DNA of 64,000 bases from Pontibacter virosus (GTDB lineage Bacteria > Bacteroidota > Bacteroidia > Cytophagales > Hymenobacteraceae), in the NCBI RefSeq assembly GCF_003096355.1, contig NZ_QEKI01000014.1, positions 1 to 64,000 of the forward strand. The letters run 5' to 3'. Of the stretch, positions 1-64,000 are shown piece by piece. Within the stretch, counting starts at the first letter, position 1, and each line of letters begins with the position of its first letter. Position numbers and translations under genes: made by a program. Under the pieces are notes generated by a model. That model had not been told where the DNA came from and ran no database searches. It worked only from the letters and a program-made list of their open reading frames with translations.

Positions 1-51
1 AATCTCTTCCGACTTAAAACCCATAACGGGTCGCACGGTTAGTGCAACCAC

Positions 52-86
52 GGCTTCATTGTCGGAACTCCGTACCCAACGAAGCC
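52..86. repeat. Imperfect inverted repeat beside an orphan immunity-like gene
   Basis: A 10-base arm at 52-61 (GGCTTCATTG) faces CAACGAAGCC at 77-86 with one wobble-type mismatch, separated by 15 bases. It lies just past the 3' end of the minus-strand gene at 114-473. A transcription hairpin or a recombination-site remnant are both possible. No integrase is visible in the window. Bases 1-113 otherwise hold no gene that I can see. Confidence 0.35.
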
Positions 87-113
87 TTAGTTGTTTGCCC
101 GATGTAATTCTTT

Positions 114-473
114 TTACTCTCTATTATCTTGGAAGTACTGGTCCCACGAATATTCTATGTCAAACTGATGACTTGAGGTAAGCTTAAAGACAAATGTGTT
201 CCAAGGAGTATAATTGTTTTCTACAGTATATTCCTTTAAATCATCTATTACATCGTAGATATTAACTTTCGACTTAGAAACAGATATTGGTGCAATATTT
301 ATTTTAACGCTATTATTTTCAAAATCCAAGTTGGTTCTTATAAATCCATCTTCGGCTGCTTTTACTGTGAAAACTGCCTTATCCCAGTCTTCAATAATGT
401 TATAGTCCAAAGAGTCTATTAAGTATTGGCCTATCGAAGTATAAAGGTCATTCTCTTTTACTTGATTTTTCAT
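114..473 (-). CDS. YezG-like (DUF600) immunity-type protein, orphan
   Basis: A 119-residue soluble protein with no signal peptide. The pattern of an N-terminal helix with YxxIGQYL, a central strand-rich part, and a C-terminal PWNTFVFKL followed by FDIEYSWDQYF resembles the YezG/DUF600 immunity proteins that neutralise LXG- or polymorphic-type toxins. That assignment rests on my reading of the fold pattern only. No toxin gene is adjacent: gyrB is on one side and the window edge on the other. The gene is clearly more AT-rich than gyrB and is bracketed by short inverted repeats, suggesting recent acquisition. It could instead be an unrelated hypothetical protein. Confidence 0.6.
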   Translation of the reverse strand: MKNQVKENDLYTSIGQYLIDSLDYNIIEDWDKAVFTVKAAEDGFIRTNLDFENNSVKINIAPISVSKSKVNIYDVIDDLKEYTVENNYTPWNTFVFKLTSSHQFDIEYSWDQYFQDNRE

Positions 474-511
474 TTTTCTTATTTATTTATTACGGGCAAC
501 TTGTGTATAAC

Positions 512-527
512 AGGAGTACCTACTCCT
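512..527. repeat. Short hairpin upstream of the immunity-like gene
   Basis: AGGAGTA (512-518) and TACTCCT (521-527) form a perfect 7-bp stem with a 2-base spacer. It lies between the start of the minus-strand gene at 473 and the gyrB terminator. Together with the repeat at 52-86 it brackets the gene. Confidence 0.4.
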
Positions 528-640
528 ACTATCTGCACTATGTATGGAGAGCTATCATTTTAACAAAGCACATGCATACAGCAAATTTTAACTCATCTAA
601 TATACAGAATTGAAACATACTCTTTATAAAATATAAACAA

Positions 641-676
641 AAAAGCGGCTGCCCTCTCTCGAGAACAGCCGCTTTT
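641..676 (-). terminator. Rho-independent terminator of gyrB
   Basis: AAAAGCGGCTG (641-651) pairs with CAGCCGCTTTT (666-676) around a 14-base loop. Read leftward from gyrB, the stem ends in a U run. It is symmetric enough to act in both directions. Confidence 0.85.
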
Positions 677-698
677 AAAATATGATAGTCTAATAAGC

Positions 699-3101
<2,403 letters not shown>

Positions 3102-3431
3102 ATGAAAACGATCATTCTCCTCCTTATCTCCAATATCTTCATGACCTTCGCCTGGTACGGTCACCTGAAGTTCAAAGACACCGTGCTCTGGAAGGTCATC
3201 CTGGTCAGTTGGTTCATCGCCTTCTTTGAGTACCTGTTCCAGGTGCCCGCCAACCGGATCGGCCACGGGCAGTTCACGGCCTTTCAGCTCAAAACGATAC
3301 AGGAAGTCATCACGCTCGTGGTGTTTGTGGCCTTCTCGGTGCTATACCTGAAAGAAGAAGTCAAGTGGAATTACATCGTCGGGTTTGTCTTCATTCTGCT
3401 GGCCGTGTTCTTCGTGTTTAAGAAGTGGTAG
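3102..3431 (+). CDS. DUF486 family (DMT-like) small membrane protein
   Basis: A 109-residue protein with four hydrophobic segments (about residues 3-19, 30-48, 65-84, 88-107), the size and layout of the DUF486 family, distant single-domain relatives of drug/metabolite transporters. Features seen are WYGHLKFKD after the first segment, SWFIAFFEYLFQVPANR across the second, and EEVKWNYIVGF before the last. The substrate is unknown. Such four-helix proteins usually act as dimers in the inner membrane (family knowledge). It stands alone; an 8-bp tandem repeat starts exactly at its stop codon. Confidence 0.85.
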   Translation: MKTIILLLISNIFMTFAWYGHLKFKDTVLWKVILVSWFIAFFEYLFQVPANRIGHGQFTAFQLKTIQEVITLVVFVAFSVLYLKEEVKWNYIVGFVFILLAVFFVFKKW

Positions 3432-3481
3432 TTGAATTGTTGAATTGTTGAATTGTTGAATTGTTGAATTGTTGAATTGTT
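3431..3481. repeat. Tandem 8-bp repeat, six perfect copies
   Basis: The unit GTTGAATT is repeated six times without change from 3431 to 3478, plus three more bases. The array begins on the last base of the DUF486 stop codon and ends about 28 bases before the next start codon at 3509. Copy number is likely to vary by replication slippage. It is outside both reading frames. Confidence 0.95.
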
Positions 3482-3508
3482 AACTGATTTTTTCCGCATT
3501 ATAAGCTT

Positions 3509-3937
3509 ATGATGAGGTATAGTTTTCTTGATCCTGCGTTGCTGAAAAAGGCTTTTCTCGATCTCATGCGGCCGGACGAGATCTGCTGGAAACCCCTGGA
3601 TATAGAGGCGGGGATCAGAGCACTTACTACCCATGGAAAGACGATCGGGGCAATATCAATTTACTTCAAGTCAGGAGATGGGTTTTATTGCCCTGTATGG
3701 GACGATTGCCTGCTGCTGGAGGGTGTTAATGATGCATATTGGCATTTGTTCGAGGGCCTTCATTTTCAGCAGGAAGTAACCCTGGAACTGGTGTATCAGT
3801 TGATAAACCGGTTTGCCCTTGTAAAGCCACAATCGTATGACTGGGCTGAAGACACAGCATGTTTTAAGACGGCTATCGCATCAGAGCTCGCCCGGTATGA
3901 CTTAAGTGAAATGTACTTCTGTTTACAATTGGACTAG
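3509..3937 (+). CDS. Hypothetical protein (142 aa)
   Basis: I do not recognise this protein. It is soluble and acidic, begins MMRYSFLDPALLKKAFLDLMRPDEICW, and has several aromatic residues in short strands (GAISIYFKSGDGFYCPVWDD). There is no signal peptide or membrane segment. Tandem ATG codons at 3509 and 3512 leave the exact start open. Support for a real gene is the full-length uninterrupted frame filling the gap between the tandem repeat and the next promoter. Base composition is slightly more AT-rich than the downstream lipoprotein genes. Confidence 0.6.
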   Translation: MMRYSFLDPALLKKAFLDLMRPDEICWKPLDIEAGIRALTTHGKTIGAISIYFKSGDGFYCPVWDDCLLLEGVNDAYWHLFEGLHFQQEVTLELVYQLINRFALVKPQSYDWAEDTACFKTAIASELARYDLSEMYFCLQLD

Positions 3938-3945
3938 AGAAGCTA

Positions 3946-3973
3946 TACCTTTGCCGCCATACCTGTATCTTTG
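3946..3973 (+). promoter_or_regulatory. Two -7 boxes upstream of the lipoprotein/SCO/cytochrome set
   Basis: TACCTTTG at 3946-3953 and TATCTTTG at 3966-3973 both match the Bacteroidota -7 consensus TAnnTTTG. They lie 84 and 64 bases ahead of the ATG at 4037. No clear -33 TTTG at ideal spacing was found for either. Confidence 0.5.
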
Positions 3974-4036
3974 CAAAAACAGCGTTGCGTAGAAGAAAAC
4001 AGCGTTGCTCTGATTTAAAGAAAACCTATACCTATC

Positions 4037-4465
4037 ATGAAAAAGTGGTTGCTATACCTGAGTTTGCCGCTCACACTGATCGCTTGCGAGGGTGGCGCCA
4101 GTGAAGCGGAACGTCAGCAGACCCTGGAAACCGAGGTGATGGACCTGCACGACGAAGCGATGGCCGACATGGGCAAGATTTACCGCCTGCGCCGTAACCT
4201 CACCAGCCTCCGCGACAGCCTGCAGGCGCAGTCAACCGACACGGGCACCATCAGCCTGCTTACACGCCGTATACAGGAGCTGGAAGAAGCCGATGAAGCC
4301 ATGATGGAATGGATGCGCCAGTACAAAGCACCCGACACGTTGGCACACCAGCAGGCCATGGTATACCTAAACGCGGAGCATCAGAAAATGGAACGCGTCA
4401 AATCACTGATGGACAGCACCATCACCAATGCACAAGAAACCTATGCCACTTATGGAAAGAAATAA
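4037..4465 (+). CDS. Coiled-coil lipoprotein linked to a SCO/cytochrome c module
   Basis: A 142-residue predicted lipoprotein: a short hydrophobic leader ends in LTLIAC, with the lipidated Cys at residue 17. The mature part is almost all charged helix (LETEVMDLHDEAMADMGKIY, RIQELEEADEAMMEWMRQY), likely coiled coil. No enzymatic motif is seen. It overlaps the SCO gene by 14 bases, so the two are very probably co-translated. Small helical lipoproteins of this kind recur next to SCO genes in Bacteroidota; their function is unknown and I infer only an envelope role connected with metal or redox proteins. Confidence 0.8.
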   Translation: MKKWLLYLSLPLTLIACEGGASEAERQQTLETEVMDLHDEAMADMGKIYRLRRNLTSLRDSLQAQSTDTGTISLLTRRIQELEEADEAMMEWMRQYKAPDTLAHQQAMVYLNAEHQKMERVKSLMDSTITNAQETYATYGKK

Positions 4466-5141
4466 ACTAAGCACCTTGTTTTCAGCTCTGCTGCTTGGAC
4501 TCTCGGCGCTCGGCTGGCAGGCATGCTCTCAAGGCAATTCTGAAACCAGCGACCTCCCCTACCTGGGCGAACGCCAGCTGGTGCAGCGCGAAGTCGACGG
4601 CCAGCAGGTAACCGACACAGCATACCACCGCATACCTGACTTCGCTTTCATCAACCAGGACAGCCAGGTAGTGACCAGCCTCACGGTGCAGGACAAGGTA
4701 TACGTCACCGACTTTTTCTTCACCACTTGCCCGACCATCTGCCCCAAAATGAAGAGCCAGATGCTGCGAATTTACGAGGCGTTTGAAGACGATCCGCGGG
4801 TGATGCTCCTCTCCCATACCATTGACCCCAAACACGACACGGTGGCCGTACTTCGCGACTACGCAGACCGCCTGCAGGTGAACAGCGACAAGTGGCATTT
4901 TGTAACCGGCGAGAAAGACAGCATCTACAGCATTGCGCTGCAGTACATGGTGTCGGCAATGGAAGACGAAGAAGAGCCCGGCGGGTTTGTGCACAGCGGC
5001 GCCTTTGTGCTGGTAGACCAGAACCGCCACGTGCGCGGCATCTACGACGGCACCGACCCTGCCCAGGTCGACCGGCTGATCCGGGACATACCTGCCCTCT
5101 TGCCTAAAAAGAAAAAGAAGAAGGATGCTGATAAAAACTAA
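4452..5141 (+). CDS. SCO1/SenC family copper-chaperone lipoprotein
   Basis: A thioredoxin-fold envelope protein that, by family, delivers copper to cytochrome oxidase CuA or acts as a thiol reductase. The lipobox ends at GWQAC. The metal/redox motif is FTTCPTICPKM (CxxxC) and the conserved histidine lies in FVHSGAFVLVD. The frame is open from 4428, but I chose the ATG at 4452 (MERNKLSTLF) because it gives a normal signal peptide. It overlaps the upstream lipoprotein gene and, at its end, the cytochrome gene. The C-terminus is lysine-rich. Confidence 0.92.
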   Translation: MERNKLSTLFSALLLGLSALGWQACSQGNSETSDLPYLGERQLVQREVDGQQVTDTAYHRIPDFAFINQDSQVVTSLTVQDKVYVTDFFFTTCPTICPKMKSQMLRIYEAFEDDPRVMLLSHTIDPKHDTVAVLRDYADRLQVNSDKWHFVTGEKDSIYSIALQYMVSAMEDEEEPGGFVHSGAFVLVDQNRHVRGIYDGTDPAQVDRLIRDIPALLPKKKKKKDADKN

Positions 5142-5550
5142 AATCTTGCTGTATGGGGCAGGTATAGCCGCCCTGCTCACCCTGACCCGGTGCTTCTACT
5201 CAGACAAGCAAAACGAGGGAGAGCGGCTCTATACCCAGTATTGCGCTAACTGCCACATGGACGATGGCAGCGGTCTCCGCAACCTGATTCCGCCCCTGGC
5301 CGGTGCTGACTACCTGGAAAACCACCGCGACGAGCTGGCCTGCATCATCCAACACGGGCAGACGGGCAACATAGTGGTGAATGGCAAGAACTATAACCAG
5401 GGCATGCCGGGTTTTGAGCACCTCAGCAAAGGGCAGATCACCAACATCCTCAACTACGTGCAAACCAACTTCGGCAACAACAATCCGCGGTTCTCTATAC
5501 AGGAAGTGGAAAAGCAGCTGTTTAAATGTCGCCACTTGCTGGAGCAGTAA
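5125..5550 (+). CDS. Class I cytochrome c lipoprotein
   Basis: A 141-residue single-haem cytochrome. The haem site is CANCH (residues about 40-44) and the axial methionine is probably in GMPGFEHLS. A leader with LTLTRC suggests lipid anchoring. The start codon overlaps the 3' end of the SCO gene by 17 bases, so lipoprotein, SCO and cytochrome form one tight operon, closed by the hairpin at 5555-5589. It probably passes electrons at the outer face of the inner membrane or in the periplasm. The partner oxidase is not in the window. Confidence 0.9.
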   Translation: MLIKTKILLYGAGIAALLTLTRCFYSDKQNEGERLYTQYCANCHMDDGSGLRNLIPPLAGADYLENHRDELACIIQHGQTGNIVVNGKNYNQGMPGFEHLSKGQITNILNYVQTNFGNNNPRFSIQEVEKQLFKCRHLLEQ

Positions 5551-5554
5551 AATA

Positions 5555-5589
5555 AAAAAGGCGCTGCAGTTGGTCTACAGCGCCTTTTT
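5555..5589. terminator. Bidirectional terminator between convergent genes
   Basis: AAAAAGGCGCTG (5555-5566) pairs with CAGCGCCTTTTT (5578-5589). It has A and U runs on the two sides and serves the cytochrome operon (+) and the cupin gene at 5616 (-). Confidence 0.88.
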
Positions 5590-5615
5590 CTATACCTGAT
5601 TTCTATACCTAAGAT

Positions 5616-6122
5616 TTATCTCCCAAAATCGTCCTGCACACGCACAATATCGTCTTCGTTGGACGGGTTGTCTGCATCGGTGTGCTGCCAGATCTCGGCT
5701 AGTACGCCCCATCCGTCGAGGCCTACCAAACGGTGGCGTTCCCCTTGGCGCAGCGTGATCAGGTCACCAGGCCGTAGCACTTTCAGTTCGCCTTCTTCAT
5801 CTGTATCGCTGGTTACTACACCCACGGTGCCTTTCACCACTTTCCAGATTTCGGCGCGGCGGTGGTGGTACTGCCAGCTCAGTCGCTTGTGCGGTGCCAC
5901 CAGCAGTATTTTCGGGCTCAGCTTACCCGATATCTTTAGCTGATCGACCGGCATGCTATCAAAATAGGCGTTGGCGAAGTCCTGCGCCTGCGTTTCGTCA
6001 ATCACAAAAAAGCCACCCCACGGACGGTCCTGGTCTTGGCTGCTGATGTTGAATTGCTGCTGCTTTAGTTGCTGTTCTACTTCTGAGAAAAGGGCTGCTT
6101 TATCAGTTGTGTCGGCTGTCAT
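5616..6122 (-). CDS. Cupin protein, phosphomannose isomerase type II C-domain-like
   Basis: About 168 residues from the chosen start. It carries DRPWGGFFVID followed by a cupin core: YHHRRAEIWKVVKG holds the metal-binding His and Glu residues, and LRPGDLITLRQGERHRLVG the last His. This matches the C-terminal domain of type II mannose-6-phosphate isomerase/GDP-mannose pyrophosphorylase, standing alone. Such proteins are often annotated as mannose-6-phosphate isomerases, but the activity is not proven. The frame is open to 6209, but residues 1-29 are not cupin-like, so the ATG at 6122 (MTADTTDKAAL) is preferred. Confidence 0.85.
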   Translation of the reverse strand: MTADTTDKAALFSEVEQQLKQQQFNISSQDQDRPWGGFFVIDETQAQDFANAYFDSMPVDQLKISGKLSPKILLVAPHKRLSWQYHHRRAEIWKVVKGTVGVVTSDTDEEGELKVLRPGDLITLRQGERHRLVGLDGWGVLAEIWQHTDADNPSNEDDIVRVQDDFGR

Positions 6123-6459
6123 GTTCTGTTGGTCTTTAAGGGTGATAGCAATATACGTGCAGGTATAGGCTAACGGAAAATACAGGTAGCCTGTTGAGGC
6201 GAGACGCAAATTTAGTATAATTCTACAGAAGGCAATATTGTGCTGCGGCTAGATCCGTTTCAAGTCAGCAGGTTCTACCTTTGGGGGAGCAAAAGTAGTG
6301 TTTGTAACTGCGGGAAAATTGCTATTAAGTTACTCCCTCTTGAGTTAAATCTGAAATTCGCGTTCCCATTGATCCTTGGTCTCAAGTCGCGAGCCCATTT
6401 TCTTAGCCGTCTTTATAGGTTAACCTTAGATAATCAAACAGCCCTAAGCGATCAGCAAC
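6123..6459. other. Intergenic region without a supported gene
   Basis: About 340 bp, AT-rich. A plus-strand -7-like box (TACCTTTG, 6276-6283) has no properly spaced -33 box and no plus-strand gene after it. A 106-codon plus frame at 6240-6560 runs into the nuclease gene and looks spurious. Confidence 0.4.
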
Positions 6460-7056
6460 TTATCCCCGACCTGAAAGATTTGGCTGGCGCTGAACCTCTT
6501 TTCCAGAAAAAACGCTCCGAAAGAAACGCTCGAAATTTTTGTCCAGAGCACCCCATTTAAACTCGTGGTTGGGCGTACGGTAGCTGTAGCCCGCAAAGGT
6601 GTTCTTCGTAACCACCGGAAATTTGCTGATCACCTGTCCGGAAATCCAACCGTAAAATCCGACCTGCTTTTTTACAAAATCCACCCAACCCACGATCACA
6701 TAATTTTTAGTAGCTGGTTTCTGCTCCTGTGGATAACCATAAGTCCAATTGTCATTTGGCGGCCTGTCGGTCGACTTTTTTGCGACCTTCACGTCAATTT
6801 TACTTTCGGCCATCAAAAAATCAAAGGCATCCGAATTCCTGTTTTCGAAACCTGCACGATCAACTTCGTAGGTATAGCCGAGGGATTGGAGCCAATGTTC
6901 GAACGCATATTCGCCCATGCATCCCAGCACCGCCTTCTCAAGGCGTTCTTTTTCTGAAAGTCCAAAGCGTGAGTACAGGCCGTTGCGGACCATGTCTGCC
7001 GCACACTGCCGGGCTATCGCGAGGTTGGCATCAAAGTCAAAATCTTGCACGAGCAT
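6460..7056 (-). CDS. Putative PD-(D/E)XK nuclease paired with a type III-like methyltransferase
   Basis: A 198-residue protein with a likely PD-(D/E)XK core: a helix with Glu49 (MGEYAFEHWLQSLG), then Asp76/Asp79 (SDAFDF), then the IDVK strand with Asp88 and Lys90. The rest is aromatic-rich (YGYPQEQKPATKNYVIVGWV, FAGYSYRTPNHEFKW). It begins 9 bases after the stop of the adenine methyltransferase on the same strand, so it is probably the restriction partner of that enzyme. It is far smaller than a type III Res subunit and lacks helicase motifs. I do not know a named family for it. Nuclease activity and target are inference. Confidence 0.65.
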   Translation of the reverse strand: MLVQDFDFDANLAIARQCAADMVRNGLYSRFGLSEKERLEKAVLGCMGEYAFEHWLQSLGYTYEVDRAGFENRNSDAFDFLMAESKIDVKVAKKSTDRPPNDNWTYGYPQEQKPATKNYVIVGWVDFVKKQVGFYGWISGQVISKFPVVTKNTFAGYSYRTPNHEFKWGALDKNFERFFRSVFSGKEVQRQPNLSGRG

Positions 7057-7065
7057 TGCTTTTCA

Positions 7066-8889
7066 TCAGATTGATTTAAAATCAATACCGATATTCTGCA
7101 AGGTTAGTTGTAAATTGGTCTTGTCGATTTCGTTAAGTTGGAACAGGGAGTCCGGACAGATGAACGCCCTGGGCTTCAGCTCGATTGCTTTTTTCAGAAC
7201 CTCCTCGTTGATCGTGTCCAGTCCATACAGCAGACCTTCCTGCACGACTTCATACAGCACGGTATCACCCACAGGCACCTCATTTATAGCGGCCGTCAGA
7301 AGTATACCTGACCTGAGTAGCATTTCCCATAGCCTGTACTCCCGGTTTGCATGGTTCATCTCAGCCCGTGCAAAGAGCGGCAGCTGCTTCGCCTTGTCCC
7401 TTTCAGTTCGGCCGCCGTCTGTACGCCAAACGCCAAAGTTGGAGGGAGCGAGTTTGAAATATCGAAAGCCTGTATCGAGTGTTGCAGCGCCCTCCTGTGT
7501 TTGCAGGTTTTCATGCAGTAAGAGCAGGCGTTTTCGAGTGATATCGGATATGGTTCTGAAGCCCTGCTGAAAGGCTTTTGTTGTAGGGGCGATCTGCTCG
7601 TCGAGCTGCACGCAAATGTATTTCCGGTTGCCGCCATCCTGCTGGTTCATTTCGAGCACGGCCTGGGCAGTGGCACCCGAACCGGCAAAAAAGTCCAGAA
7701 AGATGCCATCCGGATCGTCGGAGAAACCCAGCAGGTACTTGATCAAACTGGGCGGCTTTGGAAAGTCGAATACTTTGGCCCCAAACATCGCTTCGAGCTG
7801 GGCGCTTGCATTTTCGTTTGTACCCACCCCGACTTTTGAATTGATCAGGTTTGGCGGTACCTCTTTATCGTACACCAGTTTTTCGTACGAAGGGCTCAGT
7901 TTGATCGTAGGTATACTAATTATGGTGCCCTTGCTTATTTCTTCGTTCAGCTTAGGCTGCGACCACTTGAACTTGGCCTTCAGCACAACCGGCTTTACAA
8001 AGAGTCCGCCTTTCACTTCCGTGTCCTCCAGCAACTCAATGGCATAGCTGTCGGTGCCATAGCTGCCTTTCTTTAGCAGGCCGTCCTCCAGACGGGTAGT
8101 CACCACATCGGCTGGGAATGTCAGTTTACCCAGTTTGTTCGATTGGTTGAGCAGTCCGTTGGAGCTGGTGCTTTTTTTCCGTATGCCCTTGAATTTCTCC
8201 TTGTCCTTATTTTTCTGATAGCAAAGCACATACTCCACCACTTTTTTGCTCTTCCTGGACAGGTTGGCCGGTGTCTCGGATTTGGCCCACGAAAAGTAGT
8301 CGATGAAATTCTCTTCCCCAAACACCTCATCCATAACCAGTTTCAAGTTAGCCAGTTCGTTATCATCGATGCTCACGAAGATAATACCGTCTTCACGGAG
8401 CAGCGTCCGGGCGAGCGACAGCCTTGTCAGCATCATGCTGAGCCAGTTGGAATGGCCGCTTTGCTTACGGTCAGTCTGAGAACGGCCACTTTTTCCTGCA
8501 AAGTTGTCGGCATAAATGAAGCTATCGGAACCTGTATTGTAGGGAGGGTCGATGTAGATGCCCTTTACCTTGCCTTGATAGGCCTTCTGCAGCACTTTCA
8601 GCACATGAAGGTTTTCCCCTTCAATAAATAAATGCTGCGTCTGCAGCCAGTTGACAGACGCATCCGGAACAGGTATAAGCGTGTCGGTTACAGGCGTCTG
8701 TATTTGTCTGTAGGCTTCTGCTTTGCCCGTCCAGGACAGTTGGTATAGCTCCGGCTCTGGGTGCACCTGATCACCCAGCAAGTCTTTCAACTGCGCTATG
8801 TTGAGCTTGTTCCCGGTAAAGGCAAACGGTATGATCTCCTTCAGCTTTAGAAGCAGGTCTTCCGGATTATGTAAGGACTCGCCGTTCAT
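7066..8889 (-). CDS. Type III-like (beta-class) site-specific DNA adenine methyltransferase
   Basis: About 607 residues. The catalytic motif IV DPPYNTGS (near residue 114) comes before the SAM-binding motif LDFFAGSGATAQ (near residue 400), the beta-class order of type III Mod proteins, which methylate N6 of adenine. Between them lies a variable region that would recognise the target. Conserved stretches include SIDDNELANLKLVMDEVFGE and KYICVQLDE. The frame is open to 8943, but the ATG at 8889 (MNGESLHNPEDLLLKLKEI) fits Mod N-termini better; the extension MYAIPGNQF is less likely. No Res helicase-nuclease gene is present; a small nuclease gene follows immediately. It forms a two-gene operon of accessory character. 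Confidence 0.9.
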   Translation of the reverse strand: MNGESLHNPEDLLLKLKEIIPFAFTGNKLNIAQLKDLLGDQVHPEPELYQLSWTGKAEAYRQIQTPVTDTLIPVPDASVNWLQTQHLFIEGENLHVLKVLQKAYQGKVKGIYIDPPYNTGSDSFIYADNFAGKSGRSQTDRKQSGHSNWLSMMLTRLSLARTLLREDGIIFVSIDDNELANLKLVMDEVFGEENFIDYFSWAKSETPANLSRKSKKVVEYVLCYQKNKDKEKFKGIRKKSTSSNGLLNQSNKLGKLTFPADVVTTRLEDGLLKKGSYGTDSYAIELLEDTEVKGGLFVKPVVLKAKFKWSQPKLNEEISKGTIISIPTIKLSPSYEKLVYDKEVPPNLINSKVGVGTNENASAQLEAMFGAKVFDFPKPPSLIKYLLGFSDDPDGIFLDFFAGSGATAQAVLEMNQQDGGNRKYICVQLDEQIAPTTKAFQQGFRTISDITRKRLLLLHENLQTQEGAATLDTGFRYFKLAPSNFGVWRTDGGRTERDKAKQLPLFARAEMNHANREYRLWEMLLRSGILLTAAINEVPVGDTVLYEVVQEGLLYGLDTINEEVLKKAIELKPRAFICPDSLFQLNEIDKTNLQLTLQNIGIDFKSI

Positions 8890-9187
8890 GGTCAAATCTT
8901 CTGTAAATCTGTATTTAAACTGGTTGCCAGGTATAGCATACACGCTTCACAGCCATTTTGCTGTATGGACAGTAGGCTTTGGATACACAACAGCGCCCTG
9001 ATTCTGCTCTGGAGCAGGACCTGTGCCATGTTTTGAGGAAATTTATCTGGAGCGGGAAGTAGTGCTATACCCTGGCAAAAGTTGAAGATAACTAATAAAC
9101 CAGAAATGAAAGGCAGGAAATTTTAGATTAAACTGAATTCTTAAAAAGCAAGTCTCTTTGGCAGAGAATATTCTTTATAGAAGATGA

Positions 9188-9784
9188 TCAACTTTGTCTT
9201 CTTGCGATAACTATTACGTGCCGTTGCGGGTACTGATCCAACTCCAGGTGCCTGCATTGGCAGTTGTTTTCGGCCAGTATCTTTAGATTCGCGTCTATCC
9301 CGATAGAGCTGTAGCCGAACTTCTCGCCCAGCCAGGTATCTTCATGCTCACCTTCGGCATCGCCAAAAGTATAAATTAAGACGCCCTGCGGATGTAAGAG
9401 TCGGCAGAGCTTTTCAACTACGGGCTTCTGAAATTTCAATGGCAAATGAAAAATACTGTCCCATGCGACAATCAGATCAAACTTCTGTTCTGTTTCCCAT
9501 TCGATGATATCCGCTTTCTCAAACCTCACTTGCGGATGATTCTCTTTCGCCAGTTGCAGCATACCTCCCGAAACATCGATTGCGTTTAGCCCGAAGCCGT
9601 TGTCCAAAAGCCTGTTTATGATGCGACCGCCACTCCCGCACCCTACATCCAATGCCGTACTCTTTTCAGCGCAATACCATATGGCCCGCTCGATCATCGA
9701 GATACCGTAGTCTGACCCTATCATATCGGCATTCCACTGCTGGGCAATTTTGTCGTAACTTTTGGCTAGTTGGGAGGGGTTCAC
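9188..9784 (-). CDS. Class I SAM-dependent methyltransferase, substrate unknown
   Basis: A 198-residue Rossmann methyltransferase. Motif I is ALDVGCGSGG (about residues 44-53), the acidic loop NAIDVSGGML follows, and motif III/IV is FDLIVAWDSIFHLP. The methyltransferase 11/25-like fold without a recognisable substrate domain fits small-molecule methylation such as that of a quinone, thiol or lipid, but the sequence does not tell. It stands alone; the gaps to its neighbours (about 300 and 150 bp) argue against an operon with the restriction genes. Confidence 0.88.
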   Translation of the reverse strand: MNPSQLAKSYDKIAQQWNADMIGSDYGISMIERAIWYCAEKSTALDVGCGSGGRIINRLLDNGFGLNAIDVSGGMLQLAKENHPQVRFEKADIIEWETEQKFDLIVAWDSIFHLPLKFQKPVVEKLCRLLHPQGVLIYTFGDAEGEHEDTWLGEKFGYSSIGIDANLKILAENNCQCRHLELDQYPQRHVIVIARRQS

Positions 9785-9932
9785 GGTTGGGCTTTTCTAG
9801 ATTATTAACTGGGCGCAATTTCGGATGATATCATCACGCCAGGTCTGTTGAGAGGGTACTTATACGTCAGGAGTGCAGTGCAGTACGTGAGCGAGCGGCG
9901 AACCTGTAGCTGGAGAGTAACATACTCAAAAG

Positions 9933-10451
9933 TCATATTTTGTATCCTAACAGAGCCCCTAGCTTTGCCATTACCATCAAAACTAATTTTGGAGGTTTTA
10001 CCGATTCTGTGGTTTCAGTGTATTTTAAAGCGTGCTGGGATAAATAAGCTAAGTTCTTAAAGCCCTTCATCCCATTTATTTTCCCTTCTTTCACCAACAA
10101 TTCCATCGCTACTAAAGATGCTCCGAAATTAAGTCCCGGGGAGTGGGTGTTTGTTAAATATGCCGGGTACCGAGACTTATTTCTGAAGCCATGTACTGCC
10201 CTCCTGGGTATGAACGCTTCTTCACCTGCTTTAATTGTTTTCCATTTGCCATCGAGGTAAAGCTCAATCTGCCCTTCATGAACTTTATAATACTCGTCCT
10301 GATAAGGGTGAAAGTGAATATTAGATTCTGCGCCCGGGAAGAACGTTGCCTTTACTTCAAAAGGTTTATGTAGAGATACCAGTTCCTGGTCATTACTGTA
10401 TTCCGCAGTAATGCCTAACACCTGTTTTAAATTAATCTTTTGAGCTTCCAT
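9933..10451 (-). CDS. Cupin domain protein
   Basis: A 172-residue single-domain cupin. The metal motif is HFHPYQDEYYKVHEGQIELY followed by IPRRAVHGFRN. After the barrel there is a hydrophobic C-terminal helix (PKLVLMVMAKLGALLGYKI), which may associate with membrane. The reaction is unknown. The start at 10451 is immediately downstream of the degraded DUF4279 gene, with a 27-base gap. Confidence 0.82.
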   Translation of the reverse strand: MEAQKINLKQVLGITAEYSNDQELVSLHKPFEVKATFFPGAESNIHFHPYQDEYYKVHEGQIELYLDGKWKTIKAGEEAFIPRRAVHGFRNKSRYPAYLTNTHSPGLNFGASLVAMELLVKEGKINGMKGFKNLAYLSQHALKYTETTESVKPPKLVLMVMAKLGALLGYKI

Positions 10452-10478
10452 TCCTTTTCACAATTAACGATGTGCCCG

Positions 10479-10760
10479 TCAACGGATTGGTATAGCAAAT
10501 CCCGAAGCGTAATACCTTGCTGTACGGGTGTTATTCCTCCTTCTCTGCTGTATAGCATTTTGACTCTTTCCGGTTGACCACTTCCAGCAGGCGTATTTCT
10601 GATCAGGAAGATACCGCCCTCTATCTCCCTTCTTCCAAGAGTCTGTTGGCTCTATTTCAAGTTCTCTTGTAACTTCCTTAGGTTCAAAGTCATCACCATG
10701 AAAGGCAAAATAGACATAAGACCTTGAGAGAGTCTCATTCATACTTTTAATCTTATACAA
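10479..10760 (-). pseudogene. 3'-truncated DUF4279 family gene
   Basis: The N-terminal part reads like a normal DUF4279 protein: SRSYVYFAFHGDDFEPKEVT, then LEIEPTDSWKKGDRGRY and ACWKWSTGK. Family members continue for about 60 more residues with a second half that is absent here. After the Lys of STGKSQ the frame runs into QQRRRNNTRTARYY, which has no family character, and stops at 93 residues. The gene appears cut at its 3' end, by deletion or by recombination that brought the cupin gene close. It may start at 10760 or 10742. Confidence 0.6.
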
Positions 10761-10797
10761 CTACATTGAAAGTGTGAAAATATAATTGTTAACACCA

Positions 10798-10871
10798 TAT
10801 GCGAAGGTACAGATTACCATTGCCCACCAAGCCACTTCCGATAGCGTTTACACCACCCCTGCCTTCGCATA
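10798..10871. repeat. Perfect 10-bp inverted repeat 54 bp apart in the A2M upstream region
   Basis: TATGCGAAGG (10798-10807) faces CCTTCGCATA (10862-10871). It sits in the 385-bp gap 10761-11146, between the truncated DUF4279 gene and the alpha-2-macroglobulin gene, which otherwise has no gene. A recombination boundary is a possible reading given the truncated neighbour. Two AGGTATA/TATACCT motifs lie at about 11000 and 11055. Confidence 0.45.
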
Positions 10872-11146
10872 CTTACTTCAGCTAATATACCATTATACGA
10901 CTATAATCCAGGTGAATAGTACTTGAAATTCCTTCTCATGCGCTGTACTGTCAATTTTAAATAAGGCCGTCAGGAATAGCGCATATACAGGGAGTAATTC
11001 AGGTATAAGTAATACAGGAAATTGCTATATTGTCAGATTGAAACAGGCATATTTATACCTGCCTGGATGCCAGATACAAACCAATTGCTACCATACAGCA
11101 TGGCAGCCTATAACCACCGAATCCACCGCTTTCCTCTATCCATACT

Positions 11147-14100
11147 ATGAATATTAGACACTCCCATCCTGCTCTGCTTCAACACCTGCTCAGGTTCAGT
11201 ATATTGCTTTGTGTAGTTTGCTTTTTCAGCTGCCGTAGCAAAAGCGATGAACTACGGCTGCAAAACAAGAACTTCGAGCAGGAAATTGCCCGGGAGCAGA
11301 ACCTGGTGTTCACTTTTGACAAAGACTTGGTAGGTGACTCGCTCCTGAACCAATGGGACACCATACCCTACCTGAGCCTCACGCCAAAGGTGGCCGGAAA
11401 GTATAAGTGGACGGCGCCGAACGAACTGGTTTTCTCGCCGGACAAGCCATTTGCTCCTACGACTAACTACAAAGCAGAACTTACCGAAAACCTGCTGCTG
11501 CATTCAACTGAAAAGTATAAAATCCCTTCCGGACAAGGTTTTACCTTCCATACTCCTTACCTCCGGCTGCAGCAGGTCAAAAGTTATTGGGTGACCAACG
11601 AGAACAACCCCAACCAGTTGGAGGCAAGTCTGCAACTGAATTTCAATTATCCGGTGCTTTTCCAGGAACTGCGGGAGCATTTAAAGGTATACGCTGGAAG
11701 TAAAGAGCTACCAGTAGAATTGACCAGCGGCAACCGCGACAACATCACCATCCGGGTGAAAAACGTAGAAGGCCACCAGGACAAGGAAATCCCACTGCGC
11801 CTGCAAATTGGCAAAGGCCTGAGCGTAGCCGGAAGCACAACCCAGACCGACCATACCATGGAGCGGGATGTGCTGCTCCCAAGCCGCCAGCGCATGATGG
11901 TGTCGGAAGTGGTTACTGCTTTGGAGGAAGGCCAGGAGCGCATCTATGTGCTCACTACGCAACCTGTGACCAACAGCAATATCAGCAACCTGATCGAAGT
12001 GAGTCCACGACGAGAGTATACCGTGGAGCGCCTGCAGAACGGCCTGGTGCTAAAAGGCAACTTCAATCAAAACAGCACCTATACCCTCACTCTCTCCGGC
12101 GACCTGGCAGGTATGGCCGGCAAACCGATGGGCCAGCCGTACCGGCACAGCGTTACCTTTGACAATACCGAACCCGGCATCAGTTTCGCCAACGCCAAAA
12201 GCATATACCTGAGTAGCCGTGGTGCCCGCAACATTGCCCTTAACCTGAACAAAGTGCCGCGCATCAAGGTCAGTATCAGTAAGGTATACGAAAACAACAT
12301 TTTGCACTACCTGCGCGAGGGCAAGATGTACGACGGCTACTACGACGAGGAAACCGAAGAGTACTACTCCAGCTCCTATTATGATGTGAACGAGAACAAT
12401 GGCAACACCCTGTTTGAGCGGGAGTACAACACCGAAAGCCTGCGCAAACAGGGCAGCTCTTACCTGCTAAACCTCAACCTGCACGACCTCGATTTCGACA
12501 GTCAATTCAAAGGTTTGTATGTGATCACGATGGCCAGCACCGACAAAAACTGGCTAAAGGATTCTAAAATCGTGTCGGTTTCGGACATTGGTCTGATCGC
12601 CAAGCAGGGCAAAGACGAAGTGGTGGTGTTTGCAAACTCTATTCGGGAGGCGGCAACACTGGATGGGGTGGAGGTTCGCTTTATCAGCACGAACAACCAG
12701 GTGGTGCACAAGGCTACGACCGATAAAGATGGCATGGCCCGGTTCAGCAACACCAGCACAGCAGCGCCAGACTTTAAGATCGGCATGATCACGGCCCGCA
12801 GAGGCGACGACTTTAATTACATGCCCTACAGTCAGACGCAGGTGAACACGTCCCGCTTCGAAGTGGGTGGCAAGCGCCTGAACGAGCTCAACTACGATGC
12901 CTTTATTTACGGCGACCGCGACCTCTACCGTCCGGGCGACACCATCCATGTCAACACCGTGGTGCGCACGCCGGATTGGAAAACGGTGGCCGGACTGCCT
13001 ATAAAAGTAAAGTTGCTGCTGCCCAACGGCAAAGAATACCGCAGCACCAAAGGCAAGCTTAACAACCAGGGTGCCAGCGAAACCAGCTTTGTCCTGAATG
13101 GCGCGGCTGTAACGGGTACCTATACCCTGGAAGTATACTCAGGCAACGACGTGCTGCTGAACTCGAAGAAGATCGGTGTGGAAGAGTTTATGCCGGACCG
13201 TCTGAAGGTGACAGCTATGCTGAACAAGAGCACTTACAATGCCGGTGAAAAGCTGATCCTGAACCTGACGGCCCAAAACCTGTTCGGTCCGCCGGCTGCC
13301 AACCGCAATTATGAAGCGCAGCTCAGCTTGAAGAAAAAAGCCTTCGAAGCCAAACGCTACCCGGACTATACCTTCGACATCCGTACCTCTGGCTCCGTTA
13401 ACATCCAGACCAGCACCCGTCAGGGCGAAACCGATGCGCAGGGCAAAGGGCGGGAAGTGTTTGAACTGGAAAACTTCCGTGATATCGGTCTGTTGGAAGG
13501 CTCGCTTTACACAACCGTGTTCGATGAAACCGGCCGCCCCGTTAACCGCCTGAACAGGTTTGATGTGACCACGCAGCAGGCTTTCTTCGGCATCCGGAAT
13601 TTTGACGACTACGTGAGCACCCGCATCGCCCTGAACATTCCGCTCATCGCCCTGGACCGCAATGGCTCTCCTGTCTCTACCACCGCTAAGGTACAGCTCG
13701 TGCGCTATACCTACGAATCCGTGATCGAGCGCTACAGCGACGACTATAACTATAAATCGCAACGAAAAGAGCAGGTGATGATCAGCAACGACATAGCTAT
13801 ACCTGCGAGCGGTGCTACGTTCAATTTCACGCCTGTTTCCTCCGGTCAGTATGAAATTCGGGTGATGCGGCCGGGGGCTTACAACTATGTGGCGCAGGAA
13901 TTTTACGCCTACGGTTGGGGCGATACCGAGAGCACCTCCTTTGCCGTGAACACCGAAGGCGAAGTAGACATTTCGCTCGATAAAGAAAAATATGAAGTTG
14001 GCGACAAGGCCAAAATTCTCTTCAAGTCACCTTTTGCCGGGAAGATCCTGGTTACCGTGGAGCAGAACAACGTACTGAGCTACCACTACCTGAAAACTGA

Positions 14101-16582
14101 CAAGAAAGCAGCTTCGCTTACCCTGCCTATTAAAGACGAGCATTTGCCTACGGCTTACATCACGGCTGTTGCGCTGCGCCAAGTAAAGGACAGCCAGATG
14201 CCGCTGACTATTGCCCGTGGCTTTAAACCCTTGACCGTTACCAAGAAGAGCACGCAGTTGTCAGTAGCCATACAGGCACCGGAGTCTTCACGCTCTAATA
14301 GGGTGCAGCAGGTGAAGGTGAAAACGGCTCCTAGTGCAGAAGTAACCTTGGCTGTGGTGGACGAAGGCATCCTGCAGATCAAGGATTACCAGACACCTGA
14401 CCCACACGCCTTCTTCTACCAGAAGCGGGCCTTGGAAGTAACCGGCTACGACCTATACCCTTACCTGTTCCCCGAGTTGGGAGCTCGCTCCAGCACAGGC
14501 GGCGACGGCTACGACCTGGCAAAACGTATCAATCCGCTGACCAACAAACGGGTAAAACTGGTGTCGCTGTGGAGCGGTCAGTTAAAGGCAAACGCCAACG
14601 GAGAGGCTACGGTGAATGTGCGTATACCTGAGTTTTCGGGAGCGGTGCGTATTATGGCCGTGGCATACAAAGACAATGCCTTCGGTTCTTCTGAAAAGAT
14701 GATGCGGGTGTCGGATCCGGTGGTGATCAGCACGGCCCTTCCGCGTTTTGTGAGTCCACGCGATACGATTCTGGTGCCGGTCACGCTCAGCAATACGACC
14801 ACTACCAAAGCCACAGCTGCCAGTACCATTTCCGTAACAGGTCCGCTGCGTGTGGTAGGCGAAAGCAAGAAATCGACAGGTATAAACCCGAACACAGAAG
14901 CACAGATCACTTACAAATTAGTAGCCACCTCAGCCATTGGCGCTGCCACAGTGAAAGTGACAGTCAATGCTCTGAACGAGTCTTTTGCCAGCAACACCGA
15001 TATCACGGTGCGTCCGATTGCGCCGCTGACCAAAGTAGCGGATGCCGGTAGTGTTAAGGACGGTGCAACAGCCGGCATCAAACTGGCCAATGACTTTATC
15101 CCTTCGTCGGTATCGGCGAAGCTGGTGGTGAGCCGTTCACCGCTAGCACAGTTCACTGACGATATCACCTTCCTGTTGCGCTACCCGCACGGTTGCCTGG
15201 AGCAGACGACCTCCACAGCTTTCCCGCTGCTGTACTACACCGACCTGGCCCGTTCCCTGCAACAGGACCAGAAGAGCCGCAGCTTCAACCCGATCTATCT
15301 GGTGCAGGAGGCCATCACCAAAATTGAACTGATGCAGCAGTACGACGGTGGATTCACTTACTGGCCGGGCGGCACTTACACCGACTGGTGGAGCAGTACC
15401 TACGCCACGCACTTTTTATTGGAAGCCAAGAAAGCCGGCTTTCCGGTAACGCAGGAGGTCCTAGACAAAGCCGTGCGCTACCTGCAGCAAAAGGTAAAAG
15501 GCAAGGCCATGGAAGAATATCGCTATTACGACGCCAGTCGCCAGGTACAGAGCAAGTACATCGCCGCCCGCGAAACGACTTACTCGCTGTACGTGCTCAG
15601 TATAGCCGGCACGGTGGATTGGTCGACCATGAACTACTATAAAGCAAAACCAGAACTGCTGTCGATTGATGCCCGTTACCTGCTGGCCAGCACCTATGCC
15701 CTGAACGGCAGCCGCGAGAGCTTCAACCAGATCCTGCCCCGCTCCTTCGCTGGTGAAACTTCAGTACGTGCACTCGGCGGCAGTTTCTACTCCCCGATCC
15801 GTGACATGGCGATCTCGCTGAACAGCTTAATTGAAGCTGACCCGGAGAACCCGCAGGTGGGCACGCTGGCACGGCACTTATCGGATGAACTGCGCTCGAA
15901 ACGTTGGTTCAACACCCAGGAACGAGCCTTTGCCCTGATGGCATTGGGCAAGCTGTCGAGCAGGAACCAGGGTAACCAGACCGCGCAGGTATACCAGAAT
16001 GGCAAAGTGATCGGCACTTTCTCCGGCAATGATTTGACGCTGACCAACAACATCGGCAGCGGACCGATCAGTATTCGGGGTAAGGGCAATGGCACGACCT
16101 ACTATTTCTGGGAACTGGAAGGCATTAGCCAAAGCGGCGATGTGAAGCGCGAAGACAATTACCTGCAGGTGCGTAAAACCTTCTTCGACCGCAACGGACG
16201 GGAAATCACCAACAACACCTTCCGCCAAAATGACCTGGTGGTGGTACGTGTAGAGCTGCAGTCACTGGATGGCCGCAGCATGCCCAATATCGCCATAACC
16301 GATATGCTACCCGCCGGTTTTGAGATAGAAAACCCACGCCTGATGACCGCCCGCGAGTTCGGCTGGATAGAAGCCCAGAAACCCGCCACCCCAGATCACA
16401 TTGACATTCGCGACGACCGGATTAACCTGTACGCCACCGCCAAACCACAGCCGCAGTATTTCTTCTACCAGGTAAGAGCCGTGTCGAAGGGGACTTTCCA
16501 GTTAGGGCCGATTGGGGCGGATGCCATGTATAATGCAGAGTATAATAGTTATTCGGGGGGTGGGGTTGTGAAGGTAAGGTAA
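11147..16582 (+). CDS. Bacterial alpha-2-macroglobulin lipoprotein (ECAM-like)
   Basis: An 1811-residue envelope protein that by family traps invading proteases through a reactive thioester. The leader has a lipobox (FFSC, Cys at about residue 29), so it is membrane-anchored in the periplasm. Serial MG domains follow. The bait-side region holds DRDLYRPGDTIHVNTVVRTP (about residue 590). The thioester CLEQ lies in YPHGCLEQTTSTAFPLLYY (about residue 1350). TWWSSTYATHFLLEAKKAG-like helices form the TED domain, and the C-terminal domain ends GADAMYNAEYN. The next gene is PBP1C, the partner seen beside this protein in many bacteria. Unlike some colonisation-type relatives, the thioester Cys and Gln are intact. 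Confidence 0.95.
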   Translation: MNIRHSHPALLQHLLRFSILLCVVCFFSCRSKSDELRLQNKNFEQEIAREQNLVFTFDKDLVGDSLLNQWDTIPYLSLTPKVAGKYKWTAPNELVFSPDKPFAPTTNYKAELTENLLLHSTEKYKIPSGQGFTFHTPYLRLQQVKSYWVTNENNPNQLEASLQLNFNYPVLFQELREHLKVYAGSKELPVELTSGNRDNITIRVKNVEGHQDKEIPLRLQIGKGLSVAGSTTQTDHTMERDVLLPSRQRMMVSEVVTALEEGQERIYVLTTQPVTNSNISNLIEVSPRREYTVERLQNGLVLKGNFNQNSTYTLTLSGDLAGMAGKPMGQPYRHSVTFDNTEPGISFANAKSIYLSSRGARNIALNLNKVPRIKVSISKVYENNILHYLREGKMYDGYYDEETEEYYSSSYYDVNENNGNTLFEREYNTESLRKQGSSYLLNLNLHDLDFDSQFKGLYVITMASTDKNWLKDSKIVSVSDIGLIAKQGKDEVVVFANSIREAATLDGVEVRFISTNNQVVHKATTDKDGMARFSNTSTAAPDFKIGMITARRGDDFNYMPYSQTQVNTSRFEVGGKRLNELNYDAFIYGDRDLYRPGDTIHVNTVVRTPDWKTVAGLPIKVKLLLPNGKEYRSTKGKLNNQGASETSFVLNGAAVTGTYTLEVYSGNDVLLNSKKIGVEEFMPDRLKVTAMLNKSTYNAGEKLILNLTAQNLFGPPAANRNYEAQLSLKKKAFEAKRYPDYTFDIRTSGSVNIQTSTRQGETDAQGKGREVFELENFRDIGLLEGSLYTTVFDETGRPVNRLNRFDVTTQQAFFGIRNFDDYVSTRIALNIPLIALDRNGSPVSTTAKVQLVRYTYESVIERYSDDYNYKSQRKEQVMISNDIAIPASGATFNFTPVSSGQYEIRVMRPGAYNYVAQEFYAYGWGDTESTSFAVNTEGEVDISLDKEKYEVGDKAKILFKSPFAGKILVTVEQNNVLSYHYLKTDKKAASLTLPIKDEHLPTAYITAVALRQVKDSQMPLTIARGFKPLTVTKKSTQLSVAIQAPESSRSNRVQQVKVKTAPSAEVTLAVVDEGILQIKDYQTPDPHAFFYQKRALEVTGYDLYPYLFPELGARSSTGGDGYDLAKRINPLTNKRVKLVSLWSGQLKANANGEATVNVRIPEFSGAVRIMAVAYKDNAFGSSEKMMRVSDPVVISTALPRFVSPRDTILVPVTLSNTTTTKATAASTISVTGPLRVVGESKKSTGINPNTEAQITYKLVATSAIGAATVKVTVNALNESFASNTDITVRPIAPLTKVADAGSVKDGATAGIKLANDFIPSSVSAKLVVSRSPLAQFTDDITFLLRYPHGCLEQTTSTAFPLLYYTDLARSLQQDQKSRSFNPIYLVQEAITKIELMQQYDGGFTYWPGGTYTDWWSSTYATHFLLEAKKAGFPVTQEVLDKAVRYLQQKVKGKAMEEYRYYDASRQVQSKYIAARETTYSLYVLSIAGTVDWSTMNYYKAKPELLSIDARYLLASTYALNGSRESFNQILPRSFAGETSVRALGGSFYSPIRDMAISLNSLIEADPENPQVGTLARHLSDELRSKRWFNTQERAFALMALGKLSSRNQGNQTAQVYQNGKVIGTFSGNDLTLTNNIGSGPISIRGKGNGTTYYFWELEGISQSGDVKREDNYLQVRKTFFDRNGREITNNTFRQNDLVVVRVELQSLDGRSMPNIAITDMLPAGFEIENPRLMTAREFGWIEAQKPATPDHIDIRDDRINLYATAKPQPQYFFYQVRAVSKGTFQLGPIGADAMYNAEYNSYSGGGVVKVR

Positions 16583-16632
16583 GAGAGTTTGGGAGTTTGG
16601 GAGTTTAAGAATTAATGATCTGCACGAGTATT

Positions 16633-16805
16633 CATCCCCCTGCCCCCTTCAAAGGGGACTTTTCTACTATGTACAATTCCCCTCTAGAGAGGGGCAGGGG
16701 TGTGTTATTGCAAAAGCTTAACCTCCCTTCTACCAAGTTCCTTCCAGGATGACAGGAAGTAAAGTAGTAGCTCAGAAGTCCCCCTTTGAAGGGGGCAGGG
16801 GGATG
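16633..16805. repeat. Composite dispersed repeat: outer 31-bp inverted repeat around an inner element
   Basis: The left arm at about 16633-16664 and the right arm at 16774-16805 are near-perfect inverted copies rich in C and G runs (CCCCCTGCCCCCTTCAAAGG). The stretch 16681-16756 between them is a second, independent repeat whose diverged inverted copy occurs at 37796-37872. It lies between the A2M and pbpC genes and contains no gene. It resembles REP/MITE-like dispersed elements of Bacteroidota. Just before it, GAGTTTGGGA occurs as a short tandem at about 16584-16605. Confidence 0.75.
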
Positions 16806-16837
16806 ACACCACGTGAGTTAAAAAACAACAAAGCTAA

Positions 16838-19186
16838 ATGCAAACACCAGAACCAAAGTATAACTTAAGTCAGCGGCTGCTACCCTTTAGCAAGCCATGG
16901 CTCAGGTATAGCTTATACTTTGGTTTAATACTTTGCCTTACCCTTGCTGCGCTCAACCACCTTTACCCCCTCAAAGTAAATATCTTCTACTCCACCGTCA
17001 TCACGGCTTCGGATGGCAGCGTGATCAATGCTTTTCTGAGCCGGGATGACAAGTGGCGGATGCAGTTGGAGCCGGACGAGATCAACCCGGTCTTAAAAAA
17101 AACGGTGCTACTGAAGGAGGACAAGTACTTTTACTACCACCCCGGCATTAACCTCTTTGCTGTAACCAGGGCACTGGTCAACAATACGATCCGGGACAGG
17201 AAAACTTCCGGGGCCTCTACCATCACCATGCAGGTCGCGCGACTGCTCTACCCCCAGCAGCGCACCTATGCCAACAAACTTTACGAAATGTTCCGGGCGT
17301 TGCAGTTGGAATGGTATTACAGCAAAGACGAGATTTTGCAGCTATACCTGAACCTGGTGCCTTTTGGCGGCAATATTGAAGGCGTGAAGGCGGCTTCTGT
17401 TTTATACTTTCACCAGTCGCCAAAGCAGCTAAGCCTGGCGCAGGCTGTCACGCTGACAGTGATTCCGAACAAGCCTTCTTCGCTGCGGATTGGTGAGCAA
17501 AACGAGCGAATTGTGGCGTTCCGGAATAAGTGGCTGCGCTACTACTCGGCACAACAGGCATTCCCGGCATCCGAGATTGAAGACGCTTTTCTGGAGCCGC
17601 TGGAGGCACGCCGGCAGGAAGCGCCCAAAGTTGCACCGCACTTCGCCTACCGCATGTTCCGTAGGTATAAGAACCAGCCCATCATCAAAACTACGCTTAA
17701 CCGGCAGGTGCAGGAAAAAGTGGAGCAGCTGGCTTATAACTACATGCAACGGCTTCTCTACCAGAACATTAACAATGCGGCTGTGCTGGTGATCAACAAC
17801 CAAACCCGGGCTGTAGAGGCTTACCTGGGCTCCGCGGATTTCAACGATTTCGCACACCACGGGCAGGTAGACGGCATTCGGGCGGTGCGTTCGCCGGGCA
17901 GCACCTTGAAGCCTTTTCTTTATGCCACCGCTTTTGACAAAGGCACGCTCACCCCAAAGGCAGTGATCACCGATGTACCCGTGGACTATGCCGGCTACCG
18001 GCCGCAAAACTACTTTGGCAATTACAACGGCAAGGTCACCATTTCCCATGCGCTGGCGACTTCGCTCAACTTGCCCGCCGTAAAAGTGCTCGACCAGTTG
18101 GGTGTAGATGCTTTTGTGCAGAAGCTCAAGCAGGCAGAGTTTTCGGAGATGAAGCGCAAAGGCAACCAACTGGGCCTGTCACTGATCCTGGGTGGCTGTG
18201 ATGTGAAACTGGAAGAACTGACCCTGCTATACGCCGCCTTTGCCAATCAGGGAAAATATACGCCTGCCCGATGGCTGCAGCAGGATACCATGCAACAGGA
18301 AACGCAGCTGCTGTCGCCGGGATCGGCTTACATGGTCAACCAGATCCTGACGCAGCTCACGAGACCCGACCTGCCGCACAATGCTCACAACAGTCCGAAC
18401 CTGCCCAAAATCGCCTGGAAAACTGGCACCTCGTACGGTCGCAAAGATGCCTGGAGCATCGGCTATAACAAAAAATACACGGTGGGCGTGTGGGTGGGCA
18501 ATTTCTCTGGCGAGGGCGTACCCGAGCTCAATGGTACCGACTCGGCCACGCCCCTGCTTTTCGACATCTTTAACAGCATTGATTATAATTCCACTACAGG
18601 GTGGTTCCAGCAACCTAAAGGCATAGGTTTACGCGTGGTATGCGCCGAAAGCGGCAGCCCCGCCAACAGCTTCTGTAGCAACCAGGTGCTGGATACCTTT
18701 ATGCCTGGCATCTCGTCCACGCAGAGGTGCAGCCACTTAAAACGAATTGCTATTTCCGGGGACAATAAGTACAGCTACTGCACTAGTTGCCAGCCAGCGA
18801 CAGGTTTTGTGCAGCAGCTTTACCCAAACTATGCCCCTGAGTTGCTCACCTTCTACGATTCCGAAAAAATACCCTACCAGCAGATACCGGCGCACAACCC
18901 CAACTGCAGTCGCATTTTTAAAGAGCATGCCCCGGTTATTACCTCGCCGGCAGCAGGTATGGAGTATCTGCTCGAGCAGGAAGAAAACCAGCAACTGATG
19001 TTGCATTGCAATGCCCATAATGAGGTGAAGCAGGTGTATTGGTATATCAACGATAAGTTCCTAGGCGCCACCGCCGCCAACGAAAAGGTATTTTTTGAGC
19101 CGCAGAAGGCAGGAAGGTATAAGATCTCCTGTACGGATGATCAGGGACGGAATACGGATAGCTATATCACAGTGAAGTTTCTGTAG
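16838..19186 (+). CDS. pbpC: Penicillin-binding protein 1C
   Basis: A bifunctional peptidoglycan synthase of 782 residues. One membrane helix (about 25-46) is followed by the GT51 glycosyltransferase domain (LLKEDKYFYYHPGIN, then SGASTITMQVARLL) and the transpeptidase domain with SPGSTLKPFLYA (SxxK), TSLN and KTGTS. The C-terminal PBP1C-specific domain carries several cysteines (CAESGSPANSFC, YCTSC) and an Ig-like end. It follows the alpha-2-macroglobulin gene on the same strand, the classic pairing thought to couple protease trapping with wall repair. A dispersed repeat fills the 255-bp gap, so the two may be separately transcribed. Confidence 0.95.
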   Translation: MQTPEPKYNLSQRLLPFSKPWLRYSLYFGLILCLTLAALNHLYPLKVNIFYSTVITASDGSVINAFLSRDDKWRMQLEPDEINPVLKKTVLLKEDKYFYYHPGINLFAVTRALVNNTIRDRKTSGASTITMQVARLLYPQQRTYANKLYEMFRALQLEWYYSKDEILQLYLNLVPFGGNIEGVKAASVLYFHQSPKQLSLAQAVTLTVIPNKPSSLRIGEQNERIVAFRNKWLRYYSAQQAFPASEIEDAFLEPLEARRQEAPKVAPHFAYRMFRRYKNQPIIKTTLNRQVQEKVEQLAYNYMQRLLYQNINNAAVLVINNQTRAVEAYLGSADFNDFAHHGQVDGIRAVRSPGSTLKPFLYATAFDKGTLTPKAVITDVPVDYAGYRPQNYFGNYNGKVTISHALATSLNLPAVKVLDQLGVDAFVQKLKQAEFSEMKRKGNQLGLSLILGGCDVKLEELTLLYAAFANQGKYTPARWLQQDTMQQETQLLSPGSAYMVNQILTQLTRPDLPHNAHNSPNLPKIAWKTGTSYGRKDAWSIGYNKKYTVGVWVGNFSGEGVPELNGTDSATPLLFDIFNSIDYNSTTGWFQQPKGIGLRVVCAESGSPANSFCSNQVLDTFMPGISSTQRCSHLKRIAISGDNKYSYCTSCQPATGFVQQLYPNYAPELLTFYDSEKIPYQQIPAHNPNCSRIFKEHAPVITSPAAGMEYLLEQEENQQLMLHCNAHNEVKQVYWYINDKFLGATAANEKVFFEPQKAGRYKISCTDDQGRNTDSYITVKFL

Positions 19187-19501
19187 AAAATAAGAGACAA
19201 GGTTATGCCTCTGGTTCTCGAAAGAGGGTTAGGGCAATGCTGTCAATTGTAAGCATCCCTGTGTCATTTCGACCAAGGCGTCGGGGGCCCTTGTTACGGG
19301 AGAAATCTGAAATATTGTCAATAGGGTGAAATAATCCAGCTATCTGAGCTACGCTTGTCCCGGGCGCCATCGGTATAAAAATTGGGGGGGGGTGGTGATC
19401 ATACTTACGTTAGCGGCATTGAGGGGGCCGATCTTTGCTAAGAACCTTTTAGGAGGAAAAGTAAACAGCCTGAACCTGATCCGTGCAAACTGTTTGCAAA
19501 C
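19187..19501. other. Intergenic region with a dispersed-repeat remnant
   Basis: No gene is seen. Around 19260-19320, GTCATTTCGACC followed by GGGAGAAATCTG resembles a short dispersed element common in Cytophagales genomes (recalled, not searched). There is only one copy in this window. A run of nine G lies at about 19384-19392. Confidence 0.4.
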
Positions 19502-19538
19502 AAAAAAAGCACTTATAAGTTTTACCTTATAAGTGCTT
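19502..19538 (-). terminator. Terminator downstream of the tRNA cluster
   Basis: AAGCACTTATAAG (19507-19519) pairs perfectly with CTTATAAGTGCTT (19526-19538). Read leftward after tRNA-Arg, it is followed by a U run. Confidence 0.85.
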
Positions 19539-19548
19539 GATATTGAAG

Positions 19549-19622
19549 TGATCCCGTTTGGATTCGAACCAAAGACCTACTGCTTAGAAGGCAGTTGCTC
19601 TATCCAGCTGAGCTACGAGACC
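19549..19622 (-). tRNA. tRNA-Arg (anticodon TCT)
   Basis: A 74-nt cloverleaf with 7-bp acceptor GGTCTCG/CGGGATC (two wobbles), D arm with AGCTCAGCTGGATAGAGC, anticodon stem ACTGC/GCAGT with loop CTTCTAA, and T arm GGTTCGAATCC. The discriminator is A. The 3' CCA is not encoded. It reads AGA/AGG codons. Confidence 0.96.
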
Positions 19623-19659
19623 AGCGTCCTCAGGAGAGCTTTAGCTCTACCCTTAAACA

Positions 19660-19689
19660 AAAAATTTCGGAATTGCTTCCGAAATTTTT
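19660..19689. terminator. Hairpin terminator between tRNA-Pro and tRNA-Arg
   Basis: AAAAATTTCGGAA (19660-19672) and TTCCGAAATTTTT (19677-19689) form a 13-bp stem with a 4-base loop. It may end tRNA-Pro transcription, which would make tRNA-Arg a separate unit. Confidence 0.75.
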
Positions 19690-19692
19690 AAG

Positions 19693-19766
19693 TCGGGGTG
19701 GCAGGATTCGAACCTACGACCTCCACATCCCAAATGTGGCGCGATACCGGGCTACGCTACACCCCG
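19693..19766 (-). tRNA. tRNA-Pro (anticodon TGG)
   Basis: A 74-nt cloverleaf: acceptor CGGGGTG/CACCCCG, anticodon stem CCACA/TGTGG with loop TTTGGGA, T arm GGTTCGAATCC, discriminator A. CCA is not encoded. Confidence 0.96.
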
Positions 19767-19880
19767 AACTATGCTTTCAACTCCGGTCAGCGATTGTGTT
19801 GCTGTTAATGTTGAACGCGGTGCAAAAGTAAGCGAAGAATTTAAATTGTCAAAACATTTTTAATTTATTTTTTCCGCTTG

Positions 19881-19967
19881 CGGAGGAGGGGGGATTCGAA
19901 CCCCCGGTACCGTTTCCAGTACGGCAGTTTAGCAAACTGCTGGTTTAAGCCACTCACCCACCCCTCC
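19881..19967 (-). tRNA. tRNA-Ser (anticodon GCT)
   Basis: An 87-nt class II tRNA: acceptor GGAGGGG/CTCCTCC, anticodon stem GCAGT/ACTGC with loop TTGCTAA, a long variable arm, and T arm GGGGGTTCGAATCCCCC. The discriminator is G, as expected for serine. CCA is not encoded. Confidence 0.96.
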
Positions 19968-20287
19968 GGGTCTCTCCCTGCTGAAGAGATTGCAAACATA
20001 CTACATTAAATTTGCCGATACAATAGCATACACCAAAATTTTAGCAAACAAACCGCCTTTCCATACCCCTAAACTCCTTTTTCAAAAACTAACTACTTGA
20101 TTCTATTCAGCTTTCTGAAGCGATATTTTTTTAAAATAATTTAACCCAACTCCCTCTTTTCTCTTCCATTAGCGACAGCACCTTCGCTGGCTATACCTGT
20201 CTCCTTTTATAGCAGCTCTCAAAAGCCCCGTACATTGGCTTTCCTTTCTTATATTTGTCATCGGGCCCTTGCCCAAGCTCGCACAAC

Positions 20288-21259
20288 ATGACCTGGTACC
20301 AAACGCTAACGCTGCTCGAGATACTTTTTGGCATCCTCTTTCTGGGGCTGTACATCGGGTATTTGTGGAGGGTGCAGCGGGCCTCTTCTTTTTTTGGGCA
20401 GCGGCCCCACGGCGTTTGGGTGAAGTTCGTGCTACGCCATGCCTACGTGGTGCTGCTCATCATCGCCATTCTCGGGCCCTCTTTCGGGGCTATGAAAAAG
20501 GAGATCAAGACCATTGGCAAGGACATTTACATTGCTGTGGACCTTTCGGCTTCCATGGACGCCAACGATGTGCAGCCCACCCGCCTGGAACGGGCCAAAC
20601 GCGATATCATACGGCTGATCAGCCGCTTCAACTCAGATCGTATTGGCCTGATCGTGTTTGATTCAGAAGCCTATATGCAAAGTCCGCTCACCTATGATCA
20701 GCAGGCGCTCACGCTCTATACCCAAACCCTGCGTACGGGGCTGCTACCGCATGGCGGCACTAGTTTTATACCTGTGCTGGAGATAGTGTCCCAAAAATTC
20801 GGGCAGGCAGCTTCGCCGGAGGCCAGTGAGCAGAAGGCCCGCATCCTGGTGCTGATCAGTGATGGGGAAGATTTCGGAGGCCGTATTTCCGACTGGGCCG
20901 ACAGGCTGCGCGAGCAGAACATACGGGTGTTTGCCCTTGGCATCGGCACCACAGACGGTACTCAAATCCCGGTTGGCACCTCCTTTAAAAAGGACCAGCA
21001 GGGCAATCCCGTCGTTACGCGTTTGCACCCCGAGAGCCTTGAACAATTAGCAGAAGCGACCGAAGGCGAGTACTTTGAGGTAAATGGCCGCATCAGTGAA
21101 GTGAGCCGCCTCATCAATGCCATCAACAACATAGAAGGAGAACTTCGCGAGAGCAAGACCATAGATGTAACAGCTAACAAGTATATCTATCCACTCGCCC
21201 TGGCCCTTCTGCTTATACTGCTTGATGTGCTTATTACCGTTAAACTGATCAGGATATGA
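20288..21259 (+). CDS. VWA-domain membrane protein (BatA/BatB-like)
   Basis: About 323 residues. Two N-terminal membrane helices precede a von Willebrand A domain with the metal site DLSASMDANDVQPTR (DxSxS, then Thr) and LVLISDGEDFGG, and one C-terminal helix follows (YPLALALLLILLDVLITVKL). This is the layout of the Bacteroidota aerotolerance (Bat) proteins. The frame is open from 20255, but the ATG at 20288 (MTWYQTLTLLEIL) puts the first helix at the N-terminus as in relatives. Its stop overlaps the next ATG (ATGA), so it is co-translated with the TPR gene. The MoxR ATPase and other Bat genes are not adjacent. Confidence 0.88.
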   Translation: MTWYQTLTLLEILFGILFLGLYIGYLWRVQRASSFFGQRPHGVWVKFVLRHAYVVLLIIAILGPSFGAMKKEIKTIGKDIYIAVDLSASMDANDVQPTRLERAKRDIIRLISRFNSDRIGLIVFDSEAYMQSPLTYDQQALTLYTQTLRTGLLPHGGTSFIPVLEIVSQKFGQAASPEASEQKARILVLISDGEDFGGRISDWADRLREQNIRVFALGIGTTDGTQIPVGTSFKKDQQGNPVVTRLHPESLEQLAEATEGEYFEVNGRISEVSRLINAINNIEGELRESKTIDVTANKYIYPLALALLLILLDVLITVKLIRI

Positions 21260-22221
21260 AAGCACTAGTGGCGGCCATACTGTTTATCGGATTTCTGTCA
21301 GGGGGACTGCGCTCTATCTCGCTTATGAACGAGCACGTGGACCTGGCTGCTGCGGCTTATAAGCGGGGAGATTACATAGAGGCCGTGGCCTCATACGAGT
21401 ATCTGCTGGAGGACCTTGAGGTGCGGGATGACCAGGTACGGTTGAACCTGGGGCACGCCTATTTCCGGCTGGGCGAACTGCAGAAGGCTCAGCAACAGTA
21501 CACCCTGTTGGCCAATCATGCCGCTCGACACATCAAGGCTGTTTCGTTACTTCAACTCGGCGCCATCTCCGCACAAAACAAGAAATACAAGCAGGCCCTC
21601 ACTTACTTCCGCCAAACGCTGATCGCAGAGCCAGGAAATCAATCAGCCCGGTATAATTATGAATTGATCAAAAAGCTGCTGGAAGAGCGCCCTGAACTGG
21701 GCAAGGATGACGAAGAAGACGAAGATCTTCCGGCCGATCAGCAGGCAGCCCAGGACCAGCCGAAGCCACAGCAAAAACAAGACGAAGATGAGCAGGTGGA
21801 ACAGCCTCGCAAAAATCCCGACAACGAGGGTGACCAGGAAGCGGAAGTAGACAAGCCTGAACAAAATGACCATGGTCAACAGCAAGAGCAAGGAGGTGCC
21901 GGCCAAGAGCAGAACGGAAAGGAAAACGGAAAGCAGTCTGAAAAACCGGAGATCAGCGGCCGGGCGCCGGGAGATACACAAGGCATGAACCCGGAGAGTA
22001 ACTTCGACCCAAAACGACCGGAGCGTAGCCGTAGTGCAGAGCCGCTTTCTGATGCTGAGCAGAGGGCACAGACCAGGAACAACCGGCTGCAGCAGCACAA
22101 CATCAACCCCGAAAAGGCCCGCCTGATGCTGGAGGCTATGCGTAGTGCAGAGCAGCAGTACATCCAGCAGCTACCTAAAAAAGCAACCCGTAAGCCCGAT
22201 CCTACCAAACCAGATTGGTAA
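21256..22221 (+). CDS. TPR-repeat protein with acidic/Gln-rich tail (BatC-like)
   Basis: 321 residues. A leader helix is followed by about three TPR units (DYIEAVASYEYLLEDL, RLGELQKAQQQYTLLANHA, KYKQALTYFRQTLIAEPG). From about residue 145 to 245 it is a disordered stretch of Asp, Glu, Gln and Lys (DDEEDEDLPADQQAAQDQP). The C-terminal helix is PEKARLMLEAMRSAEQQYIQ. It starts 4 bases inside the VWA gene. This matches BatC in layout; BatB-BatC pairs are thought to assemble in the envelope (family knowledge). The final codons overlap an inverted repeat TACCAA/TTGGTA (22203-22220). Confidence 0.85.
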   Translation: MKALVAAILFIGFLSGGLRSISLMNEHVDLAAAAYKRGDYIEAVASYEYLLEDLEVRDDQVRLNLGHAYFRLGELQKAQQQYTLLANHAARHIKAVSLLQLGAISAQNKKYKQALTYFRQTLIAEPGNQSARYNYELIKKLLEERPELGKDDEEDEDLPADQQAAQDQPKPQQKQDEDEQVEQPRKNPDNEGDQEAEVDKPEQNDHGQQQEQGGAGQEQNGKENGKQSEKPEISGRAPGDTQGMNPESNFDPKRPERSRSAEPLSDAEQRAQTRNNRLQQHNINPEKARLMLEAMRSAEQQYIQQLPKKATRKPDPTKPDW

Positions 22222-22240
22222 GTTTTTATTTTGATATTAA

Positions 22241-22254
22241 AAACCGATTGGTTT
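22241..22254. promoter_or_regulatory. Candidate TetR operator, site 1
   Basis: AAACCGATTGGTTT has 5-base inverted arms around 4 bases, 13 bases before the TetR start codon. A sister site lies at 22900-22913 before the thioesterase gene. I infer autoregulation. Confidence 0.55.
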
Positions 22255-22267
22255 ATTTTGCGTATTC

Positions 22268-22882
22268 ATGATGAATATGGATGTAGCCTTATCTAAAGCA
22301 GAACGCACACGACAGCTTATCATAGAGCGAGCAGCCCCTGTCTTCAACCAGAAGGGCTTTGCCGGCACGTCGATGCAGGACATCATGGCTGCTTCGGGTT
22401 TAACAAAGGGGGGAATCTACGGGCACTTTGAGAGCAAAGAAGAGATCGCACTGGCTGCCTTTGAACATTCGGCGGGCGTCATTACCCGTATGATTGGTGA
22501 GCGGGTGGCTAGTAAAGAGAGCGCCTCGGATAAACTAAAAGCCATTCTGCAGTTTTATAAAACCTACCTTTTTTCGCCTCCTGTACAAGGTGGCTGCCCT
22601 GTTCTGAACACTGCAGTCGAAGCTGACGACACCAACCCGCTACTCAGGGCCAGCGTTGTCAAGGTACTCAACCGGCTGCACAAAGCTGTCGCCAATATTG
22701 TGCTCCAAGGTATAGCGGGCGGTGAGTTCAGACCGGAGGCAGATGCACACAGGTTCTCTATTCTGTTTGTGAGTATGATCGAAGGTGGCGTTATGCTTTC
22801 AAAAGCCTACGGCGATAACAAATACCTCAACGTTGTTATTTCTCAACTGGAACACATGCTCGTGTCTGAATTGCAAATCTAA
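22268..22882 (+). CDS. TetR/AcrR family transcriptional regulator
   Basis: A 204-residue repressor. The N-terminal helix-turn-helix reads GTSMQDIMAASGLTKGGIYGHFESKEEIA (shown in part: TKGGIYGHFESKEE), typical of TetR. The C-terminal ligand/dimer domain contains QGGCPVLNTAVEADD, the pattern of the TetR_C_33-like group that often responds to small electrophiles or acyl compounds. The start MMNMDVALSKAERTR at 22268 has another in-frame ATG nearby. It is followed by a thioesterase gene 50 bases downstream. Matching inverted repeats precede both genes, so it probably represses itself and the thioesterase. Confidence 0.93.
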   Translation: MMNMDVALSKAERTRQLIIERAAPVFNQKGFAGTSMQDIMAASGLTKGGIYGHFESKEEIALAAFEHSAGVITRMIGERVASKESASDKLKAILQFYKTYLFSPPVQGGCPVLNTAVEADDTNPLLRASVVKVLNRLHKAVANIVLQGIAGGEFRPEADAHRFSILFVSMIEGGVMLSKAYGDNKYLNVVISQLEHMLVSELQI

Positions 22883-22899
22883 TTTTTTTAAACTAAAAT

Positions 22900-22913
22900 A
22901 AACCGAACGGTCT
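22900..22913. promoter_or_regulatory. Candidate TetR operator, site 2
   Basis: AAACCGAACGGTCT shares the left half AAACCGA and the right GGT with site 1 (22241-22254). It lies 19 bases before the thioesterase start codon. Confidence 0.5.
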
Positions 22914-22932
22914 TTTTTAAACATTCATTCCT

Positions 22933-23439
22933 ATGAAAAAAGAGTATAGCAAAGTATTAGAAAGCAAGGCGCTCATCCGCTTCGAGGATTGCGACCCATT
23001 CGGTCATCTGAACAATGGCCGCTACATCGATTATTATCTGAACGCACGGGAGGATCAGCTGCGCGATAACTACGATCTGGACATTTATGCGATGGGGAAA
23101 ACGACAGGAAAAGCCTGGGTGGTTGCCTCCAACCAGATTGCCTATCTGCGTGAAGTTAAGTTCATGGAAACAGTGACGATCAGGACCTGTCTTCGCTGGT
23201 ACGGCAGCTCCGACCTGATGATGGAAGGCCAGATGGTTGACCCGGAAACAGGTACGATCATCTCTGTCATCTGGACGCGTTTTGCCTACATCGACATTCG
23301 CAAAGGACAGAAAGCGGAGCACAGCGAGGAGCTCACAAACTTATTTAGCAGCGTGGCTATACTCGGAGAAGGAAAACCTGCGGAGTACTTTGAAGACCGT
23401 GTGAAAGAACTGCGTACAGCGTCTGTTGCAGTGGCTTAG
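22933..23439 (+). CDS. Hotdog-fold acyl-CoA thioesterase (4HBT type)
   Basis: A 168-residue protein. The 4HBT catalytic motif is IRFEDCDPFGHLNNGRYIDYY, with the Asp and the HLNN loop intact, followed by VKFMETVTIRTCLRWYGSSD on the core sheet. It should hydrolyse acyl-CoA thioesters in the cytoplasm; chain length is unknown. It sits 50 bases after the TetR gene with an operator-like site in the gap, so it is the likely target of that regulator. A strong hairpin at 23557-23587 ends the unit. Confidence 0.88.
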   Translation: MKKEYSKVLESKALIRFEDCDPFGHLNNGRYIDYYLNAREDQLRDNYDLDIYAMGKTTGKAWVVASNQIAYLREVKFMETVTIRTCLRWYGSSDLMMEGQMVDPETGTIISVIWTRFAYIDIRKGQKAEHSEELTNLFSSVAILGEGKPAEYFEDRVKELRTASVAVA

Positions 23440-23556
23440 GGCTGGGTACGATCACGAAGCAGAAAGGCACTTCAATAATATTTTCTGACCTTGCCACAAC
23501 ATAGTTATGGATTAGGAGTATATGGAATTCATAGCACAAAATATAACTATGAAAAC

Positions 23557-23587
23557 GGGCAGCTAGTACTAGCTGCCCTTGTTTTTT
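23557..23587. terminator. Terminator between convergent thioesterase and PhnA-like genes
   Basis: GGGCAGCTAG (23557-23566) and CTAGCTGCCC (23569-23578) form a 10-bp perfect stem, followed by a T-rich tail on the plus strand and preceded by an A run for the minus strand. Confidence 0.85.
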
Positions 23588-23607
23588 TATGATGCACCAA
23601 CTGCCTT

Positions 23608-23949
23608 TTATGCCTTTCTGACAAACTCAGATTTAAGCCCCATCGAACCGAAGCCATCGATCTTGCAGTCGATGTTGTGATCTCCGTCTGTCAGGCGAAT
23701 GTTCTTCACTTTTGTACCCGCCTTCACAGGCTTTGGAGCGCCTTTCACCGGCAAATCCTTTATCACCACCACGGAGTCTCCATCCTGCAGTATGTTGCCA
23801 TTTGCATCCACTACTTTCAAGCCGGCTTCTTCTTCCACTTCACCCGGATTCCACTCATTGCCACACTCCGGACAAGCGTATAGTTCTTCGCCCATAGCAT
23901 ACCCGTAAGGTGAGTTACATTTCGGGCACTGTTTCAATTCTTCTGACAT
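23608..23949 (-). CDS. PhnA/YjdM-like zinc-ribbon protein
   Basis: A 113-residue protein. The N-terminal zinc ribbon has two CxxC pairs ([20 protein letters not shown], then PECGNEW). The C-terminal PhnA SH3-like domain carries [15 protein letters not shown] and [23 protein letters not shown]. The name PhnA comes from a historical link with phosphonate genes; no phosphonate genes are nearby and the biochemical role remains unclear. It is a single gene with a short unstructured leader. Confidence 0.93.
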
Positions 23950-24140
23950 AATGGTATTCCTGATTTATTCTTCTTTTTTGATTGCGTGCAGTTGAGTATC
24001 CGGTGCTTTTTTACAACACATTTGTTTAACAACAACTCGCATCAGCTAATATACAAACAATCCTCCACTCCCTGCCTTTTCTTTCTGACACAAAAGCTTA
24101 ATCGCCTGATTTGCATTGCGTATACTTGCACAAAAAACAC

Positions 24141-24599
24141 ATGTCTACCAAACCCGAAGCGCATTACCGGAAATTGGAAAAGCTATACCTGAGCGCCAAT
24201 GTACAGCAATTGTTTAGCGGCAGTCATATAGAGGTATCGCACAGCAGGGCCGTCATTACTTTACCAGTAGACCCAAAGTATTTTCACGGGGCACAGGCTA
24301 TCCACGGGGCAACCTACTTTAAGCTGCTCGACGATGCCGCCTACTTTGCCGTGGCTTCCCTGGTAACAGATGTGTTCATCGTCACGTCTTCGTTTCAGAT
24401 TAATTTGCTGAGGCCGGTAAACGTTGGCTCCTTGAGAGCGGTGGGTACGGTTCGTTCAGTAAGCAAAAGCCTGTTCGTAGCAGAGGCGACTTTGTATAAT
24501 GAACGCGGAAAGGAAGTTGCTTTCGGGACGGGACAATTTATGCGGACTGCTCAGCCTTGGGAGAGCCTGGAACATTATGAATTGGTAACCGAGAGGTAG
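24141..24599 (+). CDS. PaaI-like hotdog thioesterase
   Basis: About 152 residues from the chosen start. The hotdog core is FHGAQAIHGATYFKLLDDAAYFA (shown in part: AIHGATYFKLLDDAA), with the His-Gly and Asp positions expected of PaaI-type thioesterases. TSSFQINLLRPVNVGSLRAV follows and the end is FGTGQFMRT. The frame is open from 24111, but MHCVYLHKKH overlaps promoter-like sequence (TTTG and a TACTTGC box at 24106-24130), so the ATG at 24141 (MSTKPEAHYRKLEKL) is preferred. The substrate is unknown. Confidence 0.85.
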   Translation: MSTKPEAHYRKLEKLYLSANVQQLFSGSHIEVSHSRAVITLPVDPKYFHGAQAIHGATYFKLLDDAAYFAVASLVTDVFIVTSSFQINLLRPVNVGSLRAVGTVRSVSKSLFVAEATLYNERGKEVAFGTGQFMRTAQPWESLEHYELVTER

Positions 24600-25045
24600 A
24601 AATTGCAACTACACCTTTTTGATTGTAACTGTCCTAGAATTTCATCGCAAAGAGTCAAACTAAGAAACTCTTTCCCTTCCCTTACACCGGTTGGTGCGCT
24701 ACTGATCATGAAGTCAGGAAATATGTGCAGCAACAGTTGATGGCGCCCCCTTTGGTTTTCATTCGACCTCCAAATATAGTGGCTTTGCAATTTCAGAGTT
24801 GTAGGGGTAAAAAAGCCTCCTATACCTTTCTAAATTTCTCCATTACTAAACTTTAGGATATATCTTTTATAACATACTCATAGTCTTACCTGTTAGGCTG
24901 TTTCAAGAAACTGGATTTTCCATTCACTAGTTATTTGTAGCCGTTAACACAAAAAATTGGCTCCTCCCCACCTCGTTCCTGAACAATTCTACAGTTCATC
25001 AATTATAGAACGTATATATCACACTAAAAATAATTCAATAAAATT
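24600..25045. other. Intergenic region upstream of the CHRD-like lipoprotein gene
   Basis: About 445 bp, AT-rich toward the end. No supported gene is seen. A 71-codon minus frame at 24575-24790 has no family character. The long untranslated stretch may hold a regulated promoter, but I could not identify sites. Confidence 0.4.
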
Positions 25046-25660
25046 ATGAAAAAATTTATCCAGAAAACATCCGCCTTTGTAGCAGTTGCTGCCATTCTTT
25101 TTTCTTTCAATGCCTGTGAGCAGGCTGATGTAGCACCTGACGCAGGCTTGGCGGCACAGGGTATAGACGAAGCACATCAGACAAACTCTATGAACCTTAA
25201 TAAAACGTACACGGTGCACTTGATGGAACTGAACAATTCAGGCGTTAATGGTACGGCGACCATAGATTTGAATGGTGATATGATCGATGTGAATTTAGAG
25301 GCTTCAGGCCTGACACCTAACATGGAGCACATGCAGCACATACACGGCTTTACGGACAATAATAAAAATGCAGTTTGTCCGCCTATGTCTGCTGATAAAG
25401 ATGGTGATGGCTTGATCAGCCTGGTGGAAGGCGTACCGTTTTACGGGCCAGTACTGGTTGCCCTAACTCCATATCCAACAGCTGACGCAGCAGGTATGGT
25501 CAACTTCATGAATGACTATGGCATTTCAAGAGTGGTTAGATCATTGCAGAATAACGTTATCGTACTGCACGGCATGTATGTAGATGGCGTATACGACGCC
25601 ACTATACCTGTAGCTTGTGGTCAGATCAAGGTTATGAACAATGGCAAGGGGAAAAAATAA
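25046..25660 (+). CDS. CHRD/superoxide-dismutase-like lipoprotein
   Basis: A 204-residue lipoprotein (lipobox SFNAC, Cys at about residue 27). The mature domain has YTVHLMELNNSGVNGTATID, then LTPNMEHMQHIHGF, then HGMYVDGVYDATIPVACGQIK. This repeats the pattern of CHRD and Cu/Zn-SOD-like beta sandwiches with clustered histidines. A calcium-loop-like DKDGDGLISLVEG sits in the middle. Enzymatic activity is not established; metal binding by the HMQHIHG cluster is inference. It ends with a very strong hairpin at 25681-25716. Confidence 0.7.
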   Translation: MKKFIQKTSAFVAVAAILFSFNACEQADVAPDAGLAAQGIDEAHQTNSMNLNKTYTVHLMELNNSGVNGTATIDLNGDMIDVNLEASGLTPNMEHMQHIHGFTDNNKNAVCPPMSADKDGDGLISLVEGVPFYGPVLVALTPYPTADAAGMVNFMNDYGISRVVRSLQNNVIVLHGMYVDGVYDATIPVACGQIKVMNNGKGKK

Positions 25661-25680
25661 CCTGCAGGATGTTTTAAACA

Positions 25681-25716
25681 AAAAGGGGAGCAGCCAGTTG
25701 GCTGCTCCCCTTTTTT
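25681..25716. terminator. Bidirectional terminator
   Basis: AAAAGGGGAGCAGCC (25681-25695) pairs with GGCTGCTCCCCTTTT (25700-25714), a 15-bp perfect stem with a 4-base loop and a U tail. It lies between convergent genes. Confidence 0.92.
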
Positions 25717-25733
25717 ATGATTATTGGTCAGAG

Positions 25734-28640
25734 TTACTCCTTCGGCGCAGACGAAACCTGCGGCTCGGTCAGTTCAAAGCCGTAGTCTTTGCCTTTGAGC
25801 AAGGTCGGCACGCCCTGGTCCATCCACTTCGGAGCCGGAGCGCCTTTGAGGTAGTGGTCGAAGAACTGCGACATGCGCACCGACAAATCTTTGCGGTTTT
25901 TGCGCTGCACCAGGTTGTGGTCTTCGCCATTGTACACGAGCATCCATACTGGCTTTTCCAAACGACGTAGCGCCATGAAGAACTCGATGCCCTGGTACCA
26001 CGGCACAGCCCCGTCCTGGTCGTTGTGCATGATCAGCAAAGGTGTCTTCACGCGGTCAGCGAAGAAGAGCGGCGAGTTCTCAATAAACTGCATAGGCTTC
26101 TCCCACAGCGTGCCGCCAATGCGGCTCTGCGTGCGCTCGTACTGGAACTGACGGCTCAGGCCCGTGCCCCAGCGGATACCGCCATAGGCACTCGTCATGT
26201 TCGACACCGGCGCTCCGGCCATCGCAGCCTTGAACATGTTGGTGCGGGTAACCATATAGGCGATCTGATAACCACCCCAGCTCTGCCCTTGTAAAGCCAT
26301 GTTCTTATCATCTACGAAGCCTTGCGCCACGATGCTTTGCACACCCGGAATGATGCAGTCCATGGCGCTCTCGCCCGGATAGCCCTCGGTATATACAATG
26401 TCGGGCACGAACACGAGGTAGTTGTTGCTCACAAAGTACGGGATGTTGATGGTAGAGGCACTTGGCGCAGGTATACGGTGGTTGTGCATACCGTCAGAAG
26501 AGCGCTCGTAGAAATACACCATCATCGGGTATTTCTTTTTAGGATCGAAGTTCTCCGGCTTGTACAGGAGGCCTTCCAAAGGAATACCGTCTGTTGATTT
26601 CCAGCTTACCAGTTCCACGCTTCCCCAGAGGTAGTCCTTCATCTGCGGATTAGCATCGCTCAGTTTCTCCACATTGGCAAAGCTCAGATCAGTGGTATAG
26701 AGGTCGTTGTACTCGCGGAAAGAGCCACGGCGGAACGTGATACGGTCGCTGTTTTTGGCTTTCTTAAACGAGGTATAGCCGTGCGGCGTCATCACCAGTT
26801 TCTCCGGCTGAGCTGTTTTGCTCACGTAATCGCGGAAGAAACCGCTTGACTTGTCGGTATAATTAAAAGCGCTTAGGTATAGCGTCGCCTCGGCAGGTAT
26901 AAACTTCTCTTCGCTGTCGAGCTGCTCGTAGCGCAGGCGAAGCTTGTTTGTGCGGCCATACTTGTCGGTCAGGTTCTCAGGGGCTTTTTTACCGCTTGGG
27001 TCCAGTTTCCAAATGTCGAACCGGTCGTACACCAGAAAGGCGTTATCCTTCTCTATCCAGCCTGCTGCTCCGTACGAGCCCGGTAAGGCCGGCACGTCGT
27101 TGTCCTCTTCATAAAATGGCAAACCGATGCGCTTGGTCAGGTTGATGTTGGCGCCGCCTTTAGTGGTCATGGCGTGCCAGCTGCTGTCGGTTGGTTCGTA
27201 CCAGTACACGTACTGTCCCTGCGGCGACAAACGCGGATAGCCTCTTGTTTCTTTCAGTACCTGCTTTGCTGTTCCCTTTTTCAGGTCGATCAGGTAGGCG
27301 TCCTTGCGGGTCGGGGTGTCGTAGCCGATGGTTACTTTATACTTCTCGTCGCTCACCCCCAGGGCCACGTCTGACTGACCGTAGGCGTCCAGGTATACGT
27401 CGGGCATTTCGAGGGTGGCGAGCTGCTGCATCTTCTTACCGCGCAGGTCGTACATGGCCAGGAAGGAGCGCTTCTGGTCACGGTTCAGCTGTTTGAGCTG
27501 CATCGGCTGGATCAGCGGATCTTTGTAACCCCAGATATCGAGGCTCACCTTCTCCTCCTCGAGTTTAGTAGTGTCTTTTTCGAAGCGGGTCGGGCGCGGG
27601 AAAGTGCCGAAGAACAAACGACGACCGTCTTCTGAAAAGCGCAGGTTACCGTGCTCACTCACCATCCAGGCCTTTGGCATCCCTTTGGTTACCGTGTCGG
27701 CCAGCGTGATGGCTTTATTGTCCTTTCTATTCCAGTGGTAGAGGTTGAAATAGCGCAGCTCCGCTCCTACCGTGTCAGTACTCGCCACATAGGCCAGTTG
27801 CTCGCCTGCTTTGTCGGTGCTGATGCCTGTGTAAGTCACCTTACCCGTATCGATCGGCATTACCTTGAGGTCAGCTATGTTGAAGGCGTATACCCCAGCC
27901 TTGTGCAGTGAGTCGAGTTCGTCCTTCACGAAGTAAAGCATGTTGCCCTTTTCAGAGAACACGTAATCCACCACGCGGTTGAAGCGATGCTCTTGCCCGT
28001 CCTGAAGGTTACGCAGCACCAGCTCTGTGCCTTCCGATTTCTTTTGCTTTGGTTTGGCAGCGGGTTTAGCGGCAGCTGTTTTGGCAGGTTCGGTTTTCGG
28101 AGTCTCAAGTATAACGGGCTCCGTTTTGGCCTCCTCTTTCTTAGCTGTCTCCTTTTTCGCCGGAACCGGCTTCTCGAGTTGATAAGCTACCCAATTGCTT
28201 CCTTCTTTGGGCAGCTTAAAAGATTTCACGTGCGGCACTTTCACCACGTTCATGTTCTCCAGCGCCACAATGGCCAGTGAGTCTTTCGGCAGGTCATCGC
28301 CTTTTTTCTTTTTCAGCTTAAGCGCACGCACCTTGTTATACTCCGGCTTGATTTGGAAAACGGCGTAGCGGCTGTCGTTGGTGAACTCCGCCTTGGTACC
28401 ACGGGCAAACTCCCGCATGGCCTTGCTGGCGTAGTTTCGGATGTAGAGGGCGCCATCGCCTTCCTGCGGATCGACGTTAAAAAGCACGTACTGGCCGTTG
28501 TTGGAGAGCTTGTCTCCGGCTACGCCTTTCCAGCTGTCGTATACGTCGTGGGTGAGTGGGTTTTTGCTGGCTTGCTGTTGTGCCTGCGCCTGAATAAGGC
28601 CGGCTCCGAACAACGCCATCAACAATAAGAATTTCTTCAT
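25734..28640 (-). CDS. Secreted S9 family prolyl-oligopeptidase-type peptidase
   Basis: 968 residues with a cleavable signal (MKKFLLLMALFGAGLIQAQA). An N-terminal beta-propeller is followed by a C-terminal alpha/beta-hydrolase. The nucleophile is Ser in GQSWGGYQIAY (about residue 799), the acid is Asp in MHNDQDGAVPWYQG and the histidine is in NGEDHNLVQ. A Lys/Ala/Pro/Glu-rich low-complexity insert interrupts the propeller at about residues 155-207 (TAKKEEAKTEPVILETPKTE). By family it cleaves short peptides, often after proline or with dipeptidyl specificity, in the periplasm. It has divergent orientation with the thiolase gene. It contains at least five AGGTATA motifs. Confidence 0.93.
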   Translation of the reverse strand: MKKFLLLMALFGAGLIQAQAQQQASKNPLTHDVYDSWKGVAGDKLSNNGQYVLFNVDPQEGDGALYIRNYASKAMREFARGTKAEFTNDSRYAVFQIKPEYNKVRALKLKKKKGDDLPKDSLAIVALENMNVVKVPHVKSFKLPKEGSNWVAYQLEKPVPAKKETAKKEEAKTEPVILETPKTEPAKTAAAKPAAKPKQKKSEGTELVLRNLQDGQEHRFNRVVDYVFSEKGNMLYFVKDELDSLHKAGVYAFNIADLKVMPIDTGKVTYTGISTDKAGEQLAYVASTDTVGAELRYFNLYHWNRKDNKAITLADTVTKGMPKAWMVSEHGNLRFSEDGRRLFFGTFPRPTRFEKDTTKLEEEKVSLDIWGYKDPLIQPMQLKQLNRDQKRSFLAMYDLRGKKMQQLATLEMPDVYLDAYGQSDVALGVSDEKYKVTIGYDTPTRKDAYLIDLKKGTAKQVLKETRGYPRLSPQGQYVYWYEPTDSSWHAMTTKGGANINLTKRIGLPFYEEDNDVPALPGSYGAAGWIEKDNAFLVYDRFDIWKLDPSGKKAPENLTDKYGRTNKLRLRYEQLDSEEKFIPAEATLYLSAFNYTDKSSGFFRDYVSKTAQPEKLVMTPHGYTSFKKAKNSDRITFRRGSFREYNDLYTTDLSFANVEKLSDANPQMKDYLWGSVELVSWKSTDGIPLEGLLYKPENFDPKKKYPMMVYFYERSSDGMHNHRIPAPSASTINIPYFVSNNYLVFVPDIVYTEGYPGESAMDCIIPGVQSIVAQGFVDDKNMALQGQSWGGYQIAYMVTRTNMFKAAMAGAPVSNMTSAYGGIRWGTGLSRQFQYERTQSRIGGTLWEKPMQFIENSPLFFADRVKTPLLIMHNDQDGAVPWYQGIEFFMALRRLEKPVWMLVYNGEDHNLVQRKNRKDLSVRMSQFFDHYLKGAPAPKWMDQGVPTLLKGKDYGFELTEPQVSSAPKE

Positions 28641-28922
28641 TGTAAAAGGTTTGGCTATCGGTTAGCGGTTTTGATTGGTTCTCTAAATGTACAAATTATT
28701 TTGTACCTGCTCGCGTTATACCCTTAGAGGCTACTCTATAAGGTAGGTTTAAAGGCAGATGGTTCCGTAGCAACATTAATGTGCATCCTACGTCATCCTT
28801 TTAGACATAACAATTTAACAATTAAACTATTAAGCCTTTAGCAAGCCATTTACCTAACGATTGTTTGGTTTTCAGCTTGAATCCTGATAATTTCACACTA
28901 TAAAACTATTAGACACAATCCT

Positions 28923-30107
28923 ATGCAAACGAAAGAAGTATATATTATTTCAGCTGTTCGTACCCCGATCGGAAGCTTTGGCGGCACTTTAGCCAGCCTT
29001 TCTGCTACGGAACTCGGTGCAGCTGCTATTAAAGGTGCGCTGGAGAAAGCCGGTGTTGACAAGAGCCTGGTTCAGGAAGTGATCATGGGCAACGTGCTGT
29101 CGGCAAACGTAGGTCAGGCTCCTGCCCGTCAGGCTGCCGTGAAAGCTGGTCTGGGTTACGAAGTGGAGTGTACGACTGTGAACAAGGTATGCGCATCAGG
29201 CACGAAGGCGATCATGTTTGCGGCGCAGGCTATTATGCTGGGCCACAAAGACATCATCGTGGCGGGTGGCATGGAAAGCATGTCGAACGTACCTTTCTAC
29301 CTGGACAAAGCCCGTTTCGGCGCTAAGCTGGGTCACGGTCAGATGACGGATGGCCTGCTAAAAGACGGCTTGTGGGATGTATACAACGACTTCCACATGG
29401 GTAACGCCGCTGAGAACACAGCCCGTGAGATGAAAATCACCCGTGAAATGCAGGACGAATACGCGACGCAGTCTTACAAAAAATCAGCCGCTGCCGCTGA
29501 GGCAGGTATGATGAAAGACGAGATCGTGCCGGTGGAGATTCCGCAGCGTGGAAAAGACCCGATCGTGGTATCAGAAGACGAAGAGTACAAGAAAGTAAGC
29601 TTCGATAAAATAGCCGGCTTGCGCCCTGTGTTTGACAAGGCAGGTACGGTGACGGCTGCCAACGCCTCTACCCTGAACGACGGTGCCGCTGCCCTGTTGT
29701 TGATGAGCAAAGAGAAAGCAGAAGAACTGGGTGTGAAGCCAATCGCGAAGATCCGCGGTTTCGCTGATGCAGAGCAGGATCCGATCTGGTTCACAACGAC
29801 ACCATCTTTGGCTATACCAAAGGCTTTGAAAAACGCCGGCGTATCGCCTGAGGAAGTAGACTTCTACGAGATCAATGAAGCCTTCTCAGTAGTATCGATC
29901 GCTAACAACCAGAAACTTGGTCTGGAAGGCGGCAACGTGAACGTGTTTGGTGGTGCCGTATCGTTGGGTCACCCACTAGGCGCTTCCGGTGCCCGTATCG
30001 TGACCACGCTTTGCAACGTGCTCGACAAAAAAGGCGGCAAGATCGGTGTGACCGGTATCTGCAACGGCGGTGGCGGTGCTTCTGCCCTCGTGATCGAGAA
30101 AATGTAA
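28923..30107 (+). CDS. Acetyl-CoA C-acetyltransferase (thiolase)
   Basis: A 394-residue biosynthetic-type thiolase condensing two acetyl-CoA to acetoacetyl-CoA, or running in reverse. Active-site residues are the nucleophile Cys in NKVCASGTKA (about residue 89), the His in SLGHPLGASGAR (about 350) and the second Cys in GICNGGGGASA (about 380). NEAFSVV is also present. It stands alone with its own terminator at 30136-30169. The 280-bp divergent region upstream must carry the promoters for it and the peptidase. Confidence 0.96.
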   Translation: MQTKEVYIISAVRTPIGSFGGTLASLSATELGAAAIKGALEKAGVDKSLVQEVIMGNVLSANVGQAPARQAAVKAGLGYEVECTTVNKVCASGTKAIMFAAQAIMLGHKDIIVAGGMESMSNVPFYLDKARFGAKLGHGQMTDGLLKDGLWDVYNDFHMGNAAENTAREMKITREMQDEYATQSYKKSAAAAEAGMMKDEIVPVEIPQRGKDPIVVSEDEEYKKVSFDKIAGLRPVFDKAGTVTAANASTLNDGAAALLLMSKEKAEELGVKPIAKIRGFADAEQDPIWFTTTPSLAIPKALKNAGVSPEEVDFYEINEAFSVVSIANNQKLGLEGGNVNVFGGAVSLGHPLGASGARIVTTLCNVLDKKGGKIGVTGICNGGGGASALVIEKM

Positions 30108-30135
30108 TCTCCGCTTTGCGGTATATTTATTGCAT

Positions 30136-30169
30136 GAAGCCTTACGTTATTTCGTAAGGCTTCTTTTTT
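30136..30169 (+). terminator. Terminator of the thiolase gene
   Basis: GAAGCCTTACG (30136-30146) pairs with CGTAAGGCTTC (30153-30163), followed by TTTTTT. Confidence 0.9.
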
Positions 30170-30174
30170 ATACC

Positions 30175-30208
30175 TTGGCTACAGATTAAACTGTTTGCCC
30201 TACTTTTG
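30175..30208 (+). promoter_or_regulatory. Candidate promoter of the HEAT-like gene
   Basis: TTG at 30175-30177, a 23-base spacer, then TACTTTTG at 30201-30208 (TAnnTTTG). The start codon is 23 bases further at 30232. Confidence 0.4.
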
Positions 30209-30231
30209 ATGTTGATGCATTTTAGAATACT

Positions 30232-30765
30232 ATGTCACTAGAAACTGAACTGGCCAACTTCTGGGAGTGGGCCAACATGACGCCCGACACTTATAACGAG
30301 GAAAGAGGATTAGGTGAGTGGGAAGCCGAGTACCCTAACTGGGAAGCCATGTACAAGGCCGCCAATGAGGCGTTGGGAAAACTCAACACCGAGTTTAACC
30401 ATGATGTGGCACAGCTACTCGTGCATGCCCTGGCCATCGACAACGAAGCCGGTGTGGTGCTGAAGAGCGTGGAGGAGAAACTGGAAGACAAGCTCCGTTT
30501 TGTCAGAAAAGCGGTGTACTCGAACCAGCCCCAAGCCAGATGGCAAATGGCTGAATTGCTTGGGCACGTTGAGGTAGAGGGCCGTGAGAAGATGCTCCTG
30601 CACCTGATCAACAGCGAGCCCGACAAGTATGTGATACGCCGTGCATTGCTGAGTTTGAGCAAAGTGAACCGAGCCAAGGCAGTTGAACTTGCCCAGAAAT
30701 ACGTGAGAGACTCCGACCCGTTTATGAAGCTAGTGGCAAAGGAGATCACCAAAAAACAGGTATAG
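30232..30765 (+). CDS. HEAT-repeat-like hypothetical protein
   Basis: A 177-residue, all-helical soluble protein. The second half has the rhythm of HEAT/armadillo repeats: KLRFVRKAVYSNQPQARWQM, REKMLLHLINSEPDKYVIRR, ALLSLSKVNRAKAVELAQKY. The N-terminal part is Trp-rich (FWEWANMTPDTYNEERGLGE). A scaffold or protein-binding role is all the sequence suggests. It lies 38 bases before the MORN-type gene and may be co-transcribed with it. Confidence 0.75.
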   Translation: MSLETELANFWEWANMTPDTYNEERGLGEWEAEYPNWEAMYKAANEALGKLNTEFNHDVAQLLVHALAIDNEAGVVLKSVEEKLEDKLRFVRKAVYSNQPQARWQMAELLGHVEVEGREKMLLHLINSEPDKYVIRRALLSLSKVNRAKAVELAQKYVRDSDPFMKLVAKEITKKQV

Positions 30766-30803
30766 TTTTATACCACATTAACCAGACAGATATTTTAGTA
30801 CCC

Positions 30804-32132
30804 ATGTCGAAATTGTTTTCAACCTTGTTTGCCATTATACTTTTGAGCTCGGTGGCTTTCGGACAATCTACCCGCAAGGTGGTCACCTACCACGACGAGT
30901 CTATGACTACCGTGAAAGAGGTCTACCACATGACGCCTGACTCGGCTATTGTGGGCTACTACAACCGCTACTACCCAACCGGCGAGCGGGAAGCTTTTGC
31001 GAAGTTCGTGGAGGGCAAAAAGGACAGTGTGTTCACGGAGTACTACCAAAACGGACAGCCCCGCATGCAGGTAACCTACGTGCAGGACCAGAAACAGGGC
31101 CCTTTCAAGGCATTTCACCCAGACGGACGCTTGTTACAGGAGGGCAGCTACGACAAGGACCAGCAAAGCGACGTGTTCAAGACTTTCTACGCCGATGGTA
31201 AAGTGCGCAAGGAGACTTCCTTTGTGAATGGTTTCCCGGAGGGATTGGTGCGAGAGTTTTACCCGAATGGCAAGCTTAAATCGGAGATTACCTACAGAAA
31301 CAGTCAACAGAATGGCCCTGCCAAAACCTACTTTGAGAATGGAAATCTTGAGACTGATGCCACTTACCGCAACGGTATGCTGGAAGGCTCCTACAAAACC
31401 TACTTCGACAATGGCCAGCTCGAAACAGAGGTAATCAATGTAGCGGGTCAGCGAAACGGCACATTCAAGAGCTACTACCGCAGCGGCAAACTCAGCACAG
31501 AGGGCAGCTTCGTGTCCGGCAAAATGCACGGACCATCCAAGGCTTTCTTCGAGAACGGCAACCTGCGTAGCATGATCAACTACCGCAATGGGCAGGTACA
31601 GGGGCTCTCGCAGATATACTTCGAAGACGGCAAGCTGAAAGAAGAAGGGCAATACAGCAACAACGGCGACGACCGTAAGATCACGACCTACTACCCTTCC
31701 GGCAACATAAAAGCCGAAGAGCAATACAAAAACAAGCTGCGCACCGGCAACTGGAAAATCTACTACGATGCTCCGGGCAAAAAAGTGGAAGTGGCGGAAG
31801 CCTACAACGCTAACAAGCTGACAGGCGAACGCATTGTCTACTATGAAAATGGCCAGGCCAAAGCGAAGTATACCTACGATAAGGCCAATGGCAAAATCGT
31901 GAGCAGTCAGGAGTTCTATGAAAGCGGCAAACTCAAATCGGAGACGAGCTACAAGGATGGTCTGCGGTTTGGCCCTTACAAGCAATATTTCGAGGACGGC
32001 AAAGTGGAAGTAACCGGTCAGCACCGCAACAACAGAGCCACCGGTACCTGGAAGTACCACAACGAAGACGGTAAGGTATACAAGACCCGACTTTACCGCA
32101 ACGGTGAGGTAGTGGAGGAAAAGGAGAAGTAA
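30804..32132 (+). CDS. Secreted MORN-variant (YwqK-like) repeat protein
   Basis: 442 residues with a signal peptide (MSKLFSTLFAIILLSSVAFG). About 15 copies of a roughly 23-residue unit follow, built on YxNGKLKxExxYxNGxxxGPxKxYFENG (examples: YPNGKLKSEITYRNSQQNGP, YFDNGQLETEVINVAGQRNG, YFEDGKVEVTGQHRNNRATG). These are the MORN_2 repeats seen in YwqK-type proteins. They usually form a long beta ribbon that mediates binding; despite the database name, an antitoxin role is not supported here. The signal peptide places it in the periplasm or outside. Confidence 0.88.
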   Translation: MSKLFSTLFAIILLSSVAFGQSTRKVVTYHDESMTTVKEVYHMTPDSAIVGYYNRYYPTGEREAFAKFVEGKKDSVFTEYYQNGQPRMQVTYVQDQKQGPFKAFHPDGRLLQEGSYDKDQQSDVFKTFYADGKVRKETSFVNGFPEGLVREFYPNGKLKSEITYRNSQQNGPAKTYFENGNLETDATYRNGMLEGSYKTYFDNGQLETEVINVAGQRNGTFKSYYRSGKLSTEGSFVSGKMHGPSKAFFENGNLRSMINYRNGQVQGLSQIYFEDGKLKEEGQYSNNGDDRKITTYYPSGNIKAEEQYKNKLRTGNWKIYYDAPGKKVEVAEAYNANKLTGERIVYYENGQAKAKYTYDKANGKIVSSQEFYESGKLKSETSYKDGLRFGPYKQYFEDGKVEVTGQHRNNRATGTWKYHNEDGKVYKTRLYRNGEVVEEKEK

Positions 32133-32152
32133 GGTATAAATACAGGTATAGG

Positions 32153-32184
32153 ATCCCCCGCTTGAGAGAGTGGGGGATTTTTTG
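32153..32184 (+). terminator. Terminator after the MORN-type gene
   Basis: ATCCCCC (32153-32159) pairs with GGGGGAT (32172-32178), extendable by CT/AG and a wobble, and followed by a T run. Confidence 0.85.
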
Positions 32185-32221
32185 TTTATTTTCAAGCTTA
32201 AAATAAAAGCTTATACCTGAT

Positions 32222-32668
32222 ATGCTCTTCCGCGAAGCCACAACCTTGGACATACCCCAACTCCAGATTATCCGCCACTCGGTAAAGGAAAACATCCTCT
32301 CCGACCCGACAAAGGTCACGGACGAACTCTGTGCGCGATACCTGACCAAGCGTGGCAAAGGCTGGGTGTGTGAAGTGGATAACCAGATCGTAGGATTTTC
32401 CATTGTTGATTTGCAGGAGCACAATGTTTGGGCTTTGTTTCTGCTGCCTGAGTTTGAGGGCCAAGGTATAGGCAAGCAACTGCACCGTATTATGCTTGAC
32501 TGGTACTTCCAACAAACTACAAAAATCCTCTGGCTGGGCACAGACCCCGGTACCAGGGCCGAGCATTTTTACCGCCGCCAGGGCTGGCGCGAGACAGGCA
32601 TACACAGCCGTTCCGAGATCAAATTTGAGATGCGCTACAGCGACTGGCTGGCCCGCAAAAAGCACTAG
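32222..32668 (+). CDS. GNAT family N-acetyltransferase
   Basis: A 148-residue acetyl-CoA-dependent acyltransferase. The CoA-binding motif A is VWALFLLPEFEGQGIGKQLHR (shown in part: LPEFEGQGIGKQLH) and the C-terminal motif B is AEHFYRRQGWRETG. The substrate cannot be read from sequence. It lies 38 bases past the terminator and 92 bases ahead of the GH13 gene. Confidence 0.92.
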   Translation: MLFREATTLDIPQLQIIRHSVKENILSDPTKVTDELCARYLTKRGKGWVCEVDNQIVGFSIVDLQEHNVWALFLLPEFEGQGIGKQLHRIMLDWYFQQTTKILWLGTDPGTRAEHFYRRQGWRETGIHSRSEIKFEMRYSDWLARKKH

Positions 32669-32760
32669 GCTCCTCTTCTACTTTCGCACCTCACTCCGAC
32701 TTTTGCCTACCTTCTCCCGTATAGACGAATCAAGTTTTAACCAACCAAAACCTATTCGCT

Positions 32761-34428
32761 ATGCTGGAGGAACTATGGTATAAGAATTCCATCATCTACA
32801 GTCTCGATCTCGAAACCTTCATGGACCTGAACGGTGACGGTGTGGGCGACTTCGAAGGGCTTGCCCGCCGCCTCGATTACCTGAATGCGATGGGGATAGA
32901 CTGCATCTGGCTTGCTCCTTTTCAGCCCACTCCCAACAAAGACAATGGCTACGATATCTCAGACTATTATGGCGTTGACCCCAGGCATGGCTCCAGCGGA
33001 AACTTCGTGGAGTTCATGCACCAGGCCAATAAGCGTGGCATCAAGGTCATCATCGACCTTGTGGTGAACCATACCTCCGACCAGCACCCCTGGTTTCAGG
33101 ATGCCCGCAGCAGCGAAAACGCCAGGCACCGCGACTGGTACGTCTGGAACAAAGCAAAGCCGTCTGACTGGAACGAAGGCATGGTGTTTCCGGGCGTGCA
33201 GGACTCCACCTGGAGCTACGACAAAAAGGCCAAGGCCTGGTATTTCCACCGTTTTCACGATTTCCAGCCCGACCTCAACTGGGACAATCCGGAAGTGCGG
33301 GCAGAGATCAAACGCATCATCGGTTTTTGGCTGGAGCTAGGTATAGCAGGCTTCCGGGTAGATGCCGTGCCTTTTATGATTGAGTCGCCGGAGCCGAACA
33401 CAAGCAAGCACGAACTTAACTTTGACTACCTGCGCGAGATGCGGCGCTTTGTGCAGTGGCGGCGCGGCGAAGCCATCTTACTGGGCGAAGCCAACGTAAT
33501 GCCCGAAGAAAATAAAAAGTATTTTGGCGAAGAGGGAAATGGCATCCACATGATGTTCAATTTCTATGTAAACCAGCACATGTTCTATGCATTGGCCACG
33601 TCTAATATTGAACCCCTGGTTGAAGCGCTGGAGGCAACGCGCACCGATTTCCCGACGGTGCAATGGGCGCACTTCCTGCGCAACCACGATGAGCTGGACC
33701 TTGGTCGCCTGACAGACGAACAGCGCGAAGAAGTGTTTGCCCGTTTTGCGCCGGATGATGACATGCAGCTTTACGATCGGGGTATACGCCGCCGCCTTTC
33801 CACGATGCTGGGCAACAGGCAGCACAGCGAACTGGCCTACAGCCTGATGTTTTCGCTGCCAGGCACTCCGGTTATCCGATACGGCGACGAAATTGGGATG
33901 GGTGATGATCTCAGCCTAAAGGAACGCGACGCGGTGCGCACCCCCATGCAGTGGACGGATGATTACCAGGCTGGCTTCTCTACCGCCGACAAACTGGTGC
34001 ACCCCGTTATCGACAAAGGCCCTTACTCCTACCATCACATCAACGTCGAGAACCAACGCCGCGACCCTGACTCGCTCCTCAATTGGATGACCGCCCTGAT
34101 TCGCCTGCGACAGGAGTGCACAGAGATCGGCTTCGGGGACTGGCAGATACTAAAAACGAATAAACCGAAAATACTTTGTCTGCACTATAGTTGGCAGGGA
34201 AGTTCACTGATCATCCTGCACAACTTCGACGAGAAAGCACACGAGGTGATACTCGACCTGAAACTGGAAAAGAAAGACAAGCAGGGGAAAGAGCAGAAAC
34301 TGATCGACCTGATGGTGAACTACGAAAGCGAGGCGGATGACAAAGGGAAGCATTACATTACAATGGAGGCCTACGGCTATCGCTGGTTCAGGGCCGGCGA
34401 CGTGAGCCATTTGCTGAAGAAGGGATAA
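32761..34428 (+). CDS. GH13 family enzyme, trehalose synthase-like
   Basis: 555 residues. The alpha-amylase (beta/alpha)8 barrel carries the four GH13 regions: DLVVNHTSDQHPWF (region I), GFRVDAVPF with the nucleophile Asp (II), LLGEANV with the acid Glu (III) and FLRNHDELDL (IV). DISDYYGVDPRHG and DFQPDLNWDNPEVR match the trehalose synthase/oligo-glucosidase branch, and a C-terminal beta domain follows. It likely interconverts maltose and trehalose or hydrolyses alpha-glucosides in the cytoplasm; there is no signal peptide. There is no fused maltokinase and no other trehalose gene nearby, so the exact activity is open. Confidence 0.88.
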   Translation: MLEELWYKNSIIYSLDLETFMDLNGDGVGDFEGLARRLDYLNAMGIDCIWLAPFQPTPNKDNGYDISDYYGVDPRHGSSGNFVEFMHQANKRGIKVIIDLVVNHTSDQHPWFQDARSSENARHRDWYVWNKAKPSDWNEGMVFPGVQDSTWSYDKKAKAWYFHRFHDFQPDLNWDNPEVRAEIKRIIGFWLELGIAGFRVDAVPFMIESPEPNTSKHELNFDYLREMRRFVQWRRGEAILLGEANVMPEENKKYFGEEGNGIHMMFNFYVNQHMFYALATSNIEPLVEALEATRTDFPTVQWAHFLRNHDELDLGRLTDEQREEVFARFAPDDDMQLYDRGIRRRLSTMLGNRQHSELAYSLMFSLPGTPVIRYGDEIGMGDDLSLKERDAVRTPMQWTDDYQAGFSTADKLVHPVIDKGPYSYHHINVENQRRDPDSLLNWMTALIRLRQECTEIGFGDWQILKTNKPKILCLHYSWQGSSLIILHNFDEKAHEVILDLKLEKKDKQGKEQKLIDLMVNYESEADDKGKHYITMEAYGYRWFRAGDVSHLLKKG

Positions 34429-34482
34429 AATATTCCTAAGGTATAAAGTTCGCTCGCACTATACGCTATACCTTCCTATACC

Positions 34483-35625
34483 TTACTGCCCTTGTAGATC
34501 GATTTCGTCGGTTGGCAGGATCTCCACTCTCACGCCCATTTTTTTCTGGATAATCTTGAAGTGGTGCGCATCTTCTGTCGTGATCAGCGAAATGGCTTCG
34601 CCGGAAGCTTCTGCGCGGCCTGTGCGCCCAATGCGGTGCACGTAGTCTTTCGGGGAGCGAGGAAGCTCGTAGTTGATCACATAAGGCAGGAACTTGATGT
34701 CTATACCCCGGGAGGCAAGGTCGGTGGCAACCAATACGCGCAATTTGCCTGCTTTGAATTGACGAAGCGCCTCCGTTCTACCACCCTGGCTCCTGTCACC
34801 ATGAAAAGCAGCGGCTTCTATCCCATGCTTCTTTAGTTTGCCCACCACATTTTCGGCCGTCCGGATAGAAGAGGCAAACACCAGCACCTGTTGCATGTCG
34901 TGCTGGCGGATGAGGTAGCGCAGCAAAGGCCCTTTCTTCTCGGCATCCACCTGGTAGGCCACTTGCTTGATCAACTCCGGCACCGTTGCTTCTTCCTGCA
35001 CCGTCACGCGCACGGGGTCAGTCAGTAGTCTCGCTATCAGATCTTCCACATCCTGGCTCAGCGTGGCCGAGAACAAGAGGGTCTGTCGCCGGGCAGGCAG
35101 CATAGCAAGCAGCTTATTCACCTCCTCCTGAAATCCCAGATTCAGCATTTTGTCGGCCTCGTCCAGCACCAGCGTTTCCACTTCCGAAAGGTGCACCGCT
35201 TTGTGCTCGATCAGGTCGAGGAGGCGGCCAGGCGTGGCAACCAGCACATCGGTGCCGCTCAGCTTCATCATCTGCGGATTGATGGAGATGCCACCATACA
35301 CCGCCAGCGTCTTCACCGGTCTGTCCAATTCTCTGCCGAAAGCACGGAATACCTCTTCGATCTGCACCGCCAGTTCGCGGGTCGGCACCAGCACCAGCGT
35401 GCGCACATAGCGGTTGCGGCCTGCCTGCTTCTGCTGGTATAGCTCCAGAATAGGCAGCGCAAAACTGGCCGTCTTGCCGGAACCTGTTTGCGCTATACCT
35501 AACAGGTCCTTCCCTTTCAGAATGGCAGGTATAGCCTGCGTCTGTATAGGATAGGGCGCGGTATAGCCTTGGGCCTGGATGGAACGAAGAAGTGGCGCAG
35601 AAAGGCCCAGTGAGGAGAATGACAT
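34483..35625 (-). CDS. DEAD-box ATP-dependent RNA helicase (RhlE-like)
   Basis: A 380-residue helicase core without a long basic tail. The Q motif is FSSLGLSAPLLRSIQAQGY. The remaining motifs are AQTGSGKT (I), PTRELAVQI (Ia), VLDEADKML (II), FSATL (III), VLVATDLASRGIDIK (V) and HRIGRTGRA (VI). It unwinds short RNA duplexes; in this phylum such proteins serve ribosome assembly or cold adaptation (family knowledge). It is a single gene with several TATACCT motifs near its ends (about 34467, 35497, 35528). Confidence 0.95.
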   Translation of the reverse strand: MSFSSLGLSAPLLRSIQAQGYTAPYPIQTQAIPAILKGKDLLGIAQTGSGKTASFALPILELYQQKQAGRNRYVRTLVLVPTRELAVQIEEVFRAFGRELDRPVKTLAVYGGISINPQMMKLSGTDVLVATPGRLLDLIEHKAVHLSEVETLVLDEADKMLNLGFQEEVNKLLAMLPARRQTLLFSATLSQDVEDLIARLLTDPVRVTVQEEATVPELIKQVAYQVDAEKKGPLLRYLIRQHDMQQVLVFASSIRTAENVVGKLKKHGIEAAAFHGDRSQGGRTEALRQFKAGKLRVLVATDLASRGIDIKFLPYVINYELPRSPKDYVHRIGRTGRAEASGEAISLITTEDAHHFKIIQKKMGVRVEILPTDEIDLQGQ

Positions 35626-35680
35626 AAATTCAGGTATGAAGTCTTAGGCAAATGCCCGTATACCTGCAAAGGTACGAATA

Positions 35681-36427
35681 TTATGCTTCGCTGTCCTTAG
35701 GAGCCAGCACGATCTGGGTGCCATACCTGGCCAGGTAATTGAGTAAGGTATAGATGAACAGCGCTACTCCGGACATTTCCATCAGCTCCTCCAGGCAGTA
35801 AAGGATGCGGTTGTACAGGTGGTCAATGCCGTAGCGCTTGTACAAGTAGCCTTCAAAAAACTCTAGCCCCAGTGCGCCTGTTACGAAGAGCGCGCCAGAC
35901 AGCAGGATCAGGTTACGGGTATAGACAGGCAGCCGGAGCACGAAACGCAGAAAATAAGCCACCACAACAAGCGTGAGCACACCATAAGGCACCACCCAGG
36001 CCCAGTGCAGCATACCTGACAGGTCGGTTGCCAGGCGAGGTCGCACAAAATCCGCCACCCGCTCGTGTATCTGCGTATTCTCATCGATGGCCATGAACAG
36101 GAAGATGCACCCCAGTATAAACCAGTGGCGGGTATAGCCATCCTGTGCAGTGTGTTTATGTTGCCGGTGAATCAAAAAGAGGAGTCCGCTGGCAGCTAAC
36201 AACATCACCGAAGAGAAAAAAGCGGGGATGTTACTCTCGCCATTGAAGGTAAAATAATACATCAGTATCCGCGTCAATCTGGAGTCATACTGCAATACAC
36301 TATCCAGAATAATCCCGGCAATATCTGCCAGCAGCAACACGAAAATAATGATGGCTAGCTTCCGGAGCACATTTTCAGGAGAAAGAGAAAAGGGTGTGGT
36401 CTTGGGAGAAGTAGAAGTCAGATGCAT
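35681..36427 (-). CDS. Multi-pass membrane protein of unknown function
   Basis: 248 residues with about six membrane helices (roughly 24-44, 64-86, 103-118, 140-166, 174-192, 215-235). Polar residues within or next to helices stand out: FMAIDENTQIHERVADFVRP between helices 3 and 4, ALGLEFFEGYLYKRYGI and LEELMEMSGVALFIY near the end. The conserved-looking acidic and His residues could line an active site or ion path. I do not recognise a characterised family. It stands alone. Confidence 0.7.
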   Translation of the reverse strand: MHLTSTSPKTTPFSLSPENVLRKLAIIIFVLLLADIAGIILDSVLQYDSRLTRILMYYFTFNGESNIPAFFSSVMLLAASGLLFLIHRQHKHTAQDGYTRHWFILGCIFLFMAIDENTQIHERVADFVRPRLATDLSGMLHWAWVVPYGVLTLVVVAYFLRFVLRLPVYTRNLILLSGALFVTGALGLEFFEGYLYKRYGIDHLYNRILYCLEELMEMSGVALFIYTLLNYLARYGTQIVLAPKDSEA

Positions 36428-36740
36428 AGATTGTCAGGCAGATCAGTACGATACAATTAACAGATTCAGGTATACCTAAAAAACACGTTATCTGTTTTCA
36501 TGCGCGTGGAATGCAAGTCATCAGAATAAGCGAACAGACCCGGTCAATCTGCCCAGCCAAACCTGTGTTCCAACCCTAACCCAACAAATCACGCTTCCCA
36601 ACAAATTAACAAACCATTTTTTCCACAGAAATAATGCTGCAGCTTAAATAGTTAACAAGTTATCCACCAAACATACCCCCAGGCTTGATTTTTTATTCCT
36701 AAATCTTCAAATTATCTTCGTCATCCAAACACGAGCCAAC
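36428..36740. other. Divergent intergenic region upstream of bioB
   Basis: About 313 bp. An AGGTATACCT palindrome lies at 36468-36477. Near bioB a box TATCTTCG at about 36713-36720, close to TAnnTTTG, could be the -7 element, 21 bases before the start codon. I see no recognisable BirA-type operator. Confidence 0.4.
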
Positions 36741-37739
36741 ATGATGCAAGACGGACAAAACGCAGCCATTCGAAACGACTGGACACCAGAGGAGATCAAA
36801 GCGATTTACTACAAACCGGTTTTGGAACTGATTGTAGAAGCTGCCAATGTGCACAAGCAGCACAAGGCTACTGGCGAGGTGCAGGTATGTACCTTATTGT
36901 CAGTGAAAACAGGTGGCTGTCCGGAAGACTGTTCTTATTGTCCGCAAGCGGCTCGTTTCCATACAGGTGTGGATGTGCACAAACTGTTGAGCCAGGAGCA
37001 GGTGCTCACGGCAGCGCAGCGTGCCAAAGACGGCGGCTCTACCCGTTTCTGCATGGGCGCGGCCTGGCGCGAAGTGCGCGACAACCGCGACTTCGACAAG
37101 GTGCTCGACATGGTGAAGGGTGTGAACGAGATGGGGCTGGAAGTATGCTGTACCCTGGGTATGGTGAACGAGTACCAGGCCGAGAAGCTGAAAGAAGCCG
37201 GTCTGTACGCCTACAACCACAACCTTGACACCTCTGAGGAGAACTACTCCAACATCATCACAACCCGTACCTACGACGACCGTCTGAATACGATCGATAA
37301 CGTGCGCAAGGCAGGTATATCGGTATGCTCGGGTGGCATTATCGGTTTGGGAGAAACAGACGAAGATCGTATTGGCATGCTCCATACTTTGTCTACACTC
37401 GTGCAGCACCCGGAATCTGTTCCCGTAAATGCACTGGTACCGGTAAAAGGAACGCCGCTGGAGAACCAGCCGCTGGTTACCGTGTGGGAAATGGTGCGCA
37501 TGATCGCGACGGCCCGTATCCTGATGCCAAAAACGATGGTACGTCTGTCAGCAGGTCGTGAGCGCATGAGCGTGACCGATCAGGCCCTTTGCTTCCTGGC
37601 CGGCGCCAACTCCATCTTCACGGGAGAGAAACTACTGACAACTCCAAACCCTGACTTCGACGCTGACAAGGCAATGTTCGATCTGTTGGGTCTGACACCG
37701 CGGAAGTCTTTCAAGGAAGAAGCGCAGCACGTTTGTTAA
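36741..37739 (+). CDS. bioB: Biotin synthase
   Basis: A 332-residue radical SAM enzyme that inserts sulfur into dethiobiotin. The [4Fe-4S] cluster cysteines are in [15 protein letters not shown] (CxxxCxxC). The second-cluster residues are in FCMGAAWR and CCTLGM, and the arginine ligand region is MVRLSAGRE. The first ATG (36741) and the following one (36744) are both possible. It heads the biotin cluster, but a 267-bp gap with a dispersed repeat separates it from bioF, so it may be transcribed apart. Confidence 0.97.
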
Positions 37740-37795
37740 GGATTTCTTAACTGGCATCCCACGTCAAAAGAGGCTAAAATTCTACTACATTCCTT

Positions 37796-37872
37796 TCTGT
37801 CATCCTGGAAGGATCTTGGTTTAGGGGAATTAGGCAGAGGCTATAACACACCCCTGCCCCTCTCGAGAGGCG
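37796..37872 (-). repeat. Dispersed repeat, inverted copy of the element at 16681-16756
   Basis: Reverse-complemented, this stretch begins CCTCTCGAGAGGGGCAGGGG, continues TGTGTTAT, and ends with ACCAAG, TCCTTCCAGGATGACAG. The copy at 16681-16756 has the same two ends with a diverged middle. It lies between bioB and bioF. Confidence 0.75.
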
Positions 37873-38006
37873 ATTTCACATGGAGAAAATTTCATCTTGG
37901 AGAAGAGAAGGAAATGAATCTTCAAAAGAGCTAATTTTAATCTCGTATTAAACAAGACATCAAGACATTAATCTTATATTGAAATCAGAAAACTGAGTTC
38001 TTACCA

Positions 38007-39140
38007 ATGTCTGATGTCCTGAAAAATAAACTACAGCAGAAGCTGGCGGAGCGGGTGGCGCAGGGCAACTTGCGAGAACTCAAAACCACTGCCGGGCTCA
38101 TTGACTTTTGCTCCAACGACTACCTCGGCCTTGCTCGCAGTGAGAAATTGCGGGCACTCATCTACAAGGAAGAGGTGCACTATAGACATCTACCTTTGGG
38201 AGCGACAGGCTCCCGACTGCTATCCGGCAACCACGGCCTTTTTGAAGAGTTGGAAGGCATCATCGCGTCCTACCACAAGGGGGAGTCGGCGCTGCTTTTC
38301 AACTCGGGCTATGCGGCCAATGTGGGGTTATTGTCTGCCCTGCCGCAGCGCGGCGACACCGTGTTTTATGACGAGGTAAGCCATGCCTCCATGAAAGACG
38401 GTCTTCGCCTGAGCTTTGCCAAAACCTATGCCTTCCGCCACAACAGTGTGGAGGACCTGCGCCAGAAGTTGAAACATGCAACCGGGCAGGTATACGTGGT
38501 GGTGGAGTCGGTCTACTCGATGGATGGCGACAAGGCTCCCCTGCGGCAGCTGGCTCAGGTATGTAACGAACTCGGAGCAGCTTTGATTGTGGACGAGGCG
38601 CATGCTGTTGGTCTTTATGGCCCGAATGGAGAAGGATTAACGGTGGCCCTTGGGCTGCAGGACCAAGTGTTTGCACAAGTCATCACTTACGGAAAAGCCA
38701 TGGGTGCCCATGGGGCGGCCGTCGTTGGCCCGAAGGTATTGCGCGACTTTTTGATAAACTATAGTAGAGCATTCATTTACACAACAGGTCTGCCGACGCA
38801 TGCGCTGGTGGCCCTAAAGTGTGCGTATGCCCTGTTGCCCGAACTCGTGCCGGAGCGTGAGCGCGTGCAGCAACTAGCAGCTCGACTGTACCACAAACTG
38901 AACAAACTTAGCGGCATACGCTGCACCCCGGAAGACAGTGTGATCCTATCTGTTTTCCCGCAACAGTCTAAGCAACTTAAGGCGCTGGCGGCTGCCCTGC
39001 AACTAGCTGGATTTGATGTGCGCCCCGTGCTGCCCCCTACTGTACCTGTCGGTACAGAGCGGCTCCGCGTGATCGTACATGCCTATAATAGAGAAGAAGA
39101 AATTGACGGCCTCGTGCAGGCCATAGCGAAAGGTACATGA
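38007..39140 (+). CDS. bioF: 8-amino-7-oxononanoate synthase
   Basis: A 377-residue PLP enzyme that condenses pimeloyl thioester with alanine. Recognised parts are FCSNDYLGLA near the N-terminus, GATGSRLLSGNHGLFEELE, IVDEAHAVGLYGPNG and the PLP lysine in TYGKAMGAHGAAV. Its last bases overlap the bioD start (ATGA), so bioF and bioD are translationally coupled. It is preceded by 267 bp containing a dispersed repeat. Confidence 0.95.
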   Translation: MSDVLKNKLQQKLAERVAQGNLRELKTTAGLIDFCSNDYLGLARSEKLRALIYKEEVHYRHLPLGATGSRLLSGNHGLFEELEGIIASYHKGESALLFNSGYAANVGLLSALPQRGDTVFYDEVSHASMKDGLRLSFAKTYAFRHNSVEDLRQKLKHATGQVYVVVESVYSMDGDKAPLRQLAQVCNELGAALIVDEAHAVGLYGPNGEGLTVALGLQDQVFAQVITYGKAMGAHGAAVVGPKVLRDFLINYSRAFIYTTGLPTHALVALKCAYALLPELVPERERVQQLAARLYHKLNKLSGIRCTPEDSVILSVFPQQSKQLKALAAALQLAGFDVRPVLPPTVPVGTERLRVIVHAYNREEEIDGLVQAIAKGT

Positions 39141-39751
39141 AAAGATATTTTGTAACAGGCATCGGAACGGACGTTGGCAAAACAGTTGCCGCAGCCATTC
39201 TCACCGAAGCCCTGCAAGCCGATTACTGGAAACCCGTGCAGGCGGGCGGCCTGGACTTCACCGACACAGACATGGTCAAAAGTCTGGTTTCTAATGAAAA
39301 ATCCGTGTTTCACCCCGAAGCCTATCGCCTCAAAATGGCCGCCTCTCCGCATAAAGCAGCAGCGGCCGAAGGCATCGAAATTGATGTGCACGGCCTGAAG
39401 CTGCCGGAGACACAGAACAACCTGATCGTAGAGGGAGCAGGCGGTCTGATGGTTCCGTTGAATAAACGCTACCTGGTGTTAGACCTGGTGCAGCAACTGG
39501 GCTTAGAGGTGATCTTAGTTTCAAGAAACTACCTGGGCAGCATCAACCATACCTTGCTCACAGCCGAAGTACTGCGTTACCGTAAGGTGCCGGTGGCGGG
39601 CATTATCTTCAATGGAGAGGAAAACCAGACTTCAGAGGACTTTATCATCAAGTATACCGGGCTGCGCCGTTTGCCGTCCATCCGACAGGAGGCTGACTTT
39701 TGCCAGGAGGCTGTGGCTGAGTACGCTAAGAGTTTTTCATCATACCTGTAA
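39137..39751 (+). CDS. bioD: Dethiobiotin synthetase
   Basis: A 204-residue ATP-dependent carboxylase closing the ureido ring of dethiobiotin. The P-loop is GIGTDVGKTVAAAI. WKPVQAGG binds substrate and VEGAGGLMVPLN is the switch-like motif. It overlaps bioF by 4 bases and is followed 79 bases later by bioA. Confidence 0.95.
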   Translation: MKRYFVTGIGTDVGKTVAAAILTEALQADYWKPVQAGGLDFTDTDMVKSLVSNEKSVFHPEAYRLKMAASPHKAAAAEGIEIDVHGLKLPETQNNLIVEGAGGLMVPLNKRYLVLDLVQQLGLEVILVSRNYLGSINHTLLTAEVLRYRKVPVAGIIFNGEENQTSEDFIIKYTGLRRLPSIRQEADFCQEAVAEYAKSFSSYL

Positions 39752-39830
39752 ACCAACATAACAAAGGATACACTTATACCTTGCCTATTGATTAAACTCT
39801 ACTAAAAATCACTCAATCACTCATACAAAA

Positions 39831-41147
39831 TTGAACCTAGCAGAACGCGACCAACAGGTTATCTGGCATCCGTATACGCAGATGAAGACTGCCGCCCTCC
39901 CTATACCTATCGTGCGGGGAGAGGGAGCTCTGTTGTTTGCAGAGGATGGTAAGACATACATCGATGCCGTAGCTTCGTGGTGGGTGAACCTGCACGGGCA
40001 TGCCCACCCCTACATCGCACAAAAAGTGGCCGAGCAGCTTCAGACCCTCGAGCACGTCATCTTTGCCGGTTTCACGCATCCGGCCGCTGTTACATTTGCT
40101 GAACGCTTGATTGAGATTTTACCTGAAGGCCAAAGTCGTATTTTTTACTCCGACAATGGGTCTACGGCAGTGGAGGTGGCTCTGAAAATGGCCATACAGT
40201 ACTGGCAGAATACAGGTATACCGAAGCGCAAGATCATCGCTTTCCGCAACAGCTACCACGGCGACACTTTTGGCGCCATGGCTGTAAGCGCCCGAAGCAC
40301 CTTCACGGCTCCCTTTTGGTCCTACTTGTTTGAGGTGTGCTTTATTGACGTGCCAATACCGGGACAGGGGGAAGAAAGTATTAGACAACTCGAAGCTTAT
40401 GCCCATGAAGGGGACATAGCTGCTTTTATCTTCGAGCCATTGGTGCTTGGCACAGCAGGTATGGTGATGTATAGTCCGGGAGTTTTGGACAAGCTTCTCG
40501 CCATCTGTCAACAACATGATATTCTGACTATTGCCGATGAAGTGATGACTGGTTTTGGTCGCACCGGCCGCACCTTCGCCTGCGAATACCTGCAACACAA
40601 ACCCGATATGGTCACCCTATCAAAAGGATTGACAGGCGGCACCATGGCACTGGGCGCCACCTCCTGCAACGAAAAAATCTACGAAGCCTTTTTAAGCGAC
40701 AATAAGCGCAAAACCCTGTTCCACGGGCACAGCTATACCGGTAATCCCGTTGCTTGTGCTGCCGGATTAGCGAGCTTGGATTTGCTGCTGCAAGATGAGA
40801 CACAGCAGCACATCGCCCGCATTGAACTACGTCACACAGCTTTTGCCGAACACTTCAAGTCAATGGCCAAGATAGTCGAAGTACGCCAACAAGGCACCAT
40901 TCTAGCCGTGGAGTTCGAAGCCAATGGCACTTCCTACTTTAACAAATTAGGTGACACCCTCTATAGTTTTGCTTTGGAGCAAGGTGTAATCCTGCGTCCA
41001 CTCGGCAACATCATTTATGTCATTCCGCCCTACTGCATCACCGATGCGCAACTTGACCAGGTATACCAGACGATACAAGGTATGCAGGAATTGATCACGG
41101 GTGAGCGCTACTTTGAGCCCCCAACCGAGTCAACCCTGCACGATTAG
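39831..41147 (+). CDS. bioA: Adenosylmethionine-8-amino-7-oxononanoate aminotransferase (TTG start)
   Basis: A 438-residue class III aminotransferase producing 7,8-diaminopelargonate with SAM as amino donor. Motifs are IWHPYTQMK, YIDAVASWWVNLHGHAHP, SDNGSTAVEVALKMA, ADEVMTGFGRTG and the PLP lysine in LSKGLTGGTMALG. The reading frame needs a TTG start at 39831 (MNLAERDQQV); the next in-frame Met (QMKTAALP) would remove the conserved N-terminal motif. Confidence 0.95.
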   Translation: MNLAERDQQVIWHPYTQMKTAALPIPIVRGEGALLFAEDGKTYIDAVASWWVNLHGHAHPYIAQKVAEQLQTLEHVIFAGFTHPAAVTFAERLIEILPEGQSRIFYSDNGSTAVEVALKMAIQYWQNTGIPKRKIIAFRNSYHGDTFGAMAVSARSTFTAPFWSYLFEVCFIDVPIPGQGEESIRQLEAYAHEGDIAAFIFEPLVLGTAGMVMYSPGVLDKLLAICQQHDILTIADEVMTGFGRTGRTFACEYLQHKPDMVTLSKGLTGGTMALGATSCNEKIYEAFLSDNKRKTLFHGHSYTGNPVACAAGLASLDLLLQDETQQHIARIELRHTAFAEHFKSMAKIVEVRQQGTILAVEFEANGTSYFNKLGDTLYSFALEQGVILRPLGNIIYVIPPYCITDAQLDQVYQTIQGMQELITGERYFEPPTESTLHD

Positions 41148-41176
41148 TCCTGAATTCCGCTACCTTTGCGATTGAT

Positions 41177-42376
41177 TTGGAAGCAGAAAGAGAACATATC
41201 GTGATTAGAGGCTGTGGCGCTATCTCTCCTTTAGGTATAGATGAGCAATCTACGTCACAGGCTTATTTGACAGGTAGACCCGGTATTTCTGTTATACAGC
41301 ACCAGGGGCAAGCAACTCCTGTGGCCGCGCTCTCTGCAGCGGGCGAAGACGCCTTACGAAAATTACAGACAGAGAACCCCAGCTATCGCCAACTGGACCG
41401 TTCCGTGCTGATGGCCATTTATGCTGCCCGTCAGGCAACTGAACAGGCTGGCTGGCTCAATCCTCAATCAGATCAACAGAATGACCTGGCCGTGAATATC
41501 GGTTCCTCCAGAGGAGCCACTGGCTTATTTGAGCAACACTATAAGAATTTTCAGCAGCAAAAACTGTCTGCTTCTGCCTCCCCTACCACTACATTGGGCA
41601 ACTTGTCGAGTTGGGTGGGCCACGCCGTACATGCGGGCGGTGCACAAATCAGTCACTCTATTACCTGCAGCACAGCCCTAATGGCTGTTGCAAATGGAGT
41701 TGCCTGGCTGCGAGCAGGTATGGCCAGTCGCTTTCTGGCTGGCGGCACCGAGGCCCCGCTTACCGATTTTACTATTGCTCAGATGAAAGCGATCGGAATC
41801 TACTCTGGGATGCATGAGGCCCCATACCCATGCCAACCCTATGGTACTTCCGGTCAAAACACCTTTGTGCTAGGCGAAGGTGCAGCCGTGCTGGCTCTCG
41901 AGAAAGTATCCTCCTCTCAACTCATAAAGGGCGATGTGGTGATCGAATCTGTTGGTTTTGGCTTTGAGCAAATCAAAAGCAAAACTGGTATTTCCGCTGA
42001 TGGACTCAATTTTCAGCAGTCTATGCGCCATGCTTTGTCTCAACTTCCCGAGCACAAACAAGCTATTGATGTGATCATTACTCACTCCCCCGGCACTAAG
42101 GCAGGTGATAAAGCAGAGCTATTTGCAATAGAATCATTGTTCAAGAATAATTCACCTTCCATTACGACTAACAAGCATCTGCTAGGTCATACATTGGGAG
42201 CCTCTGGTGCGCTCAGTTTACAATACGCACTGCACTTACTTGCTCAGCAACAAATTACCCTCCTGGGTTATACTTCTATACTTCCCAATAAAACCCCTGC
42301 AGCCGTAAATAGCATCATGGTAAATGCTGCAGGTTTTGGTGGGAATGCAACCACTGTTGTCCTTTCAATAGTATAG
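41177..42376 (+). CDS. Stand-alone beta-ketoacyl synthase in the biotin cluster
   Basis: A 399-residue thiolase-fold ketosynthase related to FabF. The catalytic triad is complete: Cys in ITCSTALMAVANG, His in ITHSPGTKAGD (the FabF HGTST equivalent) and His in HLLGHTLGASGAL. IRGCGAISPLGI marks the N-terminus. Translation appears to begin at TTG 41177, 29 bases after the bioA stop. A TACCTTTG box at 41161-41168 may give it an extra promoter, although that would leave almost no leader. FabF is normally with acpP, not here, so I infer a role in making the pimeloyl precursor. It could also act in another fatty-acid-like pathway. Confidence 0.85.
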   Translation: MEAEREHIVIRGCGAISPLGIDEQSTSQAYLTGRPGISVIQHQGQATPVAALSAAGEDALRKLQTENPSYRQLDRSVLMAIYAARQATEQAGWLNPQSDQQNDLAVNIGSSRGATGLFEQHYKNFQQQKLSASASPTTTLGNLSSWVGHAVHAGGAQISHSITCSTALMAVANGVAWLRAGMASRFLAGGTEAPLTDFTIAQMKAIGIYSGMHEAPYPCQPYGTSGQNTFVLGEGAAVLALEKVSSSQLIKGDVVIESVGFGFEQIKSKTGISADGLNFQQSMRHALSQLPEHKQAIDVIITHSPGTKAGDKAELFAIESLFKNNSPSITTNKHLLGHTLGASGALSLQYALHLLAQQQITLLGYTSILPNKTPAAVNSIMVNAAGFGGNATTVVLSIV

Positions 42377-42831
42377 AACTATCCAGGATTAATTAAATTA
42401 TTTACACATTCCTGATTCAATTTATAGATGCTCTCTATATAGCTGATTTATTGCACATTTCCTTTTTAAAGCCCTTCTATATCTTTTACCAAAATTGCAC
42501 TGCTTTTTCAACCATTTCTCCTTGACACCCATACACTTAGCCTTATCCTTATCCTTTTTATTGATAAACCACTCATAACACCAGAAGCAGATTAGATTCA
42601 GAATATCACTAGATAAGCCTATAGCAATATAGAAGCTTAAAGATACAATTCATGGAAGAGTGAGGTGTAAAATTTAATCCAATTGCACACTAAAGTTTTA
42701 TAGCACAGCAACGTATAACCCAATACAATCTAATAGTGAGAAGAAGGAGTAATGGCCTTATTTGAACTGTCAATTTTTGTATTGATTACCCTTTAACAGA
42801 GTACTTGCTATAACAAACTTTTACTTAAACT
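42377..42831. other. AT-rich intergenic region before the adhesin gene
   Basis: About 455 bp, markedly AT-rich, with no gene. It marks the start of a low-G+C island that continues through most of the adhesin gene. I see no terminator after the ketoacyl synthase gene and no firm promoter. Confidence 0.5.
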
Positions 42832-45800
42832 ATGAAAAAACATATACTAGTCTCGTTACTACGCAGCAACCTGTTAGTTGCAATTTTTTTCGTGGTCACG
42901 ATCGTCAGTGCTTTTGCACAATCACCTGGTTTGATTATTCGGGAAGCTGTAAATGGTGGGCAAGATATATTGGACCCGAATAACGATAATTATATCTCTA
43001 CAACCCCAACCGGATTTTCAGGATCTTCAGATATAGGACCTGCGGTGAGTGAAATACCTTATCGGCCTTTGCCTACACTAACTCCTGAGCCTATTGGTGA
43101 CATCAGGAGGGGAGAAGCGGGAGGCCATACTGATTTCGTCTCCCCTGCTCCATTGCAAGCTTTTTATGATGGTCAATATTTAATGTTTAGAATGCGGATT
43201 GGTGGCAACTCACCGTCACAGCGGGGATATAGTGTCCTCATTGACAGCGACGATACTTTTGCAGGAACCGGCGTTAACCCTGGATTTGAGTACGAGATTG
43301 TTTTCTCTTCAGGCTTTGATGTAAGTCTGATCCAGCACAATGGCACTTCAAGGCAAACCCTGTTAAGCGGAATTTACAGTCAATTTTCTCAACGTGCCGT
43401 AGCTGCCAGTACAGCAGGAGGAGACCCTGACTATTTTGTAGATTTTTATGTACCATTATCCGCTTTTAACGGACAGATTTCAGCTGCTACTCCACTTCGC
43501 TTGGCAGGCAGCACACTTAATATGGGTCAGCAAAGCGCACTACAGGATTTAAGTGTAGTCTCCGACGTAGCTGGCGTTAATTTCCAAAGTTATAATTACG
43601 ACGCACTAGCAGCTTACCGTGATATTATCGGTACCTTTCCTCCAACTACACTCAATGATCTTGTAGCAGACGAAGTGGATGAAATCAGAACACTTGCACC
43701 AGTCATCGACTCTCCAATTAGAACGTCTACCACAACGATAACAGGAACTTCCCGTGAACCAGTAGGCACAATTATAACAGTATCACGTAACGGCACAGCA
43801 TTAGGCACTACCAACGTTACGGAAGCGGGAACCTGGTCGCTTGCAGTACCGACAGGCACTACGCTCGCAATTGGAAATCAGATCACTGCTACTGCAACTG
43901 CAACAGGGCGACCAGCATCTGAGATTTCTAATACAGTGGTGATAACTGGAGTAGTTTGTACAACGGCAGTTCCTACTATTGGTCAACTACCCAACCCAAG
44001 AAGAGCTATCAATGGTACAGGTACTACGGGTGCAACTATTAGACTCTACCGCAATGGTGTGCTTGCCCAAACCACACTAGTAATTGATAATAGTTGGAGT
44101 GTCGTATTTTGCACTACTGGAAGCAATTGCATCCCAAACGGAGTTTATACAGCCACGCAACAAATAGATAACGAATGTGAATCCAATCCTTCAGAACCTG
44201 TAAATATTAGAAATAATAATATAGTAGACCCCTCTGCCCCTAGACCAACAATTGCAGGACCAATTTGTGCTAACACTAATAGTATCTCAGGAACAGCAGT
44301 TGCTAACGCTTTTGTAACTTTGCTCTTAAATGATGTTCCCTTATACCTCGTTAGGGAAACAAATAACGCTTATACTGTTCAGGCTAACGCTAGTGGCAAT
44401 TGGAGTCTGACAGCGAACTTAGGTTTAGAAGAAGGTAATAGAGTTTACGTCAGGGCCAGAACGGCCTCTACTTACTACGGCCAATCTGACCCTACAACCA
44501 TTGTTACAACCTGTCAATCAGAGTCTCCAGTTATAACAGGTGACTACTGCGGCACTACCACAACTGTATCAGGATCTTCTACAGAGCCGGCAGGCACTAC
44601 CATCCAAATTTACGCAGGCGGTGAGGCTGTCGGAGGCCCTGGCCAGGTTAATGAAAACGGCTTCTGGAGAGTAACAGGTCTAGAAATTCCGGCAGGCACC
44701 GCTATCACAGCCACAGCCACAGCGCCAGGTAGCGATGAGAGTGAACCATCCGAGCCCGTAACTGCTACAGCACAAACATCTAATGAAGCACTCACTATTA
44801 CCGGACCAATCCTGGAAGGCGCCAGTACAATAACCGGCACCGGTACTGGTGGTGCTCAACTGACCTTATATATTGGAGGTACACCTTTTACCCCAATCGT
44901 CATCCCACCAGATGGCAACTGGAGTCTGACCGGATTCTCATCTTCTGAACTATTCCCTGGTGCAGAGATAACCGCTACCGAAACTGCCACAGGCCTATGT
45001 GAAAGCGAGCCTATTGAGAGTCTTTTTGTAGAATGCAATCCCCTCACGACGACCTTTACTGTTTCCTCTGACTCGGAAAATGTCCTTTGTGGAGGAAGCG
45101 GTACAGTAACAGTGAGCCTGGGAGGGTCAGAAACTGGTGTAGCCTATACCATTGTCCTGCCTGATGGCACAACCAGTGGCAGTTCTGTAATGGGTACAGG
45201 CAGCCCTATCACACTTACTTCAGGACCAATTCCGAATGTAACTACTACGTCTCAAGATGTTGAACTTTCAATCAGAGCCAGAAGAGTTACCGGTAGCCTT
45301 GGGGATGAACTTCCAGAGAGTTGCTCTGCGAATCTGAATGAAACAATTACTAGAACTATTCTGCCACAACCGCCTACGAACTACACGCTGACTCCGCTGA
45401 GCAGTAGTATTTGTGCTGGCTCTACGGTGTCAGTGCAACTTGCCAACTCAGTAGAGGGCTTTACTTACCAATTCATTAATGAAGCAACAGAAGACCTGGT
45501 AGGCTCGCCAATAGCTGGTACTGGCAATCCGATAACACTATCAACCGGAGTAATTACAGCAAATGCAACATATGGAGTGGTGATCACTAACAATGCAAAT
45601 GACTGTGTGTATGTAGATGCCGGACGTTTCAATGCGACTGTCTCTGGCCCGGCCATAGACAGACCATTCTTTACGCCAACTACTGCCGTCTGTGTAGGCG
45701 GGCCTGCTACTATCTTTTTAGCTACACAGAACAACTCAACCTATCGCTATAATGTCTATAGGATAGCTCCAAACGGAGCAGAAACACAGATTGGAACTAA

Positions 45801-47067
45801 TATAGTAGGCACTGGTGATGTAGTACCTGTGAGTACGGGCACACTGAATCAAGCTGGTACATATACATTCTATGCAAGAGTGATTGGCGGTAACTGCCTT
45901 ACTCCTGTAGAGTTACTTTCAAGGCCTACTATTAATGTTGACAATGTTGACGGTGTAGCTGATGCTGGTGGTGACAGAACCGTATGCGGTAGTGAAACAA
46001 TTCTTACTGCAGCTGTCTTACCAGATCCGGGCACAGGTCGCTGGGATTTTTCAGGAGATTCAAGAGGAGCAATTATTACCAATCCAACCAGTCCTTCTAC
46101 CACAGTTACCGGTCTTACGACAGGTACCTATACCATAACCTGGACCGTAACTACTTCCTGTGGCGGCACGACTTCTGATCCGGCAGTTGATCAAATTATA
46201 CTTACCGTTAATTGCCCATCTACATATGTAATCGCTCCACCGAAATACCGAGACGACTACATACCAAATGATATATTAGCTACAGCAGTTGATACTGATG
46301 GCGGTATAATAAATGCGGTGCTACTTAGCGGCACTTTCCCTCCAGGAGCTGTACTTGATGCTGACAATGGCAACATATACGTTGGCGAAAACCCAGAAGC
46401 ACTTGTAACGGGCATCTATACCTTTACTGTGCGGCTGACGGATGCGGTCGGCTCCGTAACTGAAGTTAGCCTGACACTCGAAATTCTGGAAGACTCCCCT
46501 GTCATCATCCCACTCCCAGTCGAACTAGTCTACTTCACGGCTACTGTCCGCAACAACCAGGCGCACCTGGAGTGGCTGACGGCTTCGGAACTGGACAACG
46601 ACCGCTTTGAGATAGAGCGTAGCCTCAATGCGAGGAGCTTTGAGAAGGTTGGCACAGTAAAAGGCAAAGGCACGACCAGTCTGGAGACCAAGTACCAGTA
46701 CACAGACCGCACACCGGTGCAGGGCACGGTGTACTACCGACTCAAGCAGGTGGATCTGGACGGGCAGTTTGCCTACAGCAATGTGATCGCGGTCAATGCC
46801 AAAGGCCTGGCGCGCGAACTGGCCACACAAGCGTATCCGAATCCGTTCCAGGACGTGATCAAGGTAACACTCACGGTGCCAGAGGCACAAGTCGCCGTTA
46901 TGACCATCTTCGACATCAACGGTCGCCGTGTCATAACCAAAGACCTGGACCTGGATGCGGGGGTGAACGTGCTGGAGCTACAGCTCGGCCAGTTGCAGAC
47001 GGGCATGTACATCCTCAAAGTGGTGGGGGAAGGAATGGAGTCAACCACCCGAATCATGAAGAACTAA
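42832..47067 (+). CDS. Large secreted Ig-like repeat adhesin with T9SS sorting domain
   Basis: 1411 residues with a signal peptide ending VSAFAQ. The first third after the signal resembles a carbohydrate- or calcium-binding sandwich. Then several Ig-like repeats recur, each with a TITGTSREPVGTIITV or TVSGSSTEPAGTTIQIY type start and a GxWSL/GNWSLT core. A putative-Ig/PKD-like part follows. The C-terminus is a type A T9SS sorting domain (YPNPFQDVIKVTL, then IFDINGRRV, then GMYILKVVG). It is probably exported by the type IX system and attached to the cell surface. Base composition changes at about 46500: the first 3.6 kb is AT-rich, the last 0.55 kb G+C-rich. Confidence 0.9.
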   Translation: MKKHILVSLLRSNLLVAIFFVVTIVSAFAQSPGLIIREAVNGGQDILDPNNDNYISTTPTGFSGSSDIGPAVSEIPYRPLPTLTPEPIGDIRRGEAGGHTDFVSPAPLQAFYDGQYLMFRMRIGGNSPSQRGYSVLIDSDDTFAGTGVNPGFEYEIVFSSGFDVSLIQHNGTSRQTLLSGIYSQFSQRAVAASTAGGDPDYFVDFYVPLSAFNGQISAATPLRLAGSTLNMGQQSALQDLSVVSDVAGVNFQSYNYDALAAYRDIIGTFPPTTLNDLVADEVDEIRTLAPVIDSPIRTSTTTITGTSREPVGTIITVSRNGTALGTTNVTEAGTWSLAVPTGTTLAIGNQITATATATGRPASEISNTVVITGVVCTTAVPTIGQLPNPRRAINGTGTTGATIRLYRNGVLAQTTLVIDNSWSVVFCTTGSNCIPNGVYTATQQIDNECESNPSEPVNIRNNNIVDPSAPRPTIAGPICANTNSISGTAVANAFVTLLLNDVPLYLVRETNNAYTVQANASGNWSLTANLGLEEGNRVYVRARTASTYYGQSDPTTIVTTCQSESPVITGDYCGTTTTVSGSSTEPAGTTIQIYAGGEAVGGPGQVNENGFWRVTGLEIPAGTAITATATAPGSDESEPSEPVTATAQTSNEALTITGPILEGASTITGTGTGGAQLTLYIGGTPFTPIVIPPDGNWSLTGFSSSELFPGAEITATETATGLCESEPIESLFVECNPLTTTFTVSSDSENVLCGGSGTVTVSLGGSETGVAYTIVLPDGTTSGSSVMGTGSPITLTSGPIPNVTTTSQDVELSIRARRVTGSLGDELPESCSANLNETITRTILPQPPTNYTLTPLSSSICAGSTVSVQLANSVEGFTYQFINEATEDLVGSPIAGTGNPITLSTGVITANATYGVVITNNANDCVYVDAGRFNATVSGPAIDRPFFTPTTAVCVGGPATIFLATQNNSTYRYNVYRIAPNGAETQIGTNIVGTGDVVPVSTGTLNQAGTYTFYARVIGGNCLTPVELLSRPTINVDNVDGVADAGGDRTVCGSETILTAAVLPDPGTGRWDFSGDSRGAIITNPTSPSTTVTGLTTGTYTITWTVTTSCGGTTSDPAVDQIILTVNCPSTYVIAPPKYRDDYIPNDILATAVDTDGGIINAVLLSGTFPPGAVLDADNGNIYVGENPEALVTGIYTFTVRLTDAVGSVTEVSLTLEILEDSPVIIPLPVELVYFTATVRNNQAHLEWLTASELDNDRFEIERSLNARSFEKVGTVKGKGTTSLETKYQYTDRTPVQGTVYYRLKQVDLDGQFAYSNVIAVNAKGLARELATQAYPNPFQDVIKVTLTVPEAQVAVMTIFDINGRRVITKDLDLDAGVNVLELQLGQLQTGMYILKVVGEGMESTTRIMKN

Positions 47068-47132
47068 AATCCAGGTATAACACCTGCAGAAAACATGAAT
47101 CATCCCGAAGTTTAGGAATGGGATGAAAAAGA

Positions 47133-47179
47133 AAAACCTCCTGTTTTGTGGTTGTAAGGCCATTAAAACAGGAGGTTTT
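47133..47179 (+). promoter_or_regulatory. Hairpin that buries the transposase Shine-Dalgarno site (also terminator-like)
   Basis: AAAACCTCCTGTTTT (47133-47147) pairs perfectly with AAAACAGGAGGTTTT (47165-47179), followed by T residues and then ATG at 47182. The AGGAGG in the right arm is a strong ribosome-binding site, rare in this phylum. Read-through transcripts from outside would fold it away or terminate. Confidence 0.75.
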
Positions 47180-47181
47180 TT

Positions 47182-48534
47182 ATGTTTTCTACCTTTTCTA
47201 ACGCAACTGCCGGGGCTGATGTTTTCGCGCTGGCCCGTTTTTTCTCCCACCGCCTCGAAGTCTTTCTTTCCCCTTTCCTTGTCCGGCTCGATGAGCTGCT
47301 GGACCGCCGCCTGGTGTTGACCTTCCGGGGCCTGTGCCAGGCGCTGGTGCGCCACCGCAGCTGCTCCTCCGCTCTGCTGCTCTCGGAACTGGGAGGGGTG
47401 CTGCTCTCTCCAGGCAAAGCCCCGGCGGGCACCAAGCGCCTCTCCAACCTGCTGCGCAGCAAGAACTGGTCCTCGGAGGCGATCTCCGACTACCTGGCCG
47501 AAGGGGCCCAGCAGTATGTGGAGGGGCTGCTCGAGCAAGGGCGCGAGCTGCCCCTGCTGCTTTGGGACGAGAGCGTGCAGGAGAAAACGGAGAGCCTGCA
47601 GAGCGAGGGCCTCTGCGCCGTGCGCAGCGTGAAGGCTAAACGGCAGCTCAGAATCAAAAAGGGCTACTACGATCCCCCTACCCGCCAGCCGGTGCATGTT
47701 CCGGGCTTTCGGTGGGTGGACCTTTTGTGCTGCGGGCGGTGGGCGCCACCTCGGCTGGCCCGCTTTGCCTGGTGGACCGGCAGGGGCAAAAATGCCACCT
47801 CGCTGGCCCAAGTGCTGCTCTCGCTGCTCTTGTGGGCCCGCAAAACGTTTGGCAAAGCCGTGCTGCACGTCTTTGACCGCGGCTACGCCTCCAGTAAGTG
47901 GCTGGGACTGCTTTTGGCCCGGGGGGACCGCTTTTTGCTGCGCTGGCCCTCGAGCTATAAACTGGTGGACGTGAAGGGGCTTGCAAAGAACGCCTACCGC
48001 TTCTCGGTGGGCAGGAAGGCCTCCTCCTCGCGGGTGGTGCGCGACATGGTCCGCAAAGTCACCTACCGCCGCAGCCTGGTCTGGCAGCGCTGCCTGCACC
48101 CGGCCTACGACCAGCCCCTGACGCTCATCATCTGCCGGCCGGGCCGCAAGGGCCGCCAGCCCTGGTACCTGTTGACAAGCGAGGAGGTGAAAAGCGACCG
48201 CGACGCCTGGCAGCTGGTCTTTGCCTACGCCCGCCGCTGGCAGGTGGAGCAGGCCTTCCGCTTCAACAAGTCGGAAATGGGCATGGAATCCTGTCGTCTG
48301 TGGTTCTGGGACAACCGCATGAAACTGCTGTAGATCGTCACCCTGGTGTACGCCTTCCTGCTCTCCCTGCTGGAGAAGGAGCTCCGGGAGGCCGTATCGA
48401 ATCTCCTGCGGCAGGGCTGCCACAGAACAGGAAAGCGGGGCAGGAAAACTCCCACACCGCTTTACCGCATCCGATTGGCACTGGCCAATCTCTGGAACCT
48501 ACTCCTTCTAGCACAAAGTCAAACTCCGGGATGA
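47182..48534 (+). pseudogene. IS4-family DDE transposase interrupted by an amber codon
   Basis: The frame 47182-48333 encodes 383 residues ending NRMKLL, then TAG at 48331-48333. The same frame continues to 48534 with IVTLVYAFLLSLLEKEL and a normal-looking C-terminus, for about 450 residues in all, the usual IS4 size. Catalytic residues are Asp in LLWDESVQEK, Asp in VFDRGYASSKW, and the YREK signature YARRWQVEQAFRFNK, in which Y-2-R-3-E-6-K is exact. All lie before the stop, but the missing last 67 residues probably inactivate it. CAG-to-TAG is a simple explanation. A 460-codon antisense frame in this G+C-rich DNA is a shadow. Confidence 0.85.
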
Positions 48535-48675
48535 TTCATGTTTTCTTTTTTAACTGCTTATGACACATCTGCACTGAATTTACTAAATTTACAGCCAGAT
48601 TTTGCTCACCCTAGACCTTGCAAAAGGCTATACCTGACCATCATCTGACTATACCCTTTATTTCAAACTGATTAG

Positions 48676-50007
48676 ATGAAAGTTTTAAAGTTCGGCGGCA
48701 CCTCTGTAGGGTCGCCTGAAAGAATGAAAGCGGTGGCGGACCTCATCAACGATGGATCGCCTAAAATTGTAGTGCTCTCGGCCATGTCGGGTACTACCAA
48801 CCAGCTGGTACAGATAGCGGAGACGCTCTACCAGAATGCCAACCAGGAAGCCAATGCGCTCATTGATGCGCTACACGATAAATATAAACAGGTAGTAGAA
48901 GACCTCTACCTCACCAACGAAAAGAAAAAACAGGCGCTTGAGCTGATCTCCATTCATTTTGATCATATCCGCTCGTTCACGCTGGATCTCTTCACCATCT
49001 ACGAAGAGCGAGCCGTGTTGGCGCAGGGCGAGTTGCTTTCTACGGCTTTGTTTCAGTTCTTCCTCGAAGAGCAAGGTATACAGTCCGTACTTTTGCCAGC
49101 TCTTAACTTCATGAAGATCGACGAGAATGAGGAGCCAGACAATACCTACATCAGCAAAAACCTGAAATTGGAGCTGGAGAAACACCTGGGTGTTAACCTG
49201 TTCATCACGCAGGGCTATATCTGCCGTAACGCTTTTGGTGAGGTCGACAACCTGAAGCGAGGCGGTTCAGATTACTCTGCCTCCCTGATCGGTGCAGCAG
49301 CCGGTGCCAGCGAAATCCAGATCTGGACCGACATTGACGGCATGCACAACAACGATCCACGTGTTGTAAAGAATACCTTCCCGATCGCGGAACTTTCGTT
49401 TGATGAGGCAGCAGAACTTGCCTATTTTGGAGCGAAGATCCTGCACCCCTCCAGCGTACAGCCCGCCAAGCAGAAGAACATTCCGGTGCGTCTGCTCAAC
49501 ACGATGCAGCCTGAAGCGCACGGCACCACCATTTCAGCCCAGACGGGACAAGGCGGCATTAAGGCAGTAGCGGCGAAAGACGGCATCACAGCCATCAAGA
49601 TCAAGTCAGGGCGCATGCTTTTGGCCTATGGTTTCCTGCGCAGCGTGTTCGAGGTGTTCGAAAGGTATAAAACCCCGATCGACATGATCACGACTTCGGA
49701 GGTAGCGGTATCGCTGACAATCGATAACCCGAAGTTTTTAACAGAAATTACCCGTGAATTGCAGGAGTATGGGCAAGTGGAAGTTGACCAGGACCAGTCT
49801 ATCATTTGTGTGGTAGGTGACTTTATTGCAGAACGCAGTGGCTCGGGACTGAAAATATTTGAGGCGCTCAAAGACATTCCGCTCCGCATGATCTCTTATG
49901 GCGGAAGCAAAAACAACATCAGCTTATTGATCAACACAACCGATAAAGAAAGATCCCTGATCCTGTTAAACGAGGGCATCTTTGAAAGGAACAACAGAAA
50001 TGCTTAA
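48676..50007 (+). CDS. lysC: Aspartate kinase (monofunctional)
   Basis: 443 residues. It phosphorylates aspartate, the first step to lysine, threonine and methionine. Motifs are MKVLKFGGTSVGSPERM at the N-terminus, LKRGGSDYSASLIGAA (aspartate binding) and IWTDIDGMHNNDPRVV. Two C-terminal ACT domains (MLLAYGFLRSVFEVFERYKT; SIICVVGDFIAERSG) give feedback control. It overlaps lysA by 8 bases. The upstream 130 bp after the IS holds the promoter. Confidence 0.96.
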   Translation: MKVLKFGGTSVGSPERMKAVADLINDGSPKIVVLSAMSGTTNQLVQIAETLYQNANQEANALIDALHDKYKQVVEDLYLTNEKKKQALELISIHFDHIRSFTLDLFTIYEERAVLAQGELLSTALFQFFLEEQGIQSVLLPALNFMKIDENEEPDNTYISKNLKLELEKHLGVNLFITQGYICRNAFGEVDNLKRGGSDYSASLIGAAAGASEIQIWTDIDGMHNNDPRVVKNTFPIAELSFDEAAELAYFGAKILHPSSVQPAKQKNIPVRLLNTMQPEAHGTTISAQTGQGGIKAVAAKDGITAIKIKSGRMLLAYGFLRSVFEVFERYKTPIDMITTSEVAVSLTIDNPKFLTEITRELQEYGQVEVDQDQSIICVVGDFIAERSGSGLKIFEALKDIPLRMISYGGSKNNISLLINTTDKERSLILLNEGIFERNNRNA

Positions 50008-51145
50008 TCTCTCTTTGCAGGAGTTGCAGCAGCACGCCACTCCTTTTTATGTATACGACATCAACCTGTTGCGCCAAACCCTGCAGCAGGCCAGCCAGGA
50101 GGCCGCCAAGTACAACTTTCAGGTACACTACGCCCTGAAGGCCAACACGAACAGCCCTATCTTGCAAGAGATGCGCGCTGTGGGCTTTGGAGCTGACTGC
50201 GTAAGCGGCAACGAAGTGAAGTGCGCCATTGAAAATGGCTTTCCATCGCACTATGTGGTATTTGCAGGCGTGGGCAAGTCGGATGCCGAAATTAACTTTG
50301 CGCTGGATCAGGACATCTTCTGCTTCAACTGCGAGTCGAGCCACGAGCTGATCGTGCTGAACGAACTGGCGGAAGCCAAAGGCAAAACGGCCCGCATTGC
50401 CCTGCGCATCAACCCTAACGTGAATGCCAATACCCACAAGTACATCACGACCGGGCTCGAGGAAAACAAGTTCGGTATCAACGCCTGGGAGTTGCCCGAT
50501 GTGTTGGCGCTGCTCAAAACACTGCCCAACCTGTCACTGATCGGTCTTCATTTCCACATTGGTTCGCAAATCACAGACTTGTCAGCTTTCCGCAACCTGT
50601 GCACGCGTGTGAACGAGTTTCAGGACTGGTTTGAGTCGCAGCAGATACAGTTGGAGCACATTAACGTAGGCGGTGGCCTGGGCGTGGATTACTACAGCCC
50701 AGACGAGCAGCCTATACCTGATTTTGAGGCTTATTTCTCGCTCTTCAACCAATTTCTGGAAGTTCGTCCGAACCAGCAGGTGCACTTTGAGCTTGGCCGG
50801 GCACTGGTAGCCCAGAGCGGCACGCTTATCTCTAAAGTGCTGTATATCAAGAAAGGTGTGTCAACGAACTTTGCCATTCTGGATGCCGGCATGACCGAGC
50901 TGATCAGGCCGGCGCTGTACCAGTCCTATCACAAGATCGAGAACATCAGCAGCGAGGGTGCAGAGGAACGCTACGACGTGGTGGGGCCCATCTGCGAGTC
51001 ATCTGACTGCTTCGGGAAAGCCGTGGTTCTGCCAGAGACAAACCGTGGTGATCTGATTGCAATCCGTACGGCAGGTGCCTATGGCGAGGTGATGGCCTCG
51101 TCTTATAACCTGAGAGAAAAGGCCGCTGTCGTATACCTTGGGTAG
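50000..51145 (+). CDS. lysA: Diaminopimelate decarboxylase
   Basis: About 381 residues, a fold-type III PLP enzyme making lysine from meso-DAP. The PLP lysine is in HYALKANTNSPIL. FGADCVSGNE, LIGLHFHIGSQI and HINVGGGLGVDYY follow, with PICESSDCFGK near the end. The frame opens at 49982, but the ATG at 50000 (MLNLSLQELQQHATPFYVYD) gives the standard N-terminus and an 8-base overlap with lysC, hence coupling. It ends in the hairpin at 51173-51209. Confidence 0.95.
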   Translation: MLNLSLQELQQHATPFYVYDINLLRQTLQQASQEAAKYNFQVHYALKANTNSPILQEMRAVGFGADCVSGNEVKCAIENGFPSHYVVFAGVGKSDAEINFALDQDIFCFNCESSHELIVLNELAEAKGKTARIALRINPNVNANTHKYITTGLEENKFGINAWELPDVLALLKTLPNLSLIGLHFHIGSQITDLSAFRNLCTRVNEFQDWFESQQIQLEHINVGGGLGVDYYSPDEQPIPDFEAYFSLFNQFLEVRPNQQVHFELGRALVAQSGTLISKVLYIKKGVSTNFAILDAGMTELIRPALYQSYHKIENISSEGAEERYDVVGPICESSDCFGKAVVLPETNRGDLIAIRTAGAYGEVMASSYNLREKAAVVYLG

Positions 51146-51172
51146 CTCACGGGCACAACCATAACATAATAT

Positions 51173-51209
51173 GAAATCCCCGCCTCCAATCTATGGAGCC
51201 GGGGATTTC
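51173..51209. terminator. Terminator after lysA
   Basis: GAAATCCCCG (51173-51182) faces CGGGGATTTC (51200-51209), with an inner CTCCA/TGGAG pairing. It lies between convergent genes. Confidence 0.75.
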
Positions 51210-51244
51210 TCACTCTTAACCCAAAACCATCACAATCAGGTATC

Positions 51245-51934
51245 TTACATGGCCAGCGAAACCACAAAATCTGGCTCTGCATGCTTAATGAATGGCTGCT
51301 TATAAAAGAAGTTAGCCATTTCAAGTGCATTGCCTCGTGAATTTTTGTCGGCACGCAGCACAAAAGTATCTTCGCTCAAGGCACTTACAATTTCAGTATT
51401 GGTAGCTGCACTCAGGTGCTTCAGCACTTGGGCAGCAGGTTGCCGGCCCTGTTCTACAGTCACTATAAATTCGTTTGATACGCCCAGTAACTGACCACCA
51501 GCCGATTCAAAATAAGGCGCGGCGTAACCAACAGCCGGATCTTTTGATATCTCGGCAAGCGCTACCTCTACCTGCCGACAGCTGAGCCCTGGGGCTAATT
51601 TAGCCGGATACAGCCTGGCAGAGTTCGACTGGACAGGTTGACCGAGTGCCTCAATAAACCCATGACGTTCTACCACAGTAGTGGCCTGCTCGGCGCTGAG
51701 TTCATCGCTGAATGACAGAAGCACCATGCCGCTATAAACCGTGCCTAAGGACTTTTCTGAATCATTAAAATAATAGGTATGTGAAATGCAGGATGCACCG
51801 CCGGCCGCCTGCATGGGATTCAGCAAACCAGGGTCAAATCGCACGTTCCGAATAGGCGAAACGTTGTCATTTCTACACGATGAAAATATAATTATCAGAA
51901 GTAGAGAGCTTAGCCAGGGTATATAGATTTTCAT
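51245..51934 (-). CDS. Lipoprotein of two subtilase-propeptide-like (I9) domains, no protease
   Basis: 229 residues. The lipobox is FSSC (Cys at about residue 20). Two similar halves follow. Each begins with a VLLSFSDEL or EFIVTVEQG strand, has an intermediate helix, and ends in a DPAVGYAAPYFES or QPFIKHAEPDFVVS motif, the hallmark end of peptidase inhibitor I9/fervidolysin-type propeptides. No catalytic domain follows. It may be a free-standing inhibitor or chaperone of subtilisin-like proteases at the envelope, or a leftover of a truncated protease. I infer the former from the intact length and leader. Confidence 0.7.
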   Translation of the reverse strand: MKIYIPWLSSLLLIIIFSSCRNDNVSPIRNVRFDPGLLNPMQAAGGASCISHTYYFNDSEKSLGTVYSGMVLLSFSDELSAEQATTVVERHGFIEALGQPVQSNSARLYPAKLAPGLSCRQVEVALAEISKDPAVGYAAPYFESAGGQLLGVSNEFIVTVEQGRQPAAQVLKHLSAATNTEIVSALSEDTFVLRADKNSRGNALEMANFFYKQPFIKHAEPDFVVSLAM

Positions 51935-52203
51935 TGCTGTCGGGTATTATGAATCGTCCATAAATATTCTTTGTACGATAGTAAAACCACAAACAGATGA
52001 AAATGATAGCGTTATTTACATAAATATTTTAGAATATAATCATAAAAGCTCCAATCCAATTTATTAACACATAACTATACAATTAATGTACAATTAAAAA
52101 TTATAATCATATAAAATATAAAATTGAATTATTCTTATAAAATAAAATCCCAATAACTATCTTTGCGTACTGTGCTTGCTTAGCATATCTAAAGCCAAAC
52201 TTA

Positions 52204-53463
52204 TTAGCCTCCTATAAGTATTGCTTCCTCACTTCTAAGCTCCTCTGGTATTTTATCAAGCGCTACATCCGACGGAATGGCCGCCACGAATATACCTTGC
52301 TGCTTCAGGTAGGCTTGGTGCTGCCTGAGCTGCTGCGGTGTCAGTGAAAGGATTACCTGACTTTGGTCTGTATCCCGGTGCTGATTGTCAGGCTGCAACA
52401 GTGCCACAAGTTCCGCGATTTGCGTTGGCTTACCCTGAAACAAAACGGTGAGTTGCTCATTCCCCAGCACGAAAGTCGCCTGGTTAGTGCATAGTTTGGG
52501 GTAGGTATAACGGTAGCCACGCACTGCAGCCGAAATGTCGGCCCACACAGCCGAGCCAGTCGGGTGACTGCCAGCGCCACGCCCTTTCAGGAATTGCTTT
52601 CCAGCGAACTGTGCCTCTATCTCCAGCCCATTGAATTCCGCTTCTACATCGTACAGCGCGTCTGTATCAGGTATAAATGTCGGCAGCACCTGCAGCGCCA
52701 CTTGCCCGGTGGCGGTTGCCTGTACTGACCCCACCAGTTTGATGCGACAATTCAGTGCTGTTGCCAGCTCAACAACTTCAGGACTAATGTGCTGGATGCC
52801 AAAGTGCAGCACATCGTCAGGATGCACCAGCAACCCATAGGCATGCGCGGTCAAAATGCAGAGTTTGTGCAGCGCGTCTATACCTTCTACATCAAGAGCG
52901 GGATCCGCCTCAGCAAATCCCAATTCCTGCGCCTGCTCTAAAGCGGACTGATAACTGCCCCGCTCCGCGTGCAGCTTACTTAATATATAATTAGAGGATC
53001 CGTTCAGAATCCCACGCACTTCCACCAGCGGCTCCGATCCATAGTAGGCTTCCAGTGTGCGTAACACAGGTATACTGCCGCACACAGAGGCTTCATACAA
53101 CAGTACACCCCCATGCCGCTGTTGCAGCTGAATCAGCTCGGGCAGGTTTTCGGCAACCACTTTTTTATTTGCCGACACCACAGTTCTGCCTTGCTGCAAG
53201 GCTTGCCGGAGAATGGAGAGCGCCTCTTTGGGATCGCTGATCAGTTCGGCAATGATGTCGAGACTTGGGTCCTGCAGTACTTCCTGCACATCATAAGTGA
53301 AAGCGGAGGCTGGCAATGTGCGTGGCTTCTCTTTGTCTCTCACACAGATGCTTCCGATCTCCCAACCCAGGTGTCGGTTGGCTTCTACTACATCGAACAA
53401 CCCCTGCCCTACACAGCCAAAGCCGATCAGGCCGATGCGCTTCTTAAACTTCTGTATTTTCAT
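52204..53463 (-). CDS. hom: Homoserine dehydrogenase
   Basis: 419 residues. It reduces aspartate semialdehyde to homoserine. The NAD(P) loop is IGLIGFGCVGQGLF. ANKKVVAENLPEL and GILNGSSNYILSKL mark the substrate domain with GAGSHPTGSAVWADI. The C-terminal about 75 residues are ACT-like but short. It overlaps metX by 20 bases and is the last gene of metY-metX-hom, supplying homoserine to the two genes before it. Confidence 0.95.
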   Translation of the reverse strand: MKIQKFKKRIGLIGFGCVGQGLFDVVEANRHLGWEIGSICVRDKEKPRTLPASAFTYDVQEVLQDPSLDIIAELISDPKEALSILRQALQQGRTVVSANKKVVAENLPELIQLQQRHGGVLLYEASVCGSIPVLRTLEAYYGSEPLVEVRGILNGSSNYILSKLHAERGSYQSALEQAQELGFAEADPALDVEGIDALHKLCILTAHAYGLLVHPDDVLHFGIQHISPEVVELATALNCRIKLVGSVQATATGQVALQVLPTFIPDTDALYDVEAEFNGLEIEAQFAGKQFLKGRGAGSHPTGSAVWADISAAVRGYRYTYPKLCTNQATFVLGNEQLTVLFQGKPTQIAELVALLQPDNQHRDTDQSQVILSLTPQQLRQHQAYLKQQGIFVAAIPSDVALDKIPEELRSEEAILIGG

Positions 53464-54501
53464 AGTGAATGTGCTTTACTTTTTCTGTTTCATAAAATTC
53501 CCGGATGGCCTGCGTGAGCTGTGCCGTTTCCACTAAAAAGCCATCGTGTCCGTAGCCGGAGTGGAGGAGCGCGAAACGGGAGCCCGGCATCAGCCGGTGT
53601 AGTTGCTCTTGCTCTTCTATTGGAAAGAGCAGGTCTGTGTCCACTCCGACAAAAAGCGCTTTGGCCTGAAGCCGCTCCAGGGCCTTCTCAACTCCTCCCC
53701 TGTCGCGGCCAATGTTGTGCGAGTCCATGGCTTTGGAGAGCAGCCAGTAGGTATAAGCATTGAAGCGACTGGCCAGTTTTTCGCCCTGGTATACCTGGTA
53801 GGAGGCAGCCCGAAAATCGTCGGTGATGCTGTTGCCCGGCTCCTGCTGACTCGCTTCGTAACAGGTATAGTGTCTGTAAGAAAGCATGGCAATGGCACGG
53901 GCCGTTTTAAGGCCCGCTATACCTGCATCTATGGTATTGGTATGCCAGGTCGGGTCCTGCCGGATGGCCATGCGCTGGCTCTCGTTGAAGGCGATGCCCC
54001 AGGCCGAATGCCGTGCATTGGAGGCCACCTGTATCAGGTTTTCAAACACCTCCGGCTTTAGGATGGCCCACTCCAGCGCCTGCTGACCGCCCAGCGAGCC
54101 GCCGAGCAAGGTATGCACCTGCGCTATACCTAAGTCCTGCCGCAGCAGATCGAAGGCGCGCACGATGTCGCGGTTGGTCAGTTGCGGGAAGCTGTGGTAG
54201 TAGGGTTGTAGCGTTTCCGGATTAACTGTAAGTGGTCCCGTGGATCCATAGCAGCCACCCAGGGTGTTCGCACAAACCACAAACCAGTCCGCCGGTTCAT
54301 ATAGTTTTCCCTCGCCGAATAATTCGCCCCACCAGTCGGTGAAGTCCGAGCTGCCCGTGAGGGCGTGGCATACCCACACCACATTGCTTCGGTCTTGGTT
54401 GAGTTGTCCATAGGTTGTGTAGGCCAGTTGGAAGCCGGGAAGCAAGGCCCCTGACTCCAACTGGAATTGTTTCTGATAATGAAATACTAATTGTTCAGGC
54501 A

Positions 54502-54502
<1 letters not shown>
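53444..54502 (-). CDS. metX: Homoserine O-acetyltransferase
   Basis: 352 residues. This alpha/beta-hydrolase transfers acetyl from acetyl-CoA to homoserine. The nucleophile Ser is in LGGSLGGQQALEWA; Asp is in GVDTDLLFPIEEQ and His in SGYGHDGFL. ALTGSSDFTDWW and NTLGGCYGSTGP are MetX signatures. Its ATG shares a base with the metY stop (TAATG), and its end overlaps hom by 20 bases, so the three genes are translationally coupled. Confidence 0.95.
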
Positions 54503-55884
<1,382 letters not shown>

Positions 55885-55980
55885 TTAAGACAAGAATGCA
55901 GAATTGGCTACAGACGGACGCTCACAGGATCTACCTGAGGCTCGACGGAATTGCAGCAAAAAAATCGGAGATTGGTCGCG

Positions 55981-56115
55981 CTAGCAACAGCAGCAACACA
56001 TGCACATTCGGCTACAACAGATAGTAGCGCAGGTATGGGCATGCGAAATAACAGGCAGTTGATCTGCCAGTGTAGAAAATAAAAGAAGTTGTGTTGGCTT
56101 GGTTCCCTTTTCCAT
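55981..56115 (-). CDS. Cysteine-rich leader peptide upstream of metY (44 codons)
   Basis: The frame starts at ATG 56115-56113 (MEKGTKPTQLLLFSTLADQL) and ends at TAG 55983-55981. The last 17 codons contain nine Cys: a single Cys, then CC, then CMCCCCC directly before the stop. The start lies 5 nt after the P1 helix of the SAM riboswitch. No hydrophobic signal or known domain is seen. Poly-Cys upstream frames act as cysteine-responsive attenuators in mycobacteria (published); I infer the same role here, with ribosome stalling at Cys codons when Cys-tRNA is short. 144 nt separate the stop from metY. A different 85-codon frame overlapping it (55908-56165) looks spurious. Confidence 0.72.
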   Translation of the reverse strand: MEKGTKPTQLLLFSTLADQLPVISHAHTCATICCSRMCMCCCCC

Positions 56116-56120
56116 AACGT

Positions 56121-56231
56121 TATCAATTTATATACATCCGGACTTCCGGAATCAGGAATTAGCACCTTGCCTGAGGCTGGTTGCTAGCGTTTCACAGAGC
56201 CTGTCTCTCCACGCTTCTTTATAAATCGATA
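56121..56231 (-). promoter_or_regulatory. SAM-I (S-box) riboswitch
   Basis: On the minus strand, conserved S-box blocks occur in order: GCGTGGAGAGACAGGC, CTGTGAAACGC, GCAACC, then AAGGTGCTAATTCC. GCGT and ACGC can form P2. GCCTCAGGC lies in the P3 region and CCGGAAGTCCGG in P4. TATCGATTTATA (56231-56220) pairs with TATAAATTGATA (56132-56121) as a 12-bp P1 with one G-U. The leader ORF begins 5 nt after P1, so SAM binding would likely hide its start region. It controls the metY-metX-hom operon. Confidence 0.93.
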
Positions 56232-56260
56232 CCCACAAAGGGATATCAGACTTGATGATG

Positions 56261-56292
56261 CAAAGCTAGAGCAGCATTTTAAATAATCCAAA
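56261..56292 (-). promoter_or_regulatory. Promoter of the metY-metX-hom leader transcript
   Basis: Reading leftward: TTTG (56292-56289), a 20-base spacer, then TAGCTTTG (56268-56261). Both boxes match the Bacteroidota sigma-A consensus. The start of transcription would be about 25 nt before riboswitch P1. Confidence 0.8.
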
Positions 56293-56484
56293 TAATTATT
56301 TCAAATAATTTCAAATTCATCTAAAAAATCAATTTCACGCACCTACCTATCAGCAACTTACACACATTATAAGAACCACCAGCTATACCTGTTGATTTAC
56401 TATCTTCGAATAAGTATAATTGCCTGCCCATAACAATCTTAAGCTATACCTGTTGTGCAGGTATAAACTACCTGACAGAACCTG

Positions 56485-57969
56485 ATGAAAATACTCCTGA
56501 CCGGCGCAAACGGCTACATTGGCAAACGGCTCCTGCCTGTGCTGGTAGAGGCACAACACGAGGTGGTCTGCCTTGTCCGGGATCCGCGCCGCTTCGAGGT
56601 ACCTGACAGTCTGCAGGGCAAAGTACAGGTAGTGAAAGGGGATCTGCTCCAACCGGAAAGTCTACAGGATTTGCCGATTGACATTGAAGTGGCTTACTAC
56701 CTAGTACATTCCATGGGTTCCGGCTCGGCAGACTTTGAAGAAGCCGAAAAAACATCGGCTTCAAACTTCGTCAGCTACCTCAACACGACCAGCGCGATGC
56801 AGTTGATTTACCTTAGCGGTATCGCCAACGACGCGCATCTGTCGAAGCACCTTTCCTCTCGCCGCCACGTGGAGGATGTGCTTGCCCAAGGCAAAGCGGC
56901 CCTCACCGTGCTTCGGGCCGCGATCATCATCGGGTCGGGTAGCGCCTCTTTCGAGATCATCCGCGACCTGGTGGAGAAGTTACCTGTGATGGTGACACCC
57001 CGCTGGCTTAACTCCCACTGTCAACCCATCGCCATACGCGACGTCATGTTTTACCTGACCGCCGTGCTAGGCCGTGAAGATTGCTATGACAAACGCTTCG
57101 AGATCGGGGGCCCCGATGTACTGACCTACAAGCAAATGCTGCTGCAACTCGCTAAGGTCCGAAACCTGAAACGGCACATCTATACCTTGCCCATACTCAC
57201 GCCCAAACTTTCCTCATACTGGTTGTACTTTGTCACGAGCACCAACTACGCGCTGGCCCGCAGTCTGGTAGAGAGTCTGCGCAACGATGCGGTGGTGAAA
57301 GACAATAGCATACAGAAGCTTATCCCGCACAAGTGCCTGAGTTACGAGAGTGCTCTGAATCTGGCTTTTACCAAGATGGAGCAGAACATGGTGGTCTCTA
57401 GCTGGAAGGACGCCCTGGTGAGCGGCACGATCCAGCTAGACTTCATGGATTTTGTACAAATACCAGAACATGGCGTTCTCACTGACCGGCAGCGCATGCG
57501 TTTTGACAGAGCCCCGGAAGAAGTAATGGACAACATCTTGCGCATTGGCGGCGAGCGCGGGTGGTACAAGACCGACTTCTTGTGGGAGATACGCGGCCTA
57601 CTCGACAAAATGGTGGGTGGCGTTGGACTGCAGCGCGGACGAAGACACCCAATCGATGTCATTGCCGGCGATTCGATCGATTTCTGGCGTGTACTGGCAG
57701 TTGACCACAAGGGCGAGCGCCTGCTACTTTACGCTGAAATGAAACTTCCCGGCGAAGCTTGGCTGCAATTTAAAATTTGCCGCGAAGCCGATGGCAACTA
57801 CCTCGAGCAGTTGGCAGCCTTCCGTCCGGATGGGCTGGCAGGCAGGCTTTACTGGTATGCAATGCTACCATTTCATTTTATCATTTTTAAAGGAATGGCG
57901 CATAACATCATACACTACCAAGAGTCGCTAAAAAATAAAACTTTGCCTCCGGTACAACATTCTCAATAA
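56485..57969 (+). CDS. NAD(P)-binding SDR-type protein with DUF2867 domain
   Basis: 494 residues. The N-terminal extended Rossmann fold starts MKILLTGANGYIGKRLLPVL (GxxGxxG), with a tyrosine region YYLVHSMGSGSADFEEAE and YLSGIAND. From about residue 325 a DUF2867/START-like domain follows (GVLTDRQRMRFDRAPEEVM, then GGVGLQRGRRHPIDVIAGDS). This two-domain layout is common for epimerase-like proteins of unknown substrate, possibly acting on lipids or quinones at the membrane. It is divergent from the metY leader. Confidence 0.88.
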   Translation: MKILLTGANGYIGKRLLPVLVEAQHEVVCLVRDPRRFEVPDSLQGKVQVVKGDLLQPESLQDLPIDIEVAYYLVHSMGSGSADFEEAEKTSASNFVSYLNTTSAMQLIYLSGIANDAHLSKHLSSRRHVEDVLAQGKAALTVLRAAIIIGSGSASFEIIRDLVEKLPVMVTPRWLNSHCQPIAIRDVMFYLTAVLGREDCYDKRFEIGGPDVLTYKQMLLQLAKVRNLKRHIYTLPILTPKLSSYWLYFVTSTNYALARSLVESLRNDAVVKDNSIQKLIPHKCLSYESALNLAFTKMEQNMVVSSWKDALVSGTIQLDFMDFVQIPEHGVLTDRQRMRFDRAPEEVMDNILRIGGERGWYKTDFLWEIRGLLDKMVGGVGLQRGRRHPIDVIAGDSIDFWRVLAVDHKGERLLLYAEMKLPGEAWLQFKICREADGNYLEQLAAFRPDGLAGRLYWYAMLPFHFIIFKGMAHNIIHYQESLKNKTLPPVQHSQ

Positions 57970-58076
57970 TGTACAAACAATAGATTTCATAATATAAAAC
58001 TATCGCTATACTTAAGAGTATACTGCAATGTCCAGACTCAGATGACTATCCTTTCTGCGAAGACATTTTACATTTA

Positions 58077-58121
58077 TACCTTTGCCTTATAACTCTCAGC
58101 GACAAAAATATTTTAACTTTG
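58077..58121 (+). promoter_or_regulatory. Two -7 boxes upstream of purC
   Basis: TACCTTTG (58077-58084) and TAACTTTG (58114-58121) both match TAnnTTTG. The second overlaps a potential TTG start at 58119 and therefore supports the ATG at 58146 as the true start of purC. Confidence 0.55.
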
Positions 58122-58145
58122 CCCCTCTCTAACCAAACAGACCTA

Positions 58146-59093
58146 ATGGAGGCCATAAAAGAAACGAATTTCTCCTTCGCCGGGCAGACCGGTTTTTATA
58201 GAGGCAAGGTACGCGACGTTTACTATTTTGAGGACCGCTTAGCGGTAGTAGCCACCGACCGTATTTCGGCTTTCGATGTGGTGTTACCGCGGGCTATACC
58301 TTACAAAGGGCAGGTACTGAATCAAATAGCAAGCATAAACCTTAAATCTACTGCTGATCTGGTACCAAATTGGGTACTGTCGACGCCAGACCCGAACGTA
58401 ACCATTGGATACCGTTGCGAGCCTTACAAAGTGGAGATGGTGATCAGGGGTTATCTGGCAGGCCATGCATGGCGCGAATACAAAGCTGGCAAACGCAGCG
58501 TTTGCGGTGTAGGGCTGCCAGAAGGGCTGCGCGAAAACGACAGATTGCCGGAGCCTATCATCACCCCAACGACCAAGGCCGACCAAGGGCACGACGAAGA
58601 CATCTCGCGTGAAGAAATTTTATCAAAAGGCATTGTATCTGAGCAAGAATATATTAAATTAGAAGCTTATACCCGGGCGCTCTATGCGAGAGGCACGGAA
58701 CTTGCCGCACAGCGCGGACTGATACTGGTGGACACCAAGTATGAGTTCGGCAGCTACAACGACGAGGTATACCTGATTGACGAGATCCACACGCCGGACT
58801 CATCGCGCTATTTTTATCTGGAAGGATACGAGGCGCGTCAGCAGAACGGCGAGTCGCAGAAGCAGCTGTCAAAAGAGTTTGTGCGTCAGTGGCTGATCGA
58901 CAACAATTTTCAGGGCAAAGAAGGGCAAACCGTGCCTGAAATGACCGATGAAGTGGTGCACAGTATTTCTGACCGCTACATTGAGCTTTACGAGGTTTTC
59001 ACGGGACAGCCTTTTCACAAAGAAAGTTACGATAATGTGCTCTCACGCATAGAGAATCACATCGTAGAAAACATTTTTAACGAGAAAAATTAG
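58146..59093 (+). CDS. purC: Phosphoribosylaminoimidazole-succinocarboxamide synthase
   Basis: About 315 residues. It ligates aspartate to CAIR in purine synthesis. Motifs are [62 protein letters not shown] and [21 protein letters not shown] longer frame opens with TTG at 58119, but this codon lies inside a -7 box, so [13 protein letters not shown] at 58146 is chosen. It belongs to the long SAICAR synthase class found in Bacteroidota. Confidence 0.96.
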
Positions 59094-59148
59094 AATTATT
59101 AACGTGGATTTTGGTACATTCGCGTTTAAATCCTTTACTGGTAGATCT

Positions 59149-59526
59149 ATGAAGTACACGATTGATAAGAAAGAAAACTACACGATTATCACGATAGACG
59201 AGAAGAAACTGGATACTTCAATCGCTCCGGATTTAAAATCTGAGTTCGTGAAATTGAATGCTGAAGGGATCACCAACCTGATTCTTGACCTCAATAACGT
59301 AAAATATACCGACTCTTCAGGTCTGAGCTCTATCCTGATTGCGAACAGACTTTGCAACTCGTCTAACGGTTTGCTGATTCTGACTAGCCTGCAGGACCAC
59401 GTGATGAAACTGATCACAATCTCTAAACTGGAGTCTGTGCTTAACATCCTTCCAACGGTGGAAGAGGCGATCGACCGCGTGTTTCTGCACGAGATCGAGC
59501 AGGACCTGACCAACAAGGAAGACTAG
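59149..59526 (+). CDS. STAS-domain protein (anti-sigma factor antagonist type)
   Basis: About 125 residues. The STAS fold shows IITIDEKKLDTSIAPDLKSE, then LILDLNNVKYTDSSGLSSIL, in which the Ser of DSSG is the usual phosphorylation site, then LTSLQDHVMKLITISKLESV. By family it binds an anti-sigma factor or kinase in a partner-switching circuit; no such partner is adjacent. The frame is open from a GTG at 59104, but the ATG at 59149 (MKYTIDKKENYT) fits the fold. The ribonuclease Z start follows 14 bases after its stop. Confidence 0.9.
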   Translation: MKYTIDKKENYTIITIDEKKLDTSIAPDLKSEFVKLNAEGITNLILDLNNVKYTDSSGLSSILIANRLCNSSNGLLILTSLQDHVMKLITISKLESVLNILPTVEEAIDRVFLHEIEQDLTNKED

Positions 59527-59539
59527 CAAAACCTACTTT

Positions 59540-60457
59540 GTGGATTTCGAACTCAGGATACTTGGCAGTTCGTCGGCCACACCCTCGGCAAACCGGCACC
59601 ATACCGCCCAATTGCTGACCATCGACAATCAGCTTCATCTGATTGATTGCGGAGAAGGAACACAAATGCAGCTGATGCTTTACAAGATAAAGCATCAGCG
59701 CATTTCTAACATCTACATTAGCCACCTGCACGGCGACCATTACTTTGGTCTGGCAGGTCTGCTTTCTACCATGCACTTGCAGGGCCGCCCACAGCCACTG
59801 CATCTCTTCGGCCCTCCTGGCCTCTCCGAAATTCTCAGTCTTCAGCTTAAGTACTCCGGCACTAATCTATGCTACAAGCTCGTTTTCCACGAGCTGGACA
59901 CCGGCCTTTACCGCAAAATCTATGAAGATAAGAAAATCACAGTGCACACCATCCCCATGGAGCACCGTATCCCCTGCTGTGGTTTTCTGTTCCGCGAAAA
60001 GCCCAAGCCGCGTCCGCTCATCAAAGAAAACCTCCCCGGCTTCCTGACGCCGCCACAACTCGTGCGTTTGAAATGGGGGGAGGACGTACGCGACGAGCAG
60101 GGAAATGTACTGGTGCGCAACTCCGTGGTAACACTGGAGCCCAAGCGCAGCCGCAGTTATGCCTATTGCGCCGACAGCAGGTATAAGCCCGACCTGCTCC
60201 CCTACTTGCGCGGCGTTGATCTGCTTTACCACGAAGCCACCTTTACGGATGAGCTGCGTGAGCGGGCACACTATACTTTCCACAGCACTGCCCGACAGGC
60301 CGCCGAAATGGCCGCCGCCGCACAGGTACGCCACTTGCTGCTCGGTCACTTTTCAGTACGCTACAAAGACCTCACGCCCCTGCTCGATGAGGCTAGGGAG
60401 ATCTTTGCGAAAACCGATCTGGCAGTAGAGGGTAGTATTTTCTGCGTGCAGGAGTAA
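59540..60457 (+). CDS. rnz: Ribonuclease Z (GTG start)
   Basis: 305 residues. The tRNA 3' endonuclease is needed because the tRNAs here do not encode CCA and require 3' trimming. The zinc motif SHLHGDHYFGL (HxHxDH) and later His in PMEHRIPCCGFLF and LLLGHFSVRY complete the metallo-beta-lactamase site. YCADSRY holds the metal-bridging Asp. It starts with GTG at 59540 (MDFELRILGSSSATP), 14 bases after the STAS gene, so probably in the same operon. Confidence 0.95.
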   Translation: MDFELRILGSSSATPSANRHHTAQLLTIDNQLHLIDCGEGTQMQLMLYKIKHQRISNIYISHLHGDHYFGLAGLLSTMHLQGRPQPLHLFGPPGLSEILSLQLKYSGTNLCYKLVFHELDTGLYRKIYEDKKITVHTIPMEHRIPCCGFLFREKPKPRPLIKENLPGFLTPPQLVRLKWGEDVRDEQGNVLVRNSVVTLEPKRSRSYAYCADSRYKPDLLPYLRGVDLLYHEATFTDELRERAHYTFHSTARQAAEMAAAAQVRHLLLGHFSVRYKDLTPLLDEAREIFAKTDLAVEGSIFCVQE

Positions 60458-60530
60458 GTCCAGTTACTCCCATCGTCTGCGGAATTGTTAATCGCAAAAA
60501 TTCCTATCTTGCTGCACCATTTCTATACCT

Positions 60531-61322
60531 ATGGCGGCAACCCCATCCCTCGAGAAAAAACGCACCAACCTGTTCCTCGTCCTGAGCGGCATCTTTCTGG
60601 CCAATGCCCTGCTGGCGGAATTGATCGGTGTGAAGATCTTTTCGGCCGAAGCACTGTTTGGTTTACAGGGAGCCCAGATCGGGATCATGGGCGAGAAGTT
60701 CGACTTTAACCTCACAGCTGGCGTCATCATCTGGCCTGTCGTGTTTGTGACCACCGACATTATCAACGAGTATTTTGGCAAGTCGGGTGTGAAGAAAGTC
60801 AGCATCCTGACGGTGGTTCTGATACTCTATGCCTTCCTGGTCATTACGATCGTGACAGGTCTGCCGCCTGCCGCTTTCTGGCTGGATCTTAACAACCAGG
60901 ATGCAGCCGGCAATCCCTTCAACATCGACTATGCCTTTAACTCCATTTACCGGCAAGGGCTGGGCATCATCATTGGTTCGGTAGTGGCCTTTCTGATCTC
61001 GCAGTTTCTGGATGCCACTGTCTTTCATTGGCTGCGTGGCTTTACGGGCAGCAGTAAGATCTGGCTGCGGGCCACAGGCTCAACGCTGGTATCACAGCTG
61101 ATCGACAGTGTTGTGGTGCTATTTGTAGCCTTCTATATTTTCGGAAACTGGCCGCTTTCGCTGGTGATGTCAGTGGCGGCAATCAATTATATTTACAAAT
61201 TTTTCATCGCCCTCGCCCTCACACCGGTGCTATACCTAGCACACTATCTAATAGACGGTTACCTCGGCCGCCGAACCGCCGAAACCTTGATAGAGACAGC
61301 CGCCGAGGAAAGCAAAGAATAG
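60531..61322 (+). CDS. yhhQ: Queuosine precursor transporter (YhhQ/VUT family)
   Basis: 263 residues, about six membrane helices. Family hallmarks are LANALLAELIGVKIF, FVTTDIINEYFGKSGV and TGSTLVSQLIDSVVVLFVAF. It imports preQ0/preQ1-type precursors for tRNA queuosine modification (family knowledge). The insert VTGLPPAAFWLDLNNQDAAG lies between helices. No other queuosine gene is present and no preQ1 riboswitch is seen in the 73-bp gap after rnz. Confidence 0.93.
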   Translation: MAATPSLEKKRTNLFLVLSGIFLANALLAELIGVKIFSAEALFGLQGAQIGIMGEKFDFNLTAGVIIWPVVFVTTDIINEYFGKSGVKKVSILTVVLILYAFLVITIVTGLPPAAFWLDLNNQDAAGNPFNIDYAFNSIYRQGLGIIIGSVVAFLISQFLDATVFHWLRGFTGSSKIWLRATGSTLVSQLIDSVVVLFVAFYIFGNWPLSLVMSVAAINYIYKFFIALALTPVLYLAHYLIDGYLGRRTAETLIETAAEESKE

Positions 61323-61338
61323 CCTATGTTATTTAATA

Positions 61339-61371
61339 TTTGCTTTTAAATTGAATACAGCCGTATCTTTG
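61339..61371 (+). promoter_or_regulatory. Consensus promoter upstream of the EamA transporter
   Basis: TTTG (61339-61342), 21 bases, TATCTTTG (61364-61371). This is a textbook Bacteroidota promoter, leaving about a 155-nt untranslated leader before the ATG at 61532. Confidence 0.75.
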
Positions 61372-61388
61372 CAGTCTTGCAATACAAA

Positions 61389-61451
61389 ATGGCTGCACAC
61401 TTAGCACATACACAGATTTTCATAACGGGGTACGTCCTGCACGACCTCTAA
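61389..61451 (+). CDS. Possible 20-codon leader frame
   Basis: ATG 61389 to TAA 61451 encodes MAAHLAHTQIFITGYVLHDL. It begins 17 bases after the -7 box, so it would be the first frame on the transporter mRNA. Afterwards GGAC/GTCC (about 61472-61487) may form a weak stem before a T-rich tract at about 61500. The codons show no obvious sensing run (three His, three Leu). It may be chance. Confidence 0.25.
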   Translation: MAAHLAHTQIFITGYVLHDL

Positions 61452-61531
61452 CAGTCGCCATTTCCGAAACCGGACCTGTGTAAGTCCACCCTATACCTTA
61501 TTTTTTTCTACTTAATTTCAAAGGGACATCT

Positions 61532-62443
61532 ATGTTCAGAGGCATCCTTTTGGTATTCCTCGGAGCGTGTAGCTTCGGCATACTATCCACATTCGTAAAA
61601 CTAGCCTACCAAGAAGGCTATACTCTGGGTGACGTTACAGGCACGCAGGTCTTCTTTGGCTTTGTTATACTTTGGAGCATCGTACTGGTACGTCACCTCA
61701 TGGGCCGCCGCAATTTGGGTGTGTCAGCGATGAACAAACTAAAACTGGTAGCTATGGGTACCAGCACGGGTTTGGTGAGCATCTTCTATTACAAATGTGT
61801 GCAGGCCGTGCCGGCCTCTATCGCGATCCTGCTGCTGATGCAGTTTACCTGGATCAGCCTGCTGCTGGAGGCGGTGATCAAACGCAAAATGCCCCAGTTC
61901 TCGCAGGTCATCATGGTGCTGCTGGTGCTGCTGGGCACAGCCATGGCAGGTAGACTTTTCTCAGGCGCTATACCTGATTTTGACCTGGCGGGTGTCGGCT
62001 ACGGACTGCTGGCGGCTGCCTGTTATTCGGTTTTCCTGATGATCAACGGAGCAGCTGGTAACAACCTGCACCCGACTACCAAAAGTGCCCTTCTATTGAC
62101 GGGTGCCACCATATTGGTGTTGAGTATTTTCCCTCCCATGTTCCTGGTTAATGGGGCTTTGGGAGATGGCCTGTTTAAATGGGGGCTGCTGCTGGGTGTA
62201 TTTGGCACAGTCATTCCGCCACTGTTCTTCGCCTACGGTATACCTCGAACCGGTTTAGCGCTAAGTGCCATCCTGAGCTCAGCGGAATTACCGGTGGCGG
62301 TAGCTATGTCCTACCTGGTGCTGCAGGAAGAGGTATGGACGGTGCAATGGCTGGGTGTGGCGCTGATTCTTGTAGCCATCATCGCGAGCAACCTGAACAG
62401 GTTATACCAGAAACAGAAAAATAAAAAGTTGGCAACAGCTTAA
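61532..62443 (+). CDS. EamA (DMT) family transporter
   Basis: 303 residues with ten predicted membrane helices in two EamA halves (LLVFLGACSFGILSTFVKLA at the start; second half from about residue 150, YGLLAAACYSVFLMING). RTGLALSAILSSAELPVAV and VLQEEVWTVQWLGVALI mark the end of the second half. These transporters export amino acids or other small metabolites; the substrate is unknown. The mRNA has a long leader with a consensus promoter. Confidence 0.93.
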   Translation: MFRGILLVFLGACSFGILSTFVKLAYQEGYTLGDVTGTQVFFGFVILWSIVLVRHLMGRRNLGVSAMNKLKLVAMGTSTGLVSIFYYKCVQAVPASIAILLLMQFTWISLLLEAVIKRKMPQFSQVIMVLLVLLGTAMAGRLFSGAIPDFDLAGVGYGLLAAACYSVFLMINGAAGNNLHPTTKSALLLTGATILVLSIFPPMFLVNGALGDGLFKWGLLLGVFGTVIPPLFFAYGIPRTGLALSAILSSAELPVAVAMSYLVLQEEVWTVQWLGVALILVAIIASNLNRLYQKQKNKKLATA

Positions 62444-62847
62444 CCGATACAAGATTGATTGATTGTTTTTTTTACTTAACCCGAGCAAGCCTATGATGTA
62501 ATTGACTTTGAACAATAAGATTTGATTTGATTTTTTTGAATGGCTGGGTGCCCGCTCTCACGTGATGCGCCTGGTCATTTGCTTTTATATCGGAACAGGT
62601 AGCGAATGGCCAGCCAAGTGGTGCAATTTACACGTGTCCTTTACTTTGTCCCAACTCCTACGCCCTACTTTCGTATCTCACATCCTGGCACCAAGCCATG
62701 CGATTGACATCCCTGCGTTGCCTTCGCTACAGCACAATAAATTATATTTTCAACAGTTAAAACAGAAATAGCCCGGTCGAAAACGCGCTTCTGAAAAACT
62801 GGTATATTTTCTGATAGGATCAGCCCGAACGACAAACACGAAACGAC
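62444..62847. other. Intergenic region before the NlpE-like gene
   Basis: About 404 bp. A 69-codon plus frame (62562-62771) has no family character and I do not support it. TACTTTCG at about 62668-62675 is a near-match to a -7 box, but too far from the next gene to be certain. Confidence 0.4.
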
Positions 62848-63402
62848 ATGAAAGCAATAATCGCACTTTTCGTCCTATTCTCCCTCACCCTGGGTTTGCA
62901 GCAAGTACAGGCACAGTCTGGCAAAAGCTACAAGGAGTGGCTGGAGGAAAACCGTGCCGGCGGTAAGAAAACAACAGCGAAAGCTCCGGCGAAAGGCAAA
63001 GCCAAACCAGCCAAAGCCGAGGCAAAGCAGCCTATAGAAGAGGCACCTGCTCCTGCACTCGCATCGCCTAATGGCACCTTCAGAGGGACATTGGCCTGCA
63101 AGGACTGCCAAGGCATTAAAACGGAACTTACGCTGAATGGCGACTCCAAAGGTTCGTTTACAATGAAGCAGGTATACATGGGCAAACCGGCAGAGAAAAG
63201 TGTGGTGAACAGCAGCGGCAAGTGGTTCCTGGCCAAAGGCAACAAGCAAAACCCTGATGCAGTGGTGCTACAGCTTATCCCTACCGCCGGCGACATCGAT
63301 CCGATGTATTTTCTGCAGGTGAGTGACACGGAAGTCAAGCTGCTCACCAAAACACAGGACGAGATAGAAAGCTCAAAAAACCACTCCCTCAAGAAACTTT
63401 AA
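62848..63402 (+). CDS. Secreted NlpE N-terminal domain-like protein
   Basis: 184 residues with signal peptide ending QVQAQ. A Lys/Ala/Pro-rich linker (about residues 38-75, KAPAKGKAKPAKAEAKQ) leads to a NlpE-type barrel beginning GTFRGTLACKDCQGIKTEL with the CxxC motif. WFLAKGNKQNPDAVVLQLIP and YFLQVSDTEVKLLTK follow. NlpE in enterobacteria senses surface contact and copper. Here there is no lipobox, so it would be periplasmic or exported rather than lipid-anchored. The function is inferred from the domain only. Confidence 0.82.
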   Translation: MKAIIALFVLFSLTLGLQQVQAQSGKSYKEWLEENRAGGKKTTAKAPAKGKAKPAKAEAKQPIEEAPAPALASPNGTFRGTLACKDCQGIKTELTLNGDSKGSFTMKQVYMGKPAEKSVVNSSGKWFLAKGNKQNPDAVVLQLIPTAGDIDPMYFLQVSDTEVKLLTKTQDEIESSKNHSLKKL

Positions 63403-63489
63403 AGTGCCAGGTATAGAATTGTAGTAGTCGGGCTAGGCGTGTTATCAGCAATTTGCGTTATTTTGCAGCTGTAAACCATTATCCCGACT

Positions 63490-64000
63490 ATGGCACGATA
63501 CCTTACGGGCATTCAGAGCACAGGCCGTCCGCACTTGGGCAACCTGCTGGGTGCTATCCTCCCAGCCATCGAGCTTTCGAAGGCTTCGCAGGAGCAGGCG
63601 CTTTACTTTATAGCCGACCTGCACTCCCTTACCACCATCCGCGACCCGCAGGTGTTGCGTCACAACACCTACTCGGTCGCCGCCGCCTGGCTGGCCTGTG
63701 GCTTCGACACTGATAAACACATCTTATATCGCCAGTCGGACGTGCCGATGGTGACTGAGCTCAACTGGTACCTCAACTGCTTCGCTCCTTTCCCGATGCT
63801 GGCCAATGCGCACTCGTTTAAGGACAAGTCGAGCCGCAGAGGATTAGCTGATGTGAATGCCGGTCTGTTCACCTACCCGGTGTTGATGGCCGCTGACATC
63901 CTCATGTATGACGCCAACATTGTGCCGGTAGGCAAAGACCAGGTGCAGCATCTCGAGATCACCCGCGACATTGCCAGTTCGTTCAACCACATCTACGGTG
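63490..64000 (+). CDS. trpS: Tryptophanyl-tRNA synthetase (5' part, runs off the window)
   Basis: The first 170 residues are present. Class I synthetase signatures are TGIQSTGRPHLGNLLGA, containing the HIGH-equivalent HLGN, YFIADLHSLTT, and VPVGKDQVQHLEITRDIA. The KMSKS loop lies beyond the window. The start ATG at 63490 gives MARYLTGIQSTGRPH, normal for the family. It charges tRNA-Trp. Confidence 0.96.
   Translation, partial: MARYLTGIQSTGRPHLGNLLGAILPAIELSKASQEQALYFIADLHSLTTIRDPQVLRHNTYSVAAAWLACGFDTDKHILYRQSDVPMVTELNWYLNCFAPFPMLANAHSFKDKSSRRGLADVNAGLFTYPVLMAADILMYDANIVPVGKDQVQHLEITRDIASSFNHIYG

Follow-up and report, generated by a model that had tools for sequence, protein, structure and literature searches.

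Leader RNAs are usually considered to use either a riboswitch or a leader-peptide attenuator. Short open reading frames (sORFs) with a run of Cys codons upstream of an operon occur in mycobacteria, and we know of no riboswitch in front of any of them. These poly-Cys sORFs (Canestrari et al. 2020, cited in PMC9094748 and PMC13236596) are reported to be leaderless and to mediate Cys-responsive attenuation; they differ from the upstream ORF (uORF) considered here, which belongs to a different phylum, is not leaderless and lies past a riboswitch. Conserved tandem Cys codons are also found in the uORFC-8-2 motif before cysS of the Rhodobacterales (PMC8632094), which contradicts the statement of an earlier note on this DNA that poly-Cys attenuators are established in mycobacteria only. 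This motif differs, however, in that it ends in an intrinsic terminator, controls the cysteinyl-tRNA synthetase, has no riboswitch and contains only two tandem Cys codons.

Leaders with two inputs have likewise been described. In SAM-IXcc (PMC7270179), a SAM-I aptamer acts on met genes, mainly at the level of translation, and the second input is the methionine status, sensed as uncharged initiator tRNA; there, however, the tRNA is bound directly, the operon's own start is the target and no leader ORF is reported. The tandem attenuators of mgtCBR (PMC3641672) read two signals in one leader, with the charged tRNA being read by a codon-rich ORF, but the signals are ATP and proline, which act independently and additively, and no metabolite riboswitch gates the ORF. 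Logic gates built from tandem riboswitches (PMC9481103) place a pair of RNA sensors in the same 5' UTR, a riboswitch with a T box being one such combination; the T box, in contrast, binds the tRNA directly, and that review contains neither the term leader peptide nor the term uORF. For the Bacteroidota themselves, leader-peptide attenuation has been suspected in amino-acid operons of Flavobacterium (PMC9723704).

Compared with these systems, the leader of the metY-metX-hom operon of Pontibacter virosus is stacked, with the riboswitch apparently deciding whether a codon-reading uORF is read, and its novelty lies in the combination and in its breadth, not in either part alone. The earlier note held a riboswitch gating a poly-Cys leader to be undescribed; no description was found in the literature covered, which is incomplete and includes few subscription papers, so that priority is uncertain.

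Architecture of the metY-metX-hom Leader

The features of the leader and operon within the window, i.e. the whole stretch of 64,000 nucleotides that was analysed, are collected in Table 1. The aptamer matches the Rfam model from position 1 to 108 of 108 (E 6.8e-18, cut-off 44.4 bits), and the P1 helix ends 5 nt 5' of the uORF ATG at 56115, the gap from the aptamer end to the ATG being 9 nt. The predicted promoter lies approximately 140 nt upstream of the uORF, with the riboswitch in between. The uORF translates to MEKGTKPTQLLLFSTLADQLPVISHAHTCATICCSRMCMCCCCC*, the end of the frame being CATICCSRMCMCCCCC, with nine Cys among the last 16 residues, and is separated from metY by 144 nt. In the profile searches, MetY scored 692.8 bits (cut-off 495), MetX 333.4 (cut-off 331) and the homoserine dehydrogenase 312.6 (cut-off 205). 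The riboswitch, the 12-bp P1, the 44-codon frame with its Cys-rich end and the three-gene operon are thus all as the earlier note had read them.

Table 1. Leader and operon features, in coordinates of the window
Feature	Position	Strand	Basis
Predicted Bacteroidota-type promoter, TTTG-N20-TAGCTTTG (consensus TAnnTTTG)	56261-56292	-	from sequence, by eye
SAM-I riboswitch aptamer, RF00162	56125-56227	-	Rfam match, 79.8 bits, full model
P1 helix, 3' strand, UAUAAAUUGAUA	56121-56132	-	12 bp; partner 56231-56220, UAUCGAUUUAUA; sequence and fold
Leader uORF, 44 codons, N-terminus MEKGTKPTQ, tail CCSRMCMCCCCC	55981-56115	-	ORF translation; conserved in Pontibacter
Five consecutive Cys codons, TGT TGC TGC TGT TGC, then TAG	55984-55998	-	sequence and translation
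Met-Cys-Met codons directly ahead of the Cys run	55999-56007	-	translation; Met enriched in the tails of metY uORFs
T7 tract, 16 nt past the uORF stop	55958-55964	-	sequence; C/T tracts common here among relatives
Two hairpins kept in near relatives	55879-55939	-	clade A alignment and fold; structured-region statistic
First hairpin, CTCAGG..CCTGTGAG; second hairpin, CTTGT..ACAAG	55939-55921; 55894-55879	-	
metY, O-acetylhomoserine sulfhydrylase, first gene of the operon	54502-55836	-	TIGR01326
metX, homoserine O-acetyltransferase	53444-54502	-	NF001209
hom, homoserine dehydrogenase	52204-53463	-	NF004976

The same genome has two further SAM riboswitches, one before an O-succinylhomoserine sulfhydrylase-like gene (L002) and one before metH, and no Cys uORF is present at either. 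At L002, the ATG of the gene itself, which is directly controlled, is located 10 nt past the aptamer. Elsewhere in the window, Rfam places a cluster of three tRNA genes at 19549-19967 on the minus strand.

Conservation of the Riboswitch and the Cys uORF

In the Pontibacter set, 32 loci were picked by riboswitch score alone, 19 of which precede metY, and a Cys uORF follows the riboswitch in 18 of these 19. These uORFs start 9-11 nt past the aptamer, encode 39-47 amino acids, begin with M[KNE]KG[IT].. and have CCCC-type ends. At three further loci of the set, which precede an ATP-grasp gene, the peptide is a different one and has seven Cys at its end. The one exception among the metY leaders (L020, in the Pontibacter genome G017) keeps the riboswitch and the start of the uORF (MKKGIKQTP..LMRMCRYMPRRSNFSNRIC) while the Cys run is gone, reflecting either a natural loss or a sequencing error in an assembly that is 87% complete.

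A census of a sister genus (g4) started from MetY proteins alone, so that neither RNA features nor Cys codons entered the selection. All 30 MetY loci proved to have the riboswitch, recognised through its core motif in 25 cases and by Rfam in the other 5. At 29 of them it is followed by a uORF encoding four or more Cys, the typical tail being ARMRMRCCxACCCCC; L245 has a weaker tail, RMRMCWGCWM. The earlier note had named relatives with the riboswitch and no conserved Cys frame as the outcome that would refute its reading; the Pontibacter and sister-genus leaders instead show the two elements kept together as one conserved unit in which the Cys codons stay in frame. Among 12 MetY loci sampled across the class, including that of the window, the pair is also present at L251, L252 and L257, at L255 with a degenerate riboswitch core and at L253 with a short uORF; at L256 and L258 a Cys/Met-rich leader ORF precedes metY with no riboswitch found by motif, and neither element was recognised at L254 and L259-L261.

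Scanning for the riboswitch core with (TGY)3 at the distance expected downstream of it gave matches in 29 of 204 genomes of the family, 41 of 390 of the order (26 of 129 genera) and 9 of 395 in a phylum sample, with the reversed-pattern controls being zero in all three. A wider scan, for the core and (TGY)4 over 84,980 species, returned at least 118 loci. Among the matches listed, all 115 from Bacteroidota have the Cys codons in the frame of an ATG that closely follows the riboswitch, compared to none of the three from outside this phylum; set against an expected one third, the former corresponds to p ~1e-55, a value to be read with the relatedness of the genomes in mind, as these are not independent. 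That the pairing is a chance or low-complexity artefact has a vanishingly small probability: short Cys-codon runs do arise randomly at times, as the three non-Bacteroidota matches illustrate, but the uniform frame within Bacteroidota, the empty controls and the unbiased sister-genus census all stand against it. The pairing of the riboswitch with a Cys uORF is real and far above chance.

The 190 distinct uORF peptides collapse into 122 clusters at 60% similarity, which have in common only the start and the tail. Their Cys codons are mixed (TGT/TGC 423/250), and five of the peptides compared with the NCBIfam models gave no match. Approximately 190 short ORFs are missed by annotation, and the pair provides a handle for finding sulfur-assimilation operons in Bacteroidota.

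Spacing, Initiation, and the Proposed Link between the Two Elements

The uORF ATG is positioned at a median of 53 nt past the AAGGTGC core of the riboswitch (IQR 51-55 across families, 122 clusters) and 7-11 nt past the aptamer end, like the gene ATG at L002. An A is present at -3 in 70 of 122 uORFs and in 79 of 122 downstream genes. Initiation in Bacteroidota does not use a Shine-Dalgarno sequence and is set by local structure and by the A at -3 (PMC6847099), for which reason P1 formation next to the uORF ATG is a plausible off state, as judged from its position.

In the model favored here, the leader is quite probably a composite, serial device in which a SAM riboswitch, followed by a uORF that reads charged tRNA, controls sulfur-assimilation genes. 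Binding of SAM would close the A/U-rich P1 just 5' of the uORF AUG, repressing translation of the uORF, which would be translated when SAM is low. Over the last ~16 codons, with their Cys and interspersed Met, ribosomes would then slow or stall if charged tRNA-Cys and tRNA-Met were scarce, as the codon content and its conservation suggest, and the position of the ribosome at the uORF end would decide expression through the structured RNA beyond it. A leader left untranslated or read to completion would correspond to the off state, and one with a stalled ribosome to the on state. The anatomy of the leader, the conservation of its codons, the associated genes and the structure past the uORF are observed; translation of the uORF, stalling, the sign of the response and its effector we infer from this layout.

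A different reading, in which the two elements control the operon separately and the riboswitch has no effect by way of the uORF, is unlikely. It would account for L256 and L258, where the leader ORF stands before metY with no riboswitch by motif (and, at L258, with a strong terminator), as well as for the riboswitches without a uORF at a metB-type gene and at metH; the tight spacing between the riboswitch and the ATG across families, similar to that of L002, argues against it and for the serial device.

Cys and Met Codons in the uORF Tails

The tails of the metY uORFs are not rich in Cys only. Within the last 16 codons, Met makes up 104 of 708 non-Cys residues (15%), compared to 11 of 1574 (0.7%) upstream (p 1e-42, 71 clusters), and the ATG triplets in these tails number 104 in frame versus 12 and 8 in the other two frames. 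Since Met is concentrated in the tail, and in frame only, the metY leader encodes both sulfur amino acids. In the tails found before cysH, sulfite reductase, ferredoxin and ATP-grasp genes Met is scarcer (17 of 236 versus the 104 of 708 before metY, p 0.002). The idea of the earlier note, a Cys-sensing leader, therefore stands as far as the conserved Cys tail is concerned and falls short in that the metY tails carry concentrated Met codons too. One mark of a leader-peptide attenuator is found here: an upstream short ORF with conserved clusters of codons for the amino acid made downstream, in the form of Cys and Met tails before metY, cysH and sulfite reductase.

It is very unlikely that the Cys-rich peptide itself, nascent or free, is what acts in place of the codons, either as a sensor of metals or redox state or by arresting the ribosome. 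Such tails are able to coordinate metals and are open to oxidation, and a copper-responsive uORF is reported in another phylum (PMC9426467). Yet the 122 clusters have no conserved spacing or sequence beyond the Cys/Met runs, the genes downstream are those of sulfur assimilation, and Met is enriched as well, all of which is at odds with an acting peptide.

The RNA Past the uORF

The region from 5 to 85 nt past the uORF stop is more structured than its dinucleotide shuffles, with z being -1.69 (se 0.18) before metY, -1.25 before cysH and -1.33 before other genes, and the last 60 nt before metY are unstructured (z 0.17, se 0.11). Some leader peptides act by unmasking the start of the downstream gene. 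A translational version of this kind, in which the stalled ribosome opens a helix otherwise hiding the metY start, is rather improbable: individual sequences do allow the Cys tail to base-pair close to the start of metY, but the stretch before metY lacks structure, pairing of the tail with its own downstream gene start region is no better than with that of other leaders (mean z 0.0), and the distance from uORF to gene varies from 45 to 448 nt. Nor did the tail show more pairing than expected with the 40 nt that follow.

Intrinsic terminators are not enriched past the uORF, being present in 2 of 122 leaders versus 2.7 expected; the textbook trp-type attenuator, with an intrinsic terminator, was rejected as a general mechanism for this reason. 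A clear terminator is seen only in the metY leader of L258, which has no recognised riboswitch. This leader has an ORF with ..NMMCCCM.. and a strong intrinsic terminator (GCCCCTCCGGAAATAGTTCCAGAGGGGCTTTTTT), and perhaps represents a leader-peptide attenuator that operates without a riboswitch.

In the Mucilaginibacter-type leaders (n=36), base pairs can form between the Met-Cys-Cys codons ATGTGTT and the segment AACACGT past the stop (helix 1:2, 92% of cells), and this AACACGT can pair with ACGTGTT further on (helix 2:3, 86.5% of cells), the two helices being mutually exclusive. The covariation of both helices across the 36 leaders is no higher than in shuffles. The conserved ATGTGTTGC RNA pairing in Mucilaginibacter could explain part of the Met enrichment.

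As neither intrinsic terminators nor occlusion of the gene start are supported, attenuation by the serial leader is most likely, though unproven, Rho- or coupling-dependent rather than intrinsic. C-containing pyrimidine tracts occur within 50 nt past the stop in 47 of 122 leaders, compared to 3 for the corresponding purine tracts. The body of the uORF is rich in C and poor in G (C/G 2.1), although C outweighs G throughout the leader. While SAM blocks its translation, such a C-rich uORF might be exposed as a Rho site.

Genes behind the Pair

The gene most commonly found behind the pair is metY, in agreement with the earlier note, which had described a leader for metY; the pair also precedes sulfate-reduction genes and so is not peculiar to metY. 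After metY come cysH (PF01507), a sulfite/nitrite-type reductase (PF01077), a YfhL-type ferredoxin and genes coding for RimK-like ATP-grasp, OsmC, Na+/H+ antiporter-family and HPP membrane proteins. Several of these (cysH, sulfite reductase, ferredoxin) feed cysteine synthesis, because of which stalling upon Cys shortage most likely switches the downstream genes on, as a shut-off would be perverse. The pair is thus found at several kinds of loci and in several families of a phylum in which attenuation has been little studied. We incline, if only slightly, to the broader view of a device widespread in Bacteroidia in which a riboswitch regulates a codon-reading leader instead of an enzyme gene. 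Sulfate reduction and methionine synthesis would then be under a three-input gate (SAM, charged tRNA-Met and charged tRNA-Cys) that works without intrinsic terminators.

Some of the genes found in this position point beyond the known pathway. A RimK-like ATP-grasp gene follows the SAM riboswitch and a poly-Cys uORF at L158, L016, L021, L031 and L197, a placement which suggests a previously unrecognised role of this gene in sulfur metabolism. The Na+/H+ antiporter-family protein encoded behind a riboswitch and a Cys-rich uORF at L024, in a genome of the same genus as the window (G018), may be a transporter of methionine or of a sulfur compound. The YfhL-family ferredoxin behind the riboswitch and poly-Cys uORF at L185, L200, L201 and L203 is possibly the electron donor of sulfite reductase. 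At L073-L076, the gene behind the riboswitch encodes an HPP-family membrane protein, and the uORF has 3-5 consecutive Cys near its end.
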